The position numbers were made by a program, and so were the translations under genes. A stretch of DNA of 64,000 bases from an uncultured Pelagibacteraceae bacterium. GTDB taxonomy: Bacteria; Pseudomonadota; Alphaproteobacteria; Pelagibacterales; Pelagibacteraceae. The stretch is from contig CACGOM010000004.1 in NCBI GenBank assembly GCA_902574705.1, forward strand, positions 1-64,000, written 5' to 3'. Positions 1 to 64,000 of this stretch are shown here, one piece after another; the stretch's first letter is position 1; every line of letters begins with the position of its first letter. A model generated the notes under the pieces. The model was not told the origin of the DNA. It saw nothing but the letters and a program-made list of their open reading frames with translations, and made no database searches.

Positions 1-256
1 AGTACTAAATAATCTTGAAAAAACATCAGGGGGTATAATCATCCCTGACTCAGCTCAAGAGAAACCACAAGAGGGCAAAGTTGTTGCTGTAGGCGGTGGT
101 GCAAAAACTGAGGATGGTAAATTAATTCCAATGGATGTTAAAGTTGGAGACAAAGTTCTTTTTGGCAAATGGTCAGGAACAGAAATCAAAATTGACGGTA
201 AAGAGTACAGCATAATGAAAGAGTCAGATATTATGGGTATTTCAACTGGAAAATAA
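1..256 (+). CDS. groES: Co-chaperonin GroES (3' part only)
   Basis: The window opens inside this gene. Reading from base 2, the open frame runs to TAA at 254-256 and gives the C-terminal ~84 residues of GroES. Visible family hallmarks are a GGI-IIPD mobile-loop-like segment near the start, the VVAVGGG strand, the [15 protein letters not shown] stretch and an ESDIMGI end. GroES is the heptameric lid of the cytoplasmic GroEL folding chamber. groEL follows 20 bp downstream on the same strand, so this is the usual groESL operon. Promoter and any CIRCE or sigma-32 element lie outside the window. Confidence 0.97.
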
Positions 257-261
257 TTTAA

Positions 262-1932
<1,671 letters not shown>

Positions 1933-1959
1933 TCCAAAATTTATAACAAACAATTTCTA

Positions 1960-1990
1960 AAAAACCCCCACATGATGGGGGTTTTTTTTT
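1960..1990 (+). terminator. Rho-independent terminator of groESL
   Basis: A stem of AAAACCCCC against GGGGGTTTT with a seven-base ACATGAT loop is followed directly by a run of T. It begins about 28 bases after the groEL stop and before typA, which therefore needs its own promoter in 1991-2040. Confidence 0.9.
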
Positions 1991-2040
1991 ACAAAAATAT
2001 ATGTTTCCAATCACAAAAATTTATATATAACAGCGCCGAA

Positions 2041-3870
2041 ATGACTAACTCTATCAGAAACATTGCTATAATCGCACACGTTGATCATGGAAAGACAACA
2101 CTTATAGACTCAATTATGAGACAAAGCGGTTTGTTTAGAGAAAACCAAGAAGTTAATGAAAGATTAATGGACAGTGGCGACCTTGAAAAAGAAAGAGGGA
2201 TTACAATTTTAGCAAAACCAGCATCTATTTTTTGGAAAAATACAAAAATAAATATAATCGATACACCAGGTCATGCTGATTTTGGTGGTGAGGTCGAAAG
2301 AATTTTATGTTTAGCAGATGGTGTTATATTATTAATCGATGCAGCAGAAGGTCCTATGCCTCAAACAAAATTTGTTTTGGGTAAAGCACTAAAACAAGGA
2401 CTAAAGCCAATCGTTGTAATTAATAAAGTTGATAAACCAGATTCTAGAGCAGAACAAGTTATAGATGAAGTATTTGACCTATTCGTTGCTTTAGATGCTA
2501 ATGAAGAACAATTAGACTTTCCAATATTGTATGCCTCTGGAAGAGACGGATGGTGTATAAAAGAATTATCTGAACCTAAAGAAAACTTAACACAATTAAT
2601 GGATTTAATTATTGATTACGTTGAACCTCCAAAAGTTATGTCTGATAAACCATTTGCAATGATAGTGACATTGTTAGATAAAGATCCGTATTTAGGAAGA
2701 TGTTTAATTGGTCGGGTTGAGCAAGGTATAATTAAAGTTAATTCAAATGTTAAAGCAATTAATCTTGATGGTAAAATAATTGAAAATGGAAGATTAACAA
2801 AATTATTAGGTTTTGAAGGCACAAAAAAAGTAGTTAAAGAAAATATATCCGCTGGTGATTTAGTTTGTTTAGCAGGATTAAAGGATACGTCAGTTGCAGA
2901 TACGATTTGTGACCCTGAAATAAATCTTCCTTTAAGTTCAACTCCAATTGACCCTCCAACAATGTCTGTAACAATAACTGTCAATGACTCTCCTTTTGGA
3001 GGAACAGAAGGTGATAAAGTAACCTCTACTGCAATAAGAGAAAGACTTATATCAGAAGCAGAAACAAATGTGGCGATAACTTTTGAAGAAAATGAAAATA
3101 AAGACTCGTTCATAATTAGTGGAAGAGGTGAACTACAAATTGGAGTTCTTATAGAAACTATGAGAAGAGAGGGTTTTGAATTAACAGTTTCAAGGCCGAA
3201 AGTGTTATTTAAGAATGATAATAAGGGAAATAAATTAGAACCAATTGAAGAAGTTACGATAGATGTTGATGAAGAATTTTCAAGCAAAGTAATCGATAGC
3301 ATGAACCAAAGAAAAGCAGAAATGAAAGATATGAAAGATGTGGGCGCTGGAAAAAAAAGATTAATATTCTACGCACCATCTAGAGGGCTAATAGGTTTTC
3401 AATCTAGATTTTTAACAATAACACGAGGCACAGGAGTTTTAAATAAAGTATTTTTAGAGTACGCTCCCTATAAAGGCGATTTAATTGGAAGAAGAAATGG
3501 TGCGTTGATATCTATGGAAACAGGATCTGCTGTAGCATTTGCTTTGTTCAATCTTCAAGAGAGAGGTGAAATGTTTATTGATCCTCAAACAAAAGTATAT
3601 TCAGGGATGATTGTAGGTGAACACTCAAGAGATAATGATTTAGAAATTAATGTGCTAAAAGGTAAAAAATTAACAAATGTGAGATCTTCAGGTAGTGATA
3701 CAGCTGTAATACTTACACCACCAAGAAAAATGTCCTTAGAACAGATGATGTCTTATATAAATGATGATGAAAATTTAGAAGTTACTCCTAAAAATTTAAG
3801 ATTAAGAAAAAAATATCTAGATCCTCATGTTAGAAAAAGAATGCTAAAAAATTCTGAGGAAAAAATTTAA
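2041..3870 (+). CDS. typA: Ribosome-associated GTPase TypA/BipA
   Basis: A 609-residue translational GTPase of the TypA/BipA family, which binds the ribosome and acts in stress adaptation and 50S assembly. It has the G1 loop AHVDHGKTT near residue 11, an ERGITI switch I, DTPGH G3, NKVD G4, then EF-G-like domains and the TypA-specific C-terminal region (SRGLIGFQSRFLT). The frame is open upstream to 1972, but that earlier ATG lies inside the groEL terminator and adds an unconserved leader. The ATG at 2041 gives the standard MTNSIRNIAIIAHVDHG start. It converges on the next gene with a 4-bp overlap. Confidence 0.97.
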   Translation: MTNSIRNIAIIAHVDHGKTTLIDSIMRQSGLFRENQEVNERLMDSGDLEKERGITILAKPASIFWKNTKINIIDTPGHADFGGEVERILCLADGVILLIDAAEGPMPQTKFVLGKALKQGLKPIVVINKVDKPDSRAEQVIDEVFDLFVALDANEEQLDFPILYASGRDGWCIKELSEPKENLTQLMDLIIDYVEPPKVMSDKPFAMIVTLLDKDPYLGRCLIGRVEQGIIKVNSNVKAINLDGKIIENGRLTKLLGFEGTKKVVKENISAGDLVCLAGLKDTSVADTICDPEINLPLSSTPIDPPTMSVTITVNDSPFGGTEGDKVTSTAIRERLISEAETNVAITFEENENKDSFIISGRGELQIGVLIETMRREGFELTVSRPKVLFKNDNKGNKLEPIEEVTIDVDEEFSSKVIDSMNQRKAEMKDMKDVGAGKKRLIFYAPSRGLIGFQSRFLTITRGTGVLNKVFLEYAPYKGDLIGRRNGALISMETGSAVAFALFNLQERGEMFIDPQTKVYSGMIVGEHSRDNDLEINVLKGKKLTNVRSSGSDTAVILTPPRKMSLEQMMSYINDDENLEVTPKNLRLRKKYLDPHVRKRMLKNSEEKI

Positions 3871-4517
3871 TTATTAAAGATCTTATCAACCAAATACAAT
3901 CCTAGAGCAACACAAGGTCCTATTCCAAAAGCAAACAGTAAAGTGCCAATACCAACTGTTCCGCCTAAATACCAGCCGACACTAACAACAGTAATTTCTA
4001 TAGTTGCCCTCACCAAGGCTATAGGTAAATTTGTTTTTTTTTGTAAACCTACCATTAAACCATCTCTTGGGCCCGCTCCTAAATTAGCGACTAAATATAT
4101 GCCACCTCCTACTCCAACTGTTATTACAGAAACTATTGCTAAAAATAATTGATTAAAATAATTTGAAGGGGTTGGGACAAATTTTATACAAAGATCAATC
4201 ATTAGTGCAATTATTAAAGCATTTAAAATAGTTGCCATCCCAGGCTTTTGATCAAGTGGTACCCATAAGATTAAAACAGAAACACTTATTAAAAATGTAA
4301 TCATTCCAACACTAAGGTTTACATTTAGAGAAATACCTTGGGCTAAAACACTCCAAGGCGAAGCCCCTGTAAAAGAAACAATTAATAATCCCTCGCCCAA
4401 ACCAAATAACATTAAACCAAAACAACAAAAAAATAGTGTTGAAATTTTTGGTTTTAAATTTAATGGTTTTTGTGAACTCCAGTTAGTTTTGGGAATTTTT
4501 TTTATGGATAAAAACAT
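3867..4517 (-). CDS. YczE/YitT-like integral membrane protein
   Basis: A 216-residue protein with about five or six hydrophobic helices. It carries the segments GASPWSVLAQG near the first helices, LGAGPRDGLMVGL in the middle and GTLLFAFGIGP near the end, which are typical of the YczE membrane-protein family. The biochemical role of this family is not established; a transport function is often assumed. It lies alone, tail to tail with typA (4-bp overlap) and divergent from the next gene, with 54 bp between the two starts. Confidence 0.8.
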   Translation of the reverse strand: MFLSIKKIPKTNWSSQKPLNLKPKISTLFFCCFGLMLFGLGEGLLIVSFTGASPWSVLAQGISLNVNLSVGMITFLISVSVLILWVPLDQKPGMATILNALIIALMIDLCIKFVPTPSNYFNQLFLAIVSVITVGVGGGIYLVANLGAGPRDGLMVGLQKKTNLPIALVRATIEITVVSVGWYLGGTVGIGTLLFAFGIGPCVALGLYLVDKIFNN

Positions 4518-4571
4518 AATTTGATGACTTCTTATATATCTTATATTTCATAATTAATATAAAATTTATAT

Positions 4572-5267
4572 ATGAGAATAAAATTATTAAATATTTTAAT
4601 TATAATAGTTTTAACAATTTTAAGTATTACAAAATTATATTCTCATACTGGACATTATAAAGATTTAAAAAAAATAGAAATGGATATTTATAGAAATGGA
4701 GAGGTAATTGGCTATAGCAACTATTCATTCAAAAATGATGGAGATATTTTTCAAGTTGTTAATCAAACTGAATTTGAAGTTAAGGTTTTAGGTGTAAAAT
4801 TATTTTCTATCAATAGTTTGAGCAAAGAGATTTATAAAAATGAACAACTTATTGAATTTAATTCTGAGACTGTACAAAACAATAAAAAAAAATTTGTAAA
4901 TTTAAAATATGATAAAGTAAATGATAATTTTAATATTATAGGTTCATCTTATAAAGGGATTGCTGATAAAGAAAATATAGTAGGAAATTGGTGGAATCAT
5001 AAAATACTTACAACTAATAGTCAAATCAGTCCTTTGTCAGGTAGTATAAAAGAACAAGAAGTAATATTTATATCAAAAGAAACCCTTAAGATTGGTAGCA
5101 AAAGTTTTGAGGTTGATCATTTTAAATTAAAATCGACTGATGAAGAACTAGAAGAGGATAAGAAATTAGATTTTGATATTTGGCTTGATAGCAAAAAAAA
5201 TATTATTATTAAAGTTGAATATAACAGACTTGGTAAGTGGCAGTATATTCTAAAAAATGTTGAATAA
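4572..5267 (+). CDS. Exported DUF6134-like protein
   Basis: A 231-residue protein with an N-terminal hydrophobic segment (residues ~6-24) that looks like a signal peptide, followed by a beta-rich soluble domain. The pattern (I-E-M-D-IYRNGEVIGYSNYSF near the start, SPLSGSIKEQEV in the middle, and FDIWLDSKKNII-KVEY near the end) resembles DUF6134 periplasmic proteins of alphaproteobacteria. Function is unknown. It converges on pmbA with nine bases between them. The family assignment is from memory of the pattern; the secretion call is firmer. Confidence 0.65.
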   Translation: MRIKLLNILIIIVLTILSITKLYSHTGHYKDLKKIEMDIYRNGEVIGYSNYSFKNDGDIFQVVNQTEFEVKVLGVKLFSINSLSKEIYKNEQLIEFNSETVQNNKKKFVNLKYDKVNDNFNIIGSSYKGIADKENIVGNWWNHKILTTNSQISPLSGSIKEQEVIFISKETLKIGSKSFEVDHFKLKSTDEELEEDKKLDFDIWLDSKKNIIIKVEYNRLGKWQYILKNVE

Positions 5268-5276
5268 GATTTATAA

Positions 5277-6596
5277 TTATTTCCCAGCGACAGTAATATC
5301 TTCTATTAACATTGAAGGTGAGTTTGTTGAATAATTAAACTCTAGATCATTTGCCAAAACAATTCTTTTGAACATGTCATTGAAATTCCCAGCGATTGTT
5401 ACCTCGCTCACTGGATACGCGAATTCTCCATTTTCTATCATCATGCCTGCTGCTCCAACTGAGTAGTCTCCAGTAACAATGTTTGTTCCATGACCTATTG
5501 TTTCAGTAATATAAAATATTTTTTTATTTGAATTCATTAAATCTTTTAAATTCTTATCTCCATTTTCAAAATATAAATTAGTTGTTCCCCCGCTTCTTCC
5601 GTTTGAAGATAAATTTAATTTCCTTCCATAATAAGTATCAATTAAATAGTCATTTAATACGCCATTTTTAACTAAAGATAAGTTTTGAATTTGAACACCT
5701 TCATTATCAAAATATTTTGATCCATTTGCCCTTTTAATATCGCTTCTATCAATAATATTAATTTTTTCTGAAAAAATTTTTTTATTTAATTTATCTTTAA
5801 GAAAAGATGTTCCTCTATAAATTGATGAGCCTGTTATTGCATTGGTAAAATAGTTTAAGAAATTTTTTGAAATTCTTTTGTCAAATATTACATTAAATTT
5901 TCCGCTATTTATTTTTTGAGGTTTTAGTTTTCTAATTGCAAAGTTTGCGGCATTTGATCCTAATTCTACTGGTTTAAGTAAATTTTCAAAATGTCTTTTT
6001 GAAGTATACTCATAATCTCTTTCCATATTCCCATTGCTTTTCGAAACAACTTCACAATAGGCAGTAAAATTGGATGTTTTATAACCATTTTTAAATCCTC
6101 CGCTATTTCCTAATATTACCTCAGTTTTACTCTCTGAAAATGATGAACCGTTAGTATTCACAATTTTTGGATTTTCAAACGCAACCTCTTCAGCTTCTTT
6201 TAAATATTCAATTTTTTTATTATTTTCAATGTGAGTATCATCTAACAAATCTAATTCTTTAGAGCTTTTAAAAAATAATTCTTTATCTGGTAGAGAGTTA
6301 AACTCATCATCTGGTGTAATTTTTGCAGAATCTATACATCTGCTAATTAATTTTTCTAAGTTTTCATTATTTAAATTAGAAGATGATACTGATGTTTTTT
6401 TTTTATTAATGTATGCGGTTAGAGATAATCCAATATTTTCCGCTCTATCAGACTCGTCTAGTTTTTGATTTCTAAAACTTACTGTTTCTGATGTATTTTT
6501 TATTAGTGCAACTTCAACATCAGTTGCGCCACTTTTTTTAGCTTTTGATATACATTGATCAACTATATCGCCTAATTTATTATTATACTCTAACAT
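5277..6596 (-). CDS. pmbA: PmbA/TldE metalloprotease-family subunit
   Basis: A 439-residue member of the TldD/PmbA (peptidase U62) family. In characterised bacteria PmbA (TldE) is the catalytically silent partner of the TldD-TldE heterodimer, which unfolds and cleaves small peptides such as microcin precursors and CcdA. Consistent with that, no HExxxH motif is visible. The C-terminal part keeps the family features SGGTTN-LYFENG and ETIGHGTNIVTGDYSVGAAG. It lies six bases downstream of tldD on the same strand, so the two subunits are probably cotranscribed. Confidence 0.92.
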   Translation of the reverse strand: MLEYNNKLGDIVDQCISKAKKSGATDVEVALIKNTSETVSFRNQKLDESDRAENIGLSLTAYINKKKTSVSSSNLNNENLEKLISRCIDSAKITPDDEFNSLPDKELFFKSSKELDLLDDTHIENNKKIEYLKEAEEVAFENPKIVNTNGSSFSESKTEVILGNSGGFKNGYKTSNFTAYCEVVSKSNGNMERDYEYTSKRHFENLLKPVELGSNAANFAIRKLKPQKINSGKFNVIFDKRISKNFLNYFTNAITGSSIYRGTSFLKDKLNKKIFSEKINIIDRSDIKRANGSKYFDNEGVQIQNLSLVKNGVLNDYLIDTYYGRKLNLSSNGRSGGTTNLYFENGDKNLKDLMNSNKKIFYITETIGHGTNIVTGDYSVGAAGMMIENGEFAYPVSEVTIAGNFNDMFKRIVLANDLEFNYSTNSPSMLIEDITVAGK

Positions 6597-6601
6597 TTAA
6601 T

Positions 6602-8014
6602 TTAAAGTTGAGTTCCCCCAACAGTCATCTTGTTGATTAATAAAGATGGTTGCCCTACTCCGACTGGTACACCTTGGCCAGCCTTACCACATGTTCCAAT
6701 ACCAGGGTCCAGCATCATATCATTTCCTACCATCAAAACTTCTTTTAGAGCCGAAGGACCATCACCAATTAAAGTTGCACCTTTAATCGGTGAGCCAACT
6801 TTTCCATCTATAATTTCGTAGGCTTCAGTGCAATTAAAAACAAATTTACCTGATGTGATATCTACCTGTCCTCCTCCAAAACTAACCGCAAAAATTCCTT
6901 TTTTTACAGATTTAATCATTTCCTCTTGTGTATGTTTACCATTCAACATTATTGTATTTCTCATTCTTGGCATCACGACATGTTTATAGCTTTCTCTTCT
7001 ACCATTGCCTGTTGATTTTGTTTTCATTAATCTTGCATTTAATCTATCCTGCATAAAATTTTTTAAAATTCCATTTTCTATTAAAACAGTTTTTTCTGTA
7101 GGGGTGCCTTCGTCATCTATACTTAAACTGCCTCGCCTATTTTCTAATGTGCCATCATCTATAATTGTAACCCCTTCACTTGCAACTCTTTGACCAACTA
7201 AGTTATGAAAGGCAGAAGTTTTTTTTCTATTAAAATCGCCTTCTAGTCCATGGCCTACAGCTTCATGTATAAGAATAGCTGGCCAACCAGGTCCAAGTAC
7301 AACTTGCATTTCACCTGCGGGTGCTGGTTTACTGTTTAAATTTACTGATGCAATTCTTAAAGCTTCGTCACATACATTTTTCCAGTCAGTCTCTTTCAAA
7401 TAGGCATCGTAATTTTGTCTTCCGCCAATTCCATAAACAGCTGTTTCTTTTCTACCATTCTTTTCAAGCATTACTGAAACATTAAATCTAACAAGTGGTC
7501 TCTCATCTGTTAATATTTCTCCACCGTTTCGTATTATTTCAATTGATTTATGTTCACCTAACAAAGTTGCGGTTACTTGTTTAACTGAATTATCTTTTTT
7601 TCTTACATATTCGTTAACTTGATTTAAAATTTCAATTTTAGACTTAAAATTTTTTGCTTCGATAGGATCTTGCTCAGTATAATATTTTTTATTTGTTTTT
7701 TTAATTTCAAAATTATATGTCCCATTTGAGGAAGATAAAGTTGATTTTAAATTCTTACTAGCCTCGTTTAATGATTTTTTTGTTAAATCACTTGAATGAG
7801 AATATGCAACTACATCGCCTGTTACAGCTCTCAGGCCGTAGCCCAAATTAGAGTTATATGAGGATGATTTAATTTTGTTATCATCCAATACTATTGCTTC
7901 TGACTTTGAGTCCTCTAAATATAATTCGCCATCATCACACTTATTAAGTGTCTCCGAAACGATACTATTTGCGCTAGAAAGATCTAATTCGCTATTTTTT
8001 AGAATTTTTGACAT
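6602..8014 (-). CDS. tldD: TldD zinc metalloprotease subunit
   Basis: A 470-residue TldD, the catalytic subunit of the TldD-PmbA peptidase. The zinc motif HEAVGH is visible within LIHEAVGHGLEGD about midway in the protein, followed by the TldD blocks DDEGTPTEKTVLIENG and GIFAVSFGGGQVD. The C-terminus has the LIGDGP...VGNDMMLDPGIGTCGKAGQGVPVGVGQP block. It is the first gene of a two-gene minus-strand operon with pmbA. No ribosomally synthesised peptide precursor or modification enzymes were seen nearby, so the substrate is unknown. Confidence 0.95.
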   Translation of the reverse strand: MSKILKNSELDLSSANSIVSETLNKCDDGELYLEDSKSEAIVLDDNKIKSSSYNSNLGYGLRAVTGDVVAYSHSSDLTKKSLNEASKNLKSTLSSSNGTYNFEIKKTNKKYYTEQDPIEAKNFKSKIEILNQVNEYVRKKDNSVKQVTATLLGEHKSIEIIRNGGEILTDERPLVRFNVSVMLEKNGRKETAVYGIGGRQNYDAYLKETDWKNVCDEALRIASVNLNSKPAPAGEMQVVLGPGWPAILIHEAVGHGLEGDFNRKKTSAFHNLVGQRVASEGVTIIDDGTLENRRGSLSIDDEGTPTEKTVLIENGILKNFMQDRLNARLMKTKSTGNGRRESYKHVVMPRMRNTIMLNGKHTQEEMIKSVKKGIFAVSFGGGQVDITSGKFVFNCTEAYEIIDGKVGSPIKGATLIGDGPSALKEVLMVGNDMMLDPGIGTCGKAGQGVPVGVGQPSLLINKMTVGGTQL

Positions 8015-8102
8015 ATTCGTAATCTAAGAGACAATTTAATTTTTTCAATTAGGCGTTTTTGCTTATTTAAAGTCTATTTATAATGATTATATGGATATAT
8101 AA

Positions 8103-8450
8103 ATGAAGATATTTTTCAATAATTCCTGTTCTATTTGTCGCTCTGAAATCAATGTCTATAAAAAACAAGATATAAAGAAACTGGAATGGATTGATATTAC
8201 AGACAACAAAAATGCTGAAAAAGACACTCAAAAAACTGCTAAAGACCTGCTGAGAAGATTACACGTAAAATCAGATGACAAGGTATATTCAGGTGCAAAG
8301 GCATTTATAATTTTATGGAACAGTATGCCAAAATTTAAACTACTTGGAAAAATTTTAAGCTTACCAATTTTGTATCAGTTATTTTCTTTATCCTACGAAG
8401 TTGTGGCTTTTTTTTTATATCTTAAAAATAGAAAACAACTAAAGAATTAA
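8103..8450 (+). CDS. DCC-family (DUF393) thiol-disulfide protein
   Basis: A 115-residue protein with an N-terminal FFNNSCSICRSEI segment, a thioredoxin-like CxxC (C-S-I-C) preceded by a short strand, then a W-ID segment. The C-terminal region carries the ALW-x-x-MP-F-LLGKI-LP motif type seen in DUF393 (DCC family). Such proteins are predicted thiol-disulfide oxidoreductases; the substrate is not known. It is divergent from tldD (88 bp between starts) and overlaps the next minus-strand gene by four bases at the tail. Confidence 0.8.
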   Translation: MKIFFNNSCSICRSEINVYKKQDIKKLEWIDITDNKNAEKDTQKTAKDLLRRLHVKSDDKVYSGAKAFIILWNSMPKFKLLGKILSLPILYQLFSLSYEVVAFFLYLKNRKQLKN

Positions 8451-8740
8451 TTTTGAATAATTAGAAGTATTTGGCTTACAAACGACATTAAAACTAAAAA
8501 TCCTAAAAAAACGATCAAATACATATAGGTGATAATTTTGTTTTTTTTTCTTCTGAGTATTACAAATTTTTTGTCATCTAGAAATGAAATATCTCTTTTA
8601 CCAAGAACTGGATAATCATAACTCCACCTCCAAATAGAAGTACCTAATCTATTATCTAGTTTATTGTAGTAATTTATCCAGGAAACTATCCACAAGAAAA
8701 TTAAAAAAATTAAGGCTAATGTTAAAAAAGTTGTTATCAT
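8447..8740 (-). CDS. Small two-helix membrane protein
   Basis: A 97-residue protein with hydrophobic helices at about residues 2-21 and 70-93 and a basic, aromatic-rich loop between them (IWRWSYDYPVLGKRDISFLDD, then KKFVILRRKKNK). I do not recognise a family. It overlaps the DCC-family gene by four bases tail to tail and is divergent from the TerB/J-domain gene, with 32 bp between this start and the ATG at 8773. The intact frame and consistent topology support a real gene; function is unknown. Confidence 0.65.
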   Translation of the reverse strand: MITTFLTLALIFLIFLWIVSWINYYNKLDNRLGTSIWRWSYDYPVLGKRDISFLDDKKFVILRRKKNKIITYMYLIVFLGFLVLMSFVSQILLIIQN

Positions 8741-8772
8741 TTAATATTTTAATTATATTAAAAATACAAAGT

Positions 8773-9501
8773 ATGTCTATCTGGGGAAGTTTAATTGGTG
8801 GTATGATTGGATTTTCACTTGGTGGGCCTTTTGGGATGCTATTAGGTTCGCTTTTAGGTGGAAAAATTTCAAGAGCAAGAGCTGGTGCAAGTTTTTCTAA
8901 TCCTGCACAAAGTCAGCAAATATTTGCTTTATCATTAATTGTTCTATCTGCAAAACTAAGTAAGGCTGATGGTCAAGTGAGCAAAGAGGAATTGATTGCA
9001 GTTAAAGATAAATTAAAAATACCAGATAATGAATTAGATCAAGTTGGAAAAATATTTAATCAGGCAAAAAAGGAAAGTACTGGATATGAGCCTTATGCTC
9101 AACAAATTGCTCAAATCTATAGTGGCAATATAAATGTATTGGAAGAAGTAATAAATATATTGTTTTATATAGCAGAGTCTGATGGTGAGGTAAGTTCATC
9201 TGAACTTAAAATGATTGAAAATATTTCAAAAGTTTTTGGTTTAAGTGAGACACAATACGAAAGTATTAAAGAAAGCAGAAAGGGATCAGACAAATTAAAT
9301 CCCTATATAGTTTTGGAAAGTAAACCAGATGATGATTTGCAAACAATTAGAAAAAGGTATCTTGATTTAAGTAAGCAGCATCATCCTGATCTACTTTTAA
9401 GCAAAGGTGTACCTCAAGAAGTAATAGAAGAAAGCAAGAATAAAATGAGAGCTGTAAATAATGCTTGGGATCAAGTACAAAAACTAAAAAATGAAAATTA
9501 A
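8773..9501 (+). CDS. TerB (DjlA-N) plus J-domain co-chaperone
   Basis: A 242-residue DjlA-like protein. From the ATG at 8773 it begins MSIWGSLIGGMIGFSLGG, a glycine-zipper-like hydrophobic segment. A TerB/DjlA-N helical domain follows (about residues 50-150, with two 'KADGQVSKEEL / AESDGEVSSSEL' acidic repeats), and then a C-terminal J-domain with the diagnostic HPD (in KQHHPDLL). The J-domain would stimulate a DnaK ATPase at the membrane. An in-frame ATG at 8719 would run back into the divergent gene and add an unconserved leader, so it was not chosen. Its stop overlaps the next ATG by one base. Confidence 0.85.
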   Translation: MSIWGSLIGGMIGFSLGGPFGMLLGSLLGGKISRARAGASFSNPAQSQQIFALSLIVLSAKLSKADGQVSKEELIAVKDKLKIPDNELDQVGKIFNQAKKESTGYEPYAQQIAQIYSGNINVLEEVINILFYIAESDGEVSSSELKMIENISKVFGLSETQYESIKESRKGSDKLNPYIVLESKPDDDLQTIRKRYLDLSKQHHPDLLLSKGVPQEVIEESKNKMRAVNNAWDQVQKLKNEN

Positions 9502-10067
9502 TGAAAAAGACGTTTAAAACTATTTTATTTATAAATTTAATATTTATTTTTGTTTCATTTTACAGTTATGCTTCGGAAATTTATCATAAAAATAAATTAG
9601 AAAAATTTTTTATGGATTTAAAAAAATCTACCAACATTGACGAAGCAGCTAGTATAGAAAAAAATATTTGGAACTTATGGAGTTTACATCCTAAAAATAA
9701 ATTTTTAACAAATAAATTAGAATTAGGAACTGAACTAATGGAAAATGGTCAACATAAATATGCTTATAAAATTTTTTCTAATATAATTTTTGAAGATCCA
9801 AATTGGTCTGAAGCATGGAATAAAAGAGCAACTGTACTTTTTTTAATGAAAGAATATGATTTATCTCTAATTGACATTGAAAAAACTTTAGATTTAGAAC
9901 CTCGTCACTTTGGTGCTTTATCTGGAAGGGCCCAAATATATATTGATTTAAAAGAGTATCGAAAAGCTTTGGATAATCTTATGAAAACTAAAGAAATTTA
10001 TCCTTTATCTAAAGGTAACAGAGTAATACCAAAGCTTGAAAAAATTTTGAGTATCGAGCAAATTTAA
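9501..10067 (+). CDS. Exported TPR-repeat protein
   Basis: A 188-residue protein with a hydrophobic N-terminus (residues ~5-24, ending SYA) that looks like a cleavable signal peptide. At least two tetratricopeptide-type repeats follow in residues ~75-165 (signature W-A/S-E-A-W-N-K-R-A and L-E-P-R-H-F-G-A-L-S-G-R-A). TPRs form scaffolds for protein-protein contacts; this one is likely periplasmic. The start overlaps the preceding J-domain gene by one base, so the two are coupled translationally. It converges on the coiled-coil gene with a 4-bp overlap. Confidence 0.85.
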   Translation: MKKTFKTILFINLIFIFVSFYSYASEIYHKNKLEKFFMDLKKSTNIDEAASIEKNIWNLWSLHPKNKFLTNKLELGTELMENGQHKYAYKIFSNIIFEDPNWSEAWNKRATVLFLMKEYDLSLIDIEKTLDLEPRHFGALSGRAQIYIDLKEYRKALDNLMKTKEIYPLSKGNRVIPKLEKILSIEQI

Positions 10068-10951
10068 TTTTCTTTTTTAGATCTAATTTTTGATATTAAT
10101 TGAGTAAGAGAGTCTACCATCATATCAGATGCTTTAAATATTTCATTTGGCTGAAATTCATTAGATATATTTTTTTCAGGATTAGTTTTATCTTCAATTA
10201 CAATACCTTGATTTGGAGAATTATCTTTTATGTAAATTAAAATTAACCACTCCTCATCTTGAGACTCATCCCATTTTATAAAAATTTCTCCACTTTCAAA
10301 TCTTCTGTCTATACATCTGAAAATTGACATTTGTCTTGTTAAATATCTTTTATTTAATTGGAAAACTAAACTATTTGCACTTCTATAAAAACTCTCTAAT
10401 GATAGTTCTATTTTTTGTCTATCAATATTATATTGTTTTTCTTTTTCTAATAAGATTTCACGGCTATCTCCATCTTGAATTTCTACACCAAGAGCCTCTA
10501 CTCTTTCTCTGATTTTTTGATCTCTAATTTGCTGATATTTCTCCTTAAGTTTAGCTATTCTATCCTGTAAGCCTTCGTAATCTTCTCTTTGTTCTTGTAA
10601 TGAGATCTTTTCAAGTTTTTCAAGTTCTTTGATTTCTCTAATTCTAAATTTTTCAATTTGTTTTTCTAATTTTATTTCTTGTAGAAATCTTTTTTGTCTT
10701 TCAGCTTGCTCTTTTCTAATTATTGCTTGTTCTTTTCTAAGAAATAATTTTAAATCCCTGTTTCTTTCTTTTTCTAATCTTTGTTCTTCTTTAACTTGTC
10801 TTTCTTTTAATTTTAAAGCTTTTAATTCTTCTTCTTGCTCCTGTTTAATTTTTACCTGTTTTTCTTTTTCTTCTTGCTCTAATTTTTTTAATAATATTCT
10901 TTTGCTTTTCTTCTTCGCGCAGAACTTTATAAAAATTAATTTTTCTTTCAA
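10064..10951 (-). CDS. Lys/Glu-rich coiled-coil protein (probably N-terminally extended)
   Basis: This 295-codon frame from a TTG start has a long charged coiled coil (residues ~15-175, dense E/K/Q/L/R heptads) and a ~100-residue globular C-terminal domain (RSANSLVFQLNKRYLTRQM onward). I do not recognise the family. The frame is in fact open upstream to the stop preceding 11116, and residues there look coding, yet that stretch holds no ATG or GTG. A Lys-rich ORF at 11107-11268 reaches this frame by a -1 shift at A-AAA-AAG (11122-11116). The true product may therefore be about 400 residues. It is probably cotranscribed with cfa. Confidence 0.6.
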   Translation of the reverse strand: MKEKLIFIKFCAKKKSKRILLKKLEQEEKEKQVKIKQEQEEELKALKLKERQVKEEQRLEKERNRDLKLFLRKEQAIIRKEQAERQKRFLQEIKLEKQIEKFRIREIKELEKLEKISLQEQREDYEGLQDRIAKLKEKYQQIRDQKIRERVEALGVEIQDGDSREILLEKEKQYNIDRQKIELSLESFYRSANSLVFQLNKRYLTRQMSIFRCIDRRFESGEIFIKWDESQDEEWLILIYIKDNSPNQGIVIEDKTNPEKNISNEFQPNEIFKASDMMVDSLTQLISKIRSKKEN

Positions 10952-11106
10952 TACCTGAAAAAAAACTTTCTATTTTTTTATCTAATCTGGAGAAAAAGTT
11001 TAAATTAAATTTTGGAAAATTTGAAAGTTTATTTTGTATTCTTACGATTTTTAAAACAATTGACTCTTTTGTTTTAAGTATTTTTTTAGTTTGTATATTT
11101 TTAGAT

Positions 11107-11268
11107 TTACCAAGTCTTTTTTTTACTTTTGTTGTTTTTTTTACTTTTCTGGTAAATTTTTTTTTTTACTTTGTTTCTTTTTTTTTTAAGATGAGTTGAT
11201 CTTTGAGGTTTTTTTTTAAAAGATGATTTAACAAAAATCTTTTTTTTAATTTTTTTCTTTTTTTTCAT
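11107..11268 (-). CDS. Lys-rich 53-codon ORF, likely N-terminus of the coiled-coil gene
   Basis: An ATG at 11268-11266 opens a 53-residue, mostly Lys/Ser/Asn/Thr frame that ends at TAA 11109-11107. It starts 26 bp after the cfa stop on the same strand. No clear Shine-Dalgarno is visible. Its last codons read AAA AAA AAG ACT TGG TAA. A -1 slip on A-AAA-AAG joins it without a gap to the long coiled-coil frame. It may be a separate basic peptide, the zero-frame product of a recoded gene, or half of a gene split by a one-base homopolymer error. Confidence 0.45.
   Translation of the reverse strand: MKKKKKIKKKIFVKSSFKKKPQRSTHLKKKRNKVKKKIYQKSKKNNKSKKKTW
11116..11122 (-). other. Candidate -1 slippery site A-AAA-AAG
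   Basis: On the minus strand the heptamer A AAA AAG sits in the correct phase of the upstream ORF (codons AAA AAG). It is the same heptamer used in E. coli dnaX. The zero-frame stop follows two codons later, and the -1 frame then stays open for 350 codons. No strong downstream hairpin or upstream Shine-Dalgarno stimulator was found. The site lies in an A8 run, so transcriptional slippage or a sequencing indel is equally possible. Confidence 0.4.
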
Positions 11269-11294
11269 TGGCTAAACGTTTTACTACCAACAAA

Positions 11295-12485
11295 TTATCG
11301 ATAAATATAGTCTCTAGTATTAGGTACTGCTGAATGTTTTTTTATAAGTTGCATTTGAAATACAACCTGATCTCCCCATTTGAATGCCATTGCACAACCA
11401 ACAAGATAAAATTCCCACATTCTCAAGAATTTTTCATCAAACATTTCCAGTACTTTCTCTTTTTTATCTAAAAATCTTTCCTTCCAATTTTTCAGCGTAT
11501 GATAGTAATGCATTCTCCATACTTCTAAATCCGATAGAATTAAGCCAGATTTTTCAATAGGTTTTACTACCTCGCTTAAACTTGGTGTATATCCTCCTGG
11601 GAATATATATTTTGTTATCCAAGGATGAGGGTCTCTTGGGGGATTTACTGAGCCTATAGTATGAATCAGAGCTACCCCATCATTATTTAATAAATTTGAA
11701 ACTGAATTAAAGTAAGTGTTATAAAATTTCCTACCAACATGCTCAAACATTCCAACACTTACAATTCGATCGAACTTTTCATTTAAATCTCTGTAGTCTT
11801 TTAATCTAAACTGAACTTGATTTTCTAAACCATTTTCTTTTGCTTTCTCAATACTATATTTGTATTGGTTCTCAGATAAAGTAACACCCAGTACCTCACA
11901 TTTGGTTTTTTTTGCTATTTCTATTGCAAGTGTTCCCCACCCAGAACCTATATCTAAAACTCTTTGGTTTGGTTTTAAGTTTAATTTTTTAACAATATGA
12001 TTAATTTTATTATTTTGAGCTTCTTCTAATGTGTCATTTTCGTTTTTAAAGTATGCACAAGAATATTGTCTTTTTTCATCTAAAAATAAATCATATAATT
12101 TCTCTGAAATATCGTAGTGATGTGCAACATTAGATTTGGATTTTTTTTTTAAATTAAAATTTGTAAAAAATCTGTAGCCCCCTCTTATTTTATTAATTGC
12201 AGCGTTAAATGAATTAGTTTCATTTCTTCCAATATTTTTTAAAGCTATATCTAAAAACTCTGTTAAGGTACCATTTTCAATTACTACTGATCCATTTGTA
12301 TATGCTTCACCAAAATATAAATCTGGCAATAGTAAGAGTTTAGTATGTAAACTTTTATCTAAAATTTTCAATGTTATTGGTTTTTCTTTTTTAGGGTTAC
12401 CAATCATATGTTTATTAAAGTCGGCATCGATTAATAAGAAACCGTCATCTTTAAAAAGGGTATTTAAAAATTCAATTAATTTCAT
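11295..12485 (-). CDS. cfa: Cyclopropane-fatty-acyl-phospholipid synthase
   Basis: A 396-residue SAM-dependent enzyme that adds a methylene group across double bonds of membrane phospholipid acyl chains. The SAM site is visible as VLDIGSGWGTLAIEIA near residue 175. Upstream is the family segment HHYDISEKLYDLFLD with ...QYSCAYF, and the C-terminal part keeps FPGGYTPSLSEV and WEFYLVGCAMAFKWG. Length is normal for the family. It lies four bases after the DapA-like gene and 26 bases before the coiled-coil gene, all on the minus strand. Some Cfa homologues act on other lipid methylations, so exact product is inferred. Confidence 0.93.
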   Translation of the reverse strand: MKLIEFLNTLFKDDGFLLIDADFNKHMIGNPKKEKPITLKILDKSLHTKLLLLPDLYFGEAYTNGSVVIENGTLTEFLDIALKNIGRNETNSFNAAINKIRGGYRFFTNFNLKKKSKSNVAHHYDISEKLYDLFLDEKRQYSCAYFKNENDTLEEAQNNKINHIVKKLNLKPNQRVLDIGSGWGTLAIEIAKKTKCEVLGVTLSENQYKYSIEKAKENGLENQVQFRLKDYRDLNEKFDRIVSVGMFEHVGRKFYNTYFNSVSNLLNNDGVALIHTIGSVNPPRDPHPWITKYIFPGGYTPSLSEVVKPIEKSGLILSDLEVWRMHYYHTLKNWKERFLDKKEKVLEMFDEKFLRMWEFYLVGCAMAFKWGDQVVFQMQLIKKHSAVPNTRDYIYR

Positions 12486-12489
12486 AAAA

Positions 12490-13357
12490 CTAAATTTTAA
12501 AATTTAATGAGTTTAATTCAAGAATAAGTTTATCTTTTTTTTCTTTATCCAGAATACTCAATGTGGGTAAAATATTATTGTAAATGCTTTCTTTTGTTCC
12601 CAAAAAAGTATGCAGAGCAGATACTAAATTATATTGTTCAAATACTGATCTAATTTTACAAAGCTTTTCATTGTCAGTCTGTTCTTTATTATTTTTAAAA
12701 TCATCGTAAACTTTTCTTGTCAGTTTACTGGTAACATTGCATGTTGCTGAAATAATACCAGAACATCCTAATTTTAAGCCTTTCAATAATTTAGACTCAG
12801 AGCCAGGCAACATTGAAAAATTATCAATTTTTAATGTTTCAAATAAATTGTAGGAGCTATCTTTAAGACCAACTATTTGTTTTGGAAATTTTCCAACAAG
12901 TTTTTTGTACACATTCGGGACTAAATTTAAAGCCACATAATTTTTCAAAGTTATATAAAACGATTTGAATATCTTGATGAGTATTTATTATTCTTGAATA
13001 AAAGTTGAATACCTCATCATCACCATACTTGTAATAAGCTGGTGGCATAATCAAAAAATTTTTAAAACCTAAAGATTTAGAAATTGAAATTAAATTAATT
13101 GTTTCATTGAGGGAATTTAAACCTGTTCCAATTAAATAAGCATCTTTATATTTACTCTTTGATAGTTCATTCAATAAACTAATTTTTTCTGAGACAGATA
13201 AGAGTTGAGCCTGGCCTGTGCTACCAAAAATAGCTACCCCATGACAACCATTGTCTATTAAGTTTTCAGAGTGTTTAATTGTTTTTTTTACATCTAGAGC
13301 CAAATTCTTATCTAATACTGATAGCCCTGCCGCATAAATACCATTAATTTTACTCAT
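12490..13357 (-). pseudogene. Frameshifted DapA-family aldolase/lyase
   Basis: Two overlapping frames make one dihydrodipicolinate-synthase/N-acetylneuraminate-lyase family protein of about 288 residues. The N-terminal part (13357 to ~12907) has FGSTGQ, matching the family GTTGE loop, and the catalytic Tyr in VLYNF. The C-terminal part (to 12490) has the Schiff-base Lys in IVGLKDSS. Homology passes from one frame to the other at an A6 run (12901-12906): reading five As instead of six gives a continuous V-Q-K-L-V-G-K-F join. One extra A is therefore the simplest cause, whether a real mutation or an assembly error. Substrate is unknown; Gln replaces the usual Glu in the loop. Confidence 0.8.
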
Positions 13358-13406
13358 AAATAAAATTTATATTAAAATTATTTTTAGTAAAGATTATAAA
13401 AATAGA

Positions 13407-14366
13407 ATGAAAATTTTAGCTGTTCAAAACAGGATGGGAATTGGCGATATGGTAATTTTTTTACCATTCATCGAAGCTATATCCAAAAAGTTTAAATCAC
13501 CAGTAAGTTTATTAGTTAAAGAAAGTTCTAAAGCAAACGAATATCTTCAAAACACAAAATATATTGACCAAATAATTCCATTATTACGAAACAATAAAAA
13601 TTTAGAGCATGACGGAATTATTGGTTTTTTTAAGTTAGCTAATAAATTAAGAAAATATAAATTTGATAGTATTTTCATTTTTAATTCATCAGCTAGATTT
13701 AATTTAATTGCTAAAATTGCAGGTATTCGAAATGTTTATCAATATCCTGTTTTCAATAAGAAAAATCAGCATATTATAAAAACTGCGCAAAAATTTATTA
13801 AAAAAGAATTAAATATTTTAGTAAAACCAAATCCTAAAATAAATATTGGAAAAAAACAGATTTTTTTAGCTAGAAAAAAATTTAAAATTAAATCAAAAGA
13901 AAAAAATATCCTTTTAGGAATTGGCGGATCCGGTCCAACCAAACGAGTTCCAGCAAAAAAGTTTATTGAATTTATTGAGTTGGTCTCAAAAAAATATAAA
14001 TCTAAGTTTTTTTTAGCCACTGGTAAAAACTCAGCAGAACAAAATATATTAAAAGAAATTTTAAAATCAAAACACAAAAAAAAATGTCAAAGATTAGATA
14101 ATTTATCAATCAATAGTATATTGCCACTTATAAGCAATTGTGACATTGCGGTTTGTAACGACTCTAGTTTTAGTCATTTGTCTTCTGCTCTTGGAATTAA
14201 GACAATTGTGTTAATGACAGACACTCCATTAATGTATGGAAATTATAGTAAATTTATGCACCCTGTTATTCCTGATGGAGAAAAAAATGTTACTCACAAC
14301 ACTCTTGGAAAAAATAAAATTAGTCCAAAAAAAATTTTTAATAAATTTAAAAAATTGATTAGTTGA
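13407..14366 (+). CDS. Glycosyltransferase family 9 (heptosyltransferase-like)
   Basis: A 319-residue GT-B enzyme of family 9, which includes LPS core heptosyltransferases. It begins with the nucleotide-sugar fold MKILAVQNRMGIGDMV. It carries a GIGGSGPTKRVPAKKF substrate segment near residue 170 and the C-terminal family motif AVCNDSSFSHLSSALGIKTIVL near residue 250. It probably adds a sugar to lipopolysaccharide core at the inner membrane; donor and acceptor cannot be told from sequence. It is divergent from the DapA-like gene (49 bp) and overlaps the J-domain gene by eight bases at the tail. Confidence 0.85.
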   Translation: MKILAVQNRMGIGDMVIFLPFIEAISKKFKSPVSLLVKESSKANEYLQNTKYIDQIIPLLRNNKNLEHDGIIGFFKLANKLRKYKFDSIFIFNSSARFNLIAKIAGIRNVYQYPVFNKKNQHIIKTAQKFIKKELNILVKPNPKINIGKKQIFLARKKFKIKSKEKNILLGIGGSGPTKRVPAKKFIEFIELVSKKYKSKFFLATGKNSAEQNILKEILKSKHKKKCQRLDNLSINSILPLISNCDIAVCNDSSFSHLSSALGIKTIVLMTDTPLMYGNYSKFMHPVIPDGEKNVTHNTLGKNKISPKKIFNKFKKLIS

Positions 14367-14862
14367 TGTCTTTTAAAACAATCTCTTTTGCTTCATTAAC
14401 CAAACTAGATAATCTAGTAGTTTCTGGTGAAATATCTGGATGGATTTTTTTTTGTATTTTGGCATGAGCTTTTTTAACATCATCTTTAGTAATTTTTTTA
14501 CTTCTATCTAAATTTAATATCTTATAGGCTTCATCAATATTAATCGTTGAATTATTCATGCTGGAGGTCTGATTGAAAGAGAATCTATTTGATGATCTTA
14601 AATACTGTATAAGTCTAAATAAGCCAATTAGTTGATAAAGAGTGAGTCCTTTTAATTTTATTACTCCAAGGCTTAATAGAATTAATGGTAGTGAAAATAA
14701 AAATCTCCCACCAAAAGCTAATAAAATTGCAAGAAGTAGTGATGCTAAAAAAATTAGAATTCTAAATCCTTTGGATATTTTTTTTGCTGGGGACCTTGCA
14801 ATAAGTCTTAATAATAAATAAATAACTACGAAAGCAATTAAAGTAAAAATTATAACATTCAT
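14359..14862 (-). CDS. Membrane-anchored J-domain protein
   Basis: A 167-residue protein with hydrophobic helices at about residues 2-19 and 34-67, then a C-terminal J-domain-like segment. That segment includes AYKILNLDRSKKITKDDVKKAH and the diagnostic HPD in KKIHPD. The layout matches the short alphaproteobacterial membrane J-proteins related to mitochondrial Tim14/Pam18. It likely recruits DnaK to the inner membrane. Its start codon is only five bases from the divergent start of the oligopeptidase gene. Confidence 0.85.
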   Translation of the reverse strand: MNVIIFTLIAFVVIYLLLRLIARSPAKKISKGFRILIFLASLLLAILLAFGGRFLFSLPLILLSLGVIKLKGLTLYQLIGLFRLIQYLRSSNRFSFNQTSSMNNSTINIDEAYKILNLDRSKKITKDDVKKAHAKIQKKIHPDISPETTRLSSLVNEAKEIVLKDIN

Positions 14863-14867
14863 CTATT

Positions 14868-16943
14868 ATGAAAATACCACAGTTAACCAAAAAACCTGAA
14901 TTAAAATCTTGTCACAATGTTGATTGGGAAGATAATTATAGTTGGATCCATCAAAATAACATTTTAGAAGTTTTGAGGGATAGCTCAAAACTTTTACCAG
15001 ATGTAAGAAAATACCTCGAAGAGGAAAACGCTTACACAGAGCACCATTTAAAGGACACAAAAAATATTCAAAAAAAATTATTTGATGAGATCAAAGGTAG
15101 AATTAAACTAGATGACCAGTCTTTGCCCTATAAGGACAAAATCTATGAATATTGGACCAAAACTACCACTAAAGGAAATTACTCTATTAAACTTAGAAAA
15201 AAAATTGGATCAGATAAAGTAGAAGAAATCTGGAATGGTGACAATGAGAAAGAAAAATTAAAAACTGAGTATTTCGGTGTTGGTGACTTAGAGGTAAGTT
15301 ATAACGATAAATATCTTGGTTACTCTTTAGATTTAAAAGGATCTGAATATTATACTATTTATATAAGAGATATTGAAACCAACGAACTAGTTACAGAAAA
15401 AATTGAGGAAACGAGTGGCAGTATTACTTTTAGCTTAGATGATAAGTTTATTTTTTACTCAAAATTAGATGAGCATCATAGACCTAGAAAAATATTTAGA
15501 CATAAATTAGGAACTTCGGTTAAGGATGATAAATTAATATTTGAAGAAAAAAGTGAAGCTTTTACCTGTGGGATCGGTGTAAGTTCTGATGAGAAATATT
15601 ATTTTATATCAACCTCAGATCACAATACATCTGAACAATATTATTTTTCTAAAGAAGAAGAAAATCCAAAACCTAAACTTATTAAAGAAAGAAAAAGGGG
15701 TGTGATTTATGCTGTAAATTCTTGGGATGGAAAATTTTATTTACATACAAATGAAAAAGCTGAAGACTTTAAAATTGATTATTGTGAAGATCTTAAAAAT
15801 CAAAATTGGAAATCTTTTATTCCAGCCAAAGATGAGGTTTTAATTGGTGGACTTGTTTTTTTAAAAGATTGGATAATAAGATCTGAAACTTCAAATGCTT
15901 TGGGTAAATTAATTATTAGAAATCCTAAAACTGGTGAAGAAAATGATCTTAACTTTGTAGATGAAAAAGTTATAGTTCCTGGCATATCATTAAAACAAAG
16001 GGATAAAAATACTGATGAAGTGTATTTATCGTATTCTTCGCCTAAAACTCCAGGCAAAACGTATTTGTATAATTTAAAAACAAAAGATAAAAAACTAGTT
16101 AAAGAACAAGAAATTCCATCAGGTCATAATCCAGATGATTACATTGTAGAAAGATTGGAGTGCCCTTCTCATGATGGAAGATTGGTTCCTATAACTATTA
16201 CAAGACACAAAAAAACAAAAATTGATGGAAGTGCAAACATACTTTTATATGGTTATGGATCTTATGGCAGTTCAATGTCACCTGGGTTTTCATCAACAAG
16301 ACTAAGTTTAATTGATAGAGATATAATTTGGGCAACAGCTCATATTAGAGGTGGAATGGAAAGAGGGATGAAATGGTGGAAAGAAGGTAAATTATTAAAT
16401 AAAAAAAATACCTTTAAAGACTACATTGCAACTGCAAAATTTTTAATTGATAAAAATTATACTTCAGAAGGAAAAATAATTGGAATGGGTGGATCTGCTG
16501 GTGGACTATTAATGGGCGCAGTAGTTAATACAGCCCCAGAATTGTTTTTAGGAATGATAATGGCTGTTCCTTTTGTTGATTCTTTAACCACAAACCTTGA
16601 TCATTCATTACCACTGACAGTTGGTGAATTTGATGAATTTGGAAATGCAAAAGATAATAAAGAACACTTTGATTATATTTATTCTTATGCTCCATATAAT
16701 AATATTAAAAAAATGGATTATCCTCATATTTTTATTACAACTAGTCTAAGTGATAACAGAGTTTTATTTGATGAGCCCGCAAAATTCACTGCAAAACTAA
16801 GAGATTATAAAACTGACAATAATTTACTTTTATTGAAAACAGAAATGAATGCTGGTCATGGTGGTAAGACTGGAAGAGATAGTGCTATAGAAGAAGTTGC
16901 ATTAGATTATGCTTTTGCATTAAAAGTTTCGGATAAAATTTAA
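14868..16943 (+). CDS. ptrB: Oligopeptidase B-like S9 serine peptidase
   Basis: A 691-residue prolyl-oligopeptidase-family (S9A) enzyme, a cytoplasmic peptidase for short peptides. An N-terminal beta-propeller (about 70-400) caps a C-terminal alpha/beta hydrolase. The catalytic triad is visible: Ser543 in GMGGSAGG, Asp629 in SLSDNRV and His664 in AGHGGKTG. The GSYGSSMSPGFS and AHIRGG segments are typical of oligopeptidase B, which prefers Lys/Arg at P1. No signal peptide is seen. Its ATG lies five bases from the divergent J-domain start, so its promoter must overlap that gene. Confidence 0.93.
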   Translation: MKIPQLTKKPELKSCHNVDWEDNYSWIHQNNILEVLRDSSKLLPDVRKYLEEENAYTEHHLKDTKNIQKKLFDEIKGRIKLDDQSLPYKDKIYEYWTKTTTKGNYSIKLRKKIGSDKVEEIWNGDNEKEKLKTEYFGVGDLEVSYNDKYLGYSLDLKGSEYYTIYIRDIETNELVTEKIEETSGSITFSLDDKFIFYSKLDEHHRPRKIFRHKLGTSVKDDKLIFEEKSEAFTCGIGVSSDEKYYFISTSDHNTSEQYYFSKEEENPKPKLIKERKRGVIYAVNSWDGKFYLHTNEKAEDFKIDYCEDLKNQNWKSFIPAKDEVLIGGLVFLKDWIIRSETSNALGKLIIRNPKTGEENDLNFVDEKVIVPGISLKQRDKNTDEVYLSYSSPKTPGKTYLYNLKTKDKKLVKEQEIPSGHNPDDYIVERLECPSHDGRLVPITITRHKKTKIDGSANILLYGYGSYGSSMSPGFSSTRLSLIDRDIIWATAHIRGGMERGMKWWKEGKLLNKKNTFKDYIATAKFLIDKNYTSEGKIIGMGGSAGGLLMGAVVNTAPELFLGMIMAVPFVDSLTTNLDHSLPLTVGEFDEFGNAKDNKEHFDYIYSYAPYNNIKKMDYPHIFITTSLSDNRVLFDEPAKFTAKLRDYKTDNNLLLLKTEMNAGHGGKTGRDSAIEEVALDYAFALKVSDKI

Positions 16944-16952
16944 TTAGACCTA

Positions 16953-16959
16953 CTTGAAA
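16953..16959 (+). promoter_or_regulatory. Possible sigma-32 -35 element of hsp20
   Basis: The sequence CTTGAAA matches the core of the heat-shock sigma-32 -35 box and lies 90 bases before the hsp20 start, just after the ptrB stop. I could not find a convincing matching -10 box at the right spacing, so this is tentative. Confidence 0.35.
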
Positions 16960-16987
16960 ATCTAAAATTCATTACTAAGTATTCTTT

Positions 16988-17042
16988 GTAAGTCGCCTGA
17001 TGGGACTTACATAAATAAACTTGCTTAAAAAGGAGGGTATAT
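16988..17042 (+). ncRNA. ROSE-like RNA thermometer in hsp20 5' UTR
   Basis: Two stem-loops fill the UTR before hsp20. Hairpin I pairs GTAAGTC (16988-16994) with GACTTAC (17004-17010) and extends by two C-G pairs past a bulged G to a UGAU loop. Hairpin II pairs CUUGCU (17020-17025) with the Shine-Dalgarno AGGAGG (17031-17036) across a UAAAA loop, giving U-A, C-G, G.G, U-A, U.G and C-G. The UUGCU facing AGGA with an internal G.G opposition is the hallmark of ROSE elements, which mask the ribosome site of small heat-shock genes at low temperature. The assignment rests on motif and context only. Confidence 0.7.
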
Positions 17043-17489
17043 ATGACAAGTAAGGATCTATCTATATTCAACTCATTAAGACCGTTTTCAATTGGTTTCG
17101 ACGATATGTTTGACCAATTTGAGAGCATGTTGGGCAATGGAGGTTTGACTATGCAGTCGAATTATCCACCATACAACATAAGAAAAACAGGTAAGGACAA
17201 CTATGCAATAGAAGTTGCTCTTGCTGGTTTTAGCAAAGATGATGTTGAAGTTGAGTTTGAGGACAATTTATTAACGGTAAGAACTAAACAGGTAAATAAG
17301 TCTGAAAACAAAAATGAAGACGGTGAAGTAATTCACAGAGGTATATCTCAAAGACAATTTGCTAGATCATTTACAATTGCAGATGATGTGAAAGTAAATG
17401 GTGCTGAATTAAAAGATGGTCTTTTGACAGTAGCTTGTGAAAGAATTTTGCCAGATCATAAGAAAAAAAGACTTATTGAAATTAAATAA
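17043..17489 (+). CDS. Small heat-shock protein, Hsp20/IbpA family
   Basis: A 148-residue alpha-crystallin-domain chaperone that holds unfolding proteins in the cytoplasm. The N-terminus (SIFNSLRPFSIGFDDMFDQFE) matches IbpA/Hsp20 of proteobacteria. The alpha-crystallin domain spans about residues 40-130 with YNIRKTGKDNYAIEVALAGF, RGISQRQFARSF and the GLLTV-type LKDGLLTVACER ending. A strong AGGAGG Shine-Dalgarno sits six bases upstream, inside the predicted thermometer hairpin. It is a single-gene unit closed by a hairpin at 17502-17525. Confidence 0.95.
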   Translation: MTSKDLSIFNSLRPFSIGFDDMFDQFESMLGNGGLTMQSNYPPYNIRKTGKDNYAIEVALAGFSKDDVEVEFEDNLLTVRTKQVNKSENKNEDGEVIHRGISQRQFARSFTIADDVKVNGAELKDGLLTVACERILPDHKKKRLIEIK

Positions 17490-17501
17490 GTATTAACCTT
17501 G

Positions 17502-17525
17502 CTTGTGGGGATTGCTCCCCACAAG
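17502..17525. terminator. Hairpin between hsp20 and the NCS2 permease
   Basis: CTTGTGGGG and CCCCACAAG form a perfect 9-bp stem with an ATTGCT loop, 12 bases after the hsp20 stop and 10 bases from the convergent permease end. No long T run follows on either strand, so it may act as a weak bidirectional terminator or a 3'-end stabilising hairpin. Confidence 0.7.
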
Positions 17526-17535
17526 TAAAAATAGT

Positions 17536-18852
17536 TTATTTATTTGGTAATGTAGCGTTTAGAATAAATGCTAACAATCCTGCTGGTATTAATCCCGTTG
17601 TAAGCAATAATCCTAATTTAATTCCTAAATCTGGTACATGTGCAACAAACTCAGGAAATGCATATAGCCCTATTCCAAAAGATAGTGATAATGCTAAAAT
17701 TAAAACATTTCTTTGGCTCATTTCTGATTTTGAAATTAGTTTAATTCCAGCACCAGCAATTAATCCAAACATAATTATAGCAGCTCCTCCAATTACTGAA
17801 TCTGGCATTGCAGCAATTATTCCGCCAAGTTTTGGAAACAAACCTAATAAAATTAAAATAACTCCAGCAACTGTACCGACGTGTCTACTAATTACTCCAG
17901 TGAATGCAACTAAGCCAGCATTTTGTGAATAAGAAGTATTAGGCATAGCATTAAAAATTGACGCAAAAGCTGTTCCAACTCCATCAGCCATTATTCCACC
18001 TGAAAGCTCTTTATTAGTAGCTTCCCTATTTGCTCCACCCATTGTTGTTGCGCTGATATCTCCTATAGTTTCAATTGTAGTTACAATTGACATAAAGAGC
18101 ATTAATATTACTGCACCCCATACAAAGTCTATTCCATATTGTAATGGCATAGGAATTGCAAACCAGTCAGCAGCTGCAATTTTCTCCCATCTAACTTCTC
18201 CAAGCATAGCGGCAACTAAGAATCCAGCTACTATTCCGATTAGAATCGAGGCTGCAGACGCCATTCCTTTTCCTTTAATATTTGCTAGTAGAGCAACTAT
18301 TAAGACTGTTCCAGCGATTGTTAAATGATGCCAGTTTGCAAAAATTTCTGGTTTATTATTCATTAACCATACACCTCCACCAGCATATTTAAATCCAACT
18401 TTAAGAAGACTAATTCCAATCATTAAAACAACTATTCCAGTTACTAACGGAGGAAACATATGACGAATTGGTTTTAACATTCTTCCAATCCATATTTGAA
18501 AAATTCCTCCTATAAATGCAGCTGTAAATATTGCTCCTAAACCAAAAGCTTTGAAAGGTAACATTATTGGAATGAAAGCAAAGCTTGTACCTTGTATTAT
18601 TGGTAGTCTTGAACCTATATCTTTATAACCAACAGTTTGTATTATTGTTGCAACACCCGCAGCAAACAACGCCATTTGAATTAAAAAAATCTTTTCTCCA
18701 GTAGTCACGCCAAAAACACCAGCTACAATTAGTGGAACTGTTATGTTCCCAGCAAACATTGCAAACACATGCTGAATACCTAAGGGTATTGACTGATTGA
18801 GTGGCAATTTTTTATCAGCAGATCCTGAAGTCGAAACTTTATTTTTTGCCAT
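17536..18852 (-). CDS. NCS2 xanthine/uracil-type permease
   Basis: A 438-residue nucleobase:cation symporter-2 (UraA/XanQ/UacT) inner-membrane transporter with about 14 hydrophobic segments. Family hallmarks include the IPLGIQHVFAMFAGNITVPLI start of helix 1, the QGTSFAFIPIML segment, and the IGDISATT...NKELSGGIMADGVGT and NAMPNTSYSQNAGL regions. The ATG at 18852 has a GGAGG five bases upstream and is preferred to an earlier in-frame ATG at 18897. Neighbouring purine genes suggest xanthine or urate as substrate; uracil cannot be excluded. Confidence 0.9.
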   Translation of the reverse strand: MAKNKVSTSGSADKKLPLNQSIPLGIQHVFAMFAGNITVPLIVAGVFGVTTGEKIFLIQMALFAAGVATIIQTVGYKDIGSRLPIIQGTSFAFIPIMLPFKAFGLGAIFTAAFIGGIFQIWIGRMLKPIRHMFPPLVTGIVVLMIGISLLKVGFKYAGGGVWLMNNKPEIFANWHHLTIAGTVLIVALLANIKGKGMASAASILIGIVAGFLVAAMLGEVRWEKIAAADWFAIPMPLQYGIDFVWGAVILMLFMSIVTTIETIGDISATTMGGANREATNKELSGGIMADGVGTAFASIFNAMPNTSYSQNAGLVAFTGVISRHVGTVAGVILILLGLFPKLGGIIAAMPDSVIGGAAIIMFGLIAGAGIKLISKSEMSQRNVLILALSLSFGIGLYAFPEFVAHVPDLGIKLGLLLTTGLIPAGLLAFILNATLPNK

Positions 18853-18871
18853 ATATCCTCCATTTACTTTA

Positions 18872-18895
18872 GATAAGCCTAACAAAACGCTTATC
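18872..18895 (-). promoter_or_regulatory. Inverted repeat in the NCS2 permease leader
   Basis: GATAAGC (18872-18878) and GCTTATC (18889-18895) form a perfect 7-bp inverted repeat with a ten-base spacer, ten bases upstream of the Shine-Dalgarno. It could be a leader hairpin or a repressor site. It does not show the conserved junction of known purine riboswitches. Confidence 0.4.
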
Positions 18896-18974
18896 AATGT
18901 AAATTAAAATGAAGAAGAATAATTTGGGTATTTAGAGTAATTTAGGTGAAATTAGTTCAAATTGGTTTTTTTAA

Positions 18975-19277
18975 CTATATACATCCACTTGAAGAAAATT
19001 TAACAACGGTTCCATTTGAATTAATTTCAAATTTTCTTTCGCAAGGAATTCCGTATTTTTTAGTTTTATAAACTAAAATTTCATTTCCATTTTCGCTTAT
19101 GAAATCAGATGATGGGGCTCCGATCTCCAACCTAAGTTCATTAACAGGTTTCCCCACAAACATTCCAAATTTTTCGTTTTCTTTTTCAACTACATCGTCA
19201 GATTTTTTTTTTATAGTTTGACAACCTGTTGAAAGAATGAAAATTATCAGTAAAAATTTTATAAATTTATTGTTCAT
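18975..19277 (-). CDS. Small SmpA/OmlA-like lipoprotein
   Basis: A roughly 100-residue protein with a lipoprotein signal peptide: basic start, hydrophobic FLLIIFILSTGC, lipobox L-S-T-G-C. The mature part has GKPVNELRLEIGAPSSDF, a pattern reminiscent of SmpA/OmlA or BamE-like beta-lactamase-inhibitor-fold domains (small Gly-Pro turn after a helix), and two more Cys. It would be anchored in the outer or inner membrane facing the periplasm. The frame also has an ATG at 19292; 19277 gives a more usual signal peptide. Family placement is tentative. Confidence 0.65.
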   Translation of the reverse strand: MNNKFIKFLLIIFILSTGCQTIKKKSDDVVEKENEKFGMFVGKPVNELRLEIGAPSSDFISENGNEILVYKTKKYGIPCERKFEINSNGTVVKFSSSGCI

Positions 19278-19368
19278 GCCTATTACATACAAATAAATTG
19301 TGTCATAAATAAAATTAAATCCTCAGTTGTAAATATATCATTATTAACCACATTTTGATCTCAAATTG

Positions 19369-19389
19369 CCCAATTTATTGGGATTTTTT
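19369..19389 (+). promoter_or_regulatory. Terminator-like hairpin in azgA leader
   Basis: CCCAAT and ATTGGG (19369-19382) form a tight hairpin followed by a T run at 19384-19389, about 40 bases before the azgA start. No plus-strand gene lies upstream that would need terminating, so it may be an attenuator in the permease leader. Confidence 0.4.
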
Positions 19390-19430
19390 AATAAGAATCA
19401 ATTACTGTCACAGCAAATAAGGGAGGTCTA

Positions 19431-20714
19431 ATGTTAGATAACTACTTTAAATATAAACAACATAAGACGGACTTTAAAACAGAGGTTGTTGCCGGTGTGT
19501 CAACTTTTTTGACTATGGCATATATAATGTTTTTAAATCCGCTTATATTGTCTGAAGGAGGCTTTGATAGAGGCGGTGTATTCACTGCCACAGCTTGTGC
19601 GACGGCATTAGCTTGTTTCATCTGTGCTTTCTATGCAAAAACTTGGCCTGTGGGACTAGCGCCTGGAATGGGAATAAATGCATTTATTGCCTACGGTGTA
19701 TGTCTTGGAATGCAATACACACCTGAAGAAGCTTTAGGTGCTGTATTAGTAGCCGGTGTAGTGTTCTTAATAATTTCACTAACACCAATCAGAGCTTGGT
19801 TAATTAACTCAATTCCAAAAAGTTTAAAACTTGGTATAGGTGCTGGAATTGGATTATTCTTGGCTATAATAGGATTCCAAATAATGGGATTGACTTCTGA
19901 TAATCCTGCAACTTTGGTTGGCCTTGGTGATCTTTCCAATCCACTATTATTACTTGGTGCCGGAGCTTTTGTTTCAATGATTGTAATGGAGCAAAAAGGT
20001 ATCAAAGGTAATATAATTATTGGAATTGTAGGATTTAGTGCAATTGCTTGGATAACGGGTTTAGGAGATTTTTATGGTGTTGTTTCGGCACCACCATCAA
20101 TGACTTATCTCTTCAAATTTGATTTAGGTGCTGCACTATCAGCTTCAATGGTTACAGTAATATTTACTTTATTTTTTATCGACTTTTTTGATACAGCTGG
20201 AACACTAACTAGTGTTGCAAATGTAGCTGGTAAAATTGGTAAAGATGGAAAAATCCAAGACATTGACAAAGCTATGCTATCAGACAGTGTATCTACAGTT
20301 GCTGGTGCCATGATGGGTACCTCTACTGTAACAACTTATGTTGAATCAGCTGCAGGGGTTAAAGCGGGTGGTAGAACTGGAATGACATCATTAGTAATAG
20401 GTATTCTATTCCTTTTATGTCTATTTTTCAGTCCACTTGCTACTAGCTTACCTAAAGAAATAGATGGAGCCGCACTTATATATATTGCAACACTTTTTGT
20501 TAGGAACATCACTGACATAGAGTGGGACGATATATCAGAAGCAGGTCCAGCTGTTCTTGCTATGATAGCTATGCCATTCACATATTCTATATCTCATGGA
20601 ATTGCGCTGGCATTTATTTCATATGCTGCAGTAAAACTTGTTACACTTAAATTTGATACAAACCCTGCTATTTGGGTTATAGCTATAGCAAGCGTAGTAA
20701 GTTTTGCCATATAA
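19431..20714 (+). CDS. AzgA-family guanine/hypoxanthine permease
   Basis: A 427-residue NCS2 transporter of the AzgA/GhxP/PbuG branch, proton-linked uptake of guanine, hypoxanthine or adenine across the inner membrane. Signatures are TEVVAGVSTFLTMAYIMFLNP at the N-terminus, GLAPGMGINAF, the FFIDFFDTAGTL motif and GTSTVTTYVESAAGV. A strong GGGAGG Shine-Dalgarno precedes the ATG. It sits at the head of the purine island and converges on the PRTase operon across a shared terminator. Confidence 0.95.
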   Translation: MLDNYFKYKQHKTDFKTEVVAGVSTFLTMAYIMFLNPLILSEGGFDRGGVFTATACATALACFICAFYAKTWPVGLAPGMGINAFIAYGVCLGMQYTPEEALGAVLVAGVVFLIISLTPIRAWLINSIPKSLKLGIGAGIGLFLAIIGFQIMGLTSDNPATLVGLGDLSNPLLLLGAGAFVSMIVMEQKGIKGNIIIGIVGFSAIAWITGLGDFYGVVSAPPSMTYLFKFDLGAALSASMVTVIFTLFFIDFFDTAGTLTSVANVAGKIGKDGKIQDIDKAMLSDSVSTVAGAMMGTSTVTTYVESAAGVKAGGRTGMTSLVIGILFLLCLFFSPLATSLPKEIDGAALIYIATLFVRNITDIEWDDISEAGPAVLAMIAMPFTYSISHGIALAFISYAAVKLVTLKFDTNPAIWVIAIASVVSFAI

Positions 20715-20737
20715 GTTTTAGAGGTAATTTAAATTTT

Positions 20738-20770
20738 AAAAAAGGCGGTCTTTTTAAGATCGCCTTTTTT
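20738..20770. terminator. Bidirectional rho-independent terminator
   Basis: AAAAAAGGCGGTC and GATCGCCTTTTTT form a stem of about 10 bp with flanking A and T runs. It lies between azgA (plus) and the PRTase operon (minus) and can stop transcription from both sides. Confidence 0.88.
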
Positions 20771-21294
20771 TATTTAAGGTGTTTTTTTTTAATATCTTCA
20801 ATTCTAGTTTCTTCATAGATTTCAAAAGGCTGAACAATCCAGGGATTTGCATCCAATTTGACTGCACAAAAATCAGGTTCAAATGTTGACTTTTCTTTTT
20901 TCCACAATGTAGCTGTTTTTATTTCTTCAATTTTACCTTTGATTGGACCATACTGTCTAAGCCAATCTATACTTTTATTAAAAGTAATTCCGGTATCTGA
21001 TAAATCATCACATAATAATATTCTGCCACCCATATTAGGTGCTATAGAACTCATTTCTCTTGAAAAAACAATATCACCTTGTTCATCTTCTATTCCTTTA
21101 CCACTGTAAGACTCGACCGCAAGGTAAGCACACTTTAATTTAAAAATTCTGCTTAACACGTCGATCATTGGGGCGGCACCTCGCATAATTCCTACTAATA
21201 TATTGGGTTTATATCCACTTTCATCAATTTGAATTGCAAGCTTCTCAACAGTTCTATTGTACTCTTTCCAGCTTACAATTAATTTTTCTGACAT
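20770..21294 (-). CDS. Purine phosphoribosyltransferase (COG2236-like)
   Basis: A 174-residue type I PRTase. The PRPP-binding loop is clear: ILLCDDLSDTGIT near residue 95. An early VGIMRGAAPM supplies the pyrophosphate loop, and the C-terminal NPWIVQPFEIYE resembles COG2236 xanthine/hypoxanthine phosphoribosyltransferases. It would convert a free purine base plus PRPP to the nucleotide in the cytoplasm. As the last gene of the catabolic minus operon (12 bp after puuD), it probably gives a salvage branch for incoming base. Specificity among guanine, xanthine and hypoxanthine cannot be read from the sequence. Confidence 0.85.
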   Translation of the reverse strand: MSEKLIVSWKEYNRTVEKLAIQIDESGYKPNILVGIMRGAAPMIDVLSRIFKLKCAYLAVESYSGKGIEDEQGDIVFSREMSSIAPNMGGRILLCDDLSDTGITFNKSIDWLRQYGPIKGKIEEIKTATLWKKEKSTFEPDFCAVKLDANPWIVQPFEIYEETRIEDIKKKHLK

Positions 21295-21306
21295 TTTTAT
21301 AACTGA

Positions 21307-22218
21307 TTAATTTTTGAATATAAAAATTATAACTGCTAGAATTATCAAAGCAACTATTGATAATAATAAAATATTCAACCTATGAATGTTTTTACCTCTA
21401 AGATTAAAATAATGTCTAGCCAAACCTGAAATTATTCCAAGCAATACAAGGATTGCCCAATTATACTTATGGTAAACAAGGAAACTAAAATGCCCAGATA
21501 ACATAATGAATAAAACTAAAAAAGTTGAATAATTGTTATGAATTGATCTTTGCTTAGCCGCTAAAGACAAACTCATATCAAATTTTTTTGATCTCCTGCT
21601 ACTATTTATTATGTTCATTTGGTTTGGAATTATTACTGTAAATACGTTTGCAAACATATTTGAACCAATAATTAATCCAACACTTAAAAAGGCAAACTTA
21701 GGTCCAAATATTTTTGTTAAACCAAAAGACAAAATGGTTAACAAAATTAACATTGTTGAAACAAATAAGAAATCATTTTTTATTAAATCAGATTTACACA
21801 AAAAATCATATATTAACCAAGATACAAGCATGGATAAAGCTGAATATAAAATTGCAGAAGTTGGTGATATGAGAAGTACTCTTTTATCAACCATTAGTAC
21901 TCCGGCGTTGTAATAATAAATAACGAATAAAAGTAAAATTCCTGTAACGAATGTTAGATAACTCTGCCACTTAAATATTACAAGATGTTTAAGATACATG
22001 CTTTCAGGAGCTTTTTTAAGTCTGGTTAATTTATAAAAAAATCCTGAGTGCATTAGATAGCCTTCGCCATCTATATCTTTGCTTGTAATTTTTTTATTAA
22101 GCTTATTGTCCAAATAATTAAATAAAAAGCTATTGCCAACCCAAAGGATTGCAAATAGTACATGTCCCCATCTTAAAATCACTTCAGACCATTTTAATAC
22201 ATATGTAAGAATATCCAT
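21307..22218 (-). CDS. puuD: Urate hydroxylase PuuD, membrane domain only
   Basis: A 303-residue protein with about eight transmembrane helices. It matches the N-terminal urate-oxidase domain of PuuD (WGHVLFAILWVGNSFLF at the start; GSNMFANVFTVIIPNQM and AAKQRSIHNNYSTFLVLFIMLSGH later). PuuD oxidises urate to 5-hydroxyisourate, and known proteins carry a C-terminal cytochrome c of about 100 residues. Here the chain ends in a hydrophobic helix and has no CxxCH. A separate cytochrome c at 29718-30029 may replace it. It abuts guaD and lies in the minus purine operon. Confidence 0.88.
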   Translation of the reverse strand: MDILTYVLKWSEVILRWGHVLFAILWVGNSFLFNYLDNKLNKKITSKDIDGEGYLMHSGFFYKLTRLKKAPESMYLKHLVIFKWQSYLTFVTGILLLFVIYYYNAGVLMVDKRVLLISPTSAILYSALSMLVSWLIYDFLCKSDLIKNDFLFVSTMLILLTILSFGLTKIFGPKFAFLSVGLIIGSNMFANVFTVIIPNQMNIINSSRRSKKFDMSLSLAAKQRSIHNNYSTFLVLFIMLSGHFSFLVYHKYNWAILVLLGIISGLARHYFNLRGKNIHRLNILLLSIVALIILAVIIFIFKN

Positions 22219-22704
22219 TTAATATTTAATTTTATCCTCTTTGTTATCCCAAATTTTAAATGCTTCCAAGGCTTCATCGCGATTCATTTGGTGCATTTTA
22301 ATTTTTCTTTTATCAATTTCTTTATTTATTTCAGAGTAAATAAAGGAGTCATCGAAATCGATATTCTTTGCATCCAATCTGGTGTTTGCGTAAAAAATAT
22401 TATCTATATGAGCCCAATAAATTGCTGATAGGCACATCGGACAAGGTTCACAAGTAGAGTATAGGTCACATCCTTTTAAAAAGAAATTATTTTGATTTTG
22501 ACATGCATTCCTAATTGCTACAATTTCTGCATGTGCTGTTGGATCATTGTTCGAAGTGACTTTATTAAAACCTTCTGCAATAATTTTATTATCTTTTACA
22601 ATCACACAACCAAAAGGCCCGCCTTTTGATTGCGCACTTTGAATTGACAACTCAATAGCTCTCAACATAAATTTTGATTTATCATTCATAAAACTAAATT
22701 TCAC
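22219..22704 (-). CDS. guaD: Guanine deaminase, cytidine-deaminase fold
   Basis: A 161-residue zinc deaminase with HAEIVAI (zinc His and catalytic Glu) and CEPCPMCLSAI (two zinc Cys), plus the KGGPFGCVIV start typical of the CDA-fold guanine deaminases (Bacillus GuaD type). It hydrolyses guanine to xanthine and ammonia. TadA shares the zinc motifs, but the purine-operon context and the C-terminal extension IKMHQMNRDEALEAFKIW favour GuaD. It overlaps xdhB by 11 bases and is followed directly by puuD. Confidence 0.87.
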   Translation of the reverse strand: MKFSFMNDKSKFMLRAIELSIQSAQSKGGPFGCVIVKDNKIIAEGFNKVTSNNDPTAHAEIVAIRNACQNQNNFFLKGCDLYSTCEPCPMCLSAIYWAHIDNIFYANTRLDAKNIDFDDSFIYSEINKEIDKRKIKMHQMNRDEALEAFKIWDNKEDKIKY

Positions 22705-24982
22705 CTCTAAGCTTATTTATACTAATTAATATTTTTTCAGCGGTAGCGGGAGCATCAAGTTCAGGAGCTTTTTTGTAGTTTGAAACGGACGCTATTGCAT
22801 CTTTAATTGCAAAGAAAACACTCATAGCAAGCATTAATGGAGGTTCTCCTGTGGTTTTTTGTTTATTTACAACATTTTCAACATTGGATCCTCTTTTAAA
22901 AATTTCTACATTAAATTTGTCTGGTGTATCTGTTACTGCTGGAACCTTATATGTAGATGGTGAATAAGTTCTTAATTTTCCAGATTTATCCCAAACTACT
23001 TCTTCCATAGTTAACCATCCTTGACCTTGAACGAAGCCACCTTCAATCTGTCCAAGTTCAAGTGCAGGATTAATCGCATTACCAGCATCATGAATTATAT
23101 CAACTCTGTCTACTTTATTTTCTCCTGTAAGTGTATCGATTGTTACTTCAGTAACAGCTGCACCATAACAAAAATAATAAAAGGGTCTCCCTTTAAATTT
23201 CTTCTTGTCAAAATTTATTTTTGGTGTTGAGTAAAAACCAGATGAAGATAGCGAGATTCTATTTAAATATGCTTCTTGAATTATTTTTTTAAAATTAAAG
23301 GATCTATTGCCGATATAAATATTCTCATTTTTATAAACAGGTTCAATTTTTGATAAAATATTATATTTTTTTTTAATAAAATTATTAAGGTTTGTTTTAA
23401 TTTTTTCTGATGCATTTAAAGTTGCTGCCCCATTTAAATCTGTTGTAGATGACGCAGCACTAGCTGATGTATTTGGAACTTTAGAGGTATTAGTTGAGGA
23501 TATCTGTACTTTTTCAAAAGGTAATCCAAACGTATTTGCTACTAGCTGGGCAATTTTTGTATGTGTACCCTGGCCCATTTCTATACCTCCATGATTTATA
23601 TGTATACTTCCATCAGTATATATGTGCACTAACGCACCTGCTTGGTTTAAGTGAATTGTTGTAAAAGAAATTCCAAATTTGACTGGAGTTAAAGCTATTC
23701 CTTTTTTTTTAAATTTATTTTTAAGGTTAAAATTTCTTATATCATTATATCTTTTTTTATAGTCAGATTTATCCAACAAACTTTTATAAATATCTTGGAT
23801 TACGTTGTCATTAATTTTCATCCCATAGTGAGTTATATTTCTATCGTTTTGACGATAAAAATTTTCTTTTCTAATCTCGCTAGGATCTTTTTTTAAATAT
23901 CGTGAAATATTATCAATAATATTTTCTATAGCCATCATACCTTGATTGCCCCCAAAACCCCTGAAGGCTGTTGAGGATGACGTATTTGTTTTACATAAAT
24001 AATTTTTAACTTCTAAGTCTGATAAATAATATGCATTGTCCAAATGCAATAATGCTCTTTCATTAATTGCATAAGAAAGATCTGGTGACATTCCACATCT
24101 TGAGGCAAGTTTTAATTTTAATCCCTCTATTTTTCCATCATCATTAAAACCTACTTCATACTCAGAATAGAAGTCGTGACGTTTACCTGTTAATATAATA
24201 TCGTCATCTCTATCAAGTCTTAGTTTGATAGGGTTTCCGGTTTTATGGGACAATAACGCACAAATAGCAGCTGTCATAAAATTTGTTTCTTTACCACCAA
24301 ATCCACCTCCTATTCTTCTAACGGTAACTGTTATTGAATTACTTTTTTGATTTAACATCTTTGCTATGATCTGCTGAGTTTCAGATGGATGTTGTGTTGA
24401 GCTATAGACCAGTAAATTATTATCCTCTTGTGGAATAACTAAACAAACTTGTCCTTCCAAATAAAAATGTTCTTGGCTTCCTGTATTAAATTTACCCACT
24501 AATTTATTTTTAGATTTGTTAATTTTATTTTGTGGATTTCCTTTTTTGATAATTCTTGGATTAAAAAGAAGATTATTTTTTTTTAGAGCCTCTTCAATTG
24601 TTATGATAGGTTTCATTTCTGTATAAGTAATTTTTGCTTTTAAGACTGCTTTTCTTGCAAGCTCTGTGGTGATTGCAGCAACTGCAAATAATGGTTGCCC
24701 AAAGTATTCGACTTTAGTTTTTGGAAATATTGGGTCTCCATCAAATACTGGGCCTACATCATTTCGTCCTGGAATATCCTTAAAAGTTACGACTGATTTA
24801 ACACCCTCACTTTTTTCAACATCACTCAAATCAATTTTTCTTATCTTGGCATGAGCTTTTTCACTCCATCCAATCGCCCCATGCAAAATGTTTGAAGGCT
24901 CAGTTATATCATCAGTATAATGAGCATTTCCGGACACATGCTTAGATGCACTGTCATGTGGTAAGCTTTGATTTTTTATCAT
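22694..24982 (-). CDS. xdhB: Xanthine dehydrogenase molybdopterin subunit
   Basis: A 762-residue large subunit of xanthine dehydrogenase, oxidising hypoxanthine and xanthine to urate. The N-terminal a/b hammerhead starts with LPHDSASKHVSGNAHYTDD. Molybdenum-cofactor segments are seen as RIGGGFGGKE, AFRGFGGNQG and EMGQGTHTKIAQ. The catalytic Glu is in the C-terminal GEPPLMLA. It forms a complex with XdhA, encoded 13 bp upstream, and overlaps guaD downstream. No XdhC maturation gene is present in the window. Confidence 0.97.
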   Translation of the reverse strand: MIKNQSLPHDSASKHVSGNAHYTDDITEPSNILHGAIGWSEKAHAKIRKIDLSDVEKSEGVKSVVTFKDIPGRNDVGPVFDGDPIFPKTKVEYFGQPLFAVAAITTELARKAVLKAKITYTEMKPIITIEEALKKNNLLFNPRIIKKGNPQNKINKSKNKLVGKFNTGSQEHFYLEGQVCLVIPQEDNNLLVYSSTQHPSETQQIIAKMLNQKSNSITVTVRRIGGGFGGKETNFMTAAICALLSHKTGNPIKLRLDRDDDIILTGKRHDFYSEYEVGFNDDGKIEGLKLKLASRCGMSPDLSYAINERALLHLDNAYYLSDLEVKNYLCKTNTSSSTAFRGFGGNQGMMAIENIIDNISRYLKKDPSEIRKENFYRQNDRNITHYGMKINDNVIQDIYKSLLDKSDYKKRYNDIRNFNLKNKFKKKGIALTPVKFGISFTTIHLNQAGALVHIYTDGSIHINHGGIEMGQGTHTKIAQLVANTFGLPFEKVQISSTNTSKVPNTSASAASSTTDLNGAATLNASEKIKTNLNNFIKKKYNILSKIEPVYKNENIYIGNRSFNFKKIIQEAYLNRISLSSSGFYSTPKINFDKKKFKGRPFYYFCYGAAVTEVTIDTLTGENKVDRVDIIHDAGNAINPALELGQIEGGFVQGQGWLTMEEVVWDKSGKLRTYSPSTYKVPAVTDTPDKFNVEIFKRGSNVENVVNKQKTTGEPPLMLAMSVFFAIKDAIASVSNYKKAPELDAPATAEKILISINKLRGEI

Positions 24983-24995
24983 TTATCATTTCTCG

Positions 24996-26429
24996 TTAGT
25001 TTATTCTTATTAATTGTTTATTCTTAATTTCATAAAAAGCTTTTAATAATAAATTTTTAGCAACTGCTAATCTATATTGACTACTGGCCCTCATGTCATC
25101 CAAAGGTGAAAAATCTTTATTTATTAAATCTACCGCTTTGCTAAAAGAATTTTCGGAAAACTCAGAATTTTTTAGTTTTTTTTCAATTGCAGATGCTCTT
25201 TTAGGTATTTCAGACATACCACCGTAAGCTATAGTTACTTTTGTGATTTTATTTTTTTTAATTAAGAAACTAAAAGAACCACAAACAGATGAAATATCAT
25301 CATCAAATCTCTTTGAAATTTTATAAGCTTTAAAAATATTATCTTTATTTATAGGTATTTTAATTGAATATATAAATTCACCTTTTTTTAATTTAGTTTT
25401 TCTATAAGAAATAAAAAATTCACTTAACAAAAAAGTTTTTTTTTGTTTTTTCCCTTGAACAACAATTTTTGCACCTAGTGTAAGTAATAGCGGCAATGTA
25501 TCTCCTATTGGCGATGCTGTTGCAATATTTCCTGCAATTGTACCTACATTTCTTATTTGAAGGGACCCGTATCTTTTTAAAATATCATGAAAATCTAAAA
25601 AATATTTTTTAATATAGTTTTGAAATTCGTAAAGTGATGTCGTAGCACCTATCTCCAATAATTTTTTATTTTTTTTAATGAAATTTAACTTTTCGACAGA
25701 ATTTAGTGAAATAATAGTTTTAATTTCTTTTCTAAATTTTGTAACCTCAAGAGATAAATCAGTACCTCCACTTAAAATTTTTGCATCAGGGTGTTTACTC
25801 AATATTTTTTTTAAGTTAGAAATTGTTTTAGGTGCAAAGAACTTTTTTCCCCCATTATTAATTTCAATATCAATACTTTTAATTTTTTTTAACAGTTTAA
25901 TTGTTTTTTTTTGTTTTATTTTAAAATGATCTTTGTCGTTTTTGTTGTCTAAGCTTTTTGCGGCATCAATAATTGGTCTATATCCTGTACATCTGCATAA
26001 GTTACCTGACAAAGCTTCGTCAACTACCTCATTATTTATCGAACGATTATTTTTATGCATTGAGAATAAAGACATTGTAAAACCTGGTGTACAAAACCCA
26101 CATTGTGAGCCATGGAATTTGATCATTGCTTCCTGGACTGGGTGAAGTTCACTGCCATTACTTAAATCTTCTACTAGAATTAATTGCTTCCCATTTAATA
26201 TTGGTAAGAAACTAATACAAGCATTTATAGCTTTATAAAATATTTTATTATTATTCAGTTCACCTAAAACTATAGTACATGCACCACAGCCTCCTTCTGC
26301 ACAACCTTCTTTCGTGCCAGTCTTTTTTAAATCGTTACGAATATAATTTAAAATAGTTTTATTTGGATCAGGATTTTTTATTTTAAAGATTTTGTCGTCA
26401 AATAAAAATTGGATTGTATCGGAAACCAT
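24996..26429 (-). CDS. xdhA: Xanthine dehydrogenase Fe-S/FAD subunit
   Basis: A 477-residue small subunit combining an N-terminal 2Fe-2S domain, a second 2Fe-2S domain and a FAD domain. The first cluster motif is CAEGGCGACTIVL near residue 38. The second cluster has CGFCTPG and CRCTGYRP. The FAD domain begins near residue 190 and shows ILSGGTDL and a TIAGNIATASPIGD loop. It passes electrons from XdhB to NAD+. The start overlaps the uraH stop by one base, so translation is coupled. Architecture matches proteobacterial XdhA. Confidence 0.97.
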   Translation of the reverse strand: MVSDTIQFLFDDKIFKIKNPDPNKTILNYIRNDLKKTGTKEGCAEGGCGACTIVLGELNNNKIFYKAINACISFLPILNGKQLILVEDLSNGSELHPVQEAMIKFHGSQCGFCTPGFTMSLFSMHKNNRSINNEVVDEALSGNLCRCTGYRPIIDAAKSLDNKNDKDHFKIKQKKTIKLLKKIKSIDIEINNGGKKFFAPKTISNLKKILSKHPDAKILSGGTDLSLEVTKFRKEIKTIISLNSVEKLNFIKKNKKLLEIGATTSLYEFQNYIKKYFLDFHDILKRYGSLQIRNVGTIAGNIATASPIGDTLPLLLTLGAKIVVQGKKQKKTFLLSEFFISYRKTKLKKGEFIYSIKIPINKDNIFKAYKISKRFDDDISSVCGSFSFLIKKNKITKVTIAYGGMSEIPKRASAIEKKLKNSEFSENSFSKAVDLINKDFSPLDDMRASSQYRLAVAKNLLLKAFYEIKNKQLIRIN

Positions 26430-26779
26430 TAGCTTCCTCTATATGTTGAATAACTCCAAGGAGATACTAATAACGGGACATGATAGTGCTCACTATTGTT
26501 TGAAATTCCAAACCTAATAATAACATCATCTAAAAATGGAATAGCTTCTGATTTAAGAATATTTTTAAAATAATCCCCTATATAAAAAACTAATTCATAT
26601 TTTCCTGCTTTAAAGTTATTTTTTTCTACAAGAGGACTATCTGATCTTCCATCAGAATTTAGCACAATTGAATTTAGTTTCGATTTTTCTTCACCACTAA
26701 TATAAAATAAGTCAACTTTTATTCCTTTTCCAGGTTTCCCAGAATATACATCTAAAACATGTGTAGTTAATTTGGTCAT
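26429..26779 (-). CDS. uraH: 5-Hydroxyisourate hydrolase
   Basis: A 116-residue transthyretin-like enzyme, first gene of the minus purine operon. It hydrolyses 5-hydroxyisourate, the PuuD product, to OHCU. Catalytic signatures are LTTHVLDVYSGKPG at the N-terminus, HYHVPLLVSPWSYSTY, and the terminal YRGS tetrapeptide that distinguishes HIU hydrolases from transthyretin. No signal peptide, so cytoplasmic. It starts 65 bp from the divergent uraD start, placing both promoters in 26780-26844. Confidence 0.97.
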   Translation of the reverse strand: MTKLTTHVLDVYSGKPGKGIKVDLFYISGEEKSKLNSIVLNSDGRSDSPLVEKNNFKAGKYELVFYIGDYFKNILKSEAIPFLDDVIIRFGISNNSEHYHVPLLVSPWSYSTYRGS

Positions 26780-26788
26780 ATTGATTGT

Positions 26789-26799
26789 TGTATATTACA
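26789..26799. promoter_or_regulatory. TGTA-N3-TACA palindrome between purine operons
   Basis: The 65-bp divergent promoter region holds an inverted repeat TGTA-TAT-TACA. Such TGTA/TACA half-sites are common for GntR-type regulators, but no regulator gene is present in the island. With an AT-rich background the match could be chance. Confidence 0.3.
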
Positions 26800-26844
26800 C
26801 AAAAACAAATAATTAATATATTAAAACTTAAATAAACGTCCACT

Positions 26845-27342
26845 ATGAGCTTAGAAAATGATCTTAATAATTTAAATAGAGATAAATTTGTATCTTTGTT
26901 TGGAGTTATTTTTGAAAAAACACAATGGATAGCTGAAAAGCTTTTAGAGCACAAACCTTTTAAAGATAAAGAGGATTTAATAAATAAAATGATTAAAATT
27001 TATGAGGAGACAGAAAAAAACGATATTTTAAATATTTTAAGATCTCATCCCAAATTAGCAGTAGAAAAAAACTTAACCAAACACTCAAATGATGAACAGT
27101 CTCGTGCAAATCTCAAAAATTGTACAGAAGAAGAATATGATGAATTTAAAAAACTAAACAGTCAATATGAAAATAAATTTGGGTTCCCATTTATTATAGC
27201 TGTAAAGGGCAAAGATAAAATTGAAATACTAAATAATTTTAGACAAAGAATTAATAATGATGTAGAATTAGAATTCAAAGAAGCAAAAATTCAAGTTAAA
27301 AAAATTGCTCTATTCCGACTAAATGAATTATTTATAAAATGA
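26845..27342 (+). CDS. uraD: OHCU decarboxylase
   Basis: A 165-residue UraD that decarboxylates 2-oxo-4-hydroxy-4-carboxy-5-ureidoimidazoline to S-allantoin. Conserved features are the N-terminal FEKTQWIAEKL segment, RSHPKLAVEK with the catalytic His, the EYDEFKKLNSQYENKFGFPFI-type helix and the following IAVKGK. It is first in the plus-strand purine operon and its stop overlaps the alc start by four bases (ATGA). Confidence 0.95.
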   Translation: MSLENDLNNLNRDKFVSLFGVIFEKTQWIAEKLLEHKPFKDKEDLINKMIKIYEETEKNDILNILRSHPKLAVEKNLTKHSNDEQSRANLKNCTEEEYDEFKKLNSQYENKFGFPFIIAVKGKDKIEILNNFRQRINNDVELEFKEAKIQVKKIALFRLNELFIK

Positions 27343-28325
27343 AAAAAATAAAATTTAAAAATACAGTTAATTTAGCTGAAACAAAATTTGGCTCTAAAAT
27401 TATTTATAAAACTGACGAGTTTTTTGGAGCTGCAAAAAGAATCCTAAGTGCTGAAAAACCTGTCTTCAAAGAAGGAGTTTATGATAAACATGGAAAATGG
27501 ATGGATGGATGGGAGACAAGAAGAAAGAGAAGAGATGGTCATGATTTTTTAATTATAAAATTGGGTAGGCCTGGTAAAATATTTAATGTAGATATCGACA
27601 CATCTTATTTTTCAGGTAATCAACCCTCGCAGGCATCTTTAGAGGCATGTTACTCAAAAAAAAATCCTACAAAAAAAACAATTTGGAAAACCATCTTAAA
27701 CAAAAAAAAACTTGGTCCAGATAAAAATCATAATTTTAAAATCTACAATCATTCAACTTTTAATTTCATTAAATTAAATATTTTTCCTGATGGTGGTGTT
27801 GCTAGAATAAGACTTAATGGAATAGTAGATTTAGAAAAAATAAATCTTAGTGGAAAAAACGTAAATTTAACCTCTATATTAAATGGATCTACAATTATTG
27901 GTTGTAATAATGAACATTTTGGTAAAGCTGAAAATGTCCTTAGTCCTGGTACTGGACTTAATATGGGAGATGGGTGGGAGACTAGAAGAAGTAGAGGTAA
28001 AAATTTCGATTGGATAATTATTAGATTTGGTAAACCTGGTATAATTGATAAGTTAGAAATTGATACACACCACTTTAAGGGAAATTATCCAGACTCACTC
28101 ACAGTTCAATCAGCATTAATACCAAAAAAACTAAATTCAAAAAAAATTTTAACTAATTCAAGAAATTGGAAGATCTTTTTAGAGAAAACTAAATTAAAAC
28201 CTCACAAAAAACATTTATTTAAAAGTAATGTAATTAAAAAAAATAAAATTAACTGTTTAAAAATTAATATTTTTCCTGACGGTGGCATTTCTAGAGTAAG
28301 AGCATTTGGGAAGGTAATGAAATGA
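27339..28325 (+). CDS. alc: Allantoicase
   Basis: A 328-residue allantoicase, cleaving allantoate to ureidoglycolate and urea. The protein is a tandem repeat of two jelly-roll domains. The motif GWETRRxR occurs once in each (MDGWETRRKR near residue 56, GDGWETRRSR near residue 212), each followed by a conserved GRPG or GKPG, and each half ends with IFPDGG-(V/I)-(A/S)-R-(I/V)-R. It overlaps uraD and allA by four bases on either side, so the operon is translationally coupled. Confidence 0.96.
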   Translation: MKKIKFKNTVNLAETKFGSKIIYKTDEFFGAAKRILSAEKPVFKEGVYDKHGKWMDGWETRRKRRDGHDFLIIKLGRPGKIFNVDIDTSYFSGNQPSQASLEACYSKKNPTKKTIWKTILNKKKLGPDKNHNFKIYNHSTFNFIKLNIFPDGGVARIRLNGIVDLEKINLSGKNVNLTSILNGSTIIGCNNEHFGKAENVLSPGTGLNMGDGWETRRSRGKNFDWIIIRFGKPGIIDKLEIDTHHFKGNYPDSLTVQSALIPKKLNSKKILTNSRNWKIFLEKTKLKPHKKHLFKSNVIKKNKINCLKINIFPDGGISRVRAFGKVMK

Positions 28326-28816
28326 ATATAAAAATTAGACCAAAAAAAGTTAGTAAGAAGAATTTCCAGAAATTTGGCCAGATAATAGACGCAAGTAAAA
28401 AAAAATATTTTAGAATTAATAATGGATTTGCAAAAAGATATGATAATCTTGGAAAGATAGACACATCAAAAAAGAAAGGAACAACTATAGTAAGTATTTT
28501 TTCCGCAAAAAAAAGAAGGTTTCCAATGAAAATTGACATAATGGAAAAACATCCATTGGGAAGCCAAGCGTTTGTACCTATGAAAGAAACTTCATTTTTA
28601 GTTTTTGTTGCCCCAAAGGGTAATAAGCCAAACTTGAAGAAGATTGAATCATTCAGAATACCTAAACAAACAGGAATAAATTTAAACCCTGGGATTTGGC
28701 ATTTTCCTCTTATATCAATAAAAAACATGAATTTTTTAGTTATAGATAGAAAGGGAAAGGGTAAAAATTTAATTATTCATAAATTCAAAAAAGAAAAAAT
28801 TTACCTCTTAAAATGA
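28322..28816 (+). CDS. allA: Ureidoglycolate lyase
   Basis: A 164-residue cupin-fold lyase that releases urea from ureidoglycolate to give glyoxylate, the last carbon product of the pathway. Features are the N-terminal FQKFGQIIDA, the central EKHPLGSQAFVPM (metal/substrate region) and the C-terminal NLNPGIWHFPLISI. It overlaps alc and puuE by four bases each. Length is standard for AllA. Confidence 0.93.
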   Translation: MNIKIRPKKVSKKNFQKFGQIIDASKKKYFRINNGFAKRYDNLGKIDTSKKKGTTIVSIFSAKKRRFPMKIDIMEKHPLGSQAFVPMKETSFLVFVAPKGNKPNLKKIESFRIPKQTGINLNPGIWHFPLISIKNMNFLVIDRKGKGKNLIIHKFKKEKIYLLK

Positions 28817-29715
28817 AAAAAAAATATCCAAGAAATATGTTAGGCTACGGCTCAAATCTCCCAGAGGTGAAATGGCCAAATAACTCTAAAATTGCGGTGC
28901 AATTTGTACTAAACTATGAAGAAGGTGGTGAAAATTCTATTTTACATGGCGATAAGTATTCTGAAATTTTTTTATCTGAAATAGTTGGTGCTAAAGCTAT
29001 TAAAGGACGTAATATTAATATGGAGACGCTGTATGAATATGGTTCGAGAGCTGGCTTTTGGAGAGTCCATAAACTATTTGAAAAATATAATCTACCTTTG
29101 ACAATATTTGGAGTTGGCATGGCTCTAGAAAGAAATCTTGAAATTTGTAAAGAAATGAAAAAATCAAATTATGAGATTGCCTCTCACGGTTGGAGATGGA
29201 TTGATTACCAAAATGTTTCTAAGTCAATTGAAAAAAAGCATATGCAAAAGTCAATTACTACTATAAAAAAAATTTTTGGTAAAAGACCTGTCGGGTGGTA
29301 CACAGGGAGGTGCAGTCCTAATACTTTAAACCTAGTGATTGAAGATGGAGGTTTTTTATATTGCAGTGATACATACAGTGATGATCTTCCATTTTGGGAA
29401 ATAAAAGGAAAGAAAAAACAACTTATGGTACCTTATACATTAGATAATAATGATATGAGATTTCTTACAAATCAGGGATTTAACTCAGGAGATCAATTTT
29501 TTAATTATTTAAAAGATAGCTTTGACGCGCTGTATGAGGAAGGAAAAGATAAACCAAAAATGATGTCAGTTGGTTTGCATTGCAGAATAATTGGTAAACC
29601 CGGTAGGATACAATCTCTTAAAAGATTTTTGGATTATATAACAAGTTTAGATAGAGTTTGGATTTGTAAAAGGGAAGAAATTGCAAATCACTGGATTAAA
29701 AATCACAATAACTAA
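28813..29715 (+). CDS. puuE: Allantoinase PuuE (polysaccharide-deacetylase fold)
   Basis: A 300-residue PuuE, a cofactor-independent allantoinase related to NodB deacetylases rather than to the metal amidohydrolases. It hydrolyses allantoin to allantoate. Diagnostic segments are PRNMLGYGSNLPEVKWPN at the N-terminus, NYEEGGENS, EIASHGWRWIDY, GWYTGRCSPNT and the late SVGLHCRIIGKPGR. It is the last gene of the plus operon, so the operon order does not follow the order of reactions. Confidence 0.96.
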   Translation: MKKKYPRNMLGYGSNLPEVKWPNNSKIAVQFVLNYEEGGENSILHGDKYSEIFLSEIVGAKAIKGRNINMETLYEYGSRAGFWRVHKLFEKYNLPLTIFGVGMALERNLEICKEMKKSNYEIASHGWRWIDYQNVSKSIEKKHMQKSITTIKKIFGKRPVGWYTGRCSPNTLNLVIEDGGFLYCSDTYSDDLPFWEIKGKKKQLMVPYTLDNNDMRFLTNQGFNSGDQFFNYLKDSFDALYEEGKDKPKMMSVGLHCRIIGKPGRIQSLKRFLDYITSLDRVWICKREEIANHWIKNHNN

Positions 29716-29717
29716 AA

Positions 29718-30029
29718 TCAATTTACAGAAGCTTCTGCAACATAATAAGCAACAGCCTCAATTTCTTCTTGAGATAATATACCTAAGTAAGATGGCATAA
29801 CTCCAGCACCATTAGTAACTGAAATAATTACTCTACCTATATCAGGTTTTATTTCATTTAAATTTGGACCTACGTTTGCAGCAGAACCAGCATCCTGTAA
29901 TGAATGACATGCTGAGCAATTACCCGCATTTAAGAATATATCCTTACCTAGAAGAAATTTATCATCAGATGTTGCGAAATTTATTTTTAAAAATAAAAAA
30001 AATATAGAAATAATAATATTTTTTTTCAT
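29718..30029 (-). CDS. Small secreted cytochrome c
   Basis: A 103-residue class I cytochrome c with a cleavable signal peptide (residues ~1-20). It has one haem site C-S-A-C-H near residue 37 and a later Met in GVMPSYLGILS as the likely axial ligand, followed by a C-terminal helix VAYYVAEASVN. It lies tail to tail with puuE (two bases apart) and 26 bp after the sugar-fusion gene on its own strand. Its size equals the cytochrome domain missing from PuuD, so it may take electrons from urate oxidation. That is inference; a general electron carrier is possible. Confidence 0.88.
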   Translation of the reverse strand: MKKNIIISIFFLFLKINFATSDDKFLLGKDIFLNAGNCSACHSLQDAGSAANVGPNLNEIKPDIGRVIISVTNGAGVMPSYLGILSQEEIEAVAYYVAEASVN

Positions 30030-30055
30030 TTATCTATAAATAGCAATTAAAGAAT

Positions 30056-32599
30056 TTATTCATATAAATCCTTAACACTTATAAATTCATTGGATAAATG
30101 TTTATTTTTCGACTTTATTTCATCAAAAAAATTCCAAGCTAAGACTAGTATTTGAGAATTTTTATCTTTAATTTTTTCTTTTGGATAAATTGGAATATTT
30201 ATACCAGGAATTATTTTATTATGCTTAAGTTTATTATCTTCTACAATGAAATCTATCTCTTTATTAATACCAAAAAAATTAAGTGCCGTTGTTGCTTTTG
30301 CTGGTGCTCCAAAACCTATAATTCTTTTTGAATTGCTTTTTAAATTTTTAATATTTTTTAAAAAATTTTCTCTAAGCTTATAAACTTTATCACCAAATTC
30401 TTGATAGGTTTTAAACTTTTTGATTCCAAAGCTTTCTTCTTCTTTCAAACTTTTTGAAACACTCTGATCTATTTTTATTTTTTTATTCTTGCTTATATAA
30501 ACTCTAATTGACCCTCCGTGTGTATCAATTTTTTCAACTTTGAATATTTTTACTTTAAATTTTTTAAAAAAATACATTAATGAAGTTAGGGACCAATAAT
30601 TATAATGTTCATGATATATATTATCAAATGTCACATCTTTGAGGGTATTTAAAAGATATTGAACTTCAATTACTATTGTTCCATTATTTTTTAATAAACT
30701 CAACATACACTCTGCCATTTCATTGAGATTATCAGCATGAGCAAATACGTTTGAAGCAAGAATTAAATCGGCCTTAAGTTTAATTTTCTTAACATTTTTT
30801 TTATTTAAAAAACCATTGAAAGTTTTTATTTTATTTTTATTCGCTATCTTGGCTAGATTTTTTGCTGGCTCTACTCCTAATATTTTTTTAAATCCTAAAT
30901 CTTTAAACGGTTTTAATCCGACACCGTCATTACTACCAATATCAATTATTACAGATTTATTTTTATTTAATTTAAGTTGTTTTACGTATGAGTTTGTTGC
31001 TGTAATAAAATGTTCTCTAAATTTTGCTGAAGTAGACGAAGTGTATAAATAGTGGGAAAACATTTTCTCTCCTTCCACAGCTACTGATAATTGACAATTA
31101 TGACAGTTCTCACAATAATTCATTTCTAATGGATATAATTCACATTTATCTTTTGGGCTGTTGAGTAAATTGTTGGCGAGTGGTTGATACCCCAAAGACA
31201 CTACTCTTTTCAATTTAGTACTTCCACAAGATCTACAATTGAATTTATAACAGTTCATTAGTAGATCTCTCTCTTTTTCGTCTACAAAAACGTGTTTGAT
31301 TGTATGAGTTACACCATAATTTTCGTGTTCTCTTTCTCCTCTAACTAAATTCAAAAAAGTTGTATCTTTGGTAAAAACCATGGTGTGAGCTACGTTAGGT
31401 TTAATAACTGATATTTGTCCTTCATTTACTACTTGTGTAATTTTTGGAGAATTTGGATTTAATATATCTTGAAAAACTTCAATTATTTGACCTTTGGTAA
31501 ATAAACATTTTTGCTCTTGTTGAGGATGATAGTGATTAGCTCTTATTGTTCCTTTTTTTGAGTCTATTAGACCAATCATGTTTATTGGTTCTGTTAATTC
31601 GTAATTACTTATTTTGCCTCTCTCATCAATATATTCATTTGTTCCATCTCTGACAAACTCAAGATCTTTAACAAGATCTTGTTTTGACCATTTTGTTATC
31701 ATTTCTTTAATACTTTCGTCTAAGGCATACAAAAATTTGAAACCTGTATTCATTAATTTTTTATTTGATAGTGAAAAACCAAGATTAGGTACTTCATCAT
31801 TAGTTTCTTTAAGTGATATCTTGGGATTATGTTTTTTGCAAATTTCAGCAACATCTTTAACGGTTACCTTTTCTTTTGTTACATTAAAAAGTTCTTTATT
31901 AATATCAGCTCTTTCTTCCATAAATTTAAAACATCTTGCAACATCTATAAGTGGCACAAGACTCTTGATCTGCCTTCCGCCAGCAAAAAGTTTTAGCGTA
32001 CCGTTTTGGGATGAAATTTTTGAAAAAAGATTAGTCATGATATCTATTCTTGCAGTATCAGTTGAATATCCATAAACAGATCCTAATCTGAGTATTATAA
32101 AATTTTTACCTGATGATTTTAATTGTTTTTCATTAAAATCTTTTGATCTACCATAAGCTAGTGTTGGGCAGGTATCCTCATTTTCTAATATATCTTCTTG
32201 TACATCTTTCATACCTTCATAGACAACATGGGTAGAAGGCATAATTACTTTACAATTATTGCTAACTGCATCTAAAATATTTTGAGTTCCCTCTTTAGCA
32301 ACTCTCTCTATTTCTTTTTCTTTATCTTCAGAGGCTTCGCTTTTAACTCTCGGTACTGCTGTAATACCTGCAAGATGATGAACAATATCAACATCTTTAC
32401 AATGTTTTTTAACTAAATCTTTGTCAAGTATGTCTCCGTGAACAAAATTAATATTCCAATTTCTCAATTGATTTACTCTCTCTGAAATAAAACGATTGTC
32501 GATCACAGTAATTTTATCATTCCAACTATAGCCTGAATAAATTTTGCAGAGCTCAGTACCGATATAACCAAGGCCTCCTGTGATTAATATATTTTTCAT
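30056..32599 (-). CDS. Epimerase/cupin/C-methyltransferase fusion for sugar nucleotide modification
   Basis: An 847-residue, three-part protein. Residues ~1-310 are an extended SDR sugar-nucleotide epimerase/dehydratase (GGLGYIG NAD loop, YGRSK catalytic Tyr-Lys). Residues ~330-440 form a cupin resembling WbmH/FdtA-like or RmlC-like sugar isomerases (NHYHPQQEQKCLFTKGQ). Residues ~450-847 look like a TylC3/NovU-type sugar C-methyltransferase with a zinc-knuckle start (CRSCGS, YCENCHNC), a SAM loop IIDIGSNDG and a GFGAPAKATT C-terminal domain. It probably makes a branched deoxysugar for surface polysaccharide. An alternative ATG lies two codons upstream (32605). Confidence 0.85.
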   Translation of the reverse strand: MKNILITGGLGYIGTELCKIYSGYSWNDKITVIDNRFISERVNQLRNWNINFVHGDILDKDLVKKHCKDVDIVHHLAGITAVPRVKSEASEDKEKEIERVAKEGTQNILDAVSNNCKVIMPSTHVVYEGMKDVQEDILENEDTCPTLAYGRSKDFNEKQLKSSGKNFIILRLGSVYGYSTDTARIDIMTNLFSKISSQNGTLKLFAGGRQIKSLVPLIDVARCFKFMEERADINKELFNVTKEKVTVKDVAEICKKHNPKISLKETNDEVPNLGFSLSNKKLMNTGFKFLYALDESIKEMITKWSKQDLVKDLEFVRDGTNEYIDERGKISNYELTEPINMIGLIDSKKGTIRANHYHPQQEQKCLFTKGQIIEVFQDILNPNSPKITQVVNEGQISVIKPNVAHTMVFTKDTTFLNLVRGEREHENYGVTHTIKHVFVDEKERDLLMNCYKFNCRSCGSTKLKRVVSLGYQPLANNLLNSPKDKCELYPLEMNYCENCHNCQLSVAVEGEKMFSHYLYTSSTSAKFREHFITATNSYVKQLKLNKNKSVIIDIGSNDGVGLKPFKDLGFKKILGVEPAKNLAKIANKNKIKTFNGFLNKKNVKKIKLKADLILASNVFAHADNLNEMAECMLSLLKNNGTIVIEVQYLLNTLKDVTFDNIYHEHYNYWSLTSLMYFFKKFKVKIFKVEKIDTHGGSIRVYISKNKKIKIDQSVSKSLKEEESFGIKKFKTYQEFGDKVYKLRENFLKNIKNLKSNSKRIIGFGAPAKATTALNFFGINKEIDFIVEDNKLKHNKIIPGINIPIYPKEKIKDKNSQILVLAWNFFDEIKSKNKHLSNEFISVKDLYE

Positions 32600-32666
32600 T
32601 ATCATTGTAGTATCAAATTATTTTAATCTTTACATCTAATTTAATTAACATTAATACCCTCGTAAT

Positions 32667-33557
32667 ATGAGAATTTTTGATTGCTTCATGTATTATAATG
32701 AAGACATAATTTTAGATGTAAGGCTAAATTCTTTAAATAATTTTATAGATTATTTTGTTATTGTAGAGAGCACCTTTAATCATAAGGGCGAAAAAAAACC
32801 ACTGAATTTTGATATTAATAAGTTTAGTAAATTTAAAAAAAAAATTAAATATTTGATTTTAGATGACCAACCAAATGATATTGAAAAAATTTACGATACT
32901 GACTCTGATGAAGTTCAAAATGAGAAATTTATTCTAAATGGTTATAAAAGAGATCATTTTCAAAGAAATTATATTTTGGAAGGTATTAAAGATGCTAAAA
33001 GAGAGGACTTAATCATAGTATCTGATATTGATGAAATACCAAATTTAAAAAATGTGAATTTAAATGTTTCAAATACTCAACTTATATTTTTTAAACAGAA
33101 AATGTGTTATTACAAATTCAATCTTTATCAAAAAAATTATAATTGGATTGGATCAAGAGCTTGTTTAAAAAACAAACTTTTATCGCCTCAATGGTTAAGG
33201 GATATAAAACCTAAAAAATATCCTTTTTGGAGATTTGATTTGTTATTTTCTAAAACGAAATATACTAATATTAAAATTATTAATGATGGCGGCTGGCATT
33301 TTTCATACTTGAATACACCCGAATTAATTGAACAAAAATTGAAATCATATACTCATCATAGAGAATATGAGCTTAATCCTTTGGGAATTCATAATATAAG
33401 AGATAGAATTAAAAATAGAAAATCTGTATATAACTTAGAGTTGGATCAAACAAAAAATCAATTTTCATCTGGGGTTGATTTAGATTTTTTGGAAATGAGT
33501 GAATTGCCAGAATATATTATGAATAATAAAAATAAATTTAAAGAGTGGTTAGATTGA
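32667..33557 (+). CDS. Glycosyltransferase family 17
   Basis: A 296-residue GT17-family enzyme, related to the eukaryotic bisecting GlcNAc transferase and to bacterial homologues in surface-glycan clusters. Visible features are MRIFDCFMYYNED at the N-terminus, VIVESTFNHKGEKKPL, the DxD-like IVSDIDEIPN and a DGGWHFSYLNTPE segment. It is divergent from the epimerase fusion (67 bp between starts), suggesting both act on the same surface glycan. Donor and acceptor are unknown. Its stop is one base before the next ATG. Confidence 0.87.
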   Translation: MRIFDCFMYYNEDIILDVRLNSLNNFIDYFVIVESTFNHKGEKKPLNFDINKFSKFKKKIKYLILDDQPNDIEKIYDTDSDEVQNEKFILNGYKRDHFQRNYILEGIKDAKREDLIIVSDIDEIPNLKNVNLNVSNTQLIFFKQKMCYYKFNLYQKNYNWIGSRACLKNKLLSPQWLRDIKPKKYPFWRFDLLFSKTKYTNIKIINDGGWHFSYLNTPELIEQKLKSYTHHREYELNPLGIHNIRDRIKNRKSVYNLELDQTKNQFSSGVDLDFLEMSELPEYIMNNKNKFKEWLD

Positions 33558-33558
33558 T

Positions 33559-33846
33559 ATGAAAGGCTATGTAATTTCTGTTTATAAAAAAATAGATGAT
33601 GAAAAGGCTTTAAAAGATTATGCGGTAAAAGCAAAAAATGCTGTTGAGAAGTTTGCTGGTAAATTTTTAGTTAGAGGTGGAAAAAAAATCACAACAGAAG
33701 GAGATGATTCACCAAGAACAGTAGTGATTGAATTTCCTTCATATGAAATAGCAGAAAAATTTTTTTATTCGAAGGAATATCAAGAAGCACATTCGATTTT
33801 GAAAGGTAAGGTCATTCGACATCATCAAATAATTGAAGGATCTTAA
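33559..33846 (+). CDS. DUF1330 small ferredoxin-fold protein
   Basis: A 95-residue DUF1330 protein, a dimeric alpha/beta barrel-like fold. Typical segments are KGYVISVYKKIDDEKALKDYA, GGKFLVRGG-like AGKFLVRGGKK, and VVIEFPSYEIAEKFFYSKEYQEA. The biochemical role of the family is not established. It follows the GT17 gene by one base, likely cotranscribed, and converges on the DNA glycosylase with a 4-bp overlap. Confidence 0.9.
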   Translation: MKGYVISVYKKIDDEKALKDYAVKAKNAVEKFAGKFLVRGGKKITTEGDDSPRTVVIEFPSYEIAEKFFYSKEYQEAHSILKGKVIRHHQIIEGS

Positions 33847-34469
33847 TATTGAATTGGCTCGTCATCAATGCTACGCCATAAGTACCAAGTAGCTACGGAA
33901 CAATAAGGAGAATATTTAATTTTTAATGAATTTACAAATTTTTTTGGTGGAAAATATTTCTTATTATAATTTTTTGAAATAGCTCTTAATAAACCAATAT
34001 CTTGTATTGGCCAAATATTAGATCTATTAAATGTAAATAATAATATCATTTCAGCTGACCACCTGCCTATCTGTCTTAATTCAGATAAATATTCTATTGC
34101 TTTTTCATCATTCATTTTATTAATAAGTTTTGGATTAAAGGACTTATTTAAAAATTTTTTTGAAAGCTCCTTTATTCCTCTTACCTTCTGCCTGCTCAAT
34201 CCACATTTTTTTAAATCTTGAAACTTTAATGAATTTACATTTTTTGGATTAATTTTATTTTTACATTTTTTTTTAAATTTTAAAAAAACTGAATTTGCAG
34301 CAGCAACGCTTATTTGTTGTCCAATAATACTTTTACATAAAGAAAAAAAAACATCTTTACGAGTAGTTAAATTAGCATCAGAATATTTTTTTATTAGATG
34401 TTTCATTTTGACATCTTTTTGCGAAAGATATTTCTTTGCCTTATTCCAATAAATAGGTGGATTACTCAT
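33843..34469 (-). CDS. DNA-3-methyladenine glycosylase II (AlkA-like, HhH-GPD)
   Basis: A 208-residue base-excision repair enzyme removing alkylated purines. It has the FFSLCKSIIGQQISVAAANSV helix and the helix-hairpin-helix plus GPD motif LRQIGRWSAEMILLFTF followed by the catalytic Asp in IWPIQDIGLLRA. The iron-sulfur Cys set of EndoIII/MutY is absent, which supports AlkA-type. It overlaps the EamA gene upstream by eight bases on the same strand. Confidence 0.9.
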   Translation of the reverse strand: MSNPPIYWNKAKKYLSQKDVKMKHLIKKYSDANLTTRKDVFFSLCKSIIGQQISVAAANSVFLKFKKKCKNKINPKNVNSLKFQDLKKCGLSRQKVRGIKELSKKFLNKSFNPKLINKMNDEKAIEYLSELRQIGRWSAEMILLFTFNRSNIWPIQDIGLLRAISKNYNKKYFPPKKFVNSLKIKYSPYCSVATWYLWRSIDDEPIQY

Positions 34470-35343
34470 GTCTTGTGATAGAAACTTGTTTTTTTAGGTA
34501 CATTTCCCGCCTAAAAATTATAAAAGAAGATATTATGACAAGAAAGGCTCCTAATAGTGTTTTTGTTGTAGGAATTTCATCCCAAATAAAATATCCAAAA
34601 ATTATAGCAAACACTAAGGCTAAATATTTTAGTGGAGTTACTAAGCTTACTTCGGAGTATTTATATGATTGTGTAAGCCACAGATTAGCTAATCCTCCCA
34701 ATATGCCTATCATTGAAAGCAAGCTCAAATCTGTTAAGCTTGGCATAATCCATCCTTGATAAAAAGTGAAAAAACTTAATATCATTATTGAGAAAGAAAA
34801 GAAAAAACCAATTAACCAAACAGGTTCGGTAGAAGACAATTTTCTTATAGCGATAGCAACATATGAAAGACCTAAGCAAAAAATAATTGGGTAAACATAA
34901 TAAAGGTTCAAAGAGGTAAAGCCTGGCTCGGAAATAATTACTACCCCGATAAACCCTACTGCTACTGCTAACCATCTATATAACCGAACTTTTTCTTTTA
35001 ATAAAAATATTGAAAAAATTGTAGTAAATATTGGTGCTGCAAATGAAATACTTACAACTGTTGCTAATGGAAGATTTCTTAATGCAATAAATATAGATAT
35101 TAGGGCTATCAACCCTGCAGAACATCTTTTTAAATGAAGCAAGGGTCTGTTGGTTTTATAAAAATCAATAAATCTATCTTTAGGAATAAGAAATAAAATT
35201 GGAATGAGTCCAAAAAAACCTCTAAAAAATAAAACTTGTCCAACTGGATAGCTATCAGACCATTTGACTATAACATCCATTAAAGAAAATGCACATACTG
35301 ATATGAACATGTAGAAAAAACCTAATTGATTTTTGGAAAGCAT
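34462..35343 (-). CDS. EamA/DMT-family transporter
   Basis: A 293-residue drug/metabolite transporter with ten predicted helices in two EamA halves (about 10-140 and 150-285). Signatures are CAFSLMDVIVKW, the GLIALISIFIALRNLPLATVVSISFAAPIF segment and the second-half LGGLANLWLTQSYKY-SEVSLVTPLKYLALVFA. It probably exports or imports a small metabolite; substrate unknown. First gene of a two-gene minus unit with the DNA glycosylase. Confidence 0.9.
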   Translation of the reverse strand: MLSKNQLGFFYMFISVCAFSLMDVIVKWSDSYPVGQVLFFRGFFGLIPILFLIPKDRFIDFYKTNRPLLHLKRCSAGLIALISIFIALRNLPLATVVSISFAAPIFTTIFSIFLLKEKVRLYRWLAVAVGFIGVVIISEPGFTSLNLYYVYPIIFCLGLSYVAIAIRKLSSTEPVWLIGFFFSFSIMILSFFTFYQGWIMPSLTDLSLLSMIGILGGLANLWLTQSYKYSEVSLVTPLKYLALVFAIIFGYFIWDEIPTTKTLLGAFLVIISSFIIFRREMYLKKQVSITRHE

Positions 35344-35377
35344 AAGTTTATCTTTAATTTAAATTAAGGATTAATCA

Positions 35378-35827
35378 ATGGAAATAGCAATTCTTGGGCT
35401 CGGTTGTTTTTGGGGGCCAGAAAAAAAATTTGGTAAAATAGAGGGAATAGTTGAAACAGAGGTAGGTTACTGCGGGGGAGAAATACCTAACGTAACTTAT
35501 AGAGAAGTTTGCACAGGAAATACTGATCACGCTGAAGTAGTCAAATTAACTTTTGATCCAAACATAATATCTTATGATAAAATAATAGAGCTTTTTTTTG
35601 AATATCATGATCCAACAACATTAGATATGCAAGGTCCCGATATTGGCACTCAATATAGAAGTGAAATATTTTATTGTAATGATCAGCAAAAAAATATTTC
35701 AGAATTAATGATTAAAAAGTTTAATCCAAAATATAACTCAAAAATAGTAACAAAAATTTCGAAAGTTAAAAATTACACAAAAGCTGAAGAATATCATCAG
35801 AAATATTTGGAAAAAAATCAATTTTAA
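35378..35827 (+). CDS. msrA: Peptide methionine sulfoxide reductase MsrA
   Basis: A 149-residue MsrA reducing methionine-S-sulfoxide in proteins. The catalytic motif is GCFWG (residues ~10-14). The substrate pocket shows VETEVGYCGG, NVTYREVCTGNTDHAEVV and FFEYHDPTTLDMQGPDIGTQYRS. It lacks a C-terminal MsrB domain and recycling Cys pair, like short cytoplasmic forms. Its stop overlaps the sulfurtransferase start by one base. Confidence 0.96.
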   Translation: MEIAILGLGCFWGPEKKFGKIEGIVETEVGYCGGEIPNVTYREVCTGNTDHAEVVKLTFDPNIISYDKIIELFFEYHDPTTLDMQGPDIGTQYRSEIFYCNDQQKNISELMIKKFNPKYNSKIVTKISKVKNYTKAEEYHQKYLEKNQF

Positions 35828-36642
35828 TGTCATTGGTTAGCACTGATTGGTTATTTAAAAATTTGGGGAACGTAAAAATAATTGACAGTTCATGGCACTT
35901 ACCAAATCAAAAAAGAGATGGAGATAAAGAGTATTCTTTAGAGCATATTTATAATTCAATTTTTTTTGATATAGATAAAAATTCTGATCAGGAAACAGAC
36001 CTGCCTCATATGTTGCCTAAAGTTAGGGATTGGGAAAATATAGTTTCAAATTTAGGAATTTCAAATGAAGACAGAGTCATTGTATACGATAATTCTGATG
36101 TAATTAGTTCTTGTAGATGCTGGTATAGTTTTATTTATTTTGGTCACAGTCCTTCTTTAATTTCAGTGTTAGATGGAGGTTTAAAAAAATGGAAAAATGA
36201 AGGTAAACCTCTAGTTAATTCAAAAACAAAATTAAAAAAAAGTATATATAAAGCAAAAGAAAACAAAAGAATGGTAAAATCAAAAATTGAAATAGATAAA
36301 AATATTTTGCTTAAAAAATTTAAAGTAATTGATGCAAGAAGCATTGAAAGATTTGAAGGTAAAGTTCCAGAAATAAGATCCAATGTAAAAAGTGGATCTA
36401 TAGAGGGCTCCAGCTGCTTGCCATATAATTTTTTACTTAATAATGATAATACTTTTAAAAGTAATGAAGATATAAATCGTATATTTAAAAAAATAATCAA
36501 TACCGAGGACAATAATATAGTTTTTAGTTGTGGTTCAGGTGTCACTGCATCTGTTTTAGCTCTTGCATATTCTTTGATTAATAATAAATATACACCTACT
36601 ATTTACGATGGATCATGGAGTGAATACGGATTAATAAAATGA
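35827..36642 (+). CDS. sseA: Thiosulfate/3-mercaptopyruvate sulfurtransferase
   Basis: A 271-residue tandem-rhodanese enzyme. The first, inactive domain has SSWHLPNQKRDG and the DxDxxSD-like FFDIDKNSDQETDLPHMLP segment typical of SseA/TST. The second carries the active-site loop CGSGVTA with the persulfide Cys, near residue 237. A CGSGV loop favours 3-mercaptopyruvate over thiosulfate as donor. It is coupled to msrA upstream and overlaps the RND adaptor gene by four bases. Confidence 0.93.
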   Translation: MSLVSTDWLFKNLGNVKIIDSSWHLPNQKRDGDKEYSLEHIYNSIFFDIDKNSDQETDLPHMLPKVRDWENIVSNLGISNEDRVIVYDNSDVISSCRCWYSFIYFGHSPSLISVLDGGLKKWKNEGKPLVNSKTKLKKSIYKAKENKRMVKSKIEIDKNILLKKFKVIDARSIERFEGKVPEIRSNVKSGSIEGSSCLPYNFLLNNDNTFKSNEDINRIFKKIINTEDNNIVFSCGSGVTASVLALAYSLINNKYTPTIYDGSWSEYGLIK

Positions 36643-37556
36643 AAAGATCAACAAAAATTTTATCAATTATAATAATTTTTTTTCTTATAATAGCTACTGT
36701 TATTATAGCTAGAACAATGATTGGAAATCATTTCAAAAAAAAATTTGGAAAGATACCTCCTCCAGGGATAATCGTAACTGAGGTGACTGAAAACAGATTT
36801 TTCGAAAAAATTGAGACATTTGGTACTGCAGTTTCAAATAGAAATGATTCTTTTAGAATTAAAAAAGATGATCTTCTAAGTGAATTAGAGCTCAACAACT
36901 ATGTAAATAAGGGAGATGTAATTGTTAAATTAAAAAGTGGAGACATAATTGCTCCCTTTAGTGGAGTTGTAGGTTACACAGGTTTAACTGAGGATATATT
37001 TGTTTCTGATAAAACAATTATTATAACTCTTGATGATACTAAATATATTTACTCAGATATAAAAATTCCTGAAAATTACTCTTCCGTGATTAAAAAAGGA
37101 TTACCTATAGAGGCTAAGGTATCTAGTTTTAAAAATAAAATCTTTAAAGGTAAAGTTGATTTTATTTCAAGTAGAATTAATGCAGATACTAGAAGCATAT
37201 TAACAAGAATAAAAATAGAAAATTCGGAATTAGAGTTAATATCAGGTTCTCTTCTAGAAGTTAGTATTATGTTTAATATGCGAAATTCAATAGGTGTGCC
37301 AGATACAAGTATAATGATGGAAGGTGAGAAAGCGTTTGTATACAAAGTATCAGACGAGAATATAGTCAATAAAATAGAAGTTCAAATTGGTAATCGTAGT
37401 GAAGGTAAAATTGAAATTTTATCAGGACTAAACGAAGGAGACGTAATAGTTGCTGAAGGATTAAAAAAAGTATACCCGAGAGCAAAAATAAATCCAATTA
37501 AAGAGGGTGAAGAAAAGAGTCAGTCTAATTGGAAAAAAAAAGAAGATAAAAATTAG
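36639..37556 (+). CDS. RND efflux periplasmic adaptor, short form
   Basis: A 305-residue membrane-fusion protein with an N-terminal membrane anchor (residues ~6-26). The lipoyl domain reads NYVNKGDVIVKLKSGD and then directly IIAPFSGVVGYTG (junction near residue 102). The ~60-residue alpha-helical hairpin that normally sits between these halves and contacts TolC is thus missing. Beta-barrel and membrane-proximal domains follow. It links to the RND pump encoded five bases downstream. No outer-membrane channel gene is adjacent. Confidence 0.9.
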   Translation: MKRSTKILSIIIIFFLIIATVIIARTMIGNHFKKKFGKIPPPGIIVTEVTENRFFEKIETFGTAVSNRNDSFRIKKDDLLSELELNNYVNKGDVIVKLKSGDIIAPFSGVVGYTGLTEDIFVSDKTIIITLDDTKYIYSDIKIPENYSSVIKKGLPIEAKVSSFKNKIFKGKVDFISSRINADTRSILTRIKIENSELELISGSLLEVSIMFNMRNSIGVPDTSIMMEGEKAFVYKVSDENIVNKIEVQIGNRSEGKIEILSGLNEGDVIVAEGLKKVYPRAKINPIKEGEEKSQSNWKKKEDKN

Positions 37557-37560
37557 TTAA

Positions 37561-40500
37561 ATGTTCATTACTGACGTCAGCATTAGAAGGCCAGTTGTCT
37601 CATGGGTGATGTCTTTAATTCTTATAACTTTTGGAATTTTTGTTTTCTGGAAACTGCCAGTAAGAGAACTGCCAGCTGGTATACAGCCTCCAGTAGTACA
37701 AATACAAGTGGATTATTCTTCCGCAGCTGCACCGATAATTGATCAAGAAGTGACTCAAGTAATTGAGGATGTAATTGGTGGAGCAGAGGGAATTAAAAAT
37801 ATTGATTCAAAGTCTGAAAATGGAAGAAGTACTATAAATGTAGAATTTGATACTAGTATAGATTTAGATAATGCTGCAAATGATATTAGAGAAAGAGTGG
37901 CTAGGGTGGTTGATAACTTACCAAGCGAGTCTGATCCGCCCCAAATACTAAAAAGAGCAGCAGGATTTACTACAACAATGTGGCTTGCACTTTCCTCTCC
38001 GACTTGGAGTGATTTAGAGCTTGGAGATTATGCTGACAGGTATTTAGTTGATACATTTTCAAGTGTAAAAAACGTTGGAAGAATTCTAGTAGGTGGTCTA
38101 AGAGAGTTAAGTATTAGAGTTTGGATTGATCCGGTGAAACTCGCGGCTAATGACTTAACTGTTCAAGAGGTAGAACAAGCGCTAAGAGGTGAAAATATCA
38201 GACTTCCTGCGGGTACCTTAGAAGCGGACAATATTGATTTAACTCTTAATTTGGACAAATCATATAATAATATTGAAACTATTAAGCAATTACCAATAAA
38301 AACAAATGGTAAACGTACAATTTTACTCTCTGATGTTGCAAATATAGAGTTTGGACCAGTGTCAGAAAAAACTTTGTTTAAAGCTCAAAGAAAAGACCAA
38401 TTAAATTTAAAAACAGTGGGTATAGGAATATATGCCAAAAGTGGTGCATCTACTGTTGAACTGTCAAAAGAAATAAAAAAAAAAATTATTGAAGTTAAAA
38501 AAACCTTACCAGATGGTTTAGATTTAGAAATAGCATTTAATAGAGCTACCTATGTGGGTGCAGCAATAAATGAAGTCTATAAAACGCTGATGATAGCTTT
38601 TGTTCTAGTAGTATTAATAATTTATTTATTCCTAGGTAATTTAAAAGCGGTGATTGTGCCCGCAATTGCATTGCCTGTTAGTTTAATTGCTTCGTTTTTA
38701 GGAATTTATTTATTTGGATTATCTATAAATATATTTGTACTCTTAAGCTTTATATTGGCAATAGGTATTATAACAGACGACTCTGTTATAATGACAGATG
38801 CAATCTACCGAAGAATTGAAAATGGAGAAACACCTTTAGTAGCAGCTTACAAAGGATCTAAACAAATTACATTTGCAATCATTGCAACAACATTAATACT
38901 AATTGCAGTTTTTTTACCATTAATATTTATAGAAGGAATTTCAGGAACTTTATTTAGGGAAACAGCAATAGCTCTATCTTTTTCAATTGTGGTATCATCA
39001 TTTGTTGCATTAACTCTTTCTCCAATGTTAGGAAGTAAATTTTTAACAAAAAAAACAAATAAAAATTTTATAATTAAGAAGTTTGAAAATTGGTTTTTTA
39101 ACTTTTCAAAATTTTATCAAGAAACTTTATTAGTAACTTTAAATAAGACTAAAATAATAACTTTTTTTATAGTATTTGTTGTTGTTTCTTCAATTTTACT
39201 TTTCAATTTTTCAAAAAAAGAATTACTACCAATGGAAGATAGAGGTGCATATTTAGTAATTGGATTTACAGATGAAGGGAGCTCATTTGAATACACGGAA
39301 GAGAAAGCACAAGTAATTGAACAAAGATTAATTCCACTCCTACAAGCAGAAGAAAGTCCCTATGAAAGATTTATAATGCGTGTTCCGGGATTTGGCAGTT
39401 CAGCAAACTCTTACAATAGCTTCATAATTATTGCACTTCTAGATCACTGGAAAAATAGAGATCAAGATTCTCAAACTGTTATGAGGCAAGCGATTGGAAA
39501 AATAGTGACTGTTCCACAAGCAGTTGCCTTTCCAATTTCTCCTCAATCAATTAGAGTTTCAAATTATAATAAACCAGTCCAGATGGTCATCTATGGAACT
39601 ACTTATGAAGAACTTGAAAAAATACAAAAAGAGGTGATAAGAAAATTAAGACAAAATCCAAACTTATCAAGAATTGAATCTGACTATTCTAGAAATAAAC
39701 CAGAAGTTAAACTTATAATTAATAAAAATAAAGCAAAAGATCTTGGAGTTTCTACGGAGTCAATTGGTAGAACTTTAGAAACTTTGTATGGAGGCAAAAG
39801 AGTCACAACTTTTAATAAGCTTGGGAAAGAATATCCAATTATACTTCAGCAATACTTATCTGATAGAAGAAATAAAGAGGGAATATCAAAGATATTCGTA
39901 AGATCTGAAACAAATGGAAAGTTAGTTTCATTGGTAAATTTAGTTAATTTTAAGGAAGAGGGTACAGCAAAACAACTCGCGAGATATAATAGACAAAGCG
40001 CAGTAACTATTTCAGCAAATATATCCGAAAATTACACATTATCTGAGGCTATCAAATATTTAGAAAATACAATGGCTGAAGTGGCTCCACAAAATCAAAT
40101 TACATGGAAAGGTAAATCTGAAGAGATAAAAGAAACCAGTAATGAATTGTTTATTATTTTTGCATTAGCACTATTAACTGCATACTTAGTGATGGCAGCA
40201 ACATTCAATTCCTTTATTCATCCATTTATTATTGTTTTGACTGTTCCACTGGCAATATTTGGTGGATTAATATTTATTTTATTTTTAAATAGTTCAGTGA
40301 ATATATTCTCACAAATTGCCTTAATTATATTGATAGGTATTTCTACAAAAAATAGTATTTTAATTGTTGATTACGCAAATCAAATTAGAACAACGGGCAA
40401 AACTATTGAAAATGCCATAAGAGAGGCTTGCAATATTAGATTTAGACCAATAATTATGACTTCTCTAAGTACAATGATTGCTATGCTCCCTTTAGTAATT

Positions 40501-40683
40501 GGAAATATTGGCCCTGGCGCAGGAGAAGGATCTAGACTTGCAGTCGGATCAACTATTCTTGGAGGTATGATCATTTCGACATTCTTTACTCTTTATGTAA
40601 CTCCAACAATGTACCTAGCTTTGGCAAAAAATACAAAAAGAATTGATGCTATCGACATAGAGCTAAAAAAGGAACTTCGTTAA
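37561..40683 (+). CDS. RND family efflux pump (AcrB/MexF-like)
   Basis: A 1040-residue inner-membrane proton-driven exporter of the HAE1 RND family with 12 helices and two large periplasmic loops. It begins with the typical FITDVSIRRPVVSWVMSLILI. The porter domain has PVVQIQVDYSSAAAPIIDQEVTQVIED, and helix 4 carries the proton-relay pair in AIGIITDDSVIMTDA. Helix 10-11 shows NSILIVDYANQIR. Substrate cannot be told. It pairs with the adaptor upstream and converges on the lytic-transglycosylase gene with a 4-bp overlap. Confidence 0.96.
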   Translation: MFITDVSIRRPVVSWVMSLILITFGIFVFWKLPVRELPAGIQPPVVQIQVDYSSAAAPIIDQEVTQVIEDVIGGAEGIKNIDSKSENGRSTINVEFDTSIDLDNAANDIRERVARVVDNLPSESDPPQILKRAAGFTTTMWLALSSPTWSDLELGDYADRYLVDTFSSVKNVGRILVGGLRELSIRVWIDPVKLAANDLTVQEVEQALRGENIRLPAGTLEADNIDLTLNLDKSYNNIETIKQLPIKTNGKRTILLSDVANIEFGPVSEKTLFKAQRKDQLNLKTVGIGIYAKSGASTVELSKEIKKKIIEVKKTLPDGLDLEIAFNRATYVGAAINEVYKTLMIAFVLVVLIIYLFLGNLKAVIVPAIALPVSLIASFLGIYLFGLSINIFVLLSFILAIGIITDDSVIMTDAIYRRIENGETPLVAAYKGSKQITFAIIATTLILIAVFLPLIFIEGISGTLFRETAIALSFSIVVSSFVALTLSPMLGSKFLTKKTNKNFIIKKFENWFFNFSKFYQETLLVTLNKTKIITFFIVFVVVSSILLFNFSKKELLPMEDRGAYLVIGFTDEGSSFEYTEEKAQVIEQRLIPLLQAEESPYERFIMRVPGFGSSANSYNSFIIIALLDHWKNRDQDSQTVMRQAIGKIVTVPQAVAFPISPQSIRVSNYNKPVQMVIYGTTYEELEKIQKEVIRKLRQNPNLSRIESDYSRNKPEVKLIINKNKAKDLGVSTESIGRTLETLYGGKRVTTFNKLGKEYPIILQQYLSDRRNKEGISKIFVRSETNGKLVSLVNLVNFKEEGTAKQLARYNRQSAVTISANISENYTLSEAIKYLENTMAEVAPQNQITWKGKSEEIKETSNELFIIFALALLTAYLVMAATFNSFIHPFIIVLTVPLAIFGGLIFILFLNSSVNIFSQIALIILIGISTKNSILIVDYANQIRTTGKTIENAIREACNIRFRPIIMTSLSTMIAMLPLVIGNIGPGAGEGSRLAVGSTILGGMIISTFFTLYVTPTMYLALAKNTKRIDAIDIELKKELR

Positions 40684-41267
40684 AAAATAATATACTTATT
40701 CCTATTTAGCCTTTTTTTACAATCTATAAGCTGCTTTCTGTATTTATTAGTTTGGTGCTCAACTTTCTTTGCTAATGAAATAACTTTTGCATTTTTTTTG
40801 TAATTTTTATAATTCCCCCATCCTTCATGATAAGCAATGTATTGTCTAAAAGAGTCTTTTTTAGAAATTTTTAAAATTTTTTCAGTTTTATTAGTGTACC
40901 AACCAATAAAATCGACGCTATCTTTAAATCTTACTCTAGTTGCCAAGGTGTTGTTTGTTTCATTTTGATATTGTTCCCAAGTTCCCTTGACCGCTTGAGA
41001 ATAACCTAAAGAACTAGACTTTCTCTTATAAGGAATAACTTTGAATAATTTATTACGTGGTGGTTTTGCCAACCAATCAAAATCTGACTCCATTTTAATT
41101 ATTGCTAGTTGCAAACTAATTGGGGTTCCCCATTTCTTCTCAGTTTTTTTTGCATGTTTATACCAAAGATATCTCTCTGAAAATATGGAGCAACCATCTG
41201 ACGTATTTTTTGGAATAGATGAGCAAGCAGAAATTAAAAAAAATATAACTAATAATAATTTTTTCAT
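40680..41267 (-). CDS. Lytic transglycosylase-like SLT lipoprotein
   Basis: A 195-residue lipoprotein: signal LLLVIFFLISACSS with a lipobox Cys at about residue 15. The domain resembles an SLT/goose-lysozyme fold: LQLAIIKMESDFDW supplies the catalytic Glu, SSLGYSQAVKGTWEQYQ the GxxQ-type strand, and YIAYHEGWGNY the aromatic C-terminal part. It would cleave peptidoglycan glycan strands from the outer or inner membrane. Its 5' end overlaps the nuclease gene stop by four bases. Confidence 0.85.
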   Translation of the reverse strand: MKKLLLVIFFLISACSSIPKNTSDGCSIFSERYLWYKHAKKTEKKWGTPISLQLAIIKMESDFDWLAKPPRNKLFKVIPYKRKSSSLGYSQAVKGTWEQYQNETNNTLATRVRFKDSVDFIGWYTNKTEKILKISKKDSFRQYIAYHEGWGNYKNYKKNAKVISLAKKVEHQTNKYRKQLIDCKKRLNRNKYIIF

Positions 41268-41785
41268 TTATTTCCCCTAATTTTTTTTCTCCATTCCCAT
41301 GGATACTCAAACTGCATATTCCATAATCCCAACTTATTTAATTTTGCGTATTCTTGATCATTTGCAAATTTTTTTTTTGAATAACGAGGCCAATCAAAGG
41401 CGTAACCATTTCTTACCATAAAAACAGACAAGCTTTGCTCATTTAAAAAACACTCACCTACTAACCTTTTATATCTGTCTTTATTTTTTTCAATTTTACA
41501 ATTTAGAGAATTATGTCCTATTTTTTCTATCAATTTTTCTTTCGATACTTGTCCACAAAAAACTTGGTTTCCAGTTTCAATACAAGTTTGTTTTTTTCCT
41601 CTGTAATAACTTTCTGGAGCATCTATTCCACTAAAACGAATTTTTTCATCTTTAATTTTTATAGTATCTCCATCCAATACAATAGCTTTTCCTTGAATGA
41701 TAATTTTTTCATCACTGTAAGAAAATGAAATAGAAAATAAAAATATAATTATAAGGCTACTTAAATTCAGATTTAGCTTTTTCAT
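41264..41785 (-). CDS. Exported thermonuclease-family nuclease
   Basis: A 173-residue staphylococcal-nuclease-like protein. From the ATG at 41785 it has a clean signal peptide (MKKLNLNLSSLIIIFLFSISFSYS). The SNase core shows AIVLDGDTIKIKDEKIRFSGIDAPE with the calcium Asp and catalytic Arg, then a DRYKRLVGEC catalytic segment and a VRNGYAFDWPRYSKK ending. It is probably a periplasmic DNA/RNA nuclease. An upstream ATG (41818) would spoil the signal peptide. It overlaps the DUF1476 gene by 29 bases. Confidence 0.87.
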   Translation of the reverse strand: MKKLNLNLSSLIIIFLFSISFSYSDEKIIIQGKAIVLDGDTIKIKDEKIRFSGIDAPESYYRGKKQTCIETGNQVFCGQVSKEKLIEKIGHNSLNCKIEKNKDRYKRLVGECFLNEQSLSVFMVRNGYAFDWPRYSKKKFANDQEYAKLNKLGLWNMQFEYPWEWRKKIRGNK

Positions 41786-42065
41786 TAAGCTCATCCATTT
41801 TTTTTCTAATTTCTTCATCTGAAATATTTTGATCTTTCAAATCCCCTTTTAATTTTCTAAAAACATCACCATCACCAGCCTCTGCAAAATCAGCTTTTAT
41901 AACAGATTGAATATACTCTTTTTCTTTTTCATCCGAATAGCCTAAGATTTTTGATGCCCATTCACCTAAATATTTATTTTTTCTAGCATTAATTTTAAAT
42001 TGTAGCTCCTCATCATGGGCGAATTTTTTTTCAAAACTTTTTTCTCTTTCGTCAAATGAACTCAT
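41757..42065 (-). CDS. DUF1476 protein, ATPase zeta-type inhibitor
   Basis: A 102-residue all-helical protein of the DUF1476 family, found almost only in alphaproteobacteria. The N-terminus FDEREKSFEKKFAHDEELQFK and the central ARKNKYLGEWASKILGYS are diagnostic. In Paracoccus the homologue is the zeta subunit that inhibits F1Fo-ATPase hydrolysis. In some relatives the inhibitory function is reduced, so the role here is inferred. It overlaps the VanZ gene upstream by four bases. Confidence 0.93.
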   Translation of the reverse strand: MSSFDEREKSFEKKFAHDEELQFKINARKNKYLGEWASKILGYSDEKEKEYIQSVIKADFAEAGDGDVFRKLKGDLKDQNISDEEIRKKMDELNEKAKSEFK

Positions 42066-42430
42066 TTTTTCTCCAAATATTTATAAATTTTTAATATTAA
42101 AATTGATATTAAAACTCCAAGAATATTACCAAATAAGTCTTCAAATTGAAATGATCTGTTTGGAATAACTATGTGAGCTATTTCTAAAAAAATTGATATA
42201 AAAATAAAATAAATGATAATAATTTTTTTATTAATATGACTAATTAAGCCAAATAAGGTTAAAATAGTAAAAGCATAAACGTGGTTAGAGGAAAAATAAA
42301 AATCTGGAGTAACTTGGGGTTGTTTATTTAAATTACCATAAAATAAAAAACCTAGTATGCTACCAGGGTATAGATAAAATATTACAAATATTAGGTTTAT
42401 TAAATGAAAAAAAATTTTTGTTATTTTCAT
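42062..42430 (-). CDS. VanZ-like membrane protein
   Basis: A 122-residue protein with four hydrophobic helices. The spacing and the segments YFSSNHVYAFTILTLFG, IFLEIAHIVIPNRSFQFEDLFGNILGVLISI match VanZ-like proteins (acidic E-x-x-Q/H in helix 3, R-x-F-x-x-x-D-x-x-x-N before helix 4). Function of chromosomal VanZ-like proteins is unclear. First of a four-gene minus-strand run with the DUF1476, nuclease and SLT genes, and divergent from gpmA (26 bp). Confidence 0.82.
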   Translation of the reverse strand: MKITKIFFHLINLIFVIFYLYPGSILGFLFYGNLNKQPQVTPDFYFSSNHVYAFTILTLFGLISHINKKIIIIYFIFISIFLEIAHIVIPNRSFQFEDLFGNILGVLISILILKIYKYLEKK

Positions 42431-42456
42431 ATAAATCTTATAAATAAAAACGAGAC

Positions 42457-43167
42457 ATGAGTCATTTAATATTAGTCAGACATGGACAAAGCGAATGGAA
42501 TTCACAAAATAGATTTACTGGTTGGGTAGATGTTGATCTTACTGCTAATGGAAAATTGGAAGCATGTAAGGCTGGTGAATTAATTAAAGATTTAAATATT
42601 GAAATTACTCAATTCTATTCCTCATATCAAAAAAGAGCCATTAATACTTTAAAGCTAATTTTAAACACTATCAGAGTAAAAAATGAAAAAATTTTAAAAG
42701 CTTGGGAGCTCAATGAAAGACATTATGGTGAACTTACAGGATTAAATAAGGATGATATGAAAAAAAAATATGGTGAGGACAAAATTTTTAATTTTAGGAG
42801 ATCTTGGGATATGCCTCCTGAGCCACTAAGTAAAAATAATCCATATCATCCTGTTAATATTGAAACATACAACGATATTCCAAGAGAAAAATTACCTGAT
42901 ACAGAATCCTTAAAAGATACTTATGAAAGAGTTATTAAATATTATTTGAATAATATTGAAAAAAATCTGGATAAAAATATTTTGATCGCTGCGCATGGAA
43001 ATTCTATCAGAGCATTATGTAAATATCTATTTGATATAGATAATGAAAAAATTTCAAAATTAGAAATTCCAACTGGAAACCCACTTTTAATTAGTATCGA
43101 TAATAAAAAAGTTGAGAATGCAAAGTATCTCGATGCCTCTAGAGCTAAGGATTTAATTAAGTTTTAG
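42457..43167 (+). CDS. gpmA: 2,3-bisphosphoglycerate-dependent phosphoglycerate mutase
   Basis: A 236-residue glycolytic/gluconeogenic mutase interconverting 3- and 2-phosphoglycerate. The phosphohistidine motif is LVRHGQSEWNSQNRFTGW near residue 5. WELNERHYGELTGLNK with the catalytic Glu follows, and AAHGNSIRAL holds the second His. Length and motifs are those of the dimeric/tetrameric dPGM type. It overlaps murU by 11 bases tail to tail. Confidence 0.97.
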   Translation: MSHLILVRHGQSEWNSQNRFTGWVDVDLTANGKLEACKAGELIKDLNIEITQFYSSYQKRAINTLKLILNTIRVKNEKILKAWELNERHYGELTGLNKDDMKKKYGEDKIFNFRRSWDMPPEPLSKNNPYHPVNIETYNDIPREKLPDTESLKDTYERVIKYYLNNIEKNLDKNILIAAHGNSIRALCKYLFDIDNEKISKLEIPTGNPLLISIDNKKVENAKYLDASRAKDLIKF

Positions 43168-43840
43168 TAAGCTTTCTATAGATTTCTATATCAGTCAAAT
43201 GAGTAAATTTTACCTTACTTTCATATCCGTAAAGTTTGTTTTTTAAAATCATTTCATCCCATATTGTATTTACAGAAAATGTTTCTATTTTATAGTTATC
43301 AAAAATACTTTTGTTTAATATTTGGCAACCAGTAAATATGAAATTTTTATCAGATGTTTTATTCAAAATATTATTTTTTAATGAAAAATCGCCTTTCATT
43401 CTTTGATCAAAACTGTTTGATTTTTCTGTTACCAGTAAGATATTTTTAACTTTTTTTTCAAAATAAAATTTTTCCATACTTTGAATTTCAAGAATATAAC
43501 TATCATTCCAAATTGTATCAGGATTAAAAACTAAAAAATCATTTTGATTAGAATTATCAATTAGGTTGAATATACCGCCCCCGGTGTCTAAAATTTTATT
43601 TCCATCCTTAATTACCTTTAAACTAAGATTATGGCTTTTAACATAATTTTCAATTTGTTCGCTAAGGTAAAATGAATTTATTAAAATATTTTTTACATTA
43701 AGAGATGTTATTAAATTCAAAGTGTTTTGCAAAAGTGTCTTTTCATTAATTTCAATTAGAGGTTTTGGTTTATTTAAAGTAATAGGGTTTAATCTTTTTC
43801 CATAACCAGCGCACAAAATTAAAGCAGTATTTATTTCCAT
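43157..43840 (-). CDS. murU: MurNAc-1-P uridylyltransferase-like nucleotidyltransferase
   Basis: A 227-residue sugar-phosphate nucleotidyltransferase with ALILCAGYGKRLNPITLNKPKPLIEI, the pyrophosphorylase signature. It has a DTGGGIFNLI substrate loop and a FLVFNPDTIW metal site. Next to an AmgK-type kinase and TsaE this is the MurU of the anabolic peptidoglycan-recycling route (MurNAc-alpha-1-P plus UTP to UDP-MurNAc). By sequence alone other hexose-1-P nucleotidyltransferases cannot be excluded. The start overlaps the kinase gene by ten bases. Confidence 0.87.
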   Translation of the reverse strand: MEINTALILCAGYGKRLNPITLNKPKPLIEINEKTLLQNTLNLITSLNVKNILINSFYLSEQIENYVKSHNLSLKVIKDGNKILDTGGGIFNLIDNSNQNDFLVFNPDTIWNDSYILEIQSMEKFYFEKKVKNILLVTEKSNSFDQRMKGDFSLKNNILNKTSDKNFIFTGCQILNKSIFDNYKIETFSVNTIWDEMILKNKLYGYESKVKFTHLTDIEIYRKLTKT

Positions 43841-44784
43841 TTTTTTATTCTTTCTTTCTTACTAACATATTTTTTTAAACTTAATTCTAAATCATTGAAA
43901 AGATAATTATTTGACATTCTTTGCTCAATCATTTCCCAAGCATAAGGTATCATTTTCAAATATTTTCTTTTTTTGTCGCGTACAGCTAATCTTGTAAATA
44001 TTCCTATTATTTTCAGATTTCTTAATACAGATAAAATTGCAAAATCATTTTTAAGTTTATTTTCATCAATAGAGCCATTTAATTTTACAAATCTTTTAAA
44101 TATCCTATCTTTTAATTCTTTAGACGTTTTTAATCTTACATCATCAATTAATGACGCTAAATCGTAAGCAATATTTCCATAGACTACATCTTGACTATCA
44201 ATTAGAAATATTTTTTTTTTATGATACATCATATTTGAAACATGAAAATCTCTATGAACAATTACTTTTTTGTTTAATTTTAATTTTTTAAAAAGATTAT
44301 TAAAATCGGTTTTGATTTCTTTTTTTGCATTTCTAATTTTTGTTTTTTTTATTACTTTAGGTAAATACCAATTTAAAAACAGCTCCGACTCCTTTATTAA
44401 TTTAATTTTCGAATACTGGGGTATTTTATATTTATTCTTTTTAAAAGTTATTAAATATCTTGTTTGGATTTTTTGTAATAATTTGAGGATCTTTATTACA
44501 TCGAAATAAATTTTATTTTTATTTGTATTTTTTTTTAGCAATTTAAGAATAGATATGTTCCCCAAATCCTCTATCTCAATATAATTTTTACCATAATTCT
44601 CTCTTTTTAACTTTGGAGCATTTATTCCATTTTTATTAAAGCAACTATTAATTGCATCATAAACTAATAAATTCACATATTTATTTTTTTTTGAATAGAC
44701 GATTATTGAATTCTCTGTAGATCTATAAAACTTTCTAAATGATGCATCTCCAGCTAATAATTTATATTTATTTAAATTCATCAA
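43831..44784 (-). CDS. amgK: AmgK-like anomeric sugar kinase
   Basis: A 317-residue aminoglycoside-phosphotransferase-fold kinase. Catalytic motif VIVHRDFHVSNMMYH and the metal motif FLIDSQDVVYGNIAYDLASLIDD are clear. In characterised bacteria AmgK phosphorylates MurNAc at C1 for UDP-MurNAc recycling together with MurU, which lies next to it here. It overlaps tsaE upstream by 17 bases. Function is inferred mainly from the tsaE-amgK-murU order. Confidence 0.87.
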   Translation of the reverse strand: MMNLNKYKLLAGDASFRKFYRSTENSIIVYSKKNKYVNLLVYDAINSCFNKNGINAPKLKRENYGKNYIEIEDLGNISILKLLKKNTNKNKIYFDVIKILKLLQKIQTRYLITFKKNKYKIPQYSKIKLIKESELFLNWYLPKVIKKTKIRNAKKEIKTDFNNLFKKLKLNKKVIVHRDFHVSNMMYHKKKIFLIDSQDVVYGNIAYDLASLIDDVRLKTSKELKDRIFKRFVKLNGSIDENKLKNDFAILSVLRNLKIIGIFTRLAVRDKKRKYLKMIPYAWEMIEQRMSNNYLFNDLELSLKKYVSKKERIKKWK

Positions 44785-45274
44785 TAATTTTATTGTTATA
44801 ATTTGAAGAAATTACTAAATACCTTTTCTGAAAATTATCAGAATATGAAAATTCAAATTTTAAATAATTTATATTGTGTGAGCTAAGTATTTCTGGCCAT
44901 TCAATAATGTTTATTGCATCTTTTTCTTCAAATAAATCAAGGTTATCAAGCTCCTCTTTTTGTTTTATTCTATAAAGATCATAATGTTTTATCTTTAGAT
45001 AATTAATCAGATATTCATTTAAAATATTGAAAGTTGGGCTTAATACTTCAGTTGTGTCTATTTTGTTTTTAGATTGTAAGTTGTTAATTAATATCCTTGT
45101 AAATGTAGTTTTGCCAACACCTAATTCACCAAACAATAAAAGATTATCACCCTTATTTAGTAAGTCTGAAATTTTAGTTGTAATTTCAAATAAAGATTTT
45201 TGATCGGAAATATCGATTTTATTACTTTTAGTAACGATATGCTTCTGGTTTGTATGGTCCTTGTTCTGATACAC
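44768..45274 (-). CDS. tsaE: tRNA t6A biosynthesis ATPase TsaE
   Basis: A 168-residue P-loop ATPase needed with TsaB/C/D for N6-threonylcarbamoyladenosine at tRNA position 37. The Walker A is [10 protein letters not shown] near residue 50. [32 protein letters not shown] and the [10 protein letters not shown] box are typical. The only ATG (45274) lies 47 bases inside ahcY and adds about 15 unconserved residues; a non-ATG start nearer residue 14 is possible. First of the tsaE-amgK-murU unit. Confidence 0.94.
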
Positions 45275-46514
45275 CTATATACTCTGCCTGATCCTTTGAA
45301 AGTTTTGTAAGTTTAGCTCCAACTTTTTCTAAGTGAAGCATTGCAACTTTTTCATCAAGTTTTTTTGGTAGAACATACACCTTATTTTCATAATTGTCAG
45401 AATTATTCCACAACTCAATTTGTGCAATTGTTTGATTGGTAAATGAAGCACTCATAACAAAGCTTGGATGACCAGTCGCGCATCCTAAATTAACAAGTCT
45501 ACCTTCGGCCAATAAAATTATTCTTTTGTTACTGGGTAAAGTTATCTCGTGAACTTGAGGTTTAATTTCGTCCCATTTATAATTTTTTAATGCTTCTACT
45601 TGAATCTCATTATCAAAGTGACCAATATTACACAAAATTGCCCTATCTTTCATTTCTCTCATATGATCAGCTGTTACAATATCTTTATTTCCTGTAGCTG
45701 TTACCACTATATCTGCCTGACCTATCATATCATCCATTGTAACAACTTCGTAGCCTTCCATAGCTGCTTGCAAGGCACAAATTGGATCCGTTTCTGTAAT
45801 CATTACTCTAGCACCAGATTGTCTTAAAGAAGCAGCGCTACCCTTGCCTACATCTCCAAAACCAGCAACAATTGCTACCTTTCCTGACATCATCACATCA
45901 GTAGCTCTTTTGATTCCATCAACTAAACTTTCTCTACAACCATATAAATTATCAAACTTTGATTTAGTTACTGAGTCGTTTACGTTAATAGCTGGCACCA
46001 TCAAACTACCTTCGCTCTCCATTTTTTTAAGGGCTAATACGCCTGTTGTTGTTTCTTCAGAAAGGCCTTTAATATTTTTTAATAAATCTTTATAATCTTT
46101 ATGCATTAACGCTGTAAGATCACCGCCGTCGTCAAGAATCATATTAGGTTTCCAATCTTTTTTACCTTCGATTGTTTGTCTTACACACCACCAATATTCC
46201 TCTTCAGTTTCACCTTTCCATGCAAAGACAGGTATTCCTGCTTTAGCAATCGCTGCAGCTGCGTGATCTTGTGTTGAAAATATATTACAAGATGACCATC
46301 TTACCTCTGCACCAAGTACAACTAGAGTTTCTATTAAAACTGCAGTCTGTATGGTCATATGTAGGCATCCTACAATTTTTGCTCCTTTTAGCGGATGTTT
46401 TCCTTCATATTCTTTTCTCAATGCCATTAATCCTGGCATCTCAGTTTCTGCTATAGAAATTTCTTTTCTACCAAATTCTGCTTGACTAATATCTTTAACT
46501 TTAAAATCTTCCAT
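45228..46514 (-). CDS. ahcY: Adenosylhomocysteinase
   Basis: A 428-residue NAD-dependent S-adenosylhomocysteine hydrolase, recycling SAH to homocysteine and adenosine in the methylation cycle. Hallmarks are the [14 protein letters not shown] segment, [17 protein letters not shown], the NAD loop [22 protein letters not shown] and GHFDNEIQV, and a C-terminus ending [12 protein letters not shown]. The adenosine-releasing role links to Cfa and other SAM users. The 39-bp gap before it leaves little room for a riboswitch. Confidence 0.98.
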
Positions 46515-46553
46515 TGTGCCGGATGTATCAGCTTTAAATTAAATTATCAACTT

Positions 46554-48089
46554 TTAGTTATAAATTTTTGGAAATTTTATCTCTATCACAGCTCCGCCAT
46601 TAGGACTATTTGAAGCATAGATTTCACCTTTGTGAATTTCTACCAAATTTTTAACGATATTAAGACCTAACCCCGAATGTTCACCAAAATTTTCCGGCCT
46701 ATTGCTATAAAATCTATCAAAAACTTTCTGAATATCAGACTCCTTAAAACCTTCTCCTTCATCAGATACTTTTACTATAGTATAATTATCATCTTTATTT
46801 AATGCAACTGTTACGGTTGATCCATTTTTGCTAAAAGATACAGAGTTATCTAGTAAGTTTGCAATTATTTGTTCCACCCTATTACTAATCCCTTTTATAA
46901 AATAATCGTTCGAATTTGATGTATTTAATTTTATATTGATATTTTTTTTCTCAATATAAATATTGTTAAAATCATCAACCACTGACTCTATAATTGGTTT
47001 TAAGTCTAAATCCTCCATCTGTTCTGTTGAAATAGCTAGTTCATCCTTTAACATTTGAGAATAATCAGTAATTAGCCTATCTATCCTTGACACATCGTGA
47101 ATCATAATCTTTAGAAGTTTTTCTTGTTTTTCTTTATCAGCTGTTTCTGAGATTATTTCGGAAGCGCTCTTAAGTGAAGCTAGTGGATTTCTAATTTCAT
47201 GGACTAGGTCAGTAGAAAAATTCTCAGTAGCTTTGATTCTGCTATTTAGCTCTTTGGTCATCTCATCTAAAGATTTTGACAATACTCCTAATTCATCATT
47301 TCTATTTTTAATGTGGTCTATTTTTGTCTCCTTTTTACTCTTTGATTTAATTATTCTTGTATAATCTACTAAGTTTTTAATAGGTTTCAAAAAATACTTA
47401 TTAAGAACAAAAGAAAAAATTAAAATTACAATAGCAACTAAGATTGCAGTTCGTAGGATAAAATTTTTTCTTTCTTGTATAGCGGCTTTTATATCAAGAG
47501 AATTTTCACTTATTGCAATATAACCAATATTACCATTTTCATTAGAGACATTTTTTAAAGTGACTAAAATAAATTGATTATAGTTTTCCTCAATAAATGT
47601 AAAAGGTTTACCTATTTCACTCGAAAAAGCATAATTTTCAACTCTCTTGTTTAAAGTAAAAACTTTTGTTTCATTATTTATAGACAAACTATTTTCTTCA
47701 TTTGTAGATTTTTCATTAAGATCATCCATCTCAATTACTTCTGAAGTTTGTCCAAAAGATCTTGGATCTAAATCTAGTGTATCCGTATCACCAATCAAAT
47801 TAAATTCATTGTCAAAAATTGTAACTCTATCTAAGTTTTGAAACAAAAATCTTGTGGAAAATAAAAAATTTTTTATTTCGTCTTGATTAAATCCTATATT
47901 AAGTCGATTGAAATGCCCAATTGTATTATTTAAAATTTCAATATGTTTTGATTGTTTTGCCTTAATTAAGTTTGGTTGTACACTATTTAAATACAATATT
48001 GTTATTAAACTAATAATTATAAAAATTAAAAAATTAATAAATAAAAATTTTTTTAAAATAGAAAGATTTTTTAAAAAATAACTAAACAT
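46554..48089 (-). CDS. chvG: Sensor histidine kinase ChvG-like
   Basis: A 511-residue membrane kinase. Two helices (residues ~17-32 and ~211-230) flank a periplasmic sensor domain, followed by HAMP (~235-290), the dimerisation box VHEIRNPLASLKSASEI with the phospho-His, and a HATPase domain (N box NLLDNSVSFS, G1 VSDEGEGF, G2 HSGLGLNIVKNLV). ChvG of alphaproteobacteria senses envelope and acid stress. It partners the response regulator encoded immediately upstream (1-bp overlap). Confidence 0.92.
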   Translation of the reverse strand: MFSYFLKNLSILKKFLFINFLIFIIISLITILYLNSVQPNLIKAKQSKHIEILNNTIGHFNRLNIGFNQDEIKNFLFSTRFLFQNLDRVTIFDNEFNLIGDTDTLDLDPRSFGQTSEVIEMDDLNEKSTNEENSLSINNETKVFTLNKRVENYAFSSEIGKPFTFIEENYNQFILVTLKNVSNENGNIGYIAISENSLDIKAAIQERKNFILRTAILVAIVILIFSFVLNKYFLKPIKNLVDYTRIIKSKSKKETKIDHIKNRNDELGVLSKSLDEMTKELNSRIKATENFSTDLVHEIRNPLASLKSASEIISETADKEKQEKLLKIMIHDVSRIDRLITDYSQMLKDELAISTEQMEDLDLKPIIESVVDDFNNIYIEKKNINIKLNTSNSNDYFIKGISNRVEQIIANLLDNSVSFSKNGSTVTVALNKDDNYTIVKVSDEGEGFKESDIQKVFDRFYSNRPENFGEHSGLGLNIVKNLVEIHKGEIYASNSPNGGAVIEIKFPKIYN

Positions 48090-48790
48090 TAGCTAACATT
48101 CCATCTATAGCCACTTCCATATCTAGTTTCTATAGCAGAAAAATTATTATCTACCCTTTTAAATTTTTTTCTTATTCTCTTTATGTGACTATCGATAGTC
48201 CTATCCTCTATATCTGTATCTTCTCTATAGGCTATATCCATTAGTTGTGATCTCTCTTTAATTATGCCAGGTCTTTTTGCGAGTTCCTTTACTATTAAAA
48301 ATTCAGTTGTAGTAAGTTTATCTGGTAGTTGCTTTCCATTCCATTCACATTCAAGTTGGGAAGGATCTAATCTTAACTTACCATGTGCAATTATATTTTT
48401 GTTTTCATCAATGTTTGAAGAGTCTTTTTTTCTTAATTGTACTCTAATTCTTTCAACTAAAACTTTAATCGAAAATCCTCCAGATTTTTTAATAAAATCA
48501 TCAGCCCCCAACTTCAACCCTAGAAGTTCATCCACTTCTTCATCTTTAGAAGTTAGTAAAATTACCGGCAAAGAAGTTTTTTTTCTCAATTTTCTTAAAA
48601 GTTCTTCTCCATCCATTTTTGGCATCTTAACATCAATTACAGCTAAATCTGGCGGGGTTCTAGTTATTCCTATGTATGCACTTTCACCATCCAAATAAGT
48701 TTGAACGATATACCCTTCTTTTTCCAATGCAATACTTATACTTGTTAAAATATTTCTATCGTCGTCAACCAGTGCAATTGTTTGTTTCAT
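48089..48790 (-). CDS. chvI: Response regulator ChvI-like (OmpR family)
   Basis: A 233-residue response regulator: receiver domain with VDDDRNI, phospho-Asp in AVIDVKMPKMDGEEL and K in LLTSKDE; winged-helix DNA-binding domain with LTTTEFLIVKELAKRPG and IDSHIKRIRKKF. Residues LKLGADDFIKKSGGFSIKVLVERI match ChvI rather than PhoB. It likely controls envelope genes on signal from ChvG, with which it forms an operon. In such reduced genomes this is one of very few two-component systems. Confidence 0.94.
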   Translation of the reverse strand: MKQTIALVDDDRNILTSISIALEKEGYIVQTYLDGESAYIGITRTPPDLAVIDVKMPKMDGEELLRKLRKKTSLPVILLTSKDEEVDELLGLKLGADDFIKKSGGFSIKVLVERIRVQLRKKDSSNIDENKNIIAHGKLRLDPSQLECEWNGKQLPDKLTTTEFLIVKELAKRPGIIKERSQLMDIAYREDTDIEDRTIDSHIKRIRKKFKRVDNNFSAIETRYGSGYRWNVS

Positions 48791-48840
48791 AAATTAAATA
48801 TAAAAATACTAAATTGTTCTAATTAGGGCAATATACCTAT

Positions 48841-51618
48841 TTAATGCAACATGCCCCAATTTTCTCCTGAATTCAAATCTGTTAAAAGTGGAACACTAAA
48901 TTTATGATGTTCACTCGACTCGACTCCATTCATTATTTCTTTAATTATTTTTGAAATTTTTTTTAAATTTGAATTTTGAATTTCAAAAATTAATTCATCA
49001 TGTATTTGTAATAAAATTTTTACAATATCACTTTTGTAATCAGAAAAATTAGAGTTTAACCTGATCATTGCCAAACGCATTATTTCAGATGCTGAACCTT
49101 GGATAGGTGCATTAATAGCTGCTCTTTCTTGAAAATTTCTCACATTATAGTTTTTATCATTAATTCCATTAAAATATGTTCTTCTCCCAAATATATTATT
49201 TACATAACCACTTTTTCTACAAAATTTAATTGTCTCATTCATATAATCTTTTATTTCTGGAAACTTAATGAAGTAAGAGTTTAAAAAATCTTCTGCCTCA
49301 ACATTAGAAACGCCTATTTGCTTTGCTAAACCATACTGAGAAATTCCATAAATTATTCCAAAATTTATTGCTTTTGCTTTTCTTCTCATATCTTTATTAA
49401 TTTCAGTTATTTTTTTATTAAAAACTTGGCTTGCAGTAATCGAATGAATATCCTCATTATTTATAAATGCTTTTTTCAACTCTTTAACATCTGCTATTTC
49501 AGCTAAAATTCTCATTTCAATTTGATTATAATCAGCTGATACTAAAGAGTATCCTTTTTCAGCAATAAAAGATTTTCTTATCTCTTTACCGTCTTCAGTT
49601 TTTATCGGAATGTTTTGCAGGTTTGGATCGCTAGATGCTAATCTCCCAGTGGTAGTAGCTGCCAATAAAAAAGATGTATGTATCCTTTTAGTCTTTGGGT
49701 TTATATGTTCAGGCAAAGAGTCTGAATAAGTATTTTTTAACTTAGTTATTTGACGCCAATCTAGGATTAATTTTGGAAGCTTGTGTCCTTTAAAAGCTAA
49801 GTCTTCAAGCACTGAAGCACTCGTAGCAAAACTTCCCTTTTTAGTTCTTTTTAATGAAGCAATTTTTAATTGATTATATAATATTTCTCCAAGTTGTTTG
49901 GTGGATCCAATGTTAAATTTTGACTTGGTTATTTTAAAAATATCTTTTTCTAAAGCTTCAATTTTTTCAGTAAAATTTTTGGAGAGTTTTGCTAAAAAAT
50001 TATTATTAATTTTAACTCCACTGATTTCCATTTGTGCTAAAATTTCGACCATTGGTTTTTCAAAATTCTCATAAATTTGTATTAATTTTTCGGATCTCAA
50101 ATTTTCAAGAAAAATTTTATATAACCTTAAAGTAATATCGCTATCTTCCGCAGCATAATCTTTTGCCAATTTTATATCTACTTCACTGAAATTTATTTGT
50201 TTTTTTCCAGTACCTACTAGATCCTTGAAAGAAATATTTTTATGTTGTAAATGTATTTCAGCAAGAGTATCTAGATTATGTCTATTTTTACCAGCATCTA
50301 GGACATAAGACATCAACATCGTATCCTCTATTGAGTTAATTTTGATTCCTCTTTTATAAAAAACTATGTAATCAAATTTTATATTTTGACCTATTTTTTT
50401 TAAACTTTTATCCTCTAAATAAGGTTTAAGGATATCTAGAACTTTTTTAGAATCTAAATTTGACCCTGTTTTGTGTGCAAGAGGTATATATCCAGAATTT
50501 CCTGGTTCATAACACAACGAAATACCAACTAAGTCAGCTTGATGAGCATCTAGAGAACTGGTTTCAGTGTCAATTGCAAATTCACCAATTTCATCTGCTT
50601 TTTTAAGCCAATTATTAATTTCATTTTCATTCTTAAATAAAAAATAATTTTTTTTAGATATAGAATAAGTTTCAGGTATAATTTTATTTTTACCTTTTTT
50701 GTCATCTTCAAACTCAATTTCACCATAAGTAGAAATTGCGGAGCTGAGAAGTCTATTAAACTCCATTTCTCTTAAAAAAGAATAAAGTTTATCTTTATTT
50801 ATATTTTTTAGATTAAAATCTTCTAGGTTATCTTTTACTGGTACATCTTTTTTTAGTGTCACAAGTTTTTTACTTATTAGTGCTTTGTCTTTGTTTTCTA
50901 AAAGAGTTTCTCTTCTTTTGTTTTGTTTAATAGTATTTGCTTTTTTTAAAAGTTCCTCAAGAGTGCCAAAAGAATTGATTAGCTCTGCAGCTGTTTTTAC
51001 TCCAATTCCAGGTACCCCTGGAACGTTATCACTTGCATCTCCTGCTAAAGATTGGACATCAATTATTTGTTCGGGCTTAACCCCAAATTTTTGCTTTATG
51101 TCTTCAATTCCAAGAAACTTATTTTTCATTGGATCAAAAATTCTAATATTTTTTCCATAAAGCTGCAAAAGATCTTTATCTGAGGAGACAATAGTAGCTT
51201 TAGCTCCAACCTTATTTATCTGTTCAATATAAGTTGCAATTAAATCATCTGCTTCATAATTTATTTGTTCAACTGATGGTAAATTAAATGCTAAAACTGA
51301 TTTTCTTATAAAATCAAATTGAGGAATTAAGTCATCTGGTGCATCTGATCTATTTGCTTTATAATCATTATATATTTCATTTCTAAAATTTTTCCGTGCT
51401 GAATCAAAAATTACTGCAAAATGCGTAGGTCTTTCTTTGTTATCTGCAGATTTTGCATCTTCTAATAATTTAAATAACATGTTGCAAAAACCACTGACTG
51501 CACCAACAGGCAAGCCATCACTTTTTCTTGTTAGCGGTGGAAGTGCATAATATGCTCTAAAAATATATCCTGATCCATCAATTAAATAAAAATGATCTGT
51601 TTTTTTTATTTTTGGCAT
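48841..51618 (-). CDS. polA: DNA polymerase I
   Basis: A 925-residue, three-domain PolA for gap filling and Okazaki-fragment processing. The 5'-nuclease domain (1-~290) begins YLIDGSGYIFRAYYALPP and keeps DDLIATY and SLAGDASDNVPGVPGIG. The 3'-5' exonuclease domain has intact Exo I (DTETSSLD), Exo II (NIKFDYIVF) and Exo III (YAAEDSDIT), so proofreading is probably active. The polymerase domain has DYNQIEMRILAEIA, RRKAKAINFGIIYG and LLQIHDELIFE. Divergent from bioY (106 bp between the starts). Confidence 0.98.
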   Translation of the reverse strand: MPKIKKTDHFYLIDGSGYIFRAYYALPPLTRKSDGLPVGAVSGFCNMLFKLLEDAKSADNKERPTHFAVIFDSARKNFRNEIYNDYKANRSDAPDDLIPQFDFIRKSVLAFNLPSVEQINYEADDLIATYIEQINKVGAKATIVSSDKDLLQLYGKNIRIFDPMKNKFLGIEDIKQKFGVKPEQIIDVQSLAGDASDNVPGVPGIGVKTAAELINSFGTLEELLKKANTIKQNKRRETLLENKDKALISKKLVTLKKDVPVKDNLEDFNLKNINKDKLYSFLREMEFNRLLSSAISTYGEIEFEDDKKGKNKIIPETYSISKKNYFLFKNENEINNWLKKADEIGEFAIDTETSSLDAHQADLVGISLCYEPGNSGYIPLAHKTGSNLDSKKVLDILKPYLEDKSLKKIGQNIKFDYIVFYKRGIKINSIEDTMLMSYVLDAGKNRHNLDTLAEIHLQHKNISFKDLVGTGKKQINFSEVDIKLAKDYAAEDSDITLRLYKIFLENLRSEKLIQIYENFEKPMVEILAQMEISGVKINNNFLAKLSKNFTEKIEALEKDIFKITKSKFNIGSTKQLGEILYNQLKIASLKRTKKGSFATSASVLEDLAFKGHKLPKLILDWRQITKLKNTYSDSLPEHINPKTKRIHTSFLLAATTTGRLASSDPNLQNIPIKTEDGKEIRKSFIAEKGYSLVSADYNQIEMRILAEIADVKELKKAFINNEDIHSITASQVFNKKITEINKDMRRKAKAINFGIIYGISQYGLAKQIGVSNVEAEDFLNSYFIKFPEIKDYMNETIKFCRKSGYVNNIFGRRTYFNGINDKNYNVRNFQERAAINAPIQGSASEIMRLAMIRLNSNFSDYKSDIVKILLQIHDELIFEIQNSNLKKISKIIKEIMNGVESSEHHKFSVPLLTDLNSGENWGMLH

Positions 51619-51724
51619 ATTAAAAGTATGAATTAATCTATACTAATTATACTATAAATCTACGGATCAAAGACTTTAATAAGATATATTTGTAAGATTA
51701 TTCAAAAACTTGTATTATGTAGAT

Positions 51725-52273
51725 ATGGAATTAGTAAAAAAATTAGAATCTTTAAATATTTTACAGAAAATTGCAATAGTCTTGGTTGGGACTTTGCTTT
51801 TAACTATTTCAGCAAAAATAAAAGTTCCATTTTATCCTGTTCCAATGACCATGCAAACATTTGTTGTTGTTTTAATTGGAATAACTTTAGGATGGAAGTT
51901 AGGTTTAATTACAATTTTAATGTATTTACTTGAAGGTGCGATGGGGCTCCCCGTGTTTGCAGGAACTCCAGAAAAAGGTATAGGTATCAGTTACATGATT
52001 GGACCAACTGGTGGATATTTAGTTGGTTTTATTTCGTCTGTTTTTATTGCCGGATTTGTAAATTTAAATAAAAATATTTTCATTAGGTTTTTTCTTATTT
52101 CATTAGCAATATTTGCAATTTATATAACGGGCGTACCATGGTTAGCTTACCTTGCAGGATGGGAAATTGCTTATGTTTGGGGAATAAAAAATTTTGTTTT
52201 AGCTGAAGCGGTTAAAATTTCGATATTAGCTTTATCAACTAAAAAACTGTTAAAATTTAGAAAATTTATTTAG
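51725..52273 (+). CDS. bioY: Biotin transporter substrate-binding subunit BioY
   Basis: A 182-residue integral membrane S-component of an ECF-type biotin transporter with five or six helices. Hallmarks are VPFYPVPMTMQTFVVVLIG near residue 33, a GAMGLPVFAG segment, and MIGPTGGYLVGF. No BioM/BioN ATPase or permease genes are adjacent; solitary BioY is known to transport biotin on its own in some bacteria. An alternative ATG lies 15 bases upstream (51710). It overlaps regA tail to tail by eight bases. Confidence 0.92.
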   Translation: MELVKKLESLNILQKIAIVLVGTLLLTISAKIKVPFYPVPMTMQTFVVVLIGITLGWKLGLITILMYLLEGAMGLPVFAGTPEKGIGISYMIGPTGGYLVGFISSVFIAGFVNLNKNIFIRFFLISLAIFAIYITGVPWLAYLAGWEIAYVWGIKNFVLAEAVKISILALSTKKLLKFRKFI

Positions 52274-52811
52274 GTGATCTTTTAGATAATATTCTTTGCA
52301 ATGTTCTTCTGTGCATTTTAAGTCTTCTTGCTGTTTCAGAAACGTTTCTATTGCATAGTTCAAAAACTCTATGAATATGTTCCCATTTTACTCTATCAGC
52401 AGACATAGGGTTTTCGGGTGGAGAAGCTTTTTTATTAGGATCTGCCAATAACGCTTTTTCAACATCGTCAGCATCAGCTGGTTTAGCTAAATAATCAATT
52501 GCTCCATCTTTAACTGCTGCAACCGCAGTTGGTATATTTCCGTATCCAGTTAACATGATTACTCTACTATCTGGACCAAGTTTTTTTATTTCTTTTACAA
52601 CCTCTAGTCCATTTCCATCGCCCAATCTAAGATCAACAACTGCAAATCCTGGGCATGATTGTTTAACGGACTCGATACCTTTTTTTACACTCTCAGCTTG
52701 TGAAACTTGGAAGCCCTTTTTTTCCATTGCTCTTGCTAATCTTTCCCTAAAAGGACTATCATCATCCACAAGAAGAAGGTTTTTGTTATTAAAATCAGTA
52801 ATTTTTTTCAT
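52266..52811 (-). CDS. regA: Response regulator ActR/RegA/PrrA-like
   Basis: A 181-residue global redox regulator of the RegA family. The receiver has LLVDDDSPFRERLARAM, phospho-Asp in VVDLRLGDGNGLEV and the RVIMLTGYGNIPTAV-AVKDGAIDYLAKPAD block, then a Pro-rich linker. The C-terminal Fis-type HTH is NVSETARRLKMHRRTLQRILSKR, nearly fixed in the family. The cognate kinase RegB is not in the window. Of two ATGs, 52811 has an AGG at better spacing than 52829. It is divergent from the ornithine decarboxylase operon. Confidence 0.93.
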   Translation of the reverse strand: MKKITDFNNKNLLLVDDDSPFRERLARAMEKKGFQVSQAESVKKGIESVKQSCPGFAVVDLRLGDGNGLEVVKEIKKLGPDSRVIMLTGYGNIPTAVAAVKDGAIDYLAKPADADDVEKALLADPNKKASPPENPMSADRVKWEHIHRVFELCNRNVSETARRLKMHRRTLQRILSKRSPK

Positions 52812-52876
52812 TTGTACGCCTAAATTCATAGGCCCTATATGGGGTTAATAAATTTAAATTCAAGGGAAGAATTAAC

Positions 52877-52949
52877 TTTACATTGCTTGATATATCTCAT
52901 AAATGGTCGATTATTGATAATTCGCGTAGCTGATATGCGAATTTTTTTT
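52877..52949 (+). promoter_or_regulatory. Leader with terminator-like hairpin before ornithine decarboxylase
   Basis: Upstream of the decarboxylase lie a possible promoter (TTTACA near 52877, CATAAAT about 16-17 bases later) and a hairpin pairing AATTCGCGT (52919-52927) with ATGCGAATT (52935-52943). It has one G.U pair, a seven-base loop and an eight-T run (52942-52949). That is a textbook intrinsic terminator, yet the upstream gene is divergent and needs none. It is therefore likely an attenuator of the polyamine operon. A speF-type leader is possible but I cannot verify its consensus by eye. Confidence 0.6.
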
Positions 52950-52975
52950 GTTAAATTTTTTTTGGGGAGCAAGAA

Positions 52976-54154
52976 ATGAAAAAATTTAAATCAGTTGATG
53001 AATTAATTAGTCAACTACAACCTGATAAACCAGTTTATTGTATAAGAAAAAAATCTATACAAGTTGCTTCAAAGTTCTTTCAAAAAAATTTTCCTGGAAA
53101 AATACTTTATGCTGTTAAGACTAATCCAAATAAAGAAGTCCTAAAGACAATTATTCAAAGTGGAATAAAACACTTTGACGTTGCATCTGTTGAGGAAATA
53201 CTAACAATTAAACAAATAGATCCAAATTTACATTGTAGCTATATGCATACAGTAAAAAGTAGAGATAATATCAAAGAAGCGTATTTTAAATATAAAGTAA
53301 AAGATTTTTCATTAGATACAAAAGAAGAATTAATTAAAATTTTAGAAAGCACAAATAATGCAAAAGATTTAAATTTATTTGTGAGAGTAGCTGTATCAAA
53401 TGAACATGCGGAAATAGATTTATCTAAAAAATTTGGAGCACTTACGTCAGAAGCGATAGGATTGCTAAGATTAGCTAGGGCAAATTCGAAAAAAGTTGGT
53501 TTGAGCTTTCACGTTGGATCACAATGTATGCATCCAATATCATATGCAAAAGGAATATCTGAAATTGGAAATATTATTAAAAAAACTAAAATTGTTCCTG
53601 ATTATATTAATGTTGGAGGAGGATTTCCTACAATTTATCCTGACTTAGTGCCTCAATCTATAGAAAATTATTTTAAAGAAATAAAAAATAGTTTGTCAAA
53701 ACTTAAATTGGAGAAGATGCCAGAGATTCTATGTGAACCAGGAAGAGCTATTGTTGCAGAAAGTGGCTCTACTATCGTAAAAGTGAATTTAAGAAAAAAA
53801 CAAAAACTTTATATAAACGATGGAACTTATGGTACTTTATTTGATGGCGGTGTCCCCAATATAGTTTTTCCAACACGACTTATAACTAGTGGTAGAATTA
53901 TTTCAAAAAAACTGACATCATTTGATTTTTATGGGCCTACATGTGATAGCATGGATTATATGAAAGGACCATTTTTACTTCCAAACAACATAAAAGAAAA
54001 TGACTATATTGAATTAGGTCAACTTGGTGCATATGGTTTAACTTTTAGAACTCAATTTAATGGTTTCTTCTCAGATGAAATTTATGAGGTTGAGGATAGC
54101 CCTATCATGTCATTGTATAGTCAAGAAACAAAAAATCAGTTTCTTGTTGCATAA
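52976..54154 (+). CDS. Ornithine decarboxylase (PLP fold III)
   Basis: A 392-residue alanine-racemase-fold decarboxylase making putrescine from ornithine. PLP-Lys is in YAVKTNPNKEVL near residue 45. The HVGSQC segment, GGGFPTIYP and CEPGRAIVAE bind the cofactor phosphate. The C-terminal GPTCDSMDYM carries the active-site Cys and the Asp typical of ornithine rather than diaminopimelate decarboxylases; some homologues also use lysine. A GGGG-AGC stretch precedes the ATG. First gene of the polyamine operon; overlaps the next ATG by one base. Confidence 0.92.
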   Translation: MKKFKSVDELISQLQPDKPVYCIRKKSIQVASKFFQKNFPGKILYAVKTNPNKEVLKTIIQSGIKHFDVASVEEILTIKQIDPNLHCSYMHTVKSRDNIKEAYFKYKVKDFSLDTKEELIKILESTNNAKDLNLFVRVAVSNEHAEIDLSKKFGALTSEAIGLLRLARANSKKVGLSFHVGSQCMHPISYAKGISEIGNIIKKTKIVPDYINVGGGFPTIYPDLVPQSIENYFKEIKNSLSKLKLEKMPEILCEPGRAIVAESGSTIVKVNLRKKQKLYINDGTYGTLFDGGVPNIVFPTRLITSGRIISKKLTSFDFYGPTCDSMDYMKGPFLLPNNIKENDYIELGQLGAYGLTFRTQFNGFFSDEIYEVEDSPIMSLYSQETKNQFLVA

Positions 54155-55194
54155 TGTCTGACAAAAAAAATCCAGGTCATAACAGTAAAAAAGAATTCTT
54201 AAATAGTCCTGTAGAGCATATTGATATAACCTCATTTGACTCTAGAAAAATAATTTCATCTATGAAAAAAATGTCTTTCGTATCTAGAGAGACAGCAAAT
54301 GCCGCTAAGATTTATAATCAAATGTTAAAAGATAAAGACTGTACAATTTTTCTTACACTTGCAGGCTCAACTTCTGCAGCTGGGTGTATGCATATTTATA
54401 GAGATATGATTAAATATAATATGGTAGACGCCATAGTAGCTACAGGGGCATCTATAATTGATATGGACTTTTTTGAGGCGTTAGGTTTCAAACATTATCA
54501 AGGTTCTCAGTTTCAAAATGACACCGAACTACGAGATAATTATATAGATAGAATATATGATACTTACATAGATGAAGATGAACTTCAGATGTGCGATAGA
54601 ATAATAGGTGAAATTGCAGACAATTTAGAACCTAGAAGCTATACATCTAGAGAATTTATTTACGAAATTGGAAAGTATTTAAAAAATAATGCAAAAAAAA
54701 AAGATTCTTTAATAGAAGTTGCTTATGACAATAATGTACCCATTTTTTGCCCTGCTTTTACAGACTCTAGTGCGGGATTTGGATTAGTGATGCATCAAGA
54801 AAGAAACCCAAAAGAACACATAACTATTGATTCAATTAGGGAGTTTAGGGAATTAACTGAGATAAAGATAAGGTCAAAAGGTTCAGGACTATTCATGATA
54901 GGTGGAGGAGTGCCCAAAAACTTTATTCAAGATACTGTTATATGTGCTGAGCTATTAGGTAAGAATGTAGACATGCACAAATATGCTGTACAAATTACAG
55001 TTGCTGACTCGAGGGATGGCGCTTGTAGTAGTTCTACTCTAAAAGAAGCTAGCTCGTGGGGAAAAGTAGATGTCACAAAAGAACAAATGGTTTTTGCAGA
55101 AGCAACTAGCGTTCTGCCTCTAATTGTTAGTGATGCCTATCATAATGCAGAATGGAAAAATCGAGAAAGAAAAAACTTTTCTAAAATTTTTTAA
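54154..55194 (+). CDS. Deoxyhypusine synthase-like enzyme (probable homospermidine synthase)
   Basis: A 346-residue member of the deoxyhypusine synthase family. Family features are FLTLAGSTSAAGCMHIYRDMI, VDAIVATGASIIDMDFFEALG, VPIFCPAFTDSSAGFG and the catalytic Lys in ASSWGKVD, equivalent to the aminobutyl-accepting Lys of human DHS. Bacteria lack eIF5A, and some bacterial members make homospermidine by transferring aminobutyl groups to putrescine. Cotranslation with ornithine decarboxylase supports that role; exact product is inferred. Confidence 0.88.
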   Translation: MSDKKNPGHNSKKEFLNSPVEHIDITSFDSRKIISSMKKMSFVSRETANAAKIYNQMLKDKDCTIFLTLAGSTSAAGCMHIYRDMIKYNMVDAIVATGASIIDMDFFEALGFKHYQGSQFQNDTELRDNYIDRIYDTYIDEDELQMCDRIIGEIADNLEPRSYTSREFIYEIGKYLKNNAKKKDSLIEVAYDNNVPIFCPAFTDSSAGFGLVMHQERNPKEHITIDSIREFRELTEIKIRSKGSGLFMIGGGVPKNFIQDTVICAELLGKNVDMHKYAVQITVADSRDGACSSSTLKEASSWGKVDVTKEQMVFAEATSVLPLIVSDAYHNAEWKNRERKNFSKIF

Positions 55195-55214
55195 TTATTA
55201 TTTTATAAATTAAA

Positions 55215-55997
55215 ATGAAAATACCTATTTATCAAGTTGATGCATTTACATCTAAGATATTTAAGGGAAATCCTGCAGCTGTTTGTCCACTTAACGAATG
55301 GATTGATCAAGAGATAATGCAAAATATTGCACAAGAAAATAATTTATCCGAAACAGCTTTCTTTGTAAAAAATGATGAAAAATTTGATATTCGATGGTTT
55401 ACACCTTTATCTGAGCTAGATTTAGCTGGACATCCAACATTAGCAACTGCTCATGTAATTTTAAAAGAACTTAAGATAAATTCAGAAACATTAATATTCA
55501 AAACAAAAATTAATGATACCCTTAAGGTTATTTATAAAGATGATTTATACTTAATGGATTTTCCATCAAGAGAACCAGAAATCGAAAAAAAAATCGATAA
55601 AGTTGCTGAAGCGTTAGGTAAAAAACCTGTAGCCCTTTACAAACATCGAGATGCTGTTGCTATTTTTGAGAAAGAGGAGGATATAAAGAATATTTATCCA
55701 AATATGGAAAAATTAAAAAACTTAGATTATCCTGCGGTAATAGTTACAGCTCCAGGAAATGAAGTTGATTTTGTATCTAGGAATTTTGCACCTAAACTAG
55801 GGATTCCAGAAGATCCTGTTACTGGGTCTGCACATTGTGAACTTATCCCTTATTGGTCCAAAATTTTTAATAAAAAAGTTTTAATTGCAAATCAAATATC
55901 GAAAAGAGGAGGTAAACTCTATTGTACTTACAATGGCGATAGAGTTACAATAGGTGGAAATGCAATTACATTTTTAAAAGGAGAAATTGAAATTTAA
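55215..55997 (+). CDS. PhzF-family isomerase
   Basis: A 260-residue protein with the diaminopimelate-epimerase-like fold of the PhzF family. Typical blocks are QVDAFTSKIFKGNPAAV at the N-terminus, the general-base Glu in NNLSETAFF, LAGHPTLATAHVI and the second-half EDPVTGSAHC. True phenazine genes are absent, so the substrate is unknown. It lies in the polyamine operon, 20 bases after the DHS-like gene; a link to polyamine or arginine metabolism is only suggested by position. Confidence 0.9.
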   Translation: MKIPIYQVDAFTSKIFKGNPAAVCPLNEWIDQEIMQNIAQENNLSETAFFVKNDEKFDIRWFTPLSELDLAGHPTLATAHVILKELKINSETLIFKTKINDTLKVIYKDDLYLMDFPSREPEIEKKIDKVAEALGKKPVALYKHRDAVAIFEKEEDIKNIYPNMEKLKNLDYPAVIVTAPGNEVDFVSRNFAPKLGIPEDPVTGSAHCELIPYWSKIFNKKVLIANQISKRGGKLYCTYNGDRVTIGGNAITFLKGEIEI

Positions 55998-56001
55998 TGA
56001 A

Positions 56002-56892
56002 ATGATCAAAAAATTAAAATTTTTGAATAATAAAAGTGGTTTTCTAGGTGTGGATAATAAATTTTCTTTCAAAGAAAAAGTAATTATTGTTCCTTTTGGC
56101 TTGGAAAAAACTGTTAGCTATGGTGGTGGTACAAGAAATGGACCTAAGGAAATAATTAAAGCTTCTCACCAAGTTGAATTATATGATGAGGAACTTAAAT
56201 GCGAACCTTTCAAAAAAATTGGCATTAAAACACTTAAACCATTAAAAATTAAAAAAAATATTAATAAAGCAATAAATCAAATAGCCCAAATAAATCAAAA
56301 AATTCTAGACGATAAACTTTTTCCCATCACTCTTGGTGGTGAACACTCTATTACACCAGGTTGTATAAAACCTTTTGCAAAAAAATATAAAAAATTAACT
56401 CTTTTACATTTTGATGCTCATGCTGATTTAAGAGAAAGTTATGCTGGTGAAAAGTTTTCACATGCTTCAGCAATAAAAAGATGTATAGATCATAAAAATA
56501 TATCTGTAATATCTTTTGGGATAAGAAATATTTCTGCAGAAGAAATTCCAATTTTAAAAAAAAATAAAAAAAGAATAAGCATTTACTGGGCTAAAGATAA
56601 AAAAAAATGGGATCTAAAAAAATTTAAGAAACAAATTAAAAATAGGGATGTTTATATTACATTTGATGTTGATGGATTTGATTCTAGTATTATGCCAGCA
56701 ACTGGAACTCCAGAGCCAGGTGGAATATTTTGGGATGAAGCTTTAGAGATAATAAAAATTGCAAGTAAAAATTCAAAAATAGTTGGTGCAGATGTTAATG
56801 AGTTAGCGCCAATTAAAGGCTTTAATAGTTACAATTTTTTAGTAGCAAAACTAGTTTATAAAATCTTGTCTTATAAATTTTTACTTAAATGA
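56002..56892 (+). CDS. speB: Agmatinase/arginase-family ureohydrolase
   Basis: A 296-residue binuclear manganese ureohydrolase. Metal-binding motifs are GGEHSIT, DAHADLRESY and FDVDGFDSSIMPATGTPEPGG. The ATG at 56002 follows the PhzF stop by four bases; a TTG at 55987 is an alternative start. In this operon agmatinase (agmatine to putrescine and urea) is most plausible. No arginine decarboxylase is in the window, so guanidinobutyrase or arginase activity cannot be excluded. Last gene of the polyamine operon. Confidence 0.9.
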   Translation: MIKKLKFLNNKSGFLGVDNKFSFKEKVIIVPFGLEKTVSYGGGTRNGPKEIIKASHQVELYDEELKCEPFKKIGIKTLKPLKIKKNINKAINQIAQINQKILDDKLFPITLGGEHSITPGCIKPFAKKYKKLTLLHFDAHADLRESYAGEKFSHASAIKRCIDHKNISVISFGIRNISAEEIPILKKNKKRISIYWAKDKKKWDLKKFKKQIKNRDVYITFDVDGFDSSIMPATGTPEPGGIFWDEALEIIKIASKNSKIVGADVNELAPIKGFNSYNFLVAKLVYKILSYKFLLK

Positions 56893-56893
56893 T

Positions 56894-57442
56894 TTAAACT
56901 GGCTTAAAAGTTTTTAATAACAATCTAAAAGGTACTAACATTAATAAAGCTACAAACAGTTTAACTGCTAAATCACCCAGTGCTAAAGTGAACCAAGGTA
57001 TTCCGGTTGCATAAAAAGCAATTGAGAAGAATAAAAAAGTATCAATTACTGATCCATTTATTGAGGACGCTAGTGGTGGTACAAACCAATATTTATTTCT
57101 AAGCTTATCAAATACAAAGACGTCAATTCTTTGTGAAACTATAAATGCAGTTCCTGAACCAATAGCAATTCTTATTGAAATCAAGTCTGAAAAATTTGTT
57201 GAAAAAAAAAGTGTAAATGTAACTCCAATAAAAAAACCAAAGTAAACAACTTTTTTTGCTACTTCTTTACCAAAAGATCTATTTGCAAGATCAGTAATCA
57301 AAAAAGCAATGGGATAAGTAAATGCGCCATATGTAAGTACTTCGGATAATCCATTATAATGAATTGGGAATTGAACTAAATAGTTAGAAGCTAATACAAC
57401 AACCCCCATAATCACAGATAAAAATAGAACTGTCTTATTCAT
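56894..57442 (-). CDS. Queuosine precursor transporter YhhQ-like
   Basis: A 182-residue VUT-family (DUF165) membrane protein with about six helices. Signatures are EVLTYGAFTYPIAFLITDLANRSFGKEVAKKVVYFGF and the SQRIDVFVFDKLRNKYWFVPPLASSINGSVIDTFLFF block. The family imports queuine or preQ bases for tRNA modification. It lies downstream of rpmB on the same strand. No queuosine synthesis genes are in the window, consistent with a scavenging role. Confidence 0.92.
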   Translation of the reverse strand: MNKTVLFLSVIMGVVVLASNYLVQFPIHYNGLSEVLTYGAFTYPIAFLITDLANRSFGKEVAKKVVYFGFFIGVTFTLFFSTNFSDLISIRIAIGSGTAFIVSQRIDVFVFDKLRNKYWFVPPLASSINGSVIDTFLFFSIAFYATGIPWFTLALGDLAVKLFVALLMLVPFRLLLKTFKPV

Positions 57443-57462
57443 TGATACAAAATATATAAAAA

Positions 57463-57744
57463 CTAGGCGCTTTTAGCCAAAAGAATTTTTTTAATTTTTT
57501 TTAATCTGGGAGATAAATTTTTTTTTTTTGCAGAAATTAAGAATTGATCGAAGCTTCCTTTTTTGTCTACTGTTCTCATACCTGCATTAGAAACAGTTAA
57601 TTTAAGTGATTTATTCAAAGATTCACTTTTAAATCTTACTTTTTTCAAATTGGGTAAAAATCTTCTTTTTGTCTTATTATTAGCATGACTAACATTATGA
57701 CCTTTAAGAGGTATTTTACCAGTGAGTTCACATTTTTTAGACAT
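57463..57744 (-). CDS. rpmB: 50S ribosomal protein L28
   Basis: A 93-residue L28. It begins [24 protein letters not shown], then [13 protein letters not shown] and the [13 protein letters not shown] segment, all standard. The zinc-type Cys pair of some L28 proteins is reduced to one Cys. It is a structural component of the large subunit. On the minus strand between pyrD and the queuosine transporter. Confidence 0.98.
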
Positions 57745-57794
57745 AATAATTTTGAGAGGTATATTTCAGCTACAGTTTTCAGTCAAGTTTATAT

Positions 57795-58829
57795 TTAGTT
57801 AGACCCCACTATTTCTTCGATATTTTTAACCCCATCTGAACTCAAAATACCATCTAATTCTTCAGAAATTTTATTTACTATATTAGGACCTTGATAAACC
57901 ATGCCGGTATATAATTGTACATAATTTGCACCTGAGCTAAACTTTTCATAAGCACTTTTACCTGAGTCAACTCCGCCAACTCCTATTATTTTAATTTTAT
58001 TTTTAAAAATTTTATAAAATTCTTTTATAATTAGATTTGATTTTTGTTCTATTGGTTTGCCAGATAATCCTCCCTTTTCAAATTTGTTGATATTTTGTAA
58101 ATTATCTCTAGTTCCATCAGATGTATTTGAAATTATTACAATCTCTATATTATATTTTAATAGTATATTTCCAATAATATCTAAATCTTTCAATTCTAGA
58201 TCTGGCGCAATTTTAACAGCAATCTTTGTAGCTAATTTTTTTTTATTATTTTCTTCATTTAATGCATTTAATAATTCCTCTAATTCTTTTGGATTTTGAA
58301 AACTTCTTAAATTTTCTGTATTTGGAGATGAAATATTTATTGTAATATAGTCACATAAATTATTTAAATTTTTAAAACATTTTAAATAATCGTCTGTTCT
58401 ATTTTTTGAGTTTTTATTTGGACCAATATTAATTCCTAACAATCCTCTAGGGGGGTCATTTTTAATATTATTTGCAGCCTTTTTAGACCCTATATTATTA
58501 AAGCCAAGTCTATTAATTAAAGCCTGATCTTCTTCAAGTCTAAATACTCTAGGTTTTGGATTTCCAAACTGAGGCTCTGGTGTAATAGTACCAACTTCAA
58601 CAAAGCCAAATCCCAATTTAAATAATGAATTATATACCTCAGCATTTTTGTCAAAACCTGCCGCTATACCAATAGGATTTATTATTTCTTTATCTAAAAA
58701 ATTTACTTTTAAAGTTTCATAATTTTTAACCTTTACTGGCACCACTTTGGTTTTTAAGGCTTTAATTGCTAAATCATGGGCCGTTTCTGGATTAAATTTA
58801 AATATTAAAGATCTTATTTTTTCAAACAT
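57795..58829 (-). CDS. pyrD: Dihydroorotate dehydrogenase (class 2)
   Basis: A 344-residue membrane-associated, quinone-linked DHODH of pyrimidine synthesis. The N-terminal helix FEKIRSLIFKFNPETAHDLAI anchors it. FMN and substrate motifs are PIGIAAGFDKNAEVYN, GFGFVEVGTITPEPQ, GNPKPRVFRL and ITINISSPNTENLR with the catalytic Ser, and the late IIGVGGVDSG. It overlaps lysS by eight bases on the same strand, so they are cotranscribed. Confidence 0.97.
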   Translation of the reverse strand: MFEKIRSLIFKFNPETAHDLAIKALKTKVVPVKVKNYETLKVNFLDKEIINPIGIAAGFDKNAEVYNSLFKLGFGFVEVGTITPEPQFGNPKPRVFRLEEDQALINRLGFNNIGSKKAANNIKNDPPRGLLGINIGPNKNSKNRTDDYLKCFKNLNNLCDYITINISSPNTENLRSFQNPKELEELLNALNEENNKKKLATKIAVKIAPDLELKDLDIIGNILLKYNIEIVIISNTSDGTRDNLQNINKFEKGGLSGKPIEQKSNLIIKEFYKIFKNKIKIIGVGGVDSGKSAYEKFSSGANYVQLYTGMVYQGPNIVNKISEELDGILSSDGVKNIEEIVGSN

Positions 58830-60399
58830 TATGTATTTTTTCTGAGATAAGTTTTTTTGTTTCCTCTATACCGAAAAAGCTTATGAAGAAACCTAATCTT
58901 GGCCCATTTTCATCACCAAAGACAACTTCGTAAATCAATTTAAACCAGTCCCTTAGATTATCTTTATATCCATTTTCCTTTCCAACAGAATAAATTTTTG
59001 TCTGTATTTCCTCAGGTAACATTTTATCATTACATTCTGATAAAGCGTTTATTAATTCTTCTAATGCCTTTTTTTCTTCTGTGCTTGGTTTTTTATATTT
59101 TTTATTCTCTTTAATCACCTCATTAAAATATTTAATGGAATATTCAATTAATTTGTCAAAAATAGGAAAGTTATTCTCTTTAATATTAGGTTTATATTTT
59201 TTTACAAATTTCCAAAGTAAATCTTTTGAATTTGCATTACTTGTCTCTACTAAATTTAAAAGCATAGAAAAAGTCATGATCATTTCTTCTTTTGGCACTA
59301 TGCCATTATGTACATGCCAAACTGGATTTAAAATAAGTTGTTTTTCTTCTTGATTTTTTGATTTATCTATAAAGTCTAAATATTCATCTACAGCTTTTGG
59401 CACAATTTCTTTATAAAGTTTTTTTGCTCTTTTTGGATTTTGGTACATAAACAAAGATAAGCTTTCAGGTGAAGCAAACTCTAACCACTGATCAATTGTA
59501 ATTCCATTTCCTTTTGATTTAGATATTTTTTCACCTTTCTCATCTAAGAATAATTCATATGCAAATCCTGATGGATTTCTCTTTCCTAATAGATTTATTA
59601 TTTTAGTTGATAATATTGCGCTCTCAATTAGATCTTTACCATACATTTCAAAATCTACATCTAGTGCATACCATCTCATTGCCCAATCTACTTTCCATTG
59701 AAGCTTACATTCACCATTCAAAACACTTTTTTCTAATTTTTTACCATTGTTATCAAATATAATTATTGATTTACTTTCATTAATTTCTGCCACTGGAATT
59801 TCCAAGACCTTACCAGTTTCTGGACAAACAGGTAAAAAAGGTGAATATGTTTTTTGTCTTTCTTTACCAAGTGTTGGAATAATAATATCCATTATTCCCT
59901 GATAATTTTGAAGAATTAACTCTAAAGTATTGTTGAATTTTCCTGAGGTATATAAATCTGTTGAACTTTTAAATGTGTATTTAAATCCAAATTGATTTAG
60001 AAAATTTTTTAACATTTCATTATTATGCTCACCAAAGCTACCAAATTTATGGAAAGGGTCTGGAACTTTTGTAAGAGGTTTATTTAAATTTTTTTCTAGT
60101 AAATCTTTATTTGGAATATTATCAGGAACTTTTCTCAACCCATCCATATCATCTGAAAAAGTTACAATCTCTTTTGGAATATCAGTTAATTGATTTAGTG
60201 CATTAACAATCATTGAAGTTCTAGCAACTTCACCAAAAGTGCCTATATGTGGTAGACCACTTGGCCCGTACCCTGTTTGTAAAATAATTTTATTTTTTTT
60301 ATCTATATATTGTTTTCTTTCTTTAAGAATTTTTTTAGCTTCAACAAATGGCCAAGCGTTAGTTTTCTCAATTGTAGATTTGTCTATTGATGGTTTCAT
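58822..60399 (-). CDS. lysS: Lysyl-tRNA synthetase, class I
   Basis: A 525-residue class I LysRS, the archaeal-type enzyme found in many alphaproteobacteria instead of the class II form. The Rossmann signature HIGH-like GPSGLPHIGTFGEV is near residue 46, and the KMSKS-like KISKSKGNGI near residue 287. A C-terminal helix-rich anticodon domain follows. It charges tRNA-Lys in the cytoplasm. It is first in the lysS-pyrD-rpmB-yhhQ minus run and is divergent from trkH (79 bp). Confidence 0.96.
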   Translation of the reverse strand: MKPSIDKSTIEKTNAWPFVEAKKILKERKQYIDKKNKIILQTGYGPSGLPHIGTFGEVARTSMIVNALNQLTDIPKEIVTFSDDMDGLRKVPDNIPNKDLLEKNLNKPLTKVPDPFHKFGSFGEHNNEMLKNFLNQFGFKYTFKSSTDLYTSGKFNNTLELILQNYQGIMDIIIPTLGKERQKTYSPFLPVCPETGKVLEIPVAEINESKSIIIFDNNGKKLEKSVLNGECKLQWKVDWAMRWYALDVDFEMYGKDLIESAILSTKIINLLGKRNPSGFAYELFLDEKGEKISKSKGNGITIDQWLEFASPESLSLFMYQNPKRAKKLYKEIVPKAVDEYLDFIDKSKNQEEKQLILNPVWHVHNGIVPKEEMIMTFSMLLNLVETSNANSKDLLWKFVKKYKPNIKENNFPIFDKLIEYSIKYFNEVIKENKKYKKPSTEEKKALEELINALSECNDKMLPEEIQTKIYSVGKENGYKDNLRDWFKLIYEVVFGDENGPRLGFFISFFGIEETKKLISEKIHNV

Positions 60400-60478
60400 G
60401 TTTTTGTTGATATTTTAACAGTTTTATTGATTGTTAAAATGTTGAAATTTATTTACCATAAAATAATGTCCATGCAAA

Positions 60479-61927
60479 ATGTACAATTATAAAACTGTTT
60501 TTTATACACTTGGTACACTCCAGATTGTTTTAGGGGTATTTATGCTGATACCTGTGCTAATTCAGTTGATTTATAACGAGTTAGATTCGGGGTTTATATC
60601 GGCCTCTTTAATTACAATTGTTTTTGGAGTGCTATTTTTTATTTCAAATTTAGATCACAATAAAAATATTGACCTTCCTCAGGCTTTTATCTTAACTGCT
60701 CTATCCTGGATATCGATCGCGATTTTTGGCTCCTTGCCTTTCGTTTTTTCAAAGCTCAACCTGAATTTTACAGATGCCTTTTTTGAGAGTATGTCTGGAA
60801 TTACTACGACAGGGTCAACTATACTTGTTGATCTTGATAACACTCCAAAAGGAATTCTTTTATGGAGAGCAATTCTTCAATGGCTTGGTGGAATAGGTAT
60901 AATTCTTATGGCTATAACTTTAATGCCAATAATGAATATTGGTGGCATGCAGTTATTTAAAATATCTTCTAATGATAATGCAGAAAAAATTTTGCCAAAG
61001 TCTAAAGAAATTTCGATAAGATTAATTTTTATATATTCCCTGCTTACTTTTGTATGTGCGATATTTTACAAATTATTTGGTATGAATTATTTTGATAGTT
61101 TAACTCATTCAATGACAACAATAGCAACTGGAGGATTTTCAAATTATAACGATTCAATAGGTTACTTTAATAATCCATTAATTGAACTTAATGCAGTAAT
61201 TTTTATAATATTAGGAAGTATACCTTTTATATCATATATAAAATTTTTAAGCGGTGATAAAAAAGTCTTTATTAATGACGCACAAATAAATTTTTTCATT
61301 AAAACTATAATTATCTCTGTAATTATTATTTTTATTTTTTTGTATTCAAAAAATTTTGAAACTGGAACTCTATTATTAAGACAAGTTTTGTTTAATGTTG
61401 TTTCAATCTTAACTGGAACTGGGTATGTTACTACTAATTATAGTGAATGGGGAAGTTTTCCATTAATCTTTTTTTTAATTTTAATGTTTATTGGTGGATG
61501 TGCTGGCTCAACAGCTTGTGGATTAAAAATATTTAGAATTCATATATTGTATAAATTTTTTGTAATGCAGTTAAAAAAATATATTTATCCAAGAGGTGTG
61601 TTTGTTTTAAAATATGGTGATAATGCATTAAATGAAAAATTTATTTCATCAATAATTTCTTTTGTTTTTTTGTATATAATTATTTTTTTTATAATAACTG
61701 CACTTTTATCAATTAGTGGATTAGACTTTATTACATCTGTTTCTGGTGCAGCAACATCTATATCTAATGTAGGTCCTGGATTAGGCGGAATGATTGGTCC
61801 AAATGGAAATTTTTCTTTATTACCCGACTTTTCTAAATGGATTTTAAGTATAGGAATGATTTTGGGTAGACTGGAACTATTCGCTATAATAGTATTATTT
61901 ATTCCATCATTTTGGAGAAGATATTAA
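60479..61927 (+). CDS. trkH: Trk potassium uptake channel subunit TrkH
   Basis: A 482-residue K+ channel/transporter of the Trk family. It contains four pore loops, of which ESMSGITTTGSTI, MTTIATGGFSN, SILTGTGYVTTNYS and GAATSISNVGPGLG show the selectivity-filter Gly (TTG, TGG, TGT, NVG). Helix content and length are normal. It needs the cytoplasmic NAD-binding subunit TrkA, which is not in the window. Its stop overlaps the ampG start by one base. Confidence 0.96.
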   Translation: MYNYKTVFYTLGTLQIVLGVFMLIPVLIQLIYNELDSGFISASLITIVFGVLFFISNLDHNKNIDLPQAFILTALSWISIAIFGSLPFVFSKLNLNFTDAFFESMSGITTTGSTILVDLDNTPKGILLWRAILQWLGGIGIILMAITLMPIMNIGGMQLFKISSNDNAEKILPKSKEISIRLIFIYSLLTFVCAIFYKLFGMNYFDSLTHSMTTIATGGFSNYNDSIGYFNNPLIELNAVIFIILGSIPFISYIKFLSGDKKVFINDAQINFFIKTIIISVIIIFIFLYSKNFETGTLLLRQVLFNVVSILTGTGYVTTNYSEWGSFPLIFFLILMFIGGCAGSTACGLKIFRIHILYKFFVMQLKKYIYPRGVFVLKYGDNALNEKFISSIISFVFLYIIIFFIITALLSISGLDFITSVSGAATSISNVGPGLGGMIGPNGNFSLLPDFSKWILSIGMILGRLELFAIIVLFIPSFWRRY

Positions 61928-63300
61928 TGTTAGAAAAAAATCAAAGCTGGTCTCAATCAATATTAGTCTACAAAGATATTAGAATGTTAAGAATATTGCT
62001 TTTGGGAGCAATAAGTGGATTTCCTTGGGTATTAATAGCTAGCAGTTTAAGTCTTTGGTTAAAAGAAGAAGGTTTAAGCAGATCTACTATCGGATGGGCA
62101 GGTTTGATATTTGGTGTTTATGCATTTAATTATTTATGGGCACCAATAATAGATAGAATTCAAATTCCATTTTTAACAAAAAAATTGGGACACAGACGAG
62201 GTTGGATAGTTCTAATGCAAATTATAATTTTGGTTAGTCTATTTATTTGGAGTTTAATAAATCCAACACAAAATTTAGCATTATTAATTGGCGTCGGTTT
62301 AATTATTGCAATAGCGTCAGCAACACAAGATATAACGGTTGATGCTTTAAGAATTGAGCAAATTAATACAAATGAAGGAAAGGCTATGGCTGCAGGAGCT
62401 GCTATGGCGGTTGTAGGATGGTGGACTGGTTATAAGTTGGGAGGAGTAATAGCTTTATTTACTGCAGAATTCTTTGAGAATTTAGGAATTGAAGATTACT
62501 GGCAAACTACCTTTTTAGTCTTGGGTGTAGTAATTATTTTAATGAATATTGCCCTAATGTTTGTACACGAGCCAATTTCAACTGATAGACAATCAAAGCA
62601 AAAAGAAACTGATAAAATGATTCAAAGTAAGTTAGGTTCTCATAATCCAATCAAAGCTTTTATTGCTTACATTACAGGTACAATTGGTGGGCCAATTATT
62701 AGTTTTTTCAAAAAAAATGGTTTTTCAATTGCGGTCGGTATTCTTGGATTTGTGTTTCTTTTTAAAATTGGAGAGGCATTCCTTGGAAGGATGTCAATTG
62801 TATTTTATAAAGAGATTGGATTTTCCAAAGGTGAAATAGCAATTTATTCAAAAACATTTGGTTGGGTTACGACGGTGGTGTTTACATTGATTGGTGGTAT
62901 ATTTGCTATGAGAGCCGGAACAGTCAAAACAATGTTTGTTGCAGGTGGTTTTATGGCGGCAACAAATCTTCTATTTGCTGCACTTGCTTGGTCTGGTAAA
63001 TCAGAGTGGTTATTTGCATTAGCTGTAATAGCTGATGATATATCTGCTGCATTTGCTACAGTCGCATTTGTTGCATTTATATCTTTACTTGTTGATCGTA
63101 CTTATACAGCAACGCAATATGCGCTTCTTGCTTCGATTGGTACCGCTGGAAGAACTACTCTAGCTTCATCTTCTGGAGCTTTGGTTGACTGGCTAAATGG
63201 TGATTGGGGTACTTTTTTTATCCTAACAGCTTTAATGGTAATACCCTCATTAATTTGTTTGTGGTTTATAAGAGAAAAAATAAAAGTTGGTGAAAAATAA
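61927..63300 (+). CDS. ampG: AmpG-like MFS permease
   Basis: A 457-residue major-facilitator transporter of the PAT/AmpG branch. Features are SGFPWVLIASSLSLWLKEEG near residue 28, WAPIIDRIQIP, RRGWIVLMQ and the ATQDITVDALRIEQ helix, which are typical of AmpG muropeptide permeases. It would bring anhydro-muropeptides into the cytoplasm. The ATG at 61927 is preferred to one at 61912, which lies inside trkH. The NlpC/P60 gene follows with an 11-bp overlap, supporting a recycling role. Confidence 0.85.
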   Translation: MLEKNQSWSQSILVYKDIRMLRILLLGAISGFPWVLIASSLSLWLKEEGLSRSTIGWAGLIFGVYAFNYLWAPIIDRIQIPFLTKKLGHRRGWIVLMQIIILVSLFIWSLINPTQNLALLIGVGLIIAIASATQDITVDALRIEQINTNEGKAMAAGAAMAVVGWWTGYKLGGVIALFTAEFFENLGIEDYWQTTFLVLGVVIILMNIALMFVHEPISTDRQSKQKETDKMIQSKLGSHNPIKAFIAYITGTIGGPIISFFKKNGFSIAVGILGFVFLFKIGEAFLGRMSIVFYKEIGFSKGEIAIYSKTFGWVTTVVFTLIGGIFAMRAGTVKTMFVAGGFMAATNLLFAALAWSGKSEWLFALAVIADDISAAFATVAFVAFISLLVDRTYTATQYALLASIGTAGRTTLASSSGALVDWLNGDWGTFFILTALMVIPSLICLWFIREKIKVGEK

Positions 63301-64000
63301 TTTTTTTAATAAATCACCTATTATCAATGTATTAGAAAAACCAAAAAAAAATTCTAATATCAGTTCACAAATTTTATATGGTGAAAGATTTAAAGTACTT
63401 TCAAAAAATAAAAATTTTTATAAAGTTAAGAATTATTACGATAATTACATTGGTTTTATTAGCAAAAAAATAAAGTTAGAGGCATTATTTAATCCATCAC
63501 ATAAAATTAAAACTCTTAAATCTCAAATTTATTTTGGTACTGATAAAACAAAAAAGATATCGTCCAATCATTATTTGCCTTTTGGAAGTAAATTAAAGAT
63601 AATTAAAAAAAATAAAAGTTTTATCATGTTTGAAAAAAATCAATGGATAAAATTTAAAGATACGTGCATTATTTCAAAGAAAGAAAAAAATTTTATCAAA
63701 ATTTTGAAACTGTTTATTAATTGTCCATATAAGTGGGGTGGAAAAACTTTTGAAGGAATTGATTGCTCTGCTCTTCTTCAGATTTATTATAAATATAATA
63801 ATAAATATTTTCCAAGAGATACCATAGATCAAATTAAACAAAAAAAGGGTCACAAATACAAAAAAAATCTTAAAAAGGGTGATATTATATTTTGGAAAGG
63901 TCACGTTGCTGTTTGTATAAACTCTAAAGATTTAATACATGCCTATGGACCTAGTAAAAAAGTGGTCGTAATGCAGATACGAAAAACAATAAAAAGAATT
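63290..64000 (+). CDS. SH3/NlpC-P60 peptidoglycan endopeptidase (3' end cut off)
   Basis: From a GTG at 63290 overlapping the ampG stop, the frame stays open to the window edge for 237 codons. The first ~120 residues look like bacterial SH3 domains (ILYGERFKVLSKNKNFYKV, YIGFI). Then comes an NlpC/P60 domain with the catalytic Cys in GIDCSALLQ and His in KGHVAV. Such YkfC-type enzymes cut the D-Glu to diaminopimelate bond of muropeptides. No signal peptide is visible, so it probably works on peptides brought in by AmpG. The start codon is inferred. Confidence 0.82.
   Translation, partial: MKNNFFNKSPIINVLEKPKKNSNISSQILYGERFKVLSKNKNFYKVKNYYDNYIGFISKKIKLEALFNPSHKIKTLKSQIYFGTDKTKKISSNHYLPFGSKLKIIKKNKSFIMFEKNQWIKFKDTCIISKKEKNFIKILKLFINCPYKWGGKTFEGIDCSALLQIYYKYNNKYFPRDTIDQIKQKKGHKYKKNLKKGDIIFWKGHVAVCINSKDLIHAYGPSKKVVVMQIRKTIKRI

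Follow-up and report, generated by a model that had tools for sequence, protein, structure and literature searches.

Does the short leader of hsp20 in SAR11 bacteria sense temperature through its own fold? A preliminary description of the 64,000-nucleotide stretch of DNA analyzed here (the window) had proposed that a ROSE-like RNA thermometer precedes this gene, and we find this to be the best reading of the locus, given that a U(U/C)GCU motif faces the Shine-Dalgarno (SD) sequence, that a stable hairpin stands upstream, that this hairpin covaries, and that a predicted RpoH-type promoter should start the transcript ahead of the motif. The leader is thus very likely a short, two-hairpin ROSE-like RNA thermometer, through which temperature would control translation. 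The host is a SAR11 genome of 1.07 Mb (86% complete), whose closest named relatives are single cells of the Pelagibacteraceae and in which the hsp20 gene at 17043-17489, with its start codon at 17043, is the sole copy found. The leader comprises 59 nt (16987-17045) immediately 5' of hsp20, and since the upstream neighbor, a prolyl oligopeptidase gene, ends at 16943, promoter and leader are squeezed into 99 bases. The elements of the leader and its gene are as follows.

16987 to 17011, forward strand: hairpin I, with eight pairs, a bulged G16995, two C-G pairs, and a UGAU loop (fold z score and covariation).
17020 to 17025, forward strand: anti-SD strand CUUGCU, carrying the ROSE motif U(U/C)GCU, with G17023 bulged in the favored register.
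17031 to 17036, forward strand: SD sequence AGGAGG, the 3' strand of hairpin II (sequence and conservation).
17043 to 17489, forward strand: hsp20, encoding an IbpA-like small heat-shock protein of 148 amino acids (PF00011, 8e-18).

Just past the hsp20 stop codon, a further hairpin at 17499-17528 (-21.3 kcal/mol, z -5.4), with no clear T run, is probably a terminator or a 3' end protector common to hsp20 and the convergent permease gene.

To compare the leader with its relatives, we collected 180 leaders from Pelagibacter (g1) and four related genera, of which 166 parse by one simple grammar, 125 of them distinct; the remaining 14 comprise the leaders of family f2, one of which is cut at a contig end, and two g2 leaders whose hairpin I has a longer loop. 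In every parsed relative, the leader lies directly 5' of hsp20. The anti-SD motif reads TTGCT in 164 and TCGCT in 2 of the 166 parsed leaders, with further UCGCU leaders coming from the same g3 genus, and the loop between the anti-SD and SD strands varies in length from 5 to 10 nt, with both strands preserved. In the window, this loop is UAAAA (17026-17030), and CUUGCU, the five-base loop, and AGGAGG are all present as the preliminary description had them. Its pairing scheme fared less well. It had set G17023 opposite G17033 in a symmetric G.G opposition, with the pairs U17022-A17034, U17021.G17035, and C17020-G17036, whereas the comparative data favor the classical ROSE register, in which G17023 is bulged and the pairs are U17022.G17033, U17021-A17034, C17020-G17035, and an outer pair, 17019-17036. 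Three observations favor the bulged-G register: in the UCGCU lineages, U.G becomes C-G in this register and would become C.A in the other; the outer pair is A-U in GGAGU lineages, C-G in CCUUGCU lineages, and U-A or A-U in families outside SAR11; and the pair between C17020 and 17036 that the symmetric scheme needs is broken in 36 of the 125 distinct leaders. The pairs C17020-G17035, U17021-A17034, Y17022-G17033, C17024-G17032, and U17025-A17031 are formed in 125/125. About half of the leaders, among them that of the window, leave the outer pair open, which makes it optional. The G of the motif is invariant and has no Watson-Crick partner, and the same bulged G is found in the consensus structures of Rfam ROSE_2 and ROSE_3 and in E. 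coli ibpA. Because a nearest-neighbor model rates the bulged-G register as the weaker of the two in the window itself, the RNA may exchange between them.

The stable second hairpin that had been noticed upstream is borne out and well supported. Hairpin I folds at -12.8 kcal/mol (z -4.65), a value that none of 200 shuffles equaled, and it drifts in sequence while keeping its pairing, with AU, UA, CG, and GC occurring at one and the same position. A first MAFFT alignment smeared the SD owing to the drifting loop and was replaced by a model-fitted alignment (A4; 82 leaders, 79 distinct) together with the direct parsing described above. In the model-fitted alignment, 94.0% of the cells pair (95% in hairpin I), and both-side changes occur in 9 of 17 pairs, 7 of these 9 among the 10 pairs of hairpin I. 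The covariation score is 0.226, compared with 0.130 in shuffles (0/500 as high) and at most 0.058 when the structure is slid along the alignment. Since a model-fitted alignment is shaped by the structure, the direct parse of the 125 distinct leaders serves as a model-free check, and the results agree. The SD helix itself covaries only slightly because it hardly varies: it is near-invariant, with one pair changing from U.G to C-G and a variable outer pair. The alignment of related leaders that had been suggested as a check thus came out in favor of the thermometer, with the motif conserved in all 125 and compensatory changes in hairpin I.

Upstream of hairpin I, a promoter-like arrangement recurs in 95 leaders.

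16953 to 16959, forward strand: -35 element (CTTGAAA) of a promoter of the RpoH (sigma-32) type; its distance from hairpin I is nearly constant across the 95 leaders.
16975 to 16980, forward strand: -10 element of the same promoter, CTAAGT in the window, with the clade consensus CCATAT.

In these leaders, [CA]TTGAAA is followed, after a spacer of about 15, by CCATAT, which ends about 8 nt 5' of hairpin I; we take this arrangement to resemble the RpoH (sigma-32) consensus. The TTGAA positions of the -35 element are each conserved at 96-99%, and the columns of the -10 element at C92, C80, A97, T77, A92, and T96%. The clade consensus fits a CTTGAAA-spacer-CCCCATNT-like pattern, and the host genome encodes RpoH (TIGR02392, 354 bits versus a cut-off of 323). 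The window has a perfect -35, but its own -10 matches CCATAT at only 3 of 6 positions; for this reason its promoter is degenerate or weak, and it may be weaker in this strain. The promoter prediction would place the start of the transcript at or near hairpin I, upstream of 17020.

We then asked how widely the element occurs. A covariance model built from 16 relatives with the window excluded (R1) recovered the window's leader in the host genome at an E value of 5e-13 and gave no other match there. Across 197 genomes of the order, R1 matched 134 Pelagibacteraceae genomes at E<=2e-4, and the match adjoins the hsp20 start in all rows compared. Weak R1 matches in two genomes (G166 and G204) were set aside as chance, one lying before a phasin-like gene and the other having no recognizable hsp20. 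The hsp20 search itself gave no match in some nearly complete Pelagibacteraceae genomes (G213, G091, G166, G148, and G219; genera g4 and g6), which may have lost the gene and its thermometer. A broader model (R2), run over a class-wide sample of 289 genomes, matched six loci outside SAR11; at five of these (L219-L223; families f10, f142, and f51), the match immediately precedes hsp20 and contains UUGCU-loop-AAGGAG. In f2, the second family of the order, hsp20 has another kind of leader, to which R2 gave a weak match. In the f2 leaders L158, L159, and L161-L168, one or two hairpins stand upstream, and the sequence at and around the SD, AAUCGCUUAAGGAGGAUU, is near-invariant; this could be a second ROSE-like design within the same order, with AAUCGCUUAAGGAGGAUU forming a longer helix.

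Could the pairing be accidental, an ordinary SD next to an unrelated conserved element such as a DNA-level operator? The motif TTGCT-N4-14-AGGAG has 39 exact matches in the host genome and so is not rare by itself, and the conserved nucleotides of ROSE elements were initially interpreted as a transcription factor site (PMC4166951). Nor is SD hiding special: at 10 C in silico, 47% of leaders with a shuffled upstream part hide the SD equally well, and we rejected thermodynamic SD hiding as proof of function. The case consequently rests on position and conservation. An accident would not account for the compensatory changes of hairpin I, for an anti-SD that is conserved next to a drifting loop, for the position downstream of a promoter, or for the recurrence before hsp20 in other families. 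Covariation and model matches have largely refuted chance pairing, and we regard it as very improbable.

Comparison with described RNA families gave a weaker signal. The Rfam ROSE covariance search that had been proposed as a check found no ROSE model reaching its cut-off in the window, and a search of all Rfam at the gathering thresholds returned nothing there. With permissive settings, a sub-threshold match to ROSE_3 spans the full length of that model (24 bits versus a cut-off of 43), and ROSE_3 is the only recurring Rfam match, with relatives reaching up to 35.1 bits, below 43. The window had no match to ROSE_2 (RF01832; cut-off, 65 bits), for which an E. coli control scored 100.4 bits, and none to the fourU thermometer, the strand opposite the SD being CUUGCU and not four U. 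By cut-off, the leader is no member of ROSE_3; full-length alignment and architecture suggest a diverged, A+T-rich relative. ROSE_3 is a poor surveyor here, as a search of the class under strict filters yielded six weak matches, only one of which (L196) lies before hsp20. The permissive scan also returned an lncRNA match, which we consider to be at chance level. The same holds for a weak SAM_alpha match (12.7 bits, E 1.6), the one hint that the leader might instead be a riboswitch or another known cis-regulatory RNA. This score is far under the cut-off of 36, the gene is not related to SAM, and no relative has a SAM_alpha match, which leaves that explanation with a negligible probability.

Returning to the thermometer, we propose the following working model. 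RpoH would start transcription just 5' of hairpin I, as the conserved promoter suggests, and hairpin I, whose structure is backed by covariation, would serve as a stable scaffold or 5' cap. In the cold, CUUGCU would pair imperfectly with AGGAG of the SD, leaving G17023 bulged, and this conserved pairing would block binding of the 30S subunit; warming would melt the five-pair hairpin II and allow hsp20 to be translated. Folding calculations, whose figures depend on the chosen ends, ignore non-canonical contacts, and are predictions rather than evidence of function, give only a gentle rise of SD exposure with ViennaRNA: from 0.20 (5 C) to 0.43 (35 C) or, when the sequence is cut at different ends, from 0.26 (4 C) to 0.64 (37 C). 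Under the same reservation, deletion of G17023 in silico is predicted to hold SD exposure close to 0 at temperatures up to 42 C.

When the leader was folded together with the first codons, a second partner for the anti-SD appeared: CUUGCUU (17020-17026) can pair over 7 bp with a segment of the coding region.

17048 to 17054, forward strand: AAGUAAG, the last base of codon 2 plus codons 3 and 4, the proposed competitor strand (7-bp complement of 17020-17026).

These codons are frozen. Among 134 distinct hsp20 genes of 148 codons, codon 2 is ACA and codon 3 is AGT in 134/134, and codon 4 is AAG in 131 of 132 lysines, although AGT makes up 18% of the serine codons in hsp20 and AAG 26% of the lysine codons (5 to 62% at other lysine sites). 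By synonymous entropy, codons 2-4 rank 1, 2, and 3 of 126 positions, and on a tree of synonymous changes built without the first ten codons, they underwent 0, 0, and 1 changes, compared with a median of 11 over the 126 positions. Weighted by codon usage, only 3% of the synonymous versions of Thr-Ser-Lys-Asp contain the 7-bp match. Thr-Ser-Lys (residues 2-4, 17046-17054) is near-invariant in Pelagibacter, while the N terminus differs in related genera; RNA pairing possibly constrains the amino acids at residues 2-4 as well. Pairing of codons 2-4 with hairpin I was considered and rejected, because hairpin I varies and the codons do not.

The freezing suggests that codons 2-4 take part in the switch. 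Tentatively, we propose a strand exchange in Pelagibacter and its near relatives, in which CUUGCUU would hold the SD in the cold and move to AAGUAAG in the warm; an anti-SD caught by codons 2-4 would leave the SD and the start codon in a 21-nt loop. The coding sequence might then set the switch temperature, and selection for the exchange might have frozen codons 2-4 across Pelagibacter, a possibility that we advance with equal caution. The standard energy model, a calculation subject to the limits given above, assigns the window at 10 C a probability of 0.82 for pairing with the SD and 0.15 for pairing with the coding region, and at 30 C 0.48 and 0.41, respectively. With ViennaRNA, recoding codons 2-4 synonymously (ACT TCA AAA) makes the predicted SD exposure flat, at 0.30-0.31 from 5 to 35 C, and in several relatives the coding-region pairing is preferred at all temperatures. 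Both pairings, with the SD and with the coding region, may alternatively be repressive.

It is also conceivable, to a degree that we would put somewhat below even, that the ROSE-like hairpin acts alone and that codons 2-4 are frozen for another purpose, for instance because codons 4-5 contain an SD-like AAGGA, because a protein or an sRNA has its site there, or because they signal the start of translation. The five loci L219-L223 and the g3 genus with UCGCU keep the ROSE hairpin without a complement to the anti-SD in the coding region, so that the SD hairpin appears ancestral, with the coding complement added later. Furthermore, the coding-region hairpin is no more stable than shuffles (z 0.03), and some frozen codons also occur at the start of neighboring genes in these loci, but they are common, A-rich ones, whereas codons 3 and 4 of hsp20 are less used ones. 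Against an unrelated purpose, the constraint is confined to codons 2-4 and already relaxes at codon 5 (10 changes), in keeping with the 7-bp complementarity. In addition, two genera that lost one codon (g2 and g4, with MSN and MSK) keep AGUAA after the AUG, which can pair with UUGCUUA. In the CCUUGCU lineages, AGUAAGG can serve as the partner instead.

A protein might contribute to the control of hsp20. In E. coli, IbpA acts on the 5' untranslated region (UTR) of its own mRNA to repress it, by means of Arg93, a residue reported to be common in alpha- and gammaproteobacterial IbpAs (PMC10474464), and Arg104 of the SAR11 Hsp20, which is 36% identical to E. coli IbpA, aligns with this mRNA-binding residue. 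Hsp20 could accordingly bind its own leader and repress translation until titrated by unfolded proteins, temperature then acting via the protein. This would explain an induction in stationary phase without heat (PMC5069961): IbpA of P. ubique rose 3.74-fold in sulfur-limited stationary phase with no significant change of its mRNA, and in the control stationary phase the protein rose 7.63-fold versus 3.69-fold for the mRNA (PMC5069961). The gap between protein and mRNA is consistent with translational control, but not of a temperature-driven kind. Autorepression alone would leave the anti-SD/SD pairing unexplained, and we consider it unlikely as the explanation of the leader. Since it acts together with a ROSE thermometer in E. 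coli, it is better seen as a supplement than as a rival, and given the arginine at the aligned place, it may act in SAR11 as well.

SAR11 cells, which rank among the ocean's most abundant, possess few regulators, and the element accompanies hsp20 in nearly every examined Pelagibacteraceae genome that has the gene; direct temperature sensing by RNA may therefore be a core, minimal form of stress control in warming seas. Should the coding strand be involved, a synonymous substitution might move the temperature set point. As this RNA family falls below current Rfam cut-offs, annotation pipelines miss it. The main text of a 2009 survey of structured P. ubique RNAs mentions neither heat-shock genes nor thermometers (PMC2704228), and among the open-access papers combining SAR11 or Pelagibacter with RNA thermometers, those consulted contain no report of an hsp20 thermometer. 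We likewise found no coding-region competitor for a ROSE element in the open-access literature searched. What is new here is the presence of the element throughout the Pelagibacteraceae, its corrected register, and the frozen complementary codons.

Among tested systems, the closest is the ibpA thermometer of Pseudomonas, a 62-nt UTR with two hairpins, U(U/C)GCU facing the SD, and a sigma-32 promoter (Krajewski 2013, PMC3669281), which single-nucleotide deletions lock shut (PMC3669281). The SAR11 leader shares with it a UTR of about 60 nt, a stable hairpin I, a hairpin II in which U(U/C)GCU holds the SD, a sigma-32 promoter (predicted in SAR11) before a small heat-shock gene, and a (predicted) transcription start at hairpin I. 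It differs in that its hairpin II consists of few pairs closing an A-rich loop that drifts, that its hairpin I has a conserved bulged G, and that in most Pelagibacteraceae codons 2-4 are complementary to the anti-SD. The resemblance to ROSE_3 (RF02523) extends over the full-length alignment and includes a hairpin I of eight pairs with a bulged G and CC/GG, the same spacer, the bulged-G anti-SD helix, and the start codon, but the SAR11 element is A+T-rich and has shorter loops. In ROSE_2 as represented by E. coli ibpA, a gene of the same family, CUCGCU pairs with AGGAG with its G bulged, whereas the upstream hairpin is unlike that of SAR11. Finally, in cspA and lambda cIII (PMC4166951), temperature picks between two mutually exclusive folds, and in cspA the coding region is involved; both favor translation at the lower temperature, whereas the exchange proposed for SAR11 would open the SD on warming.
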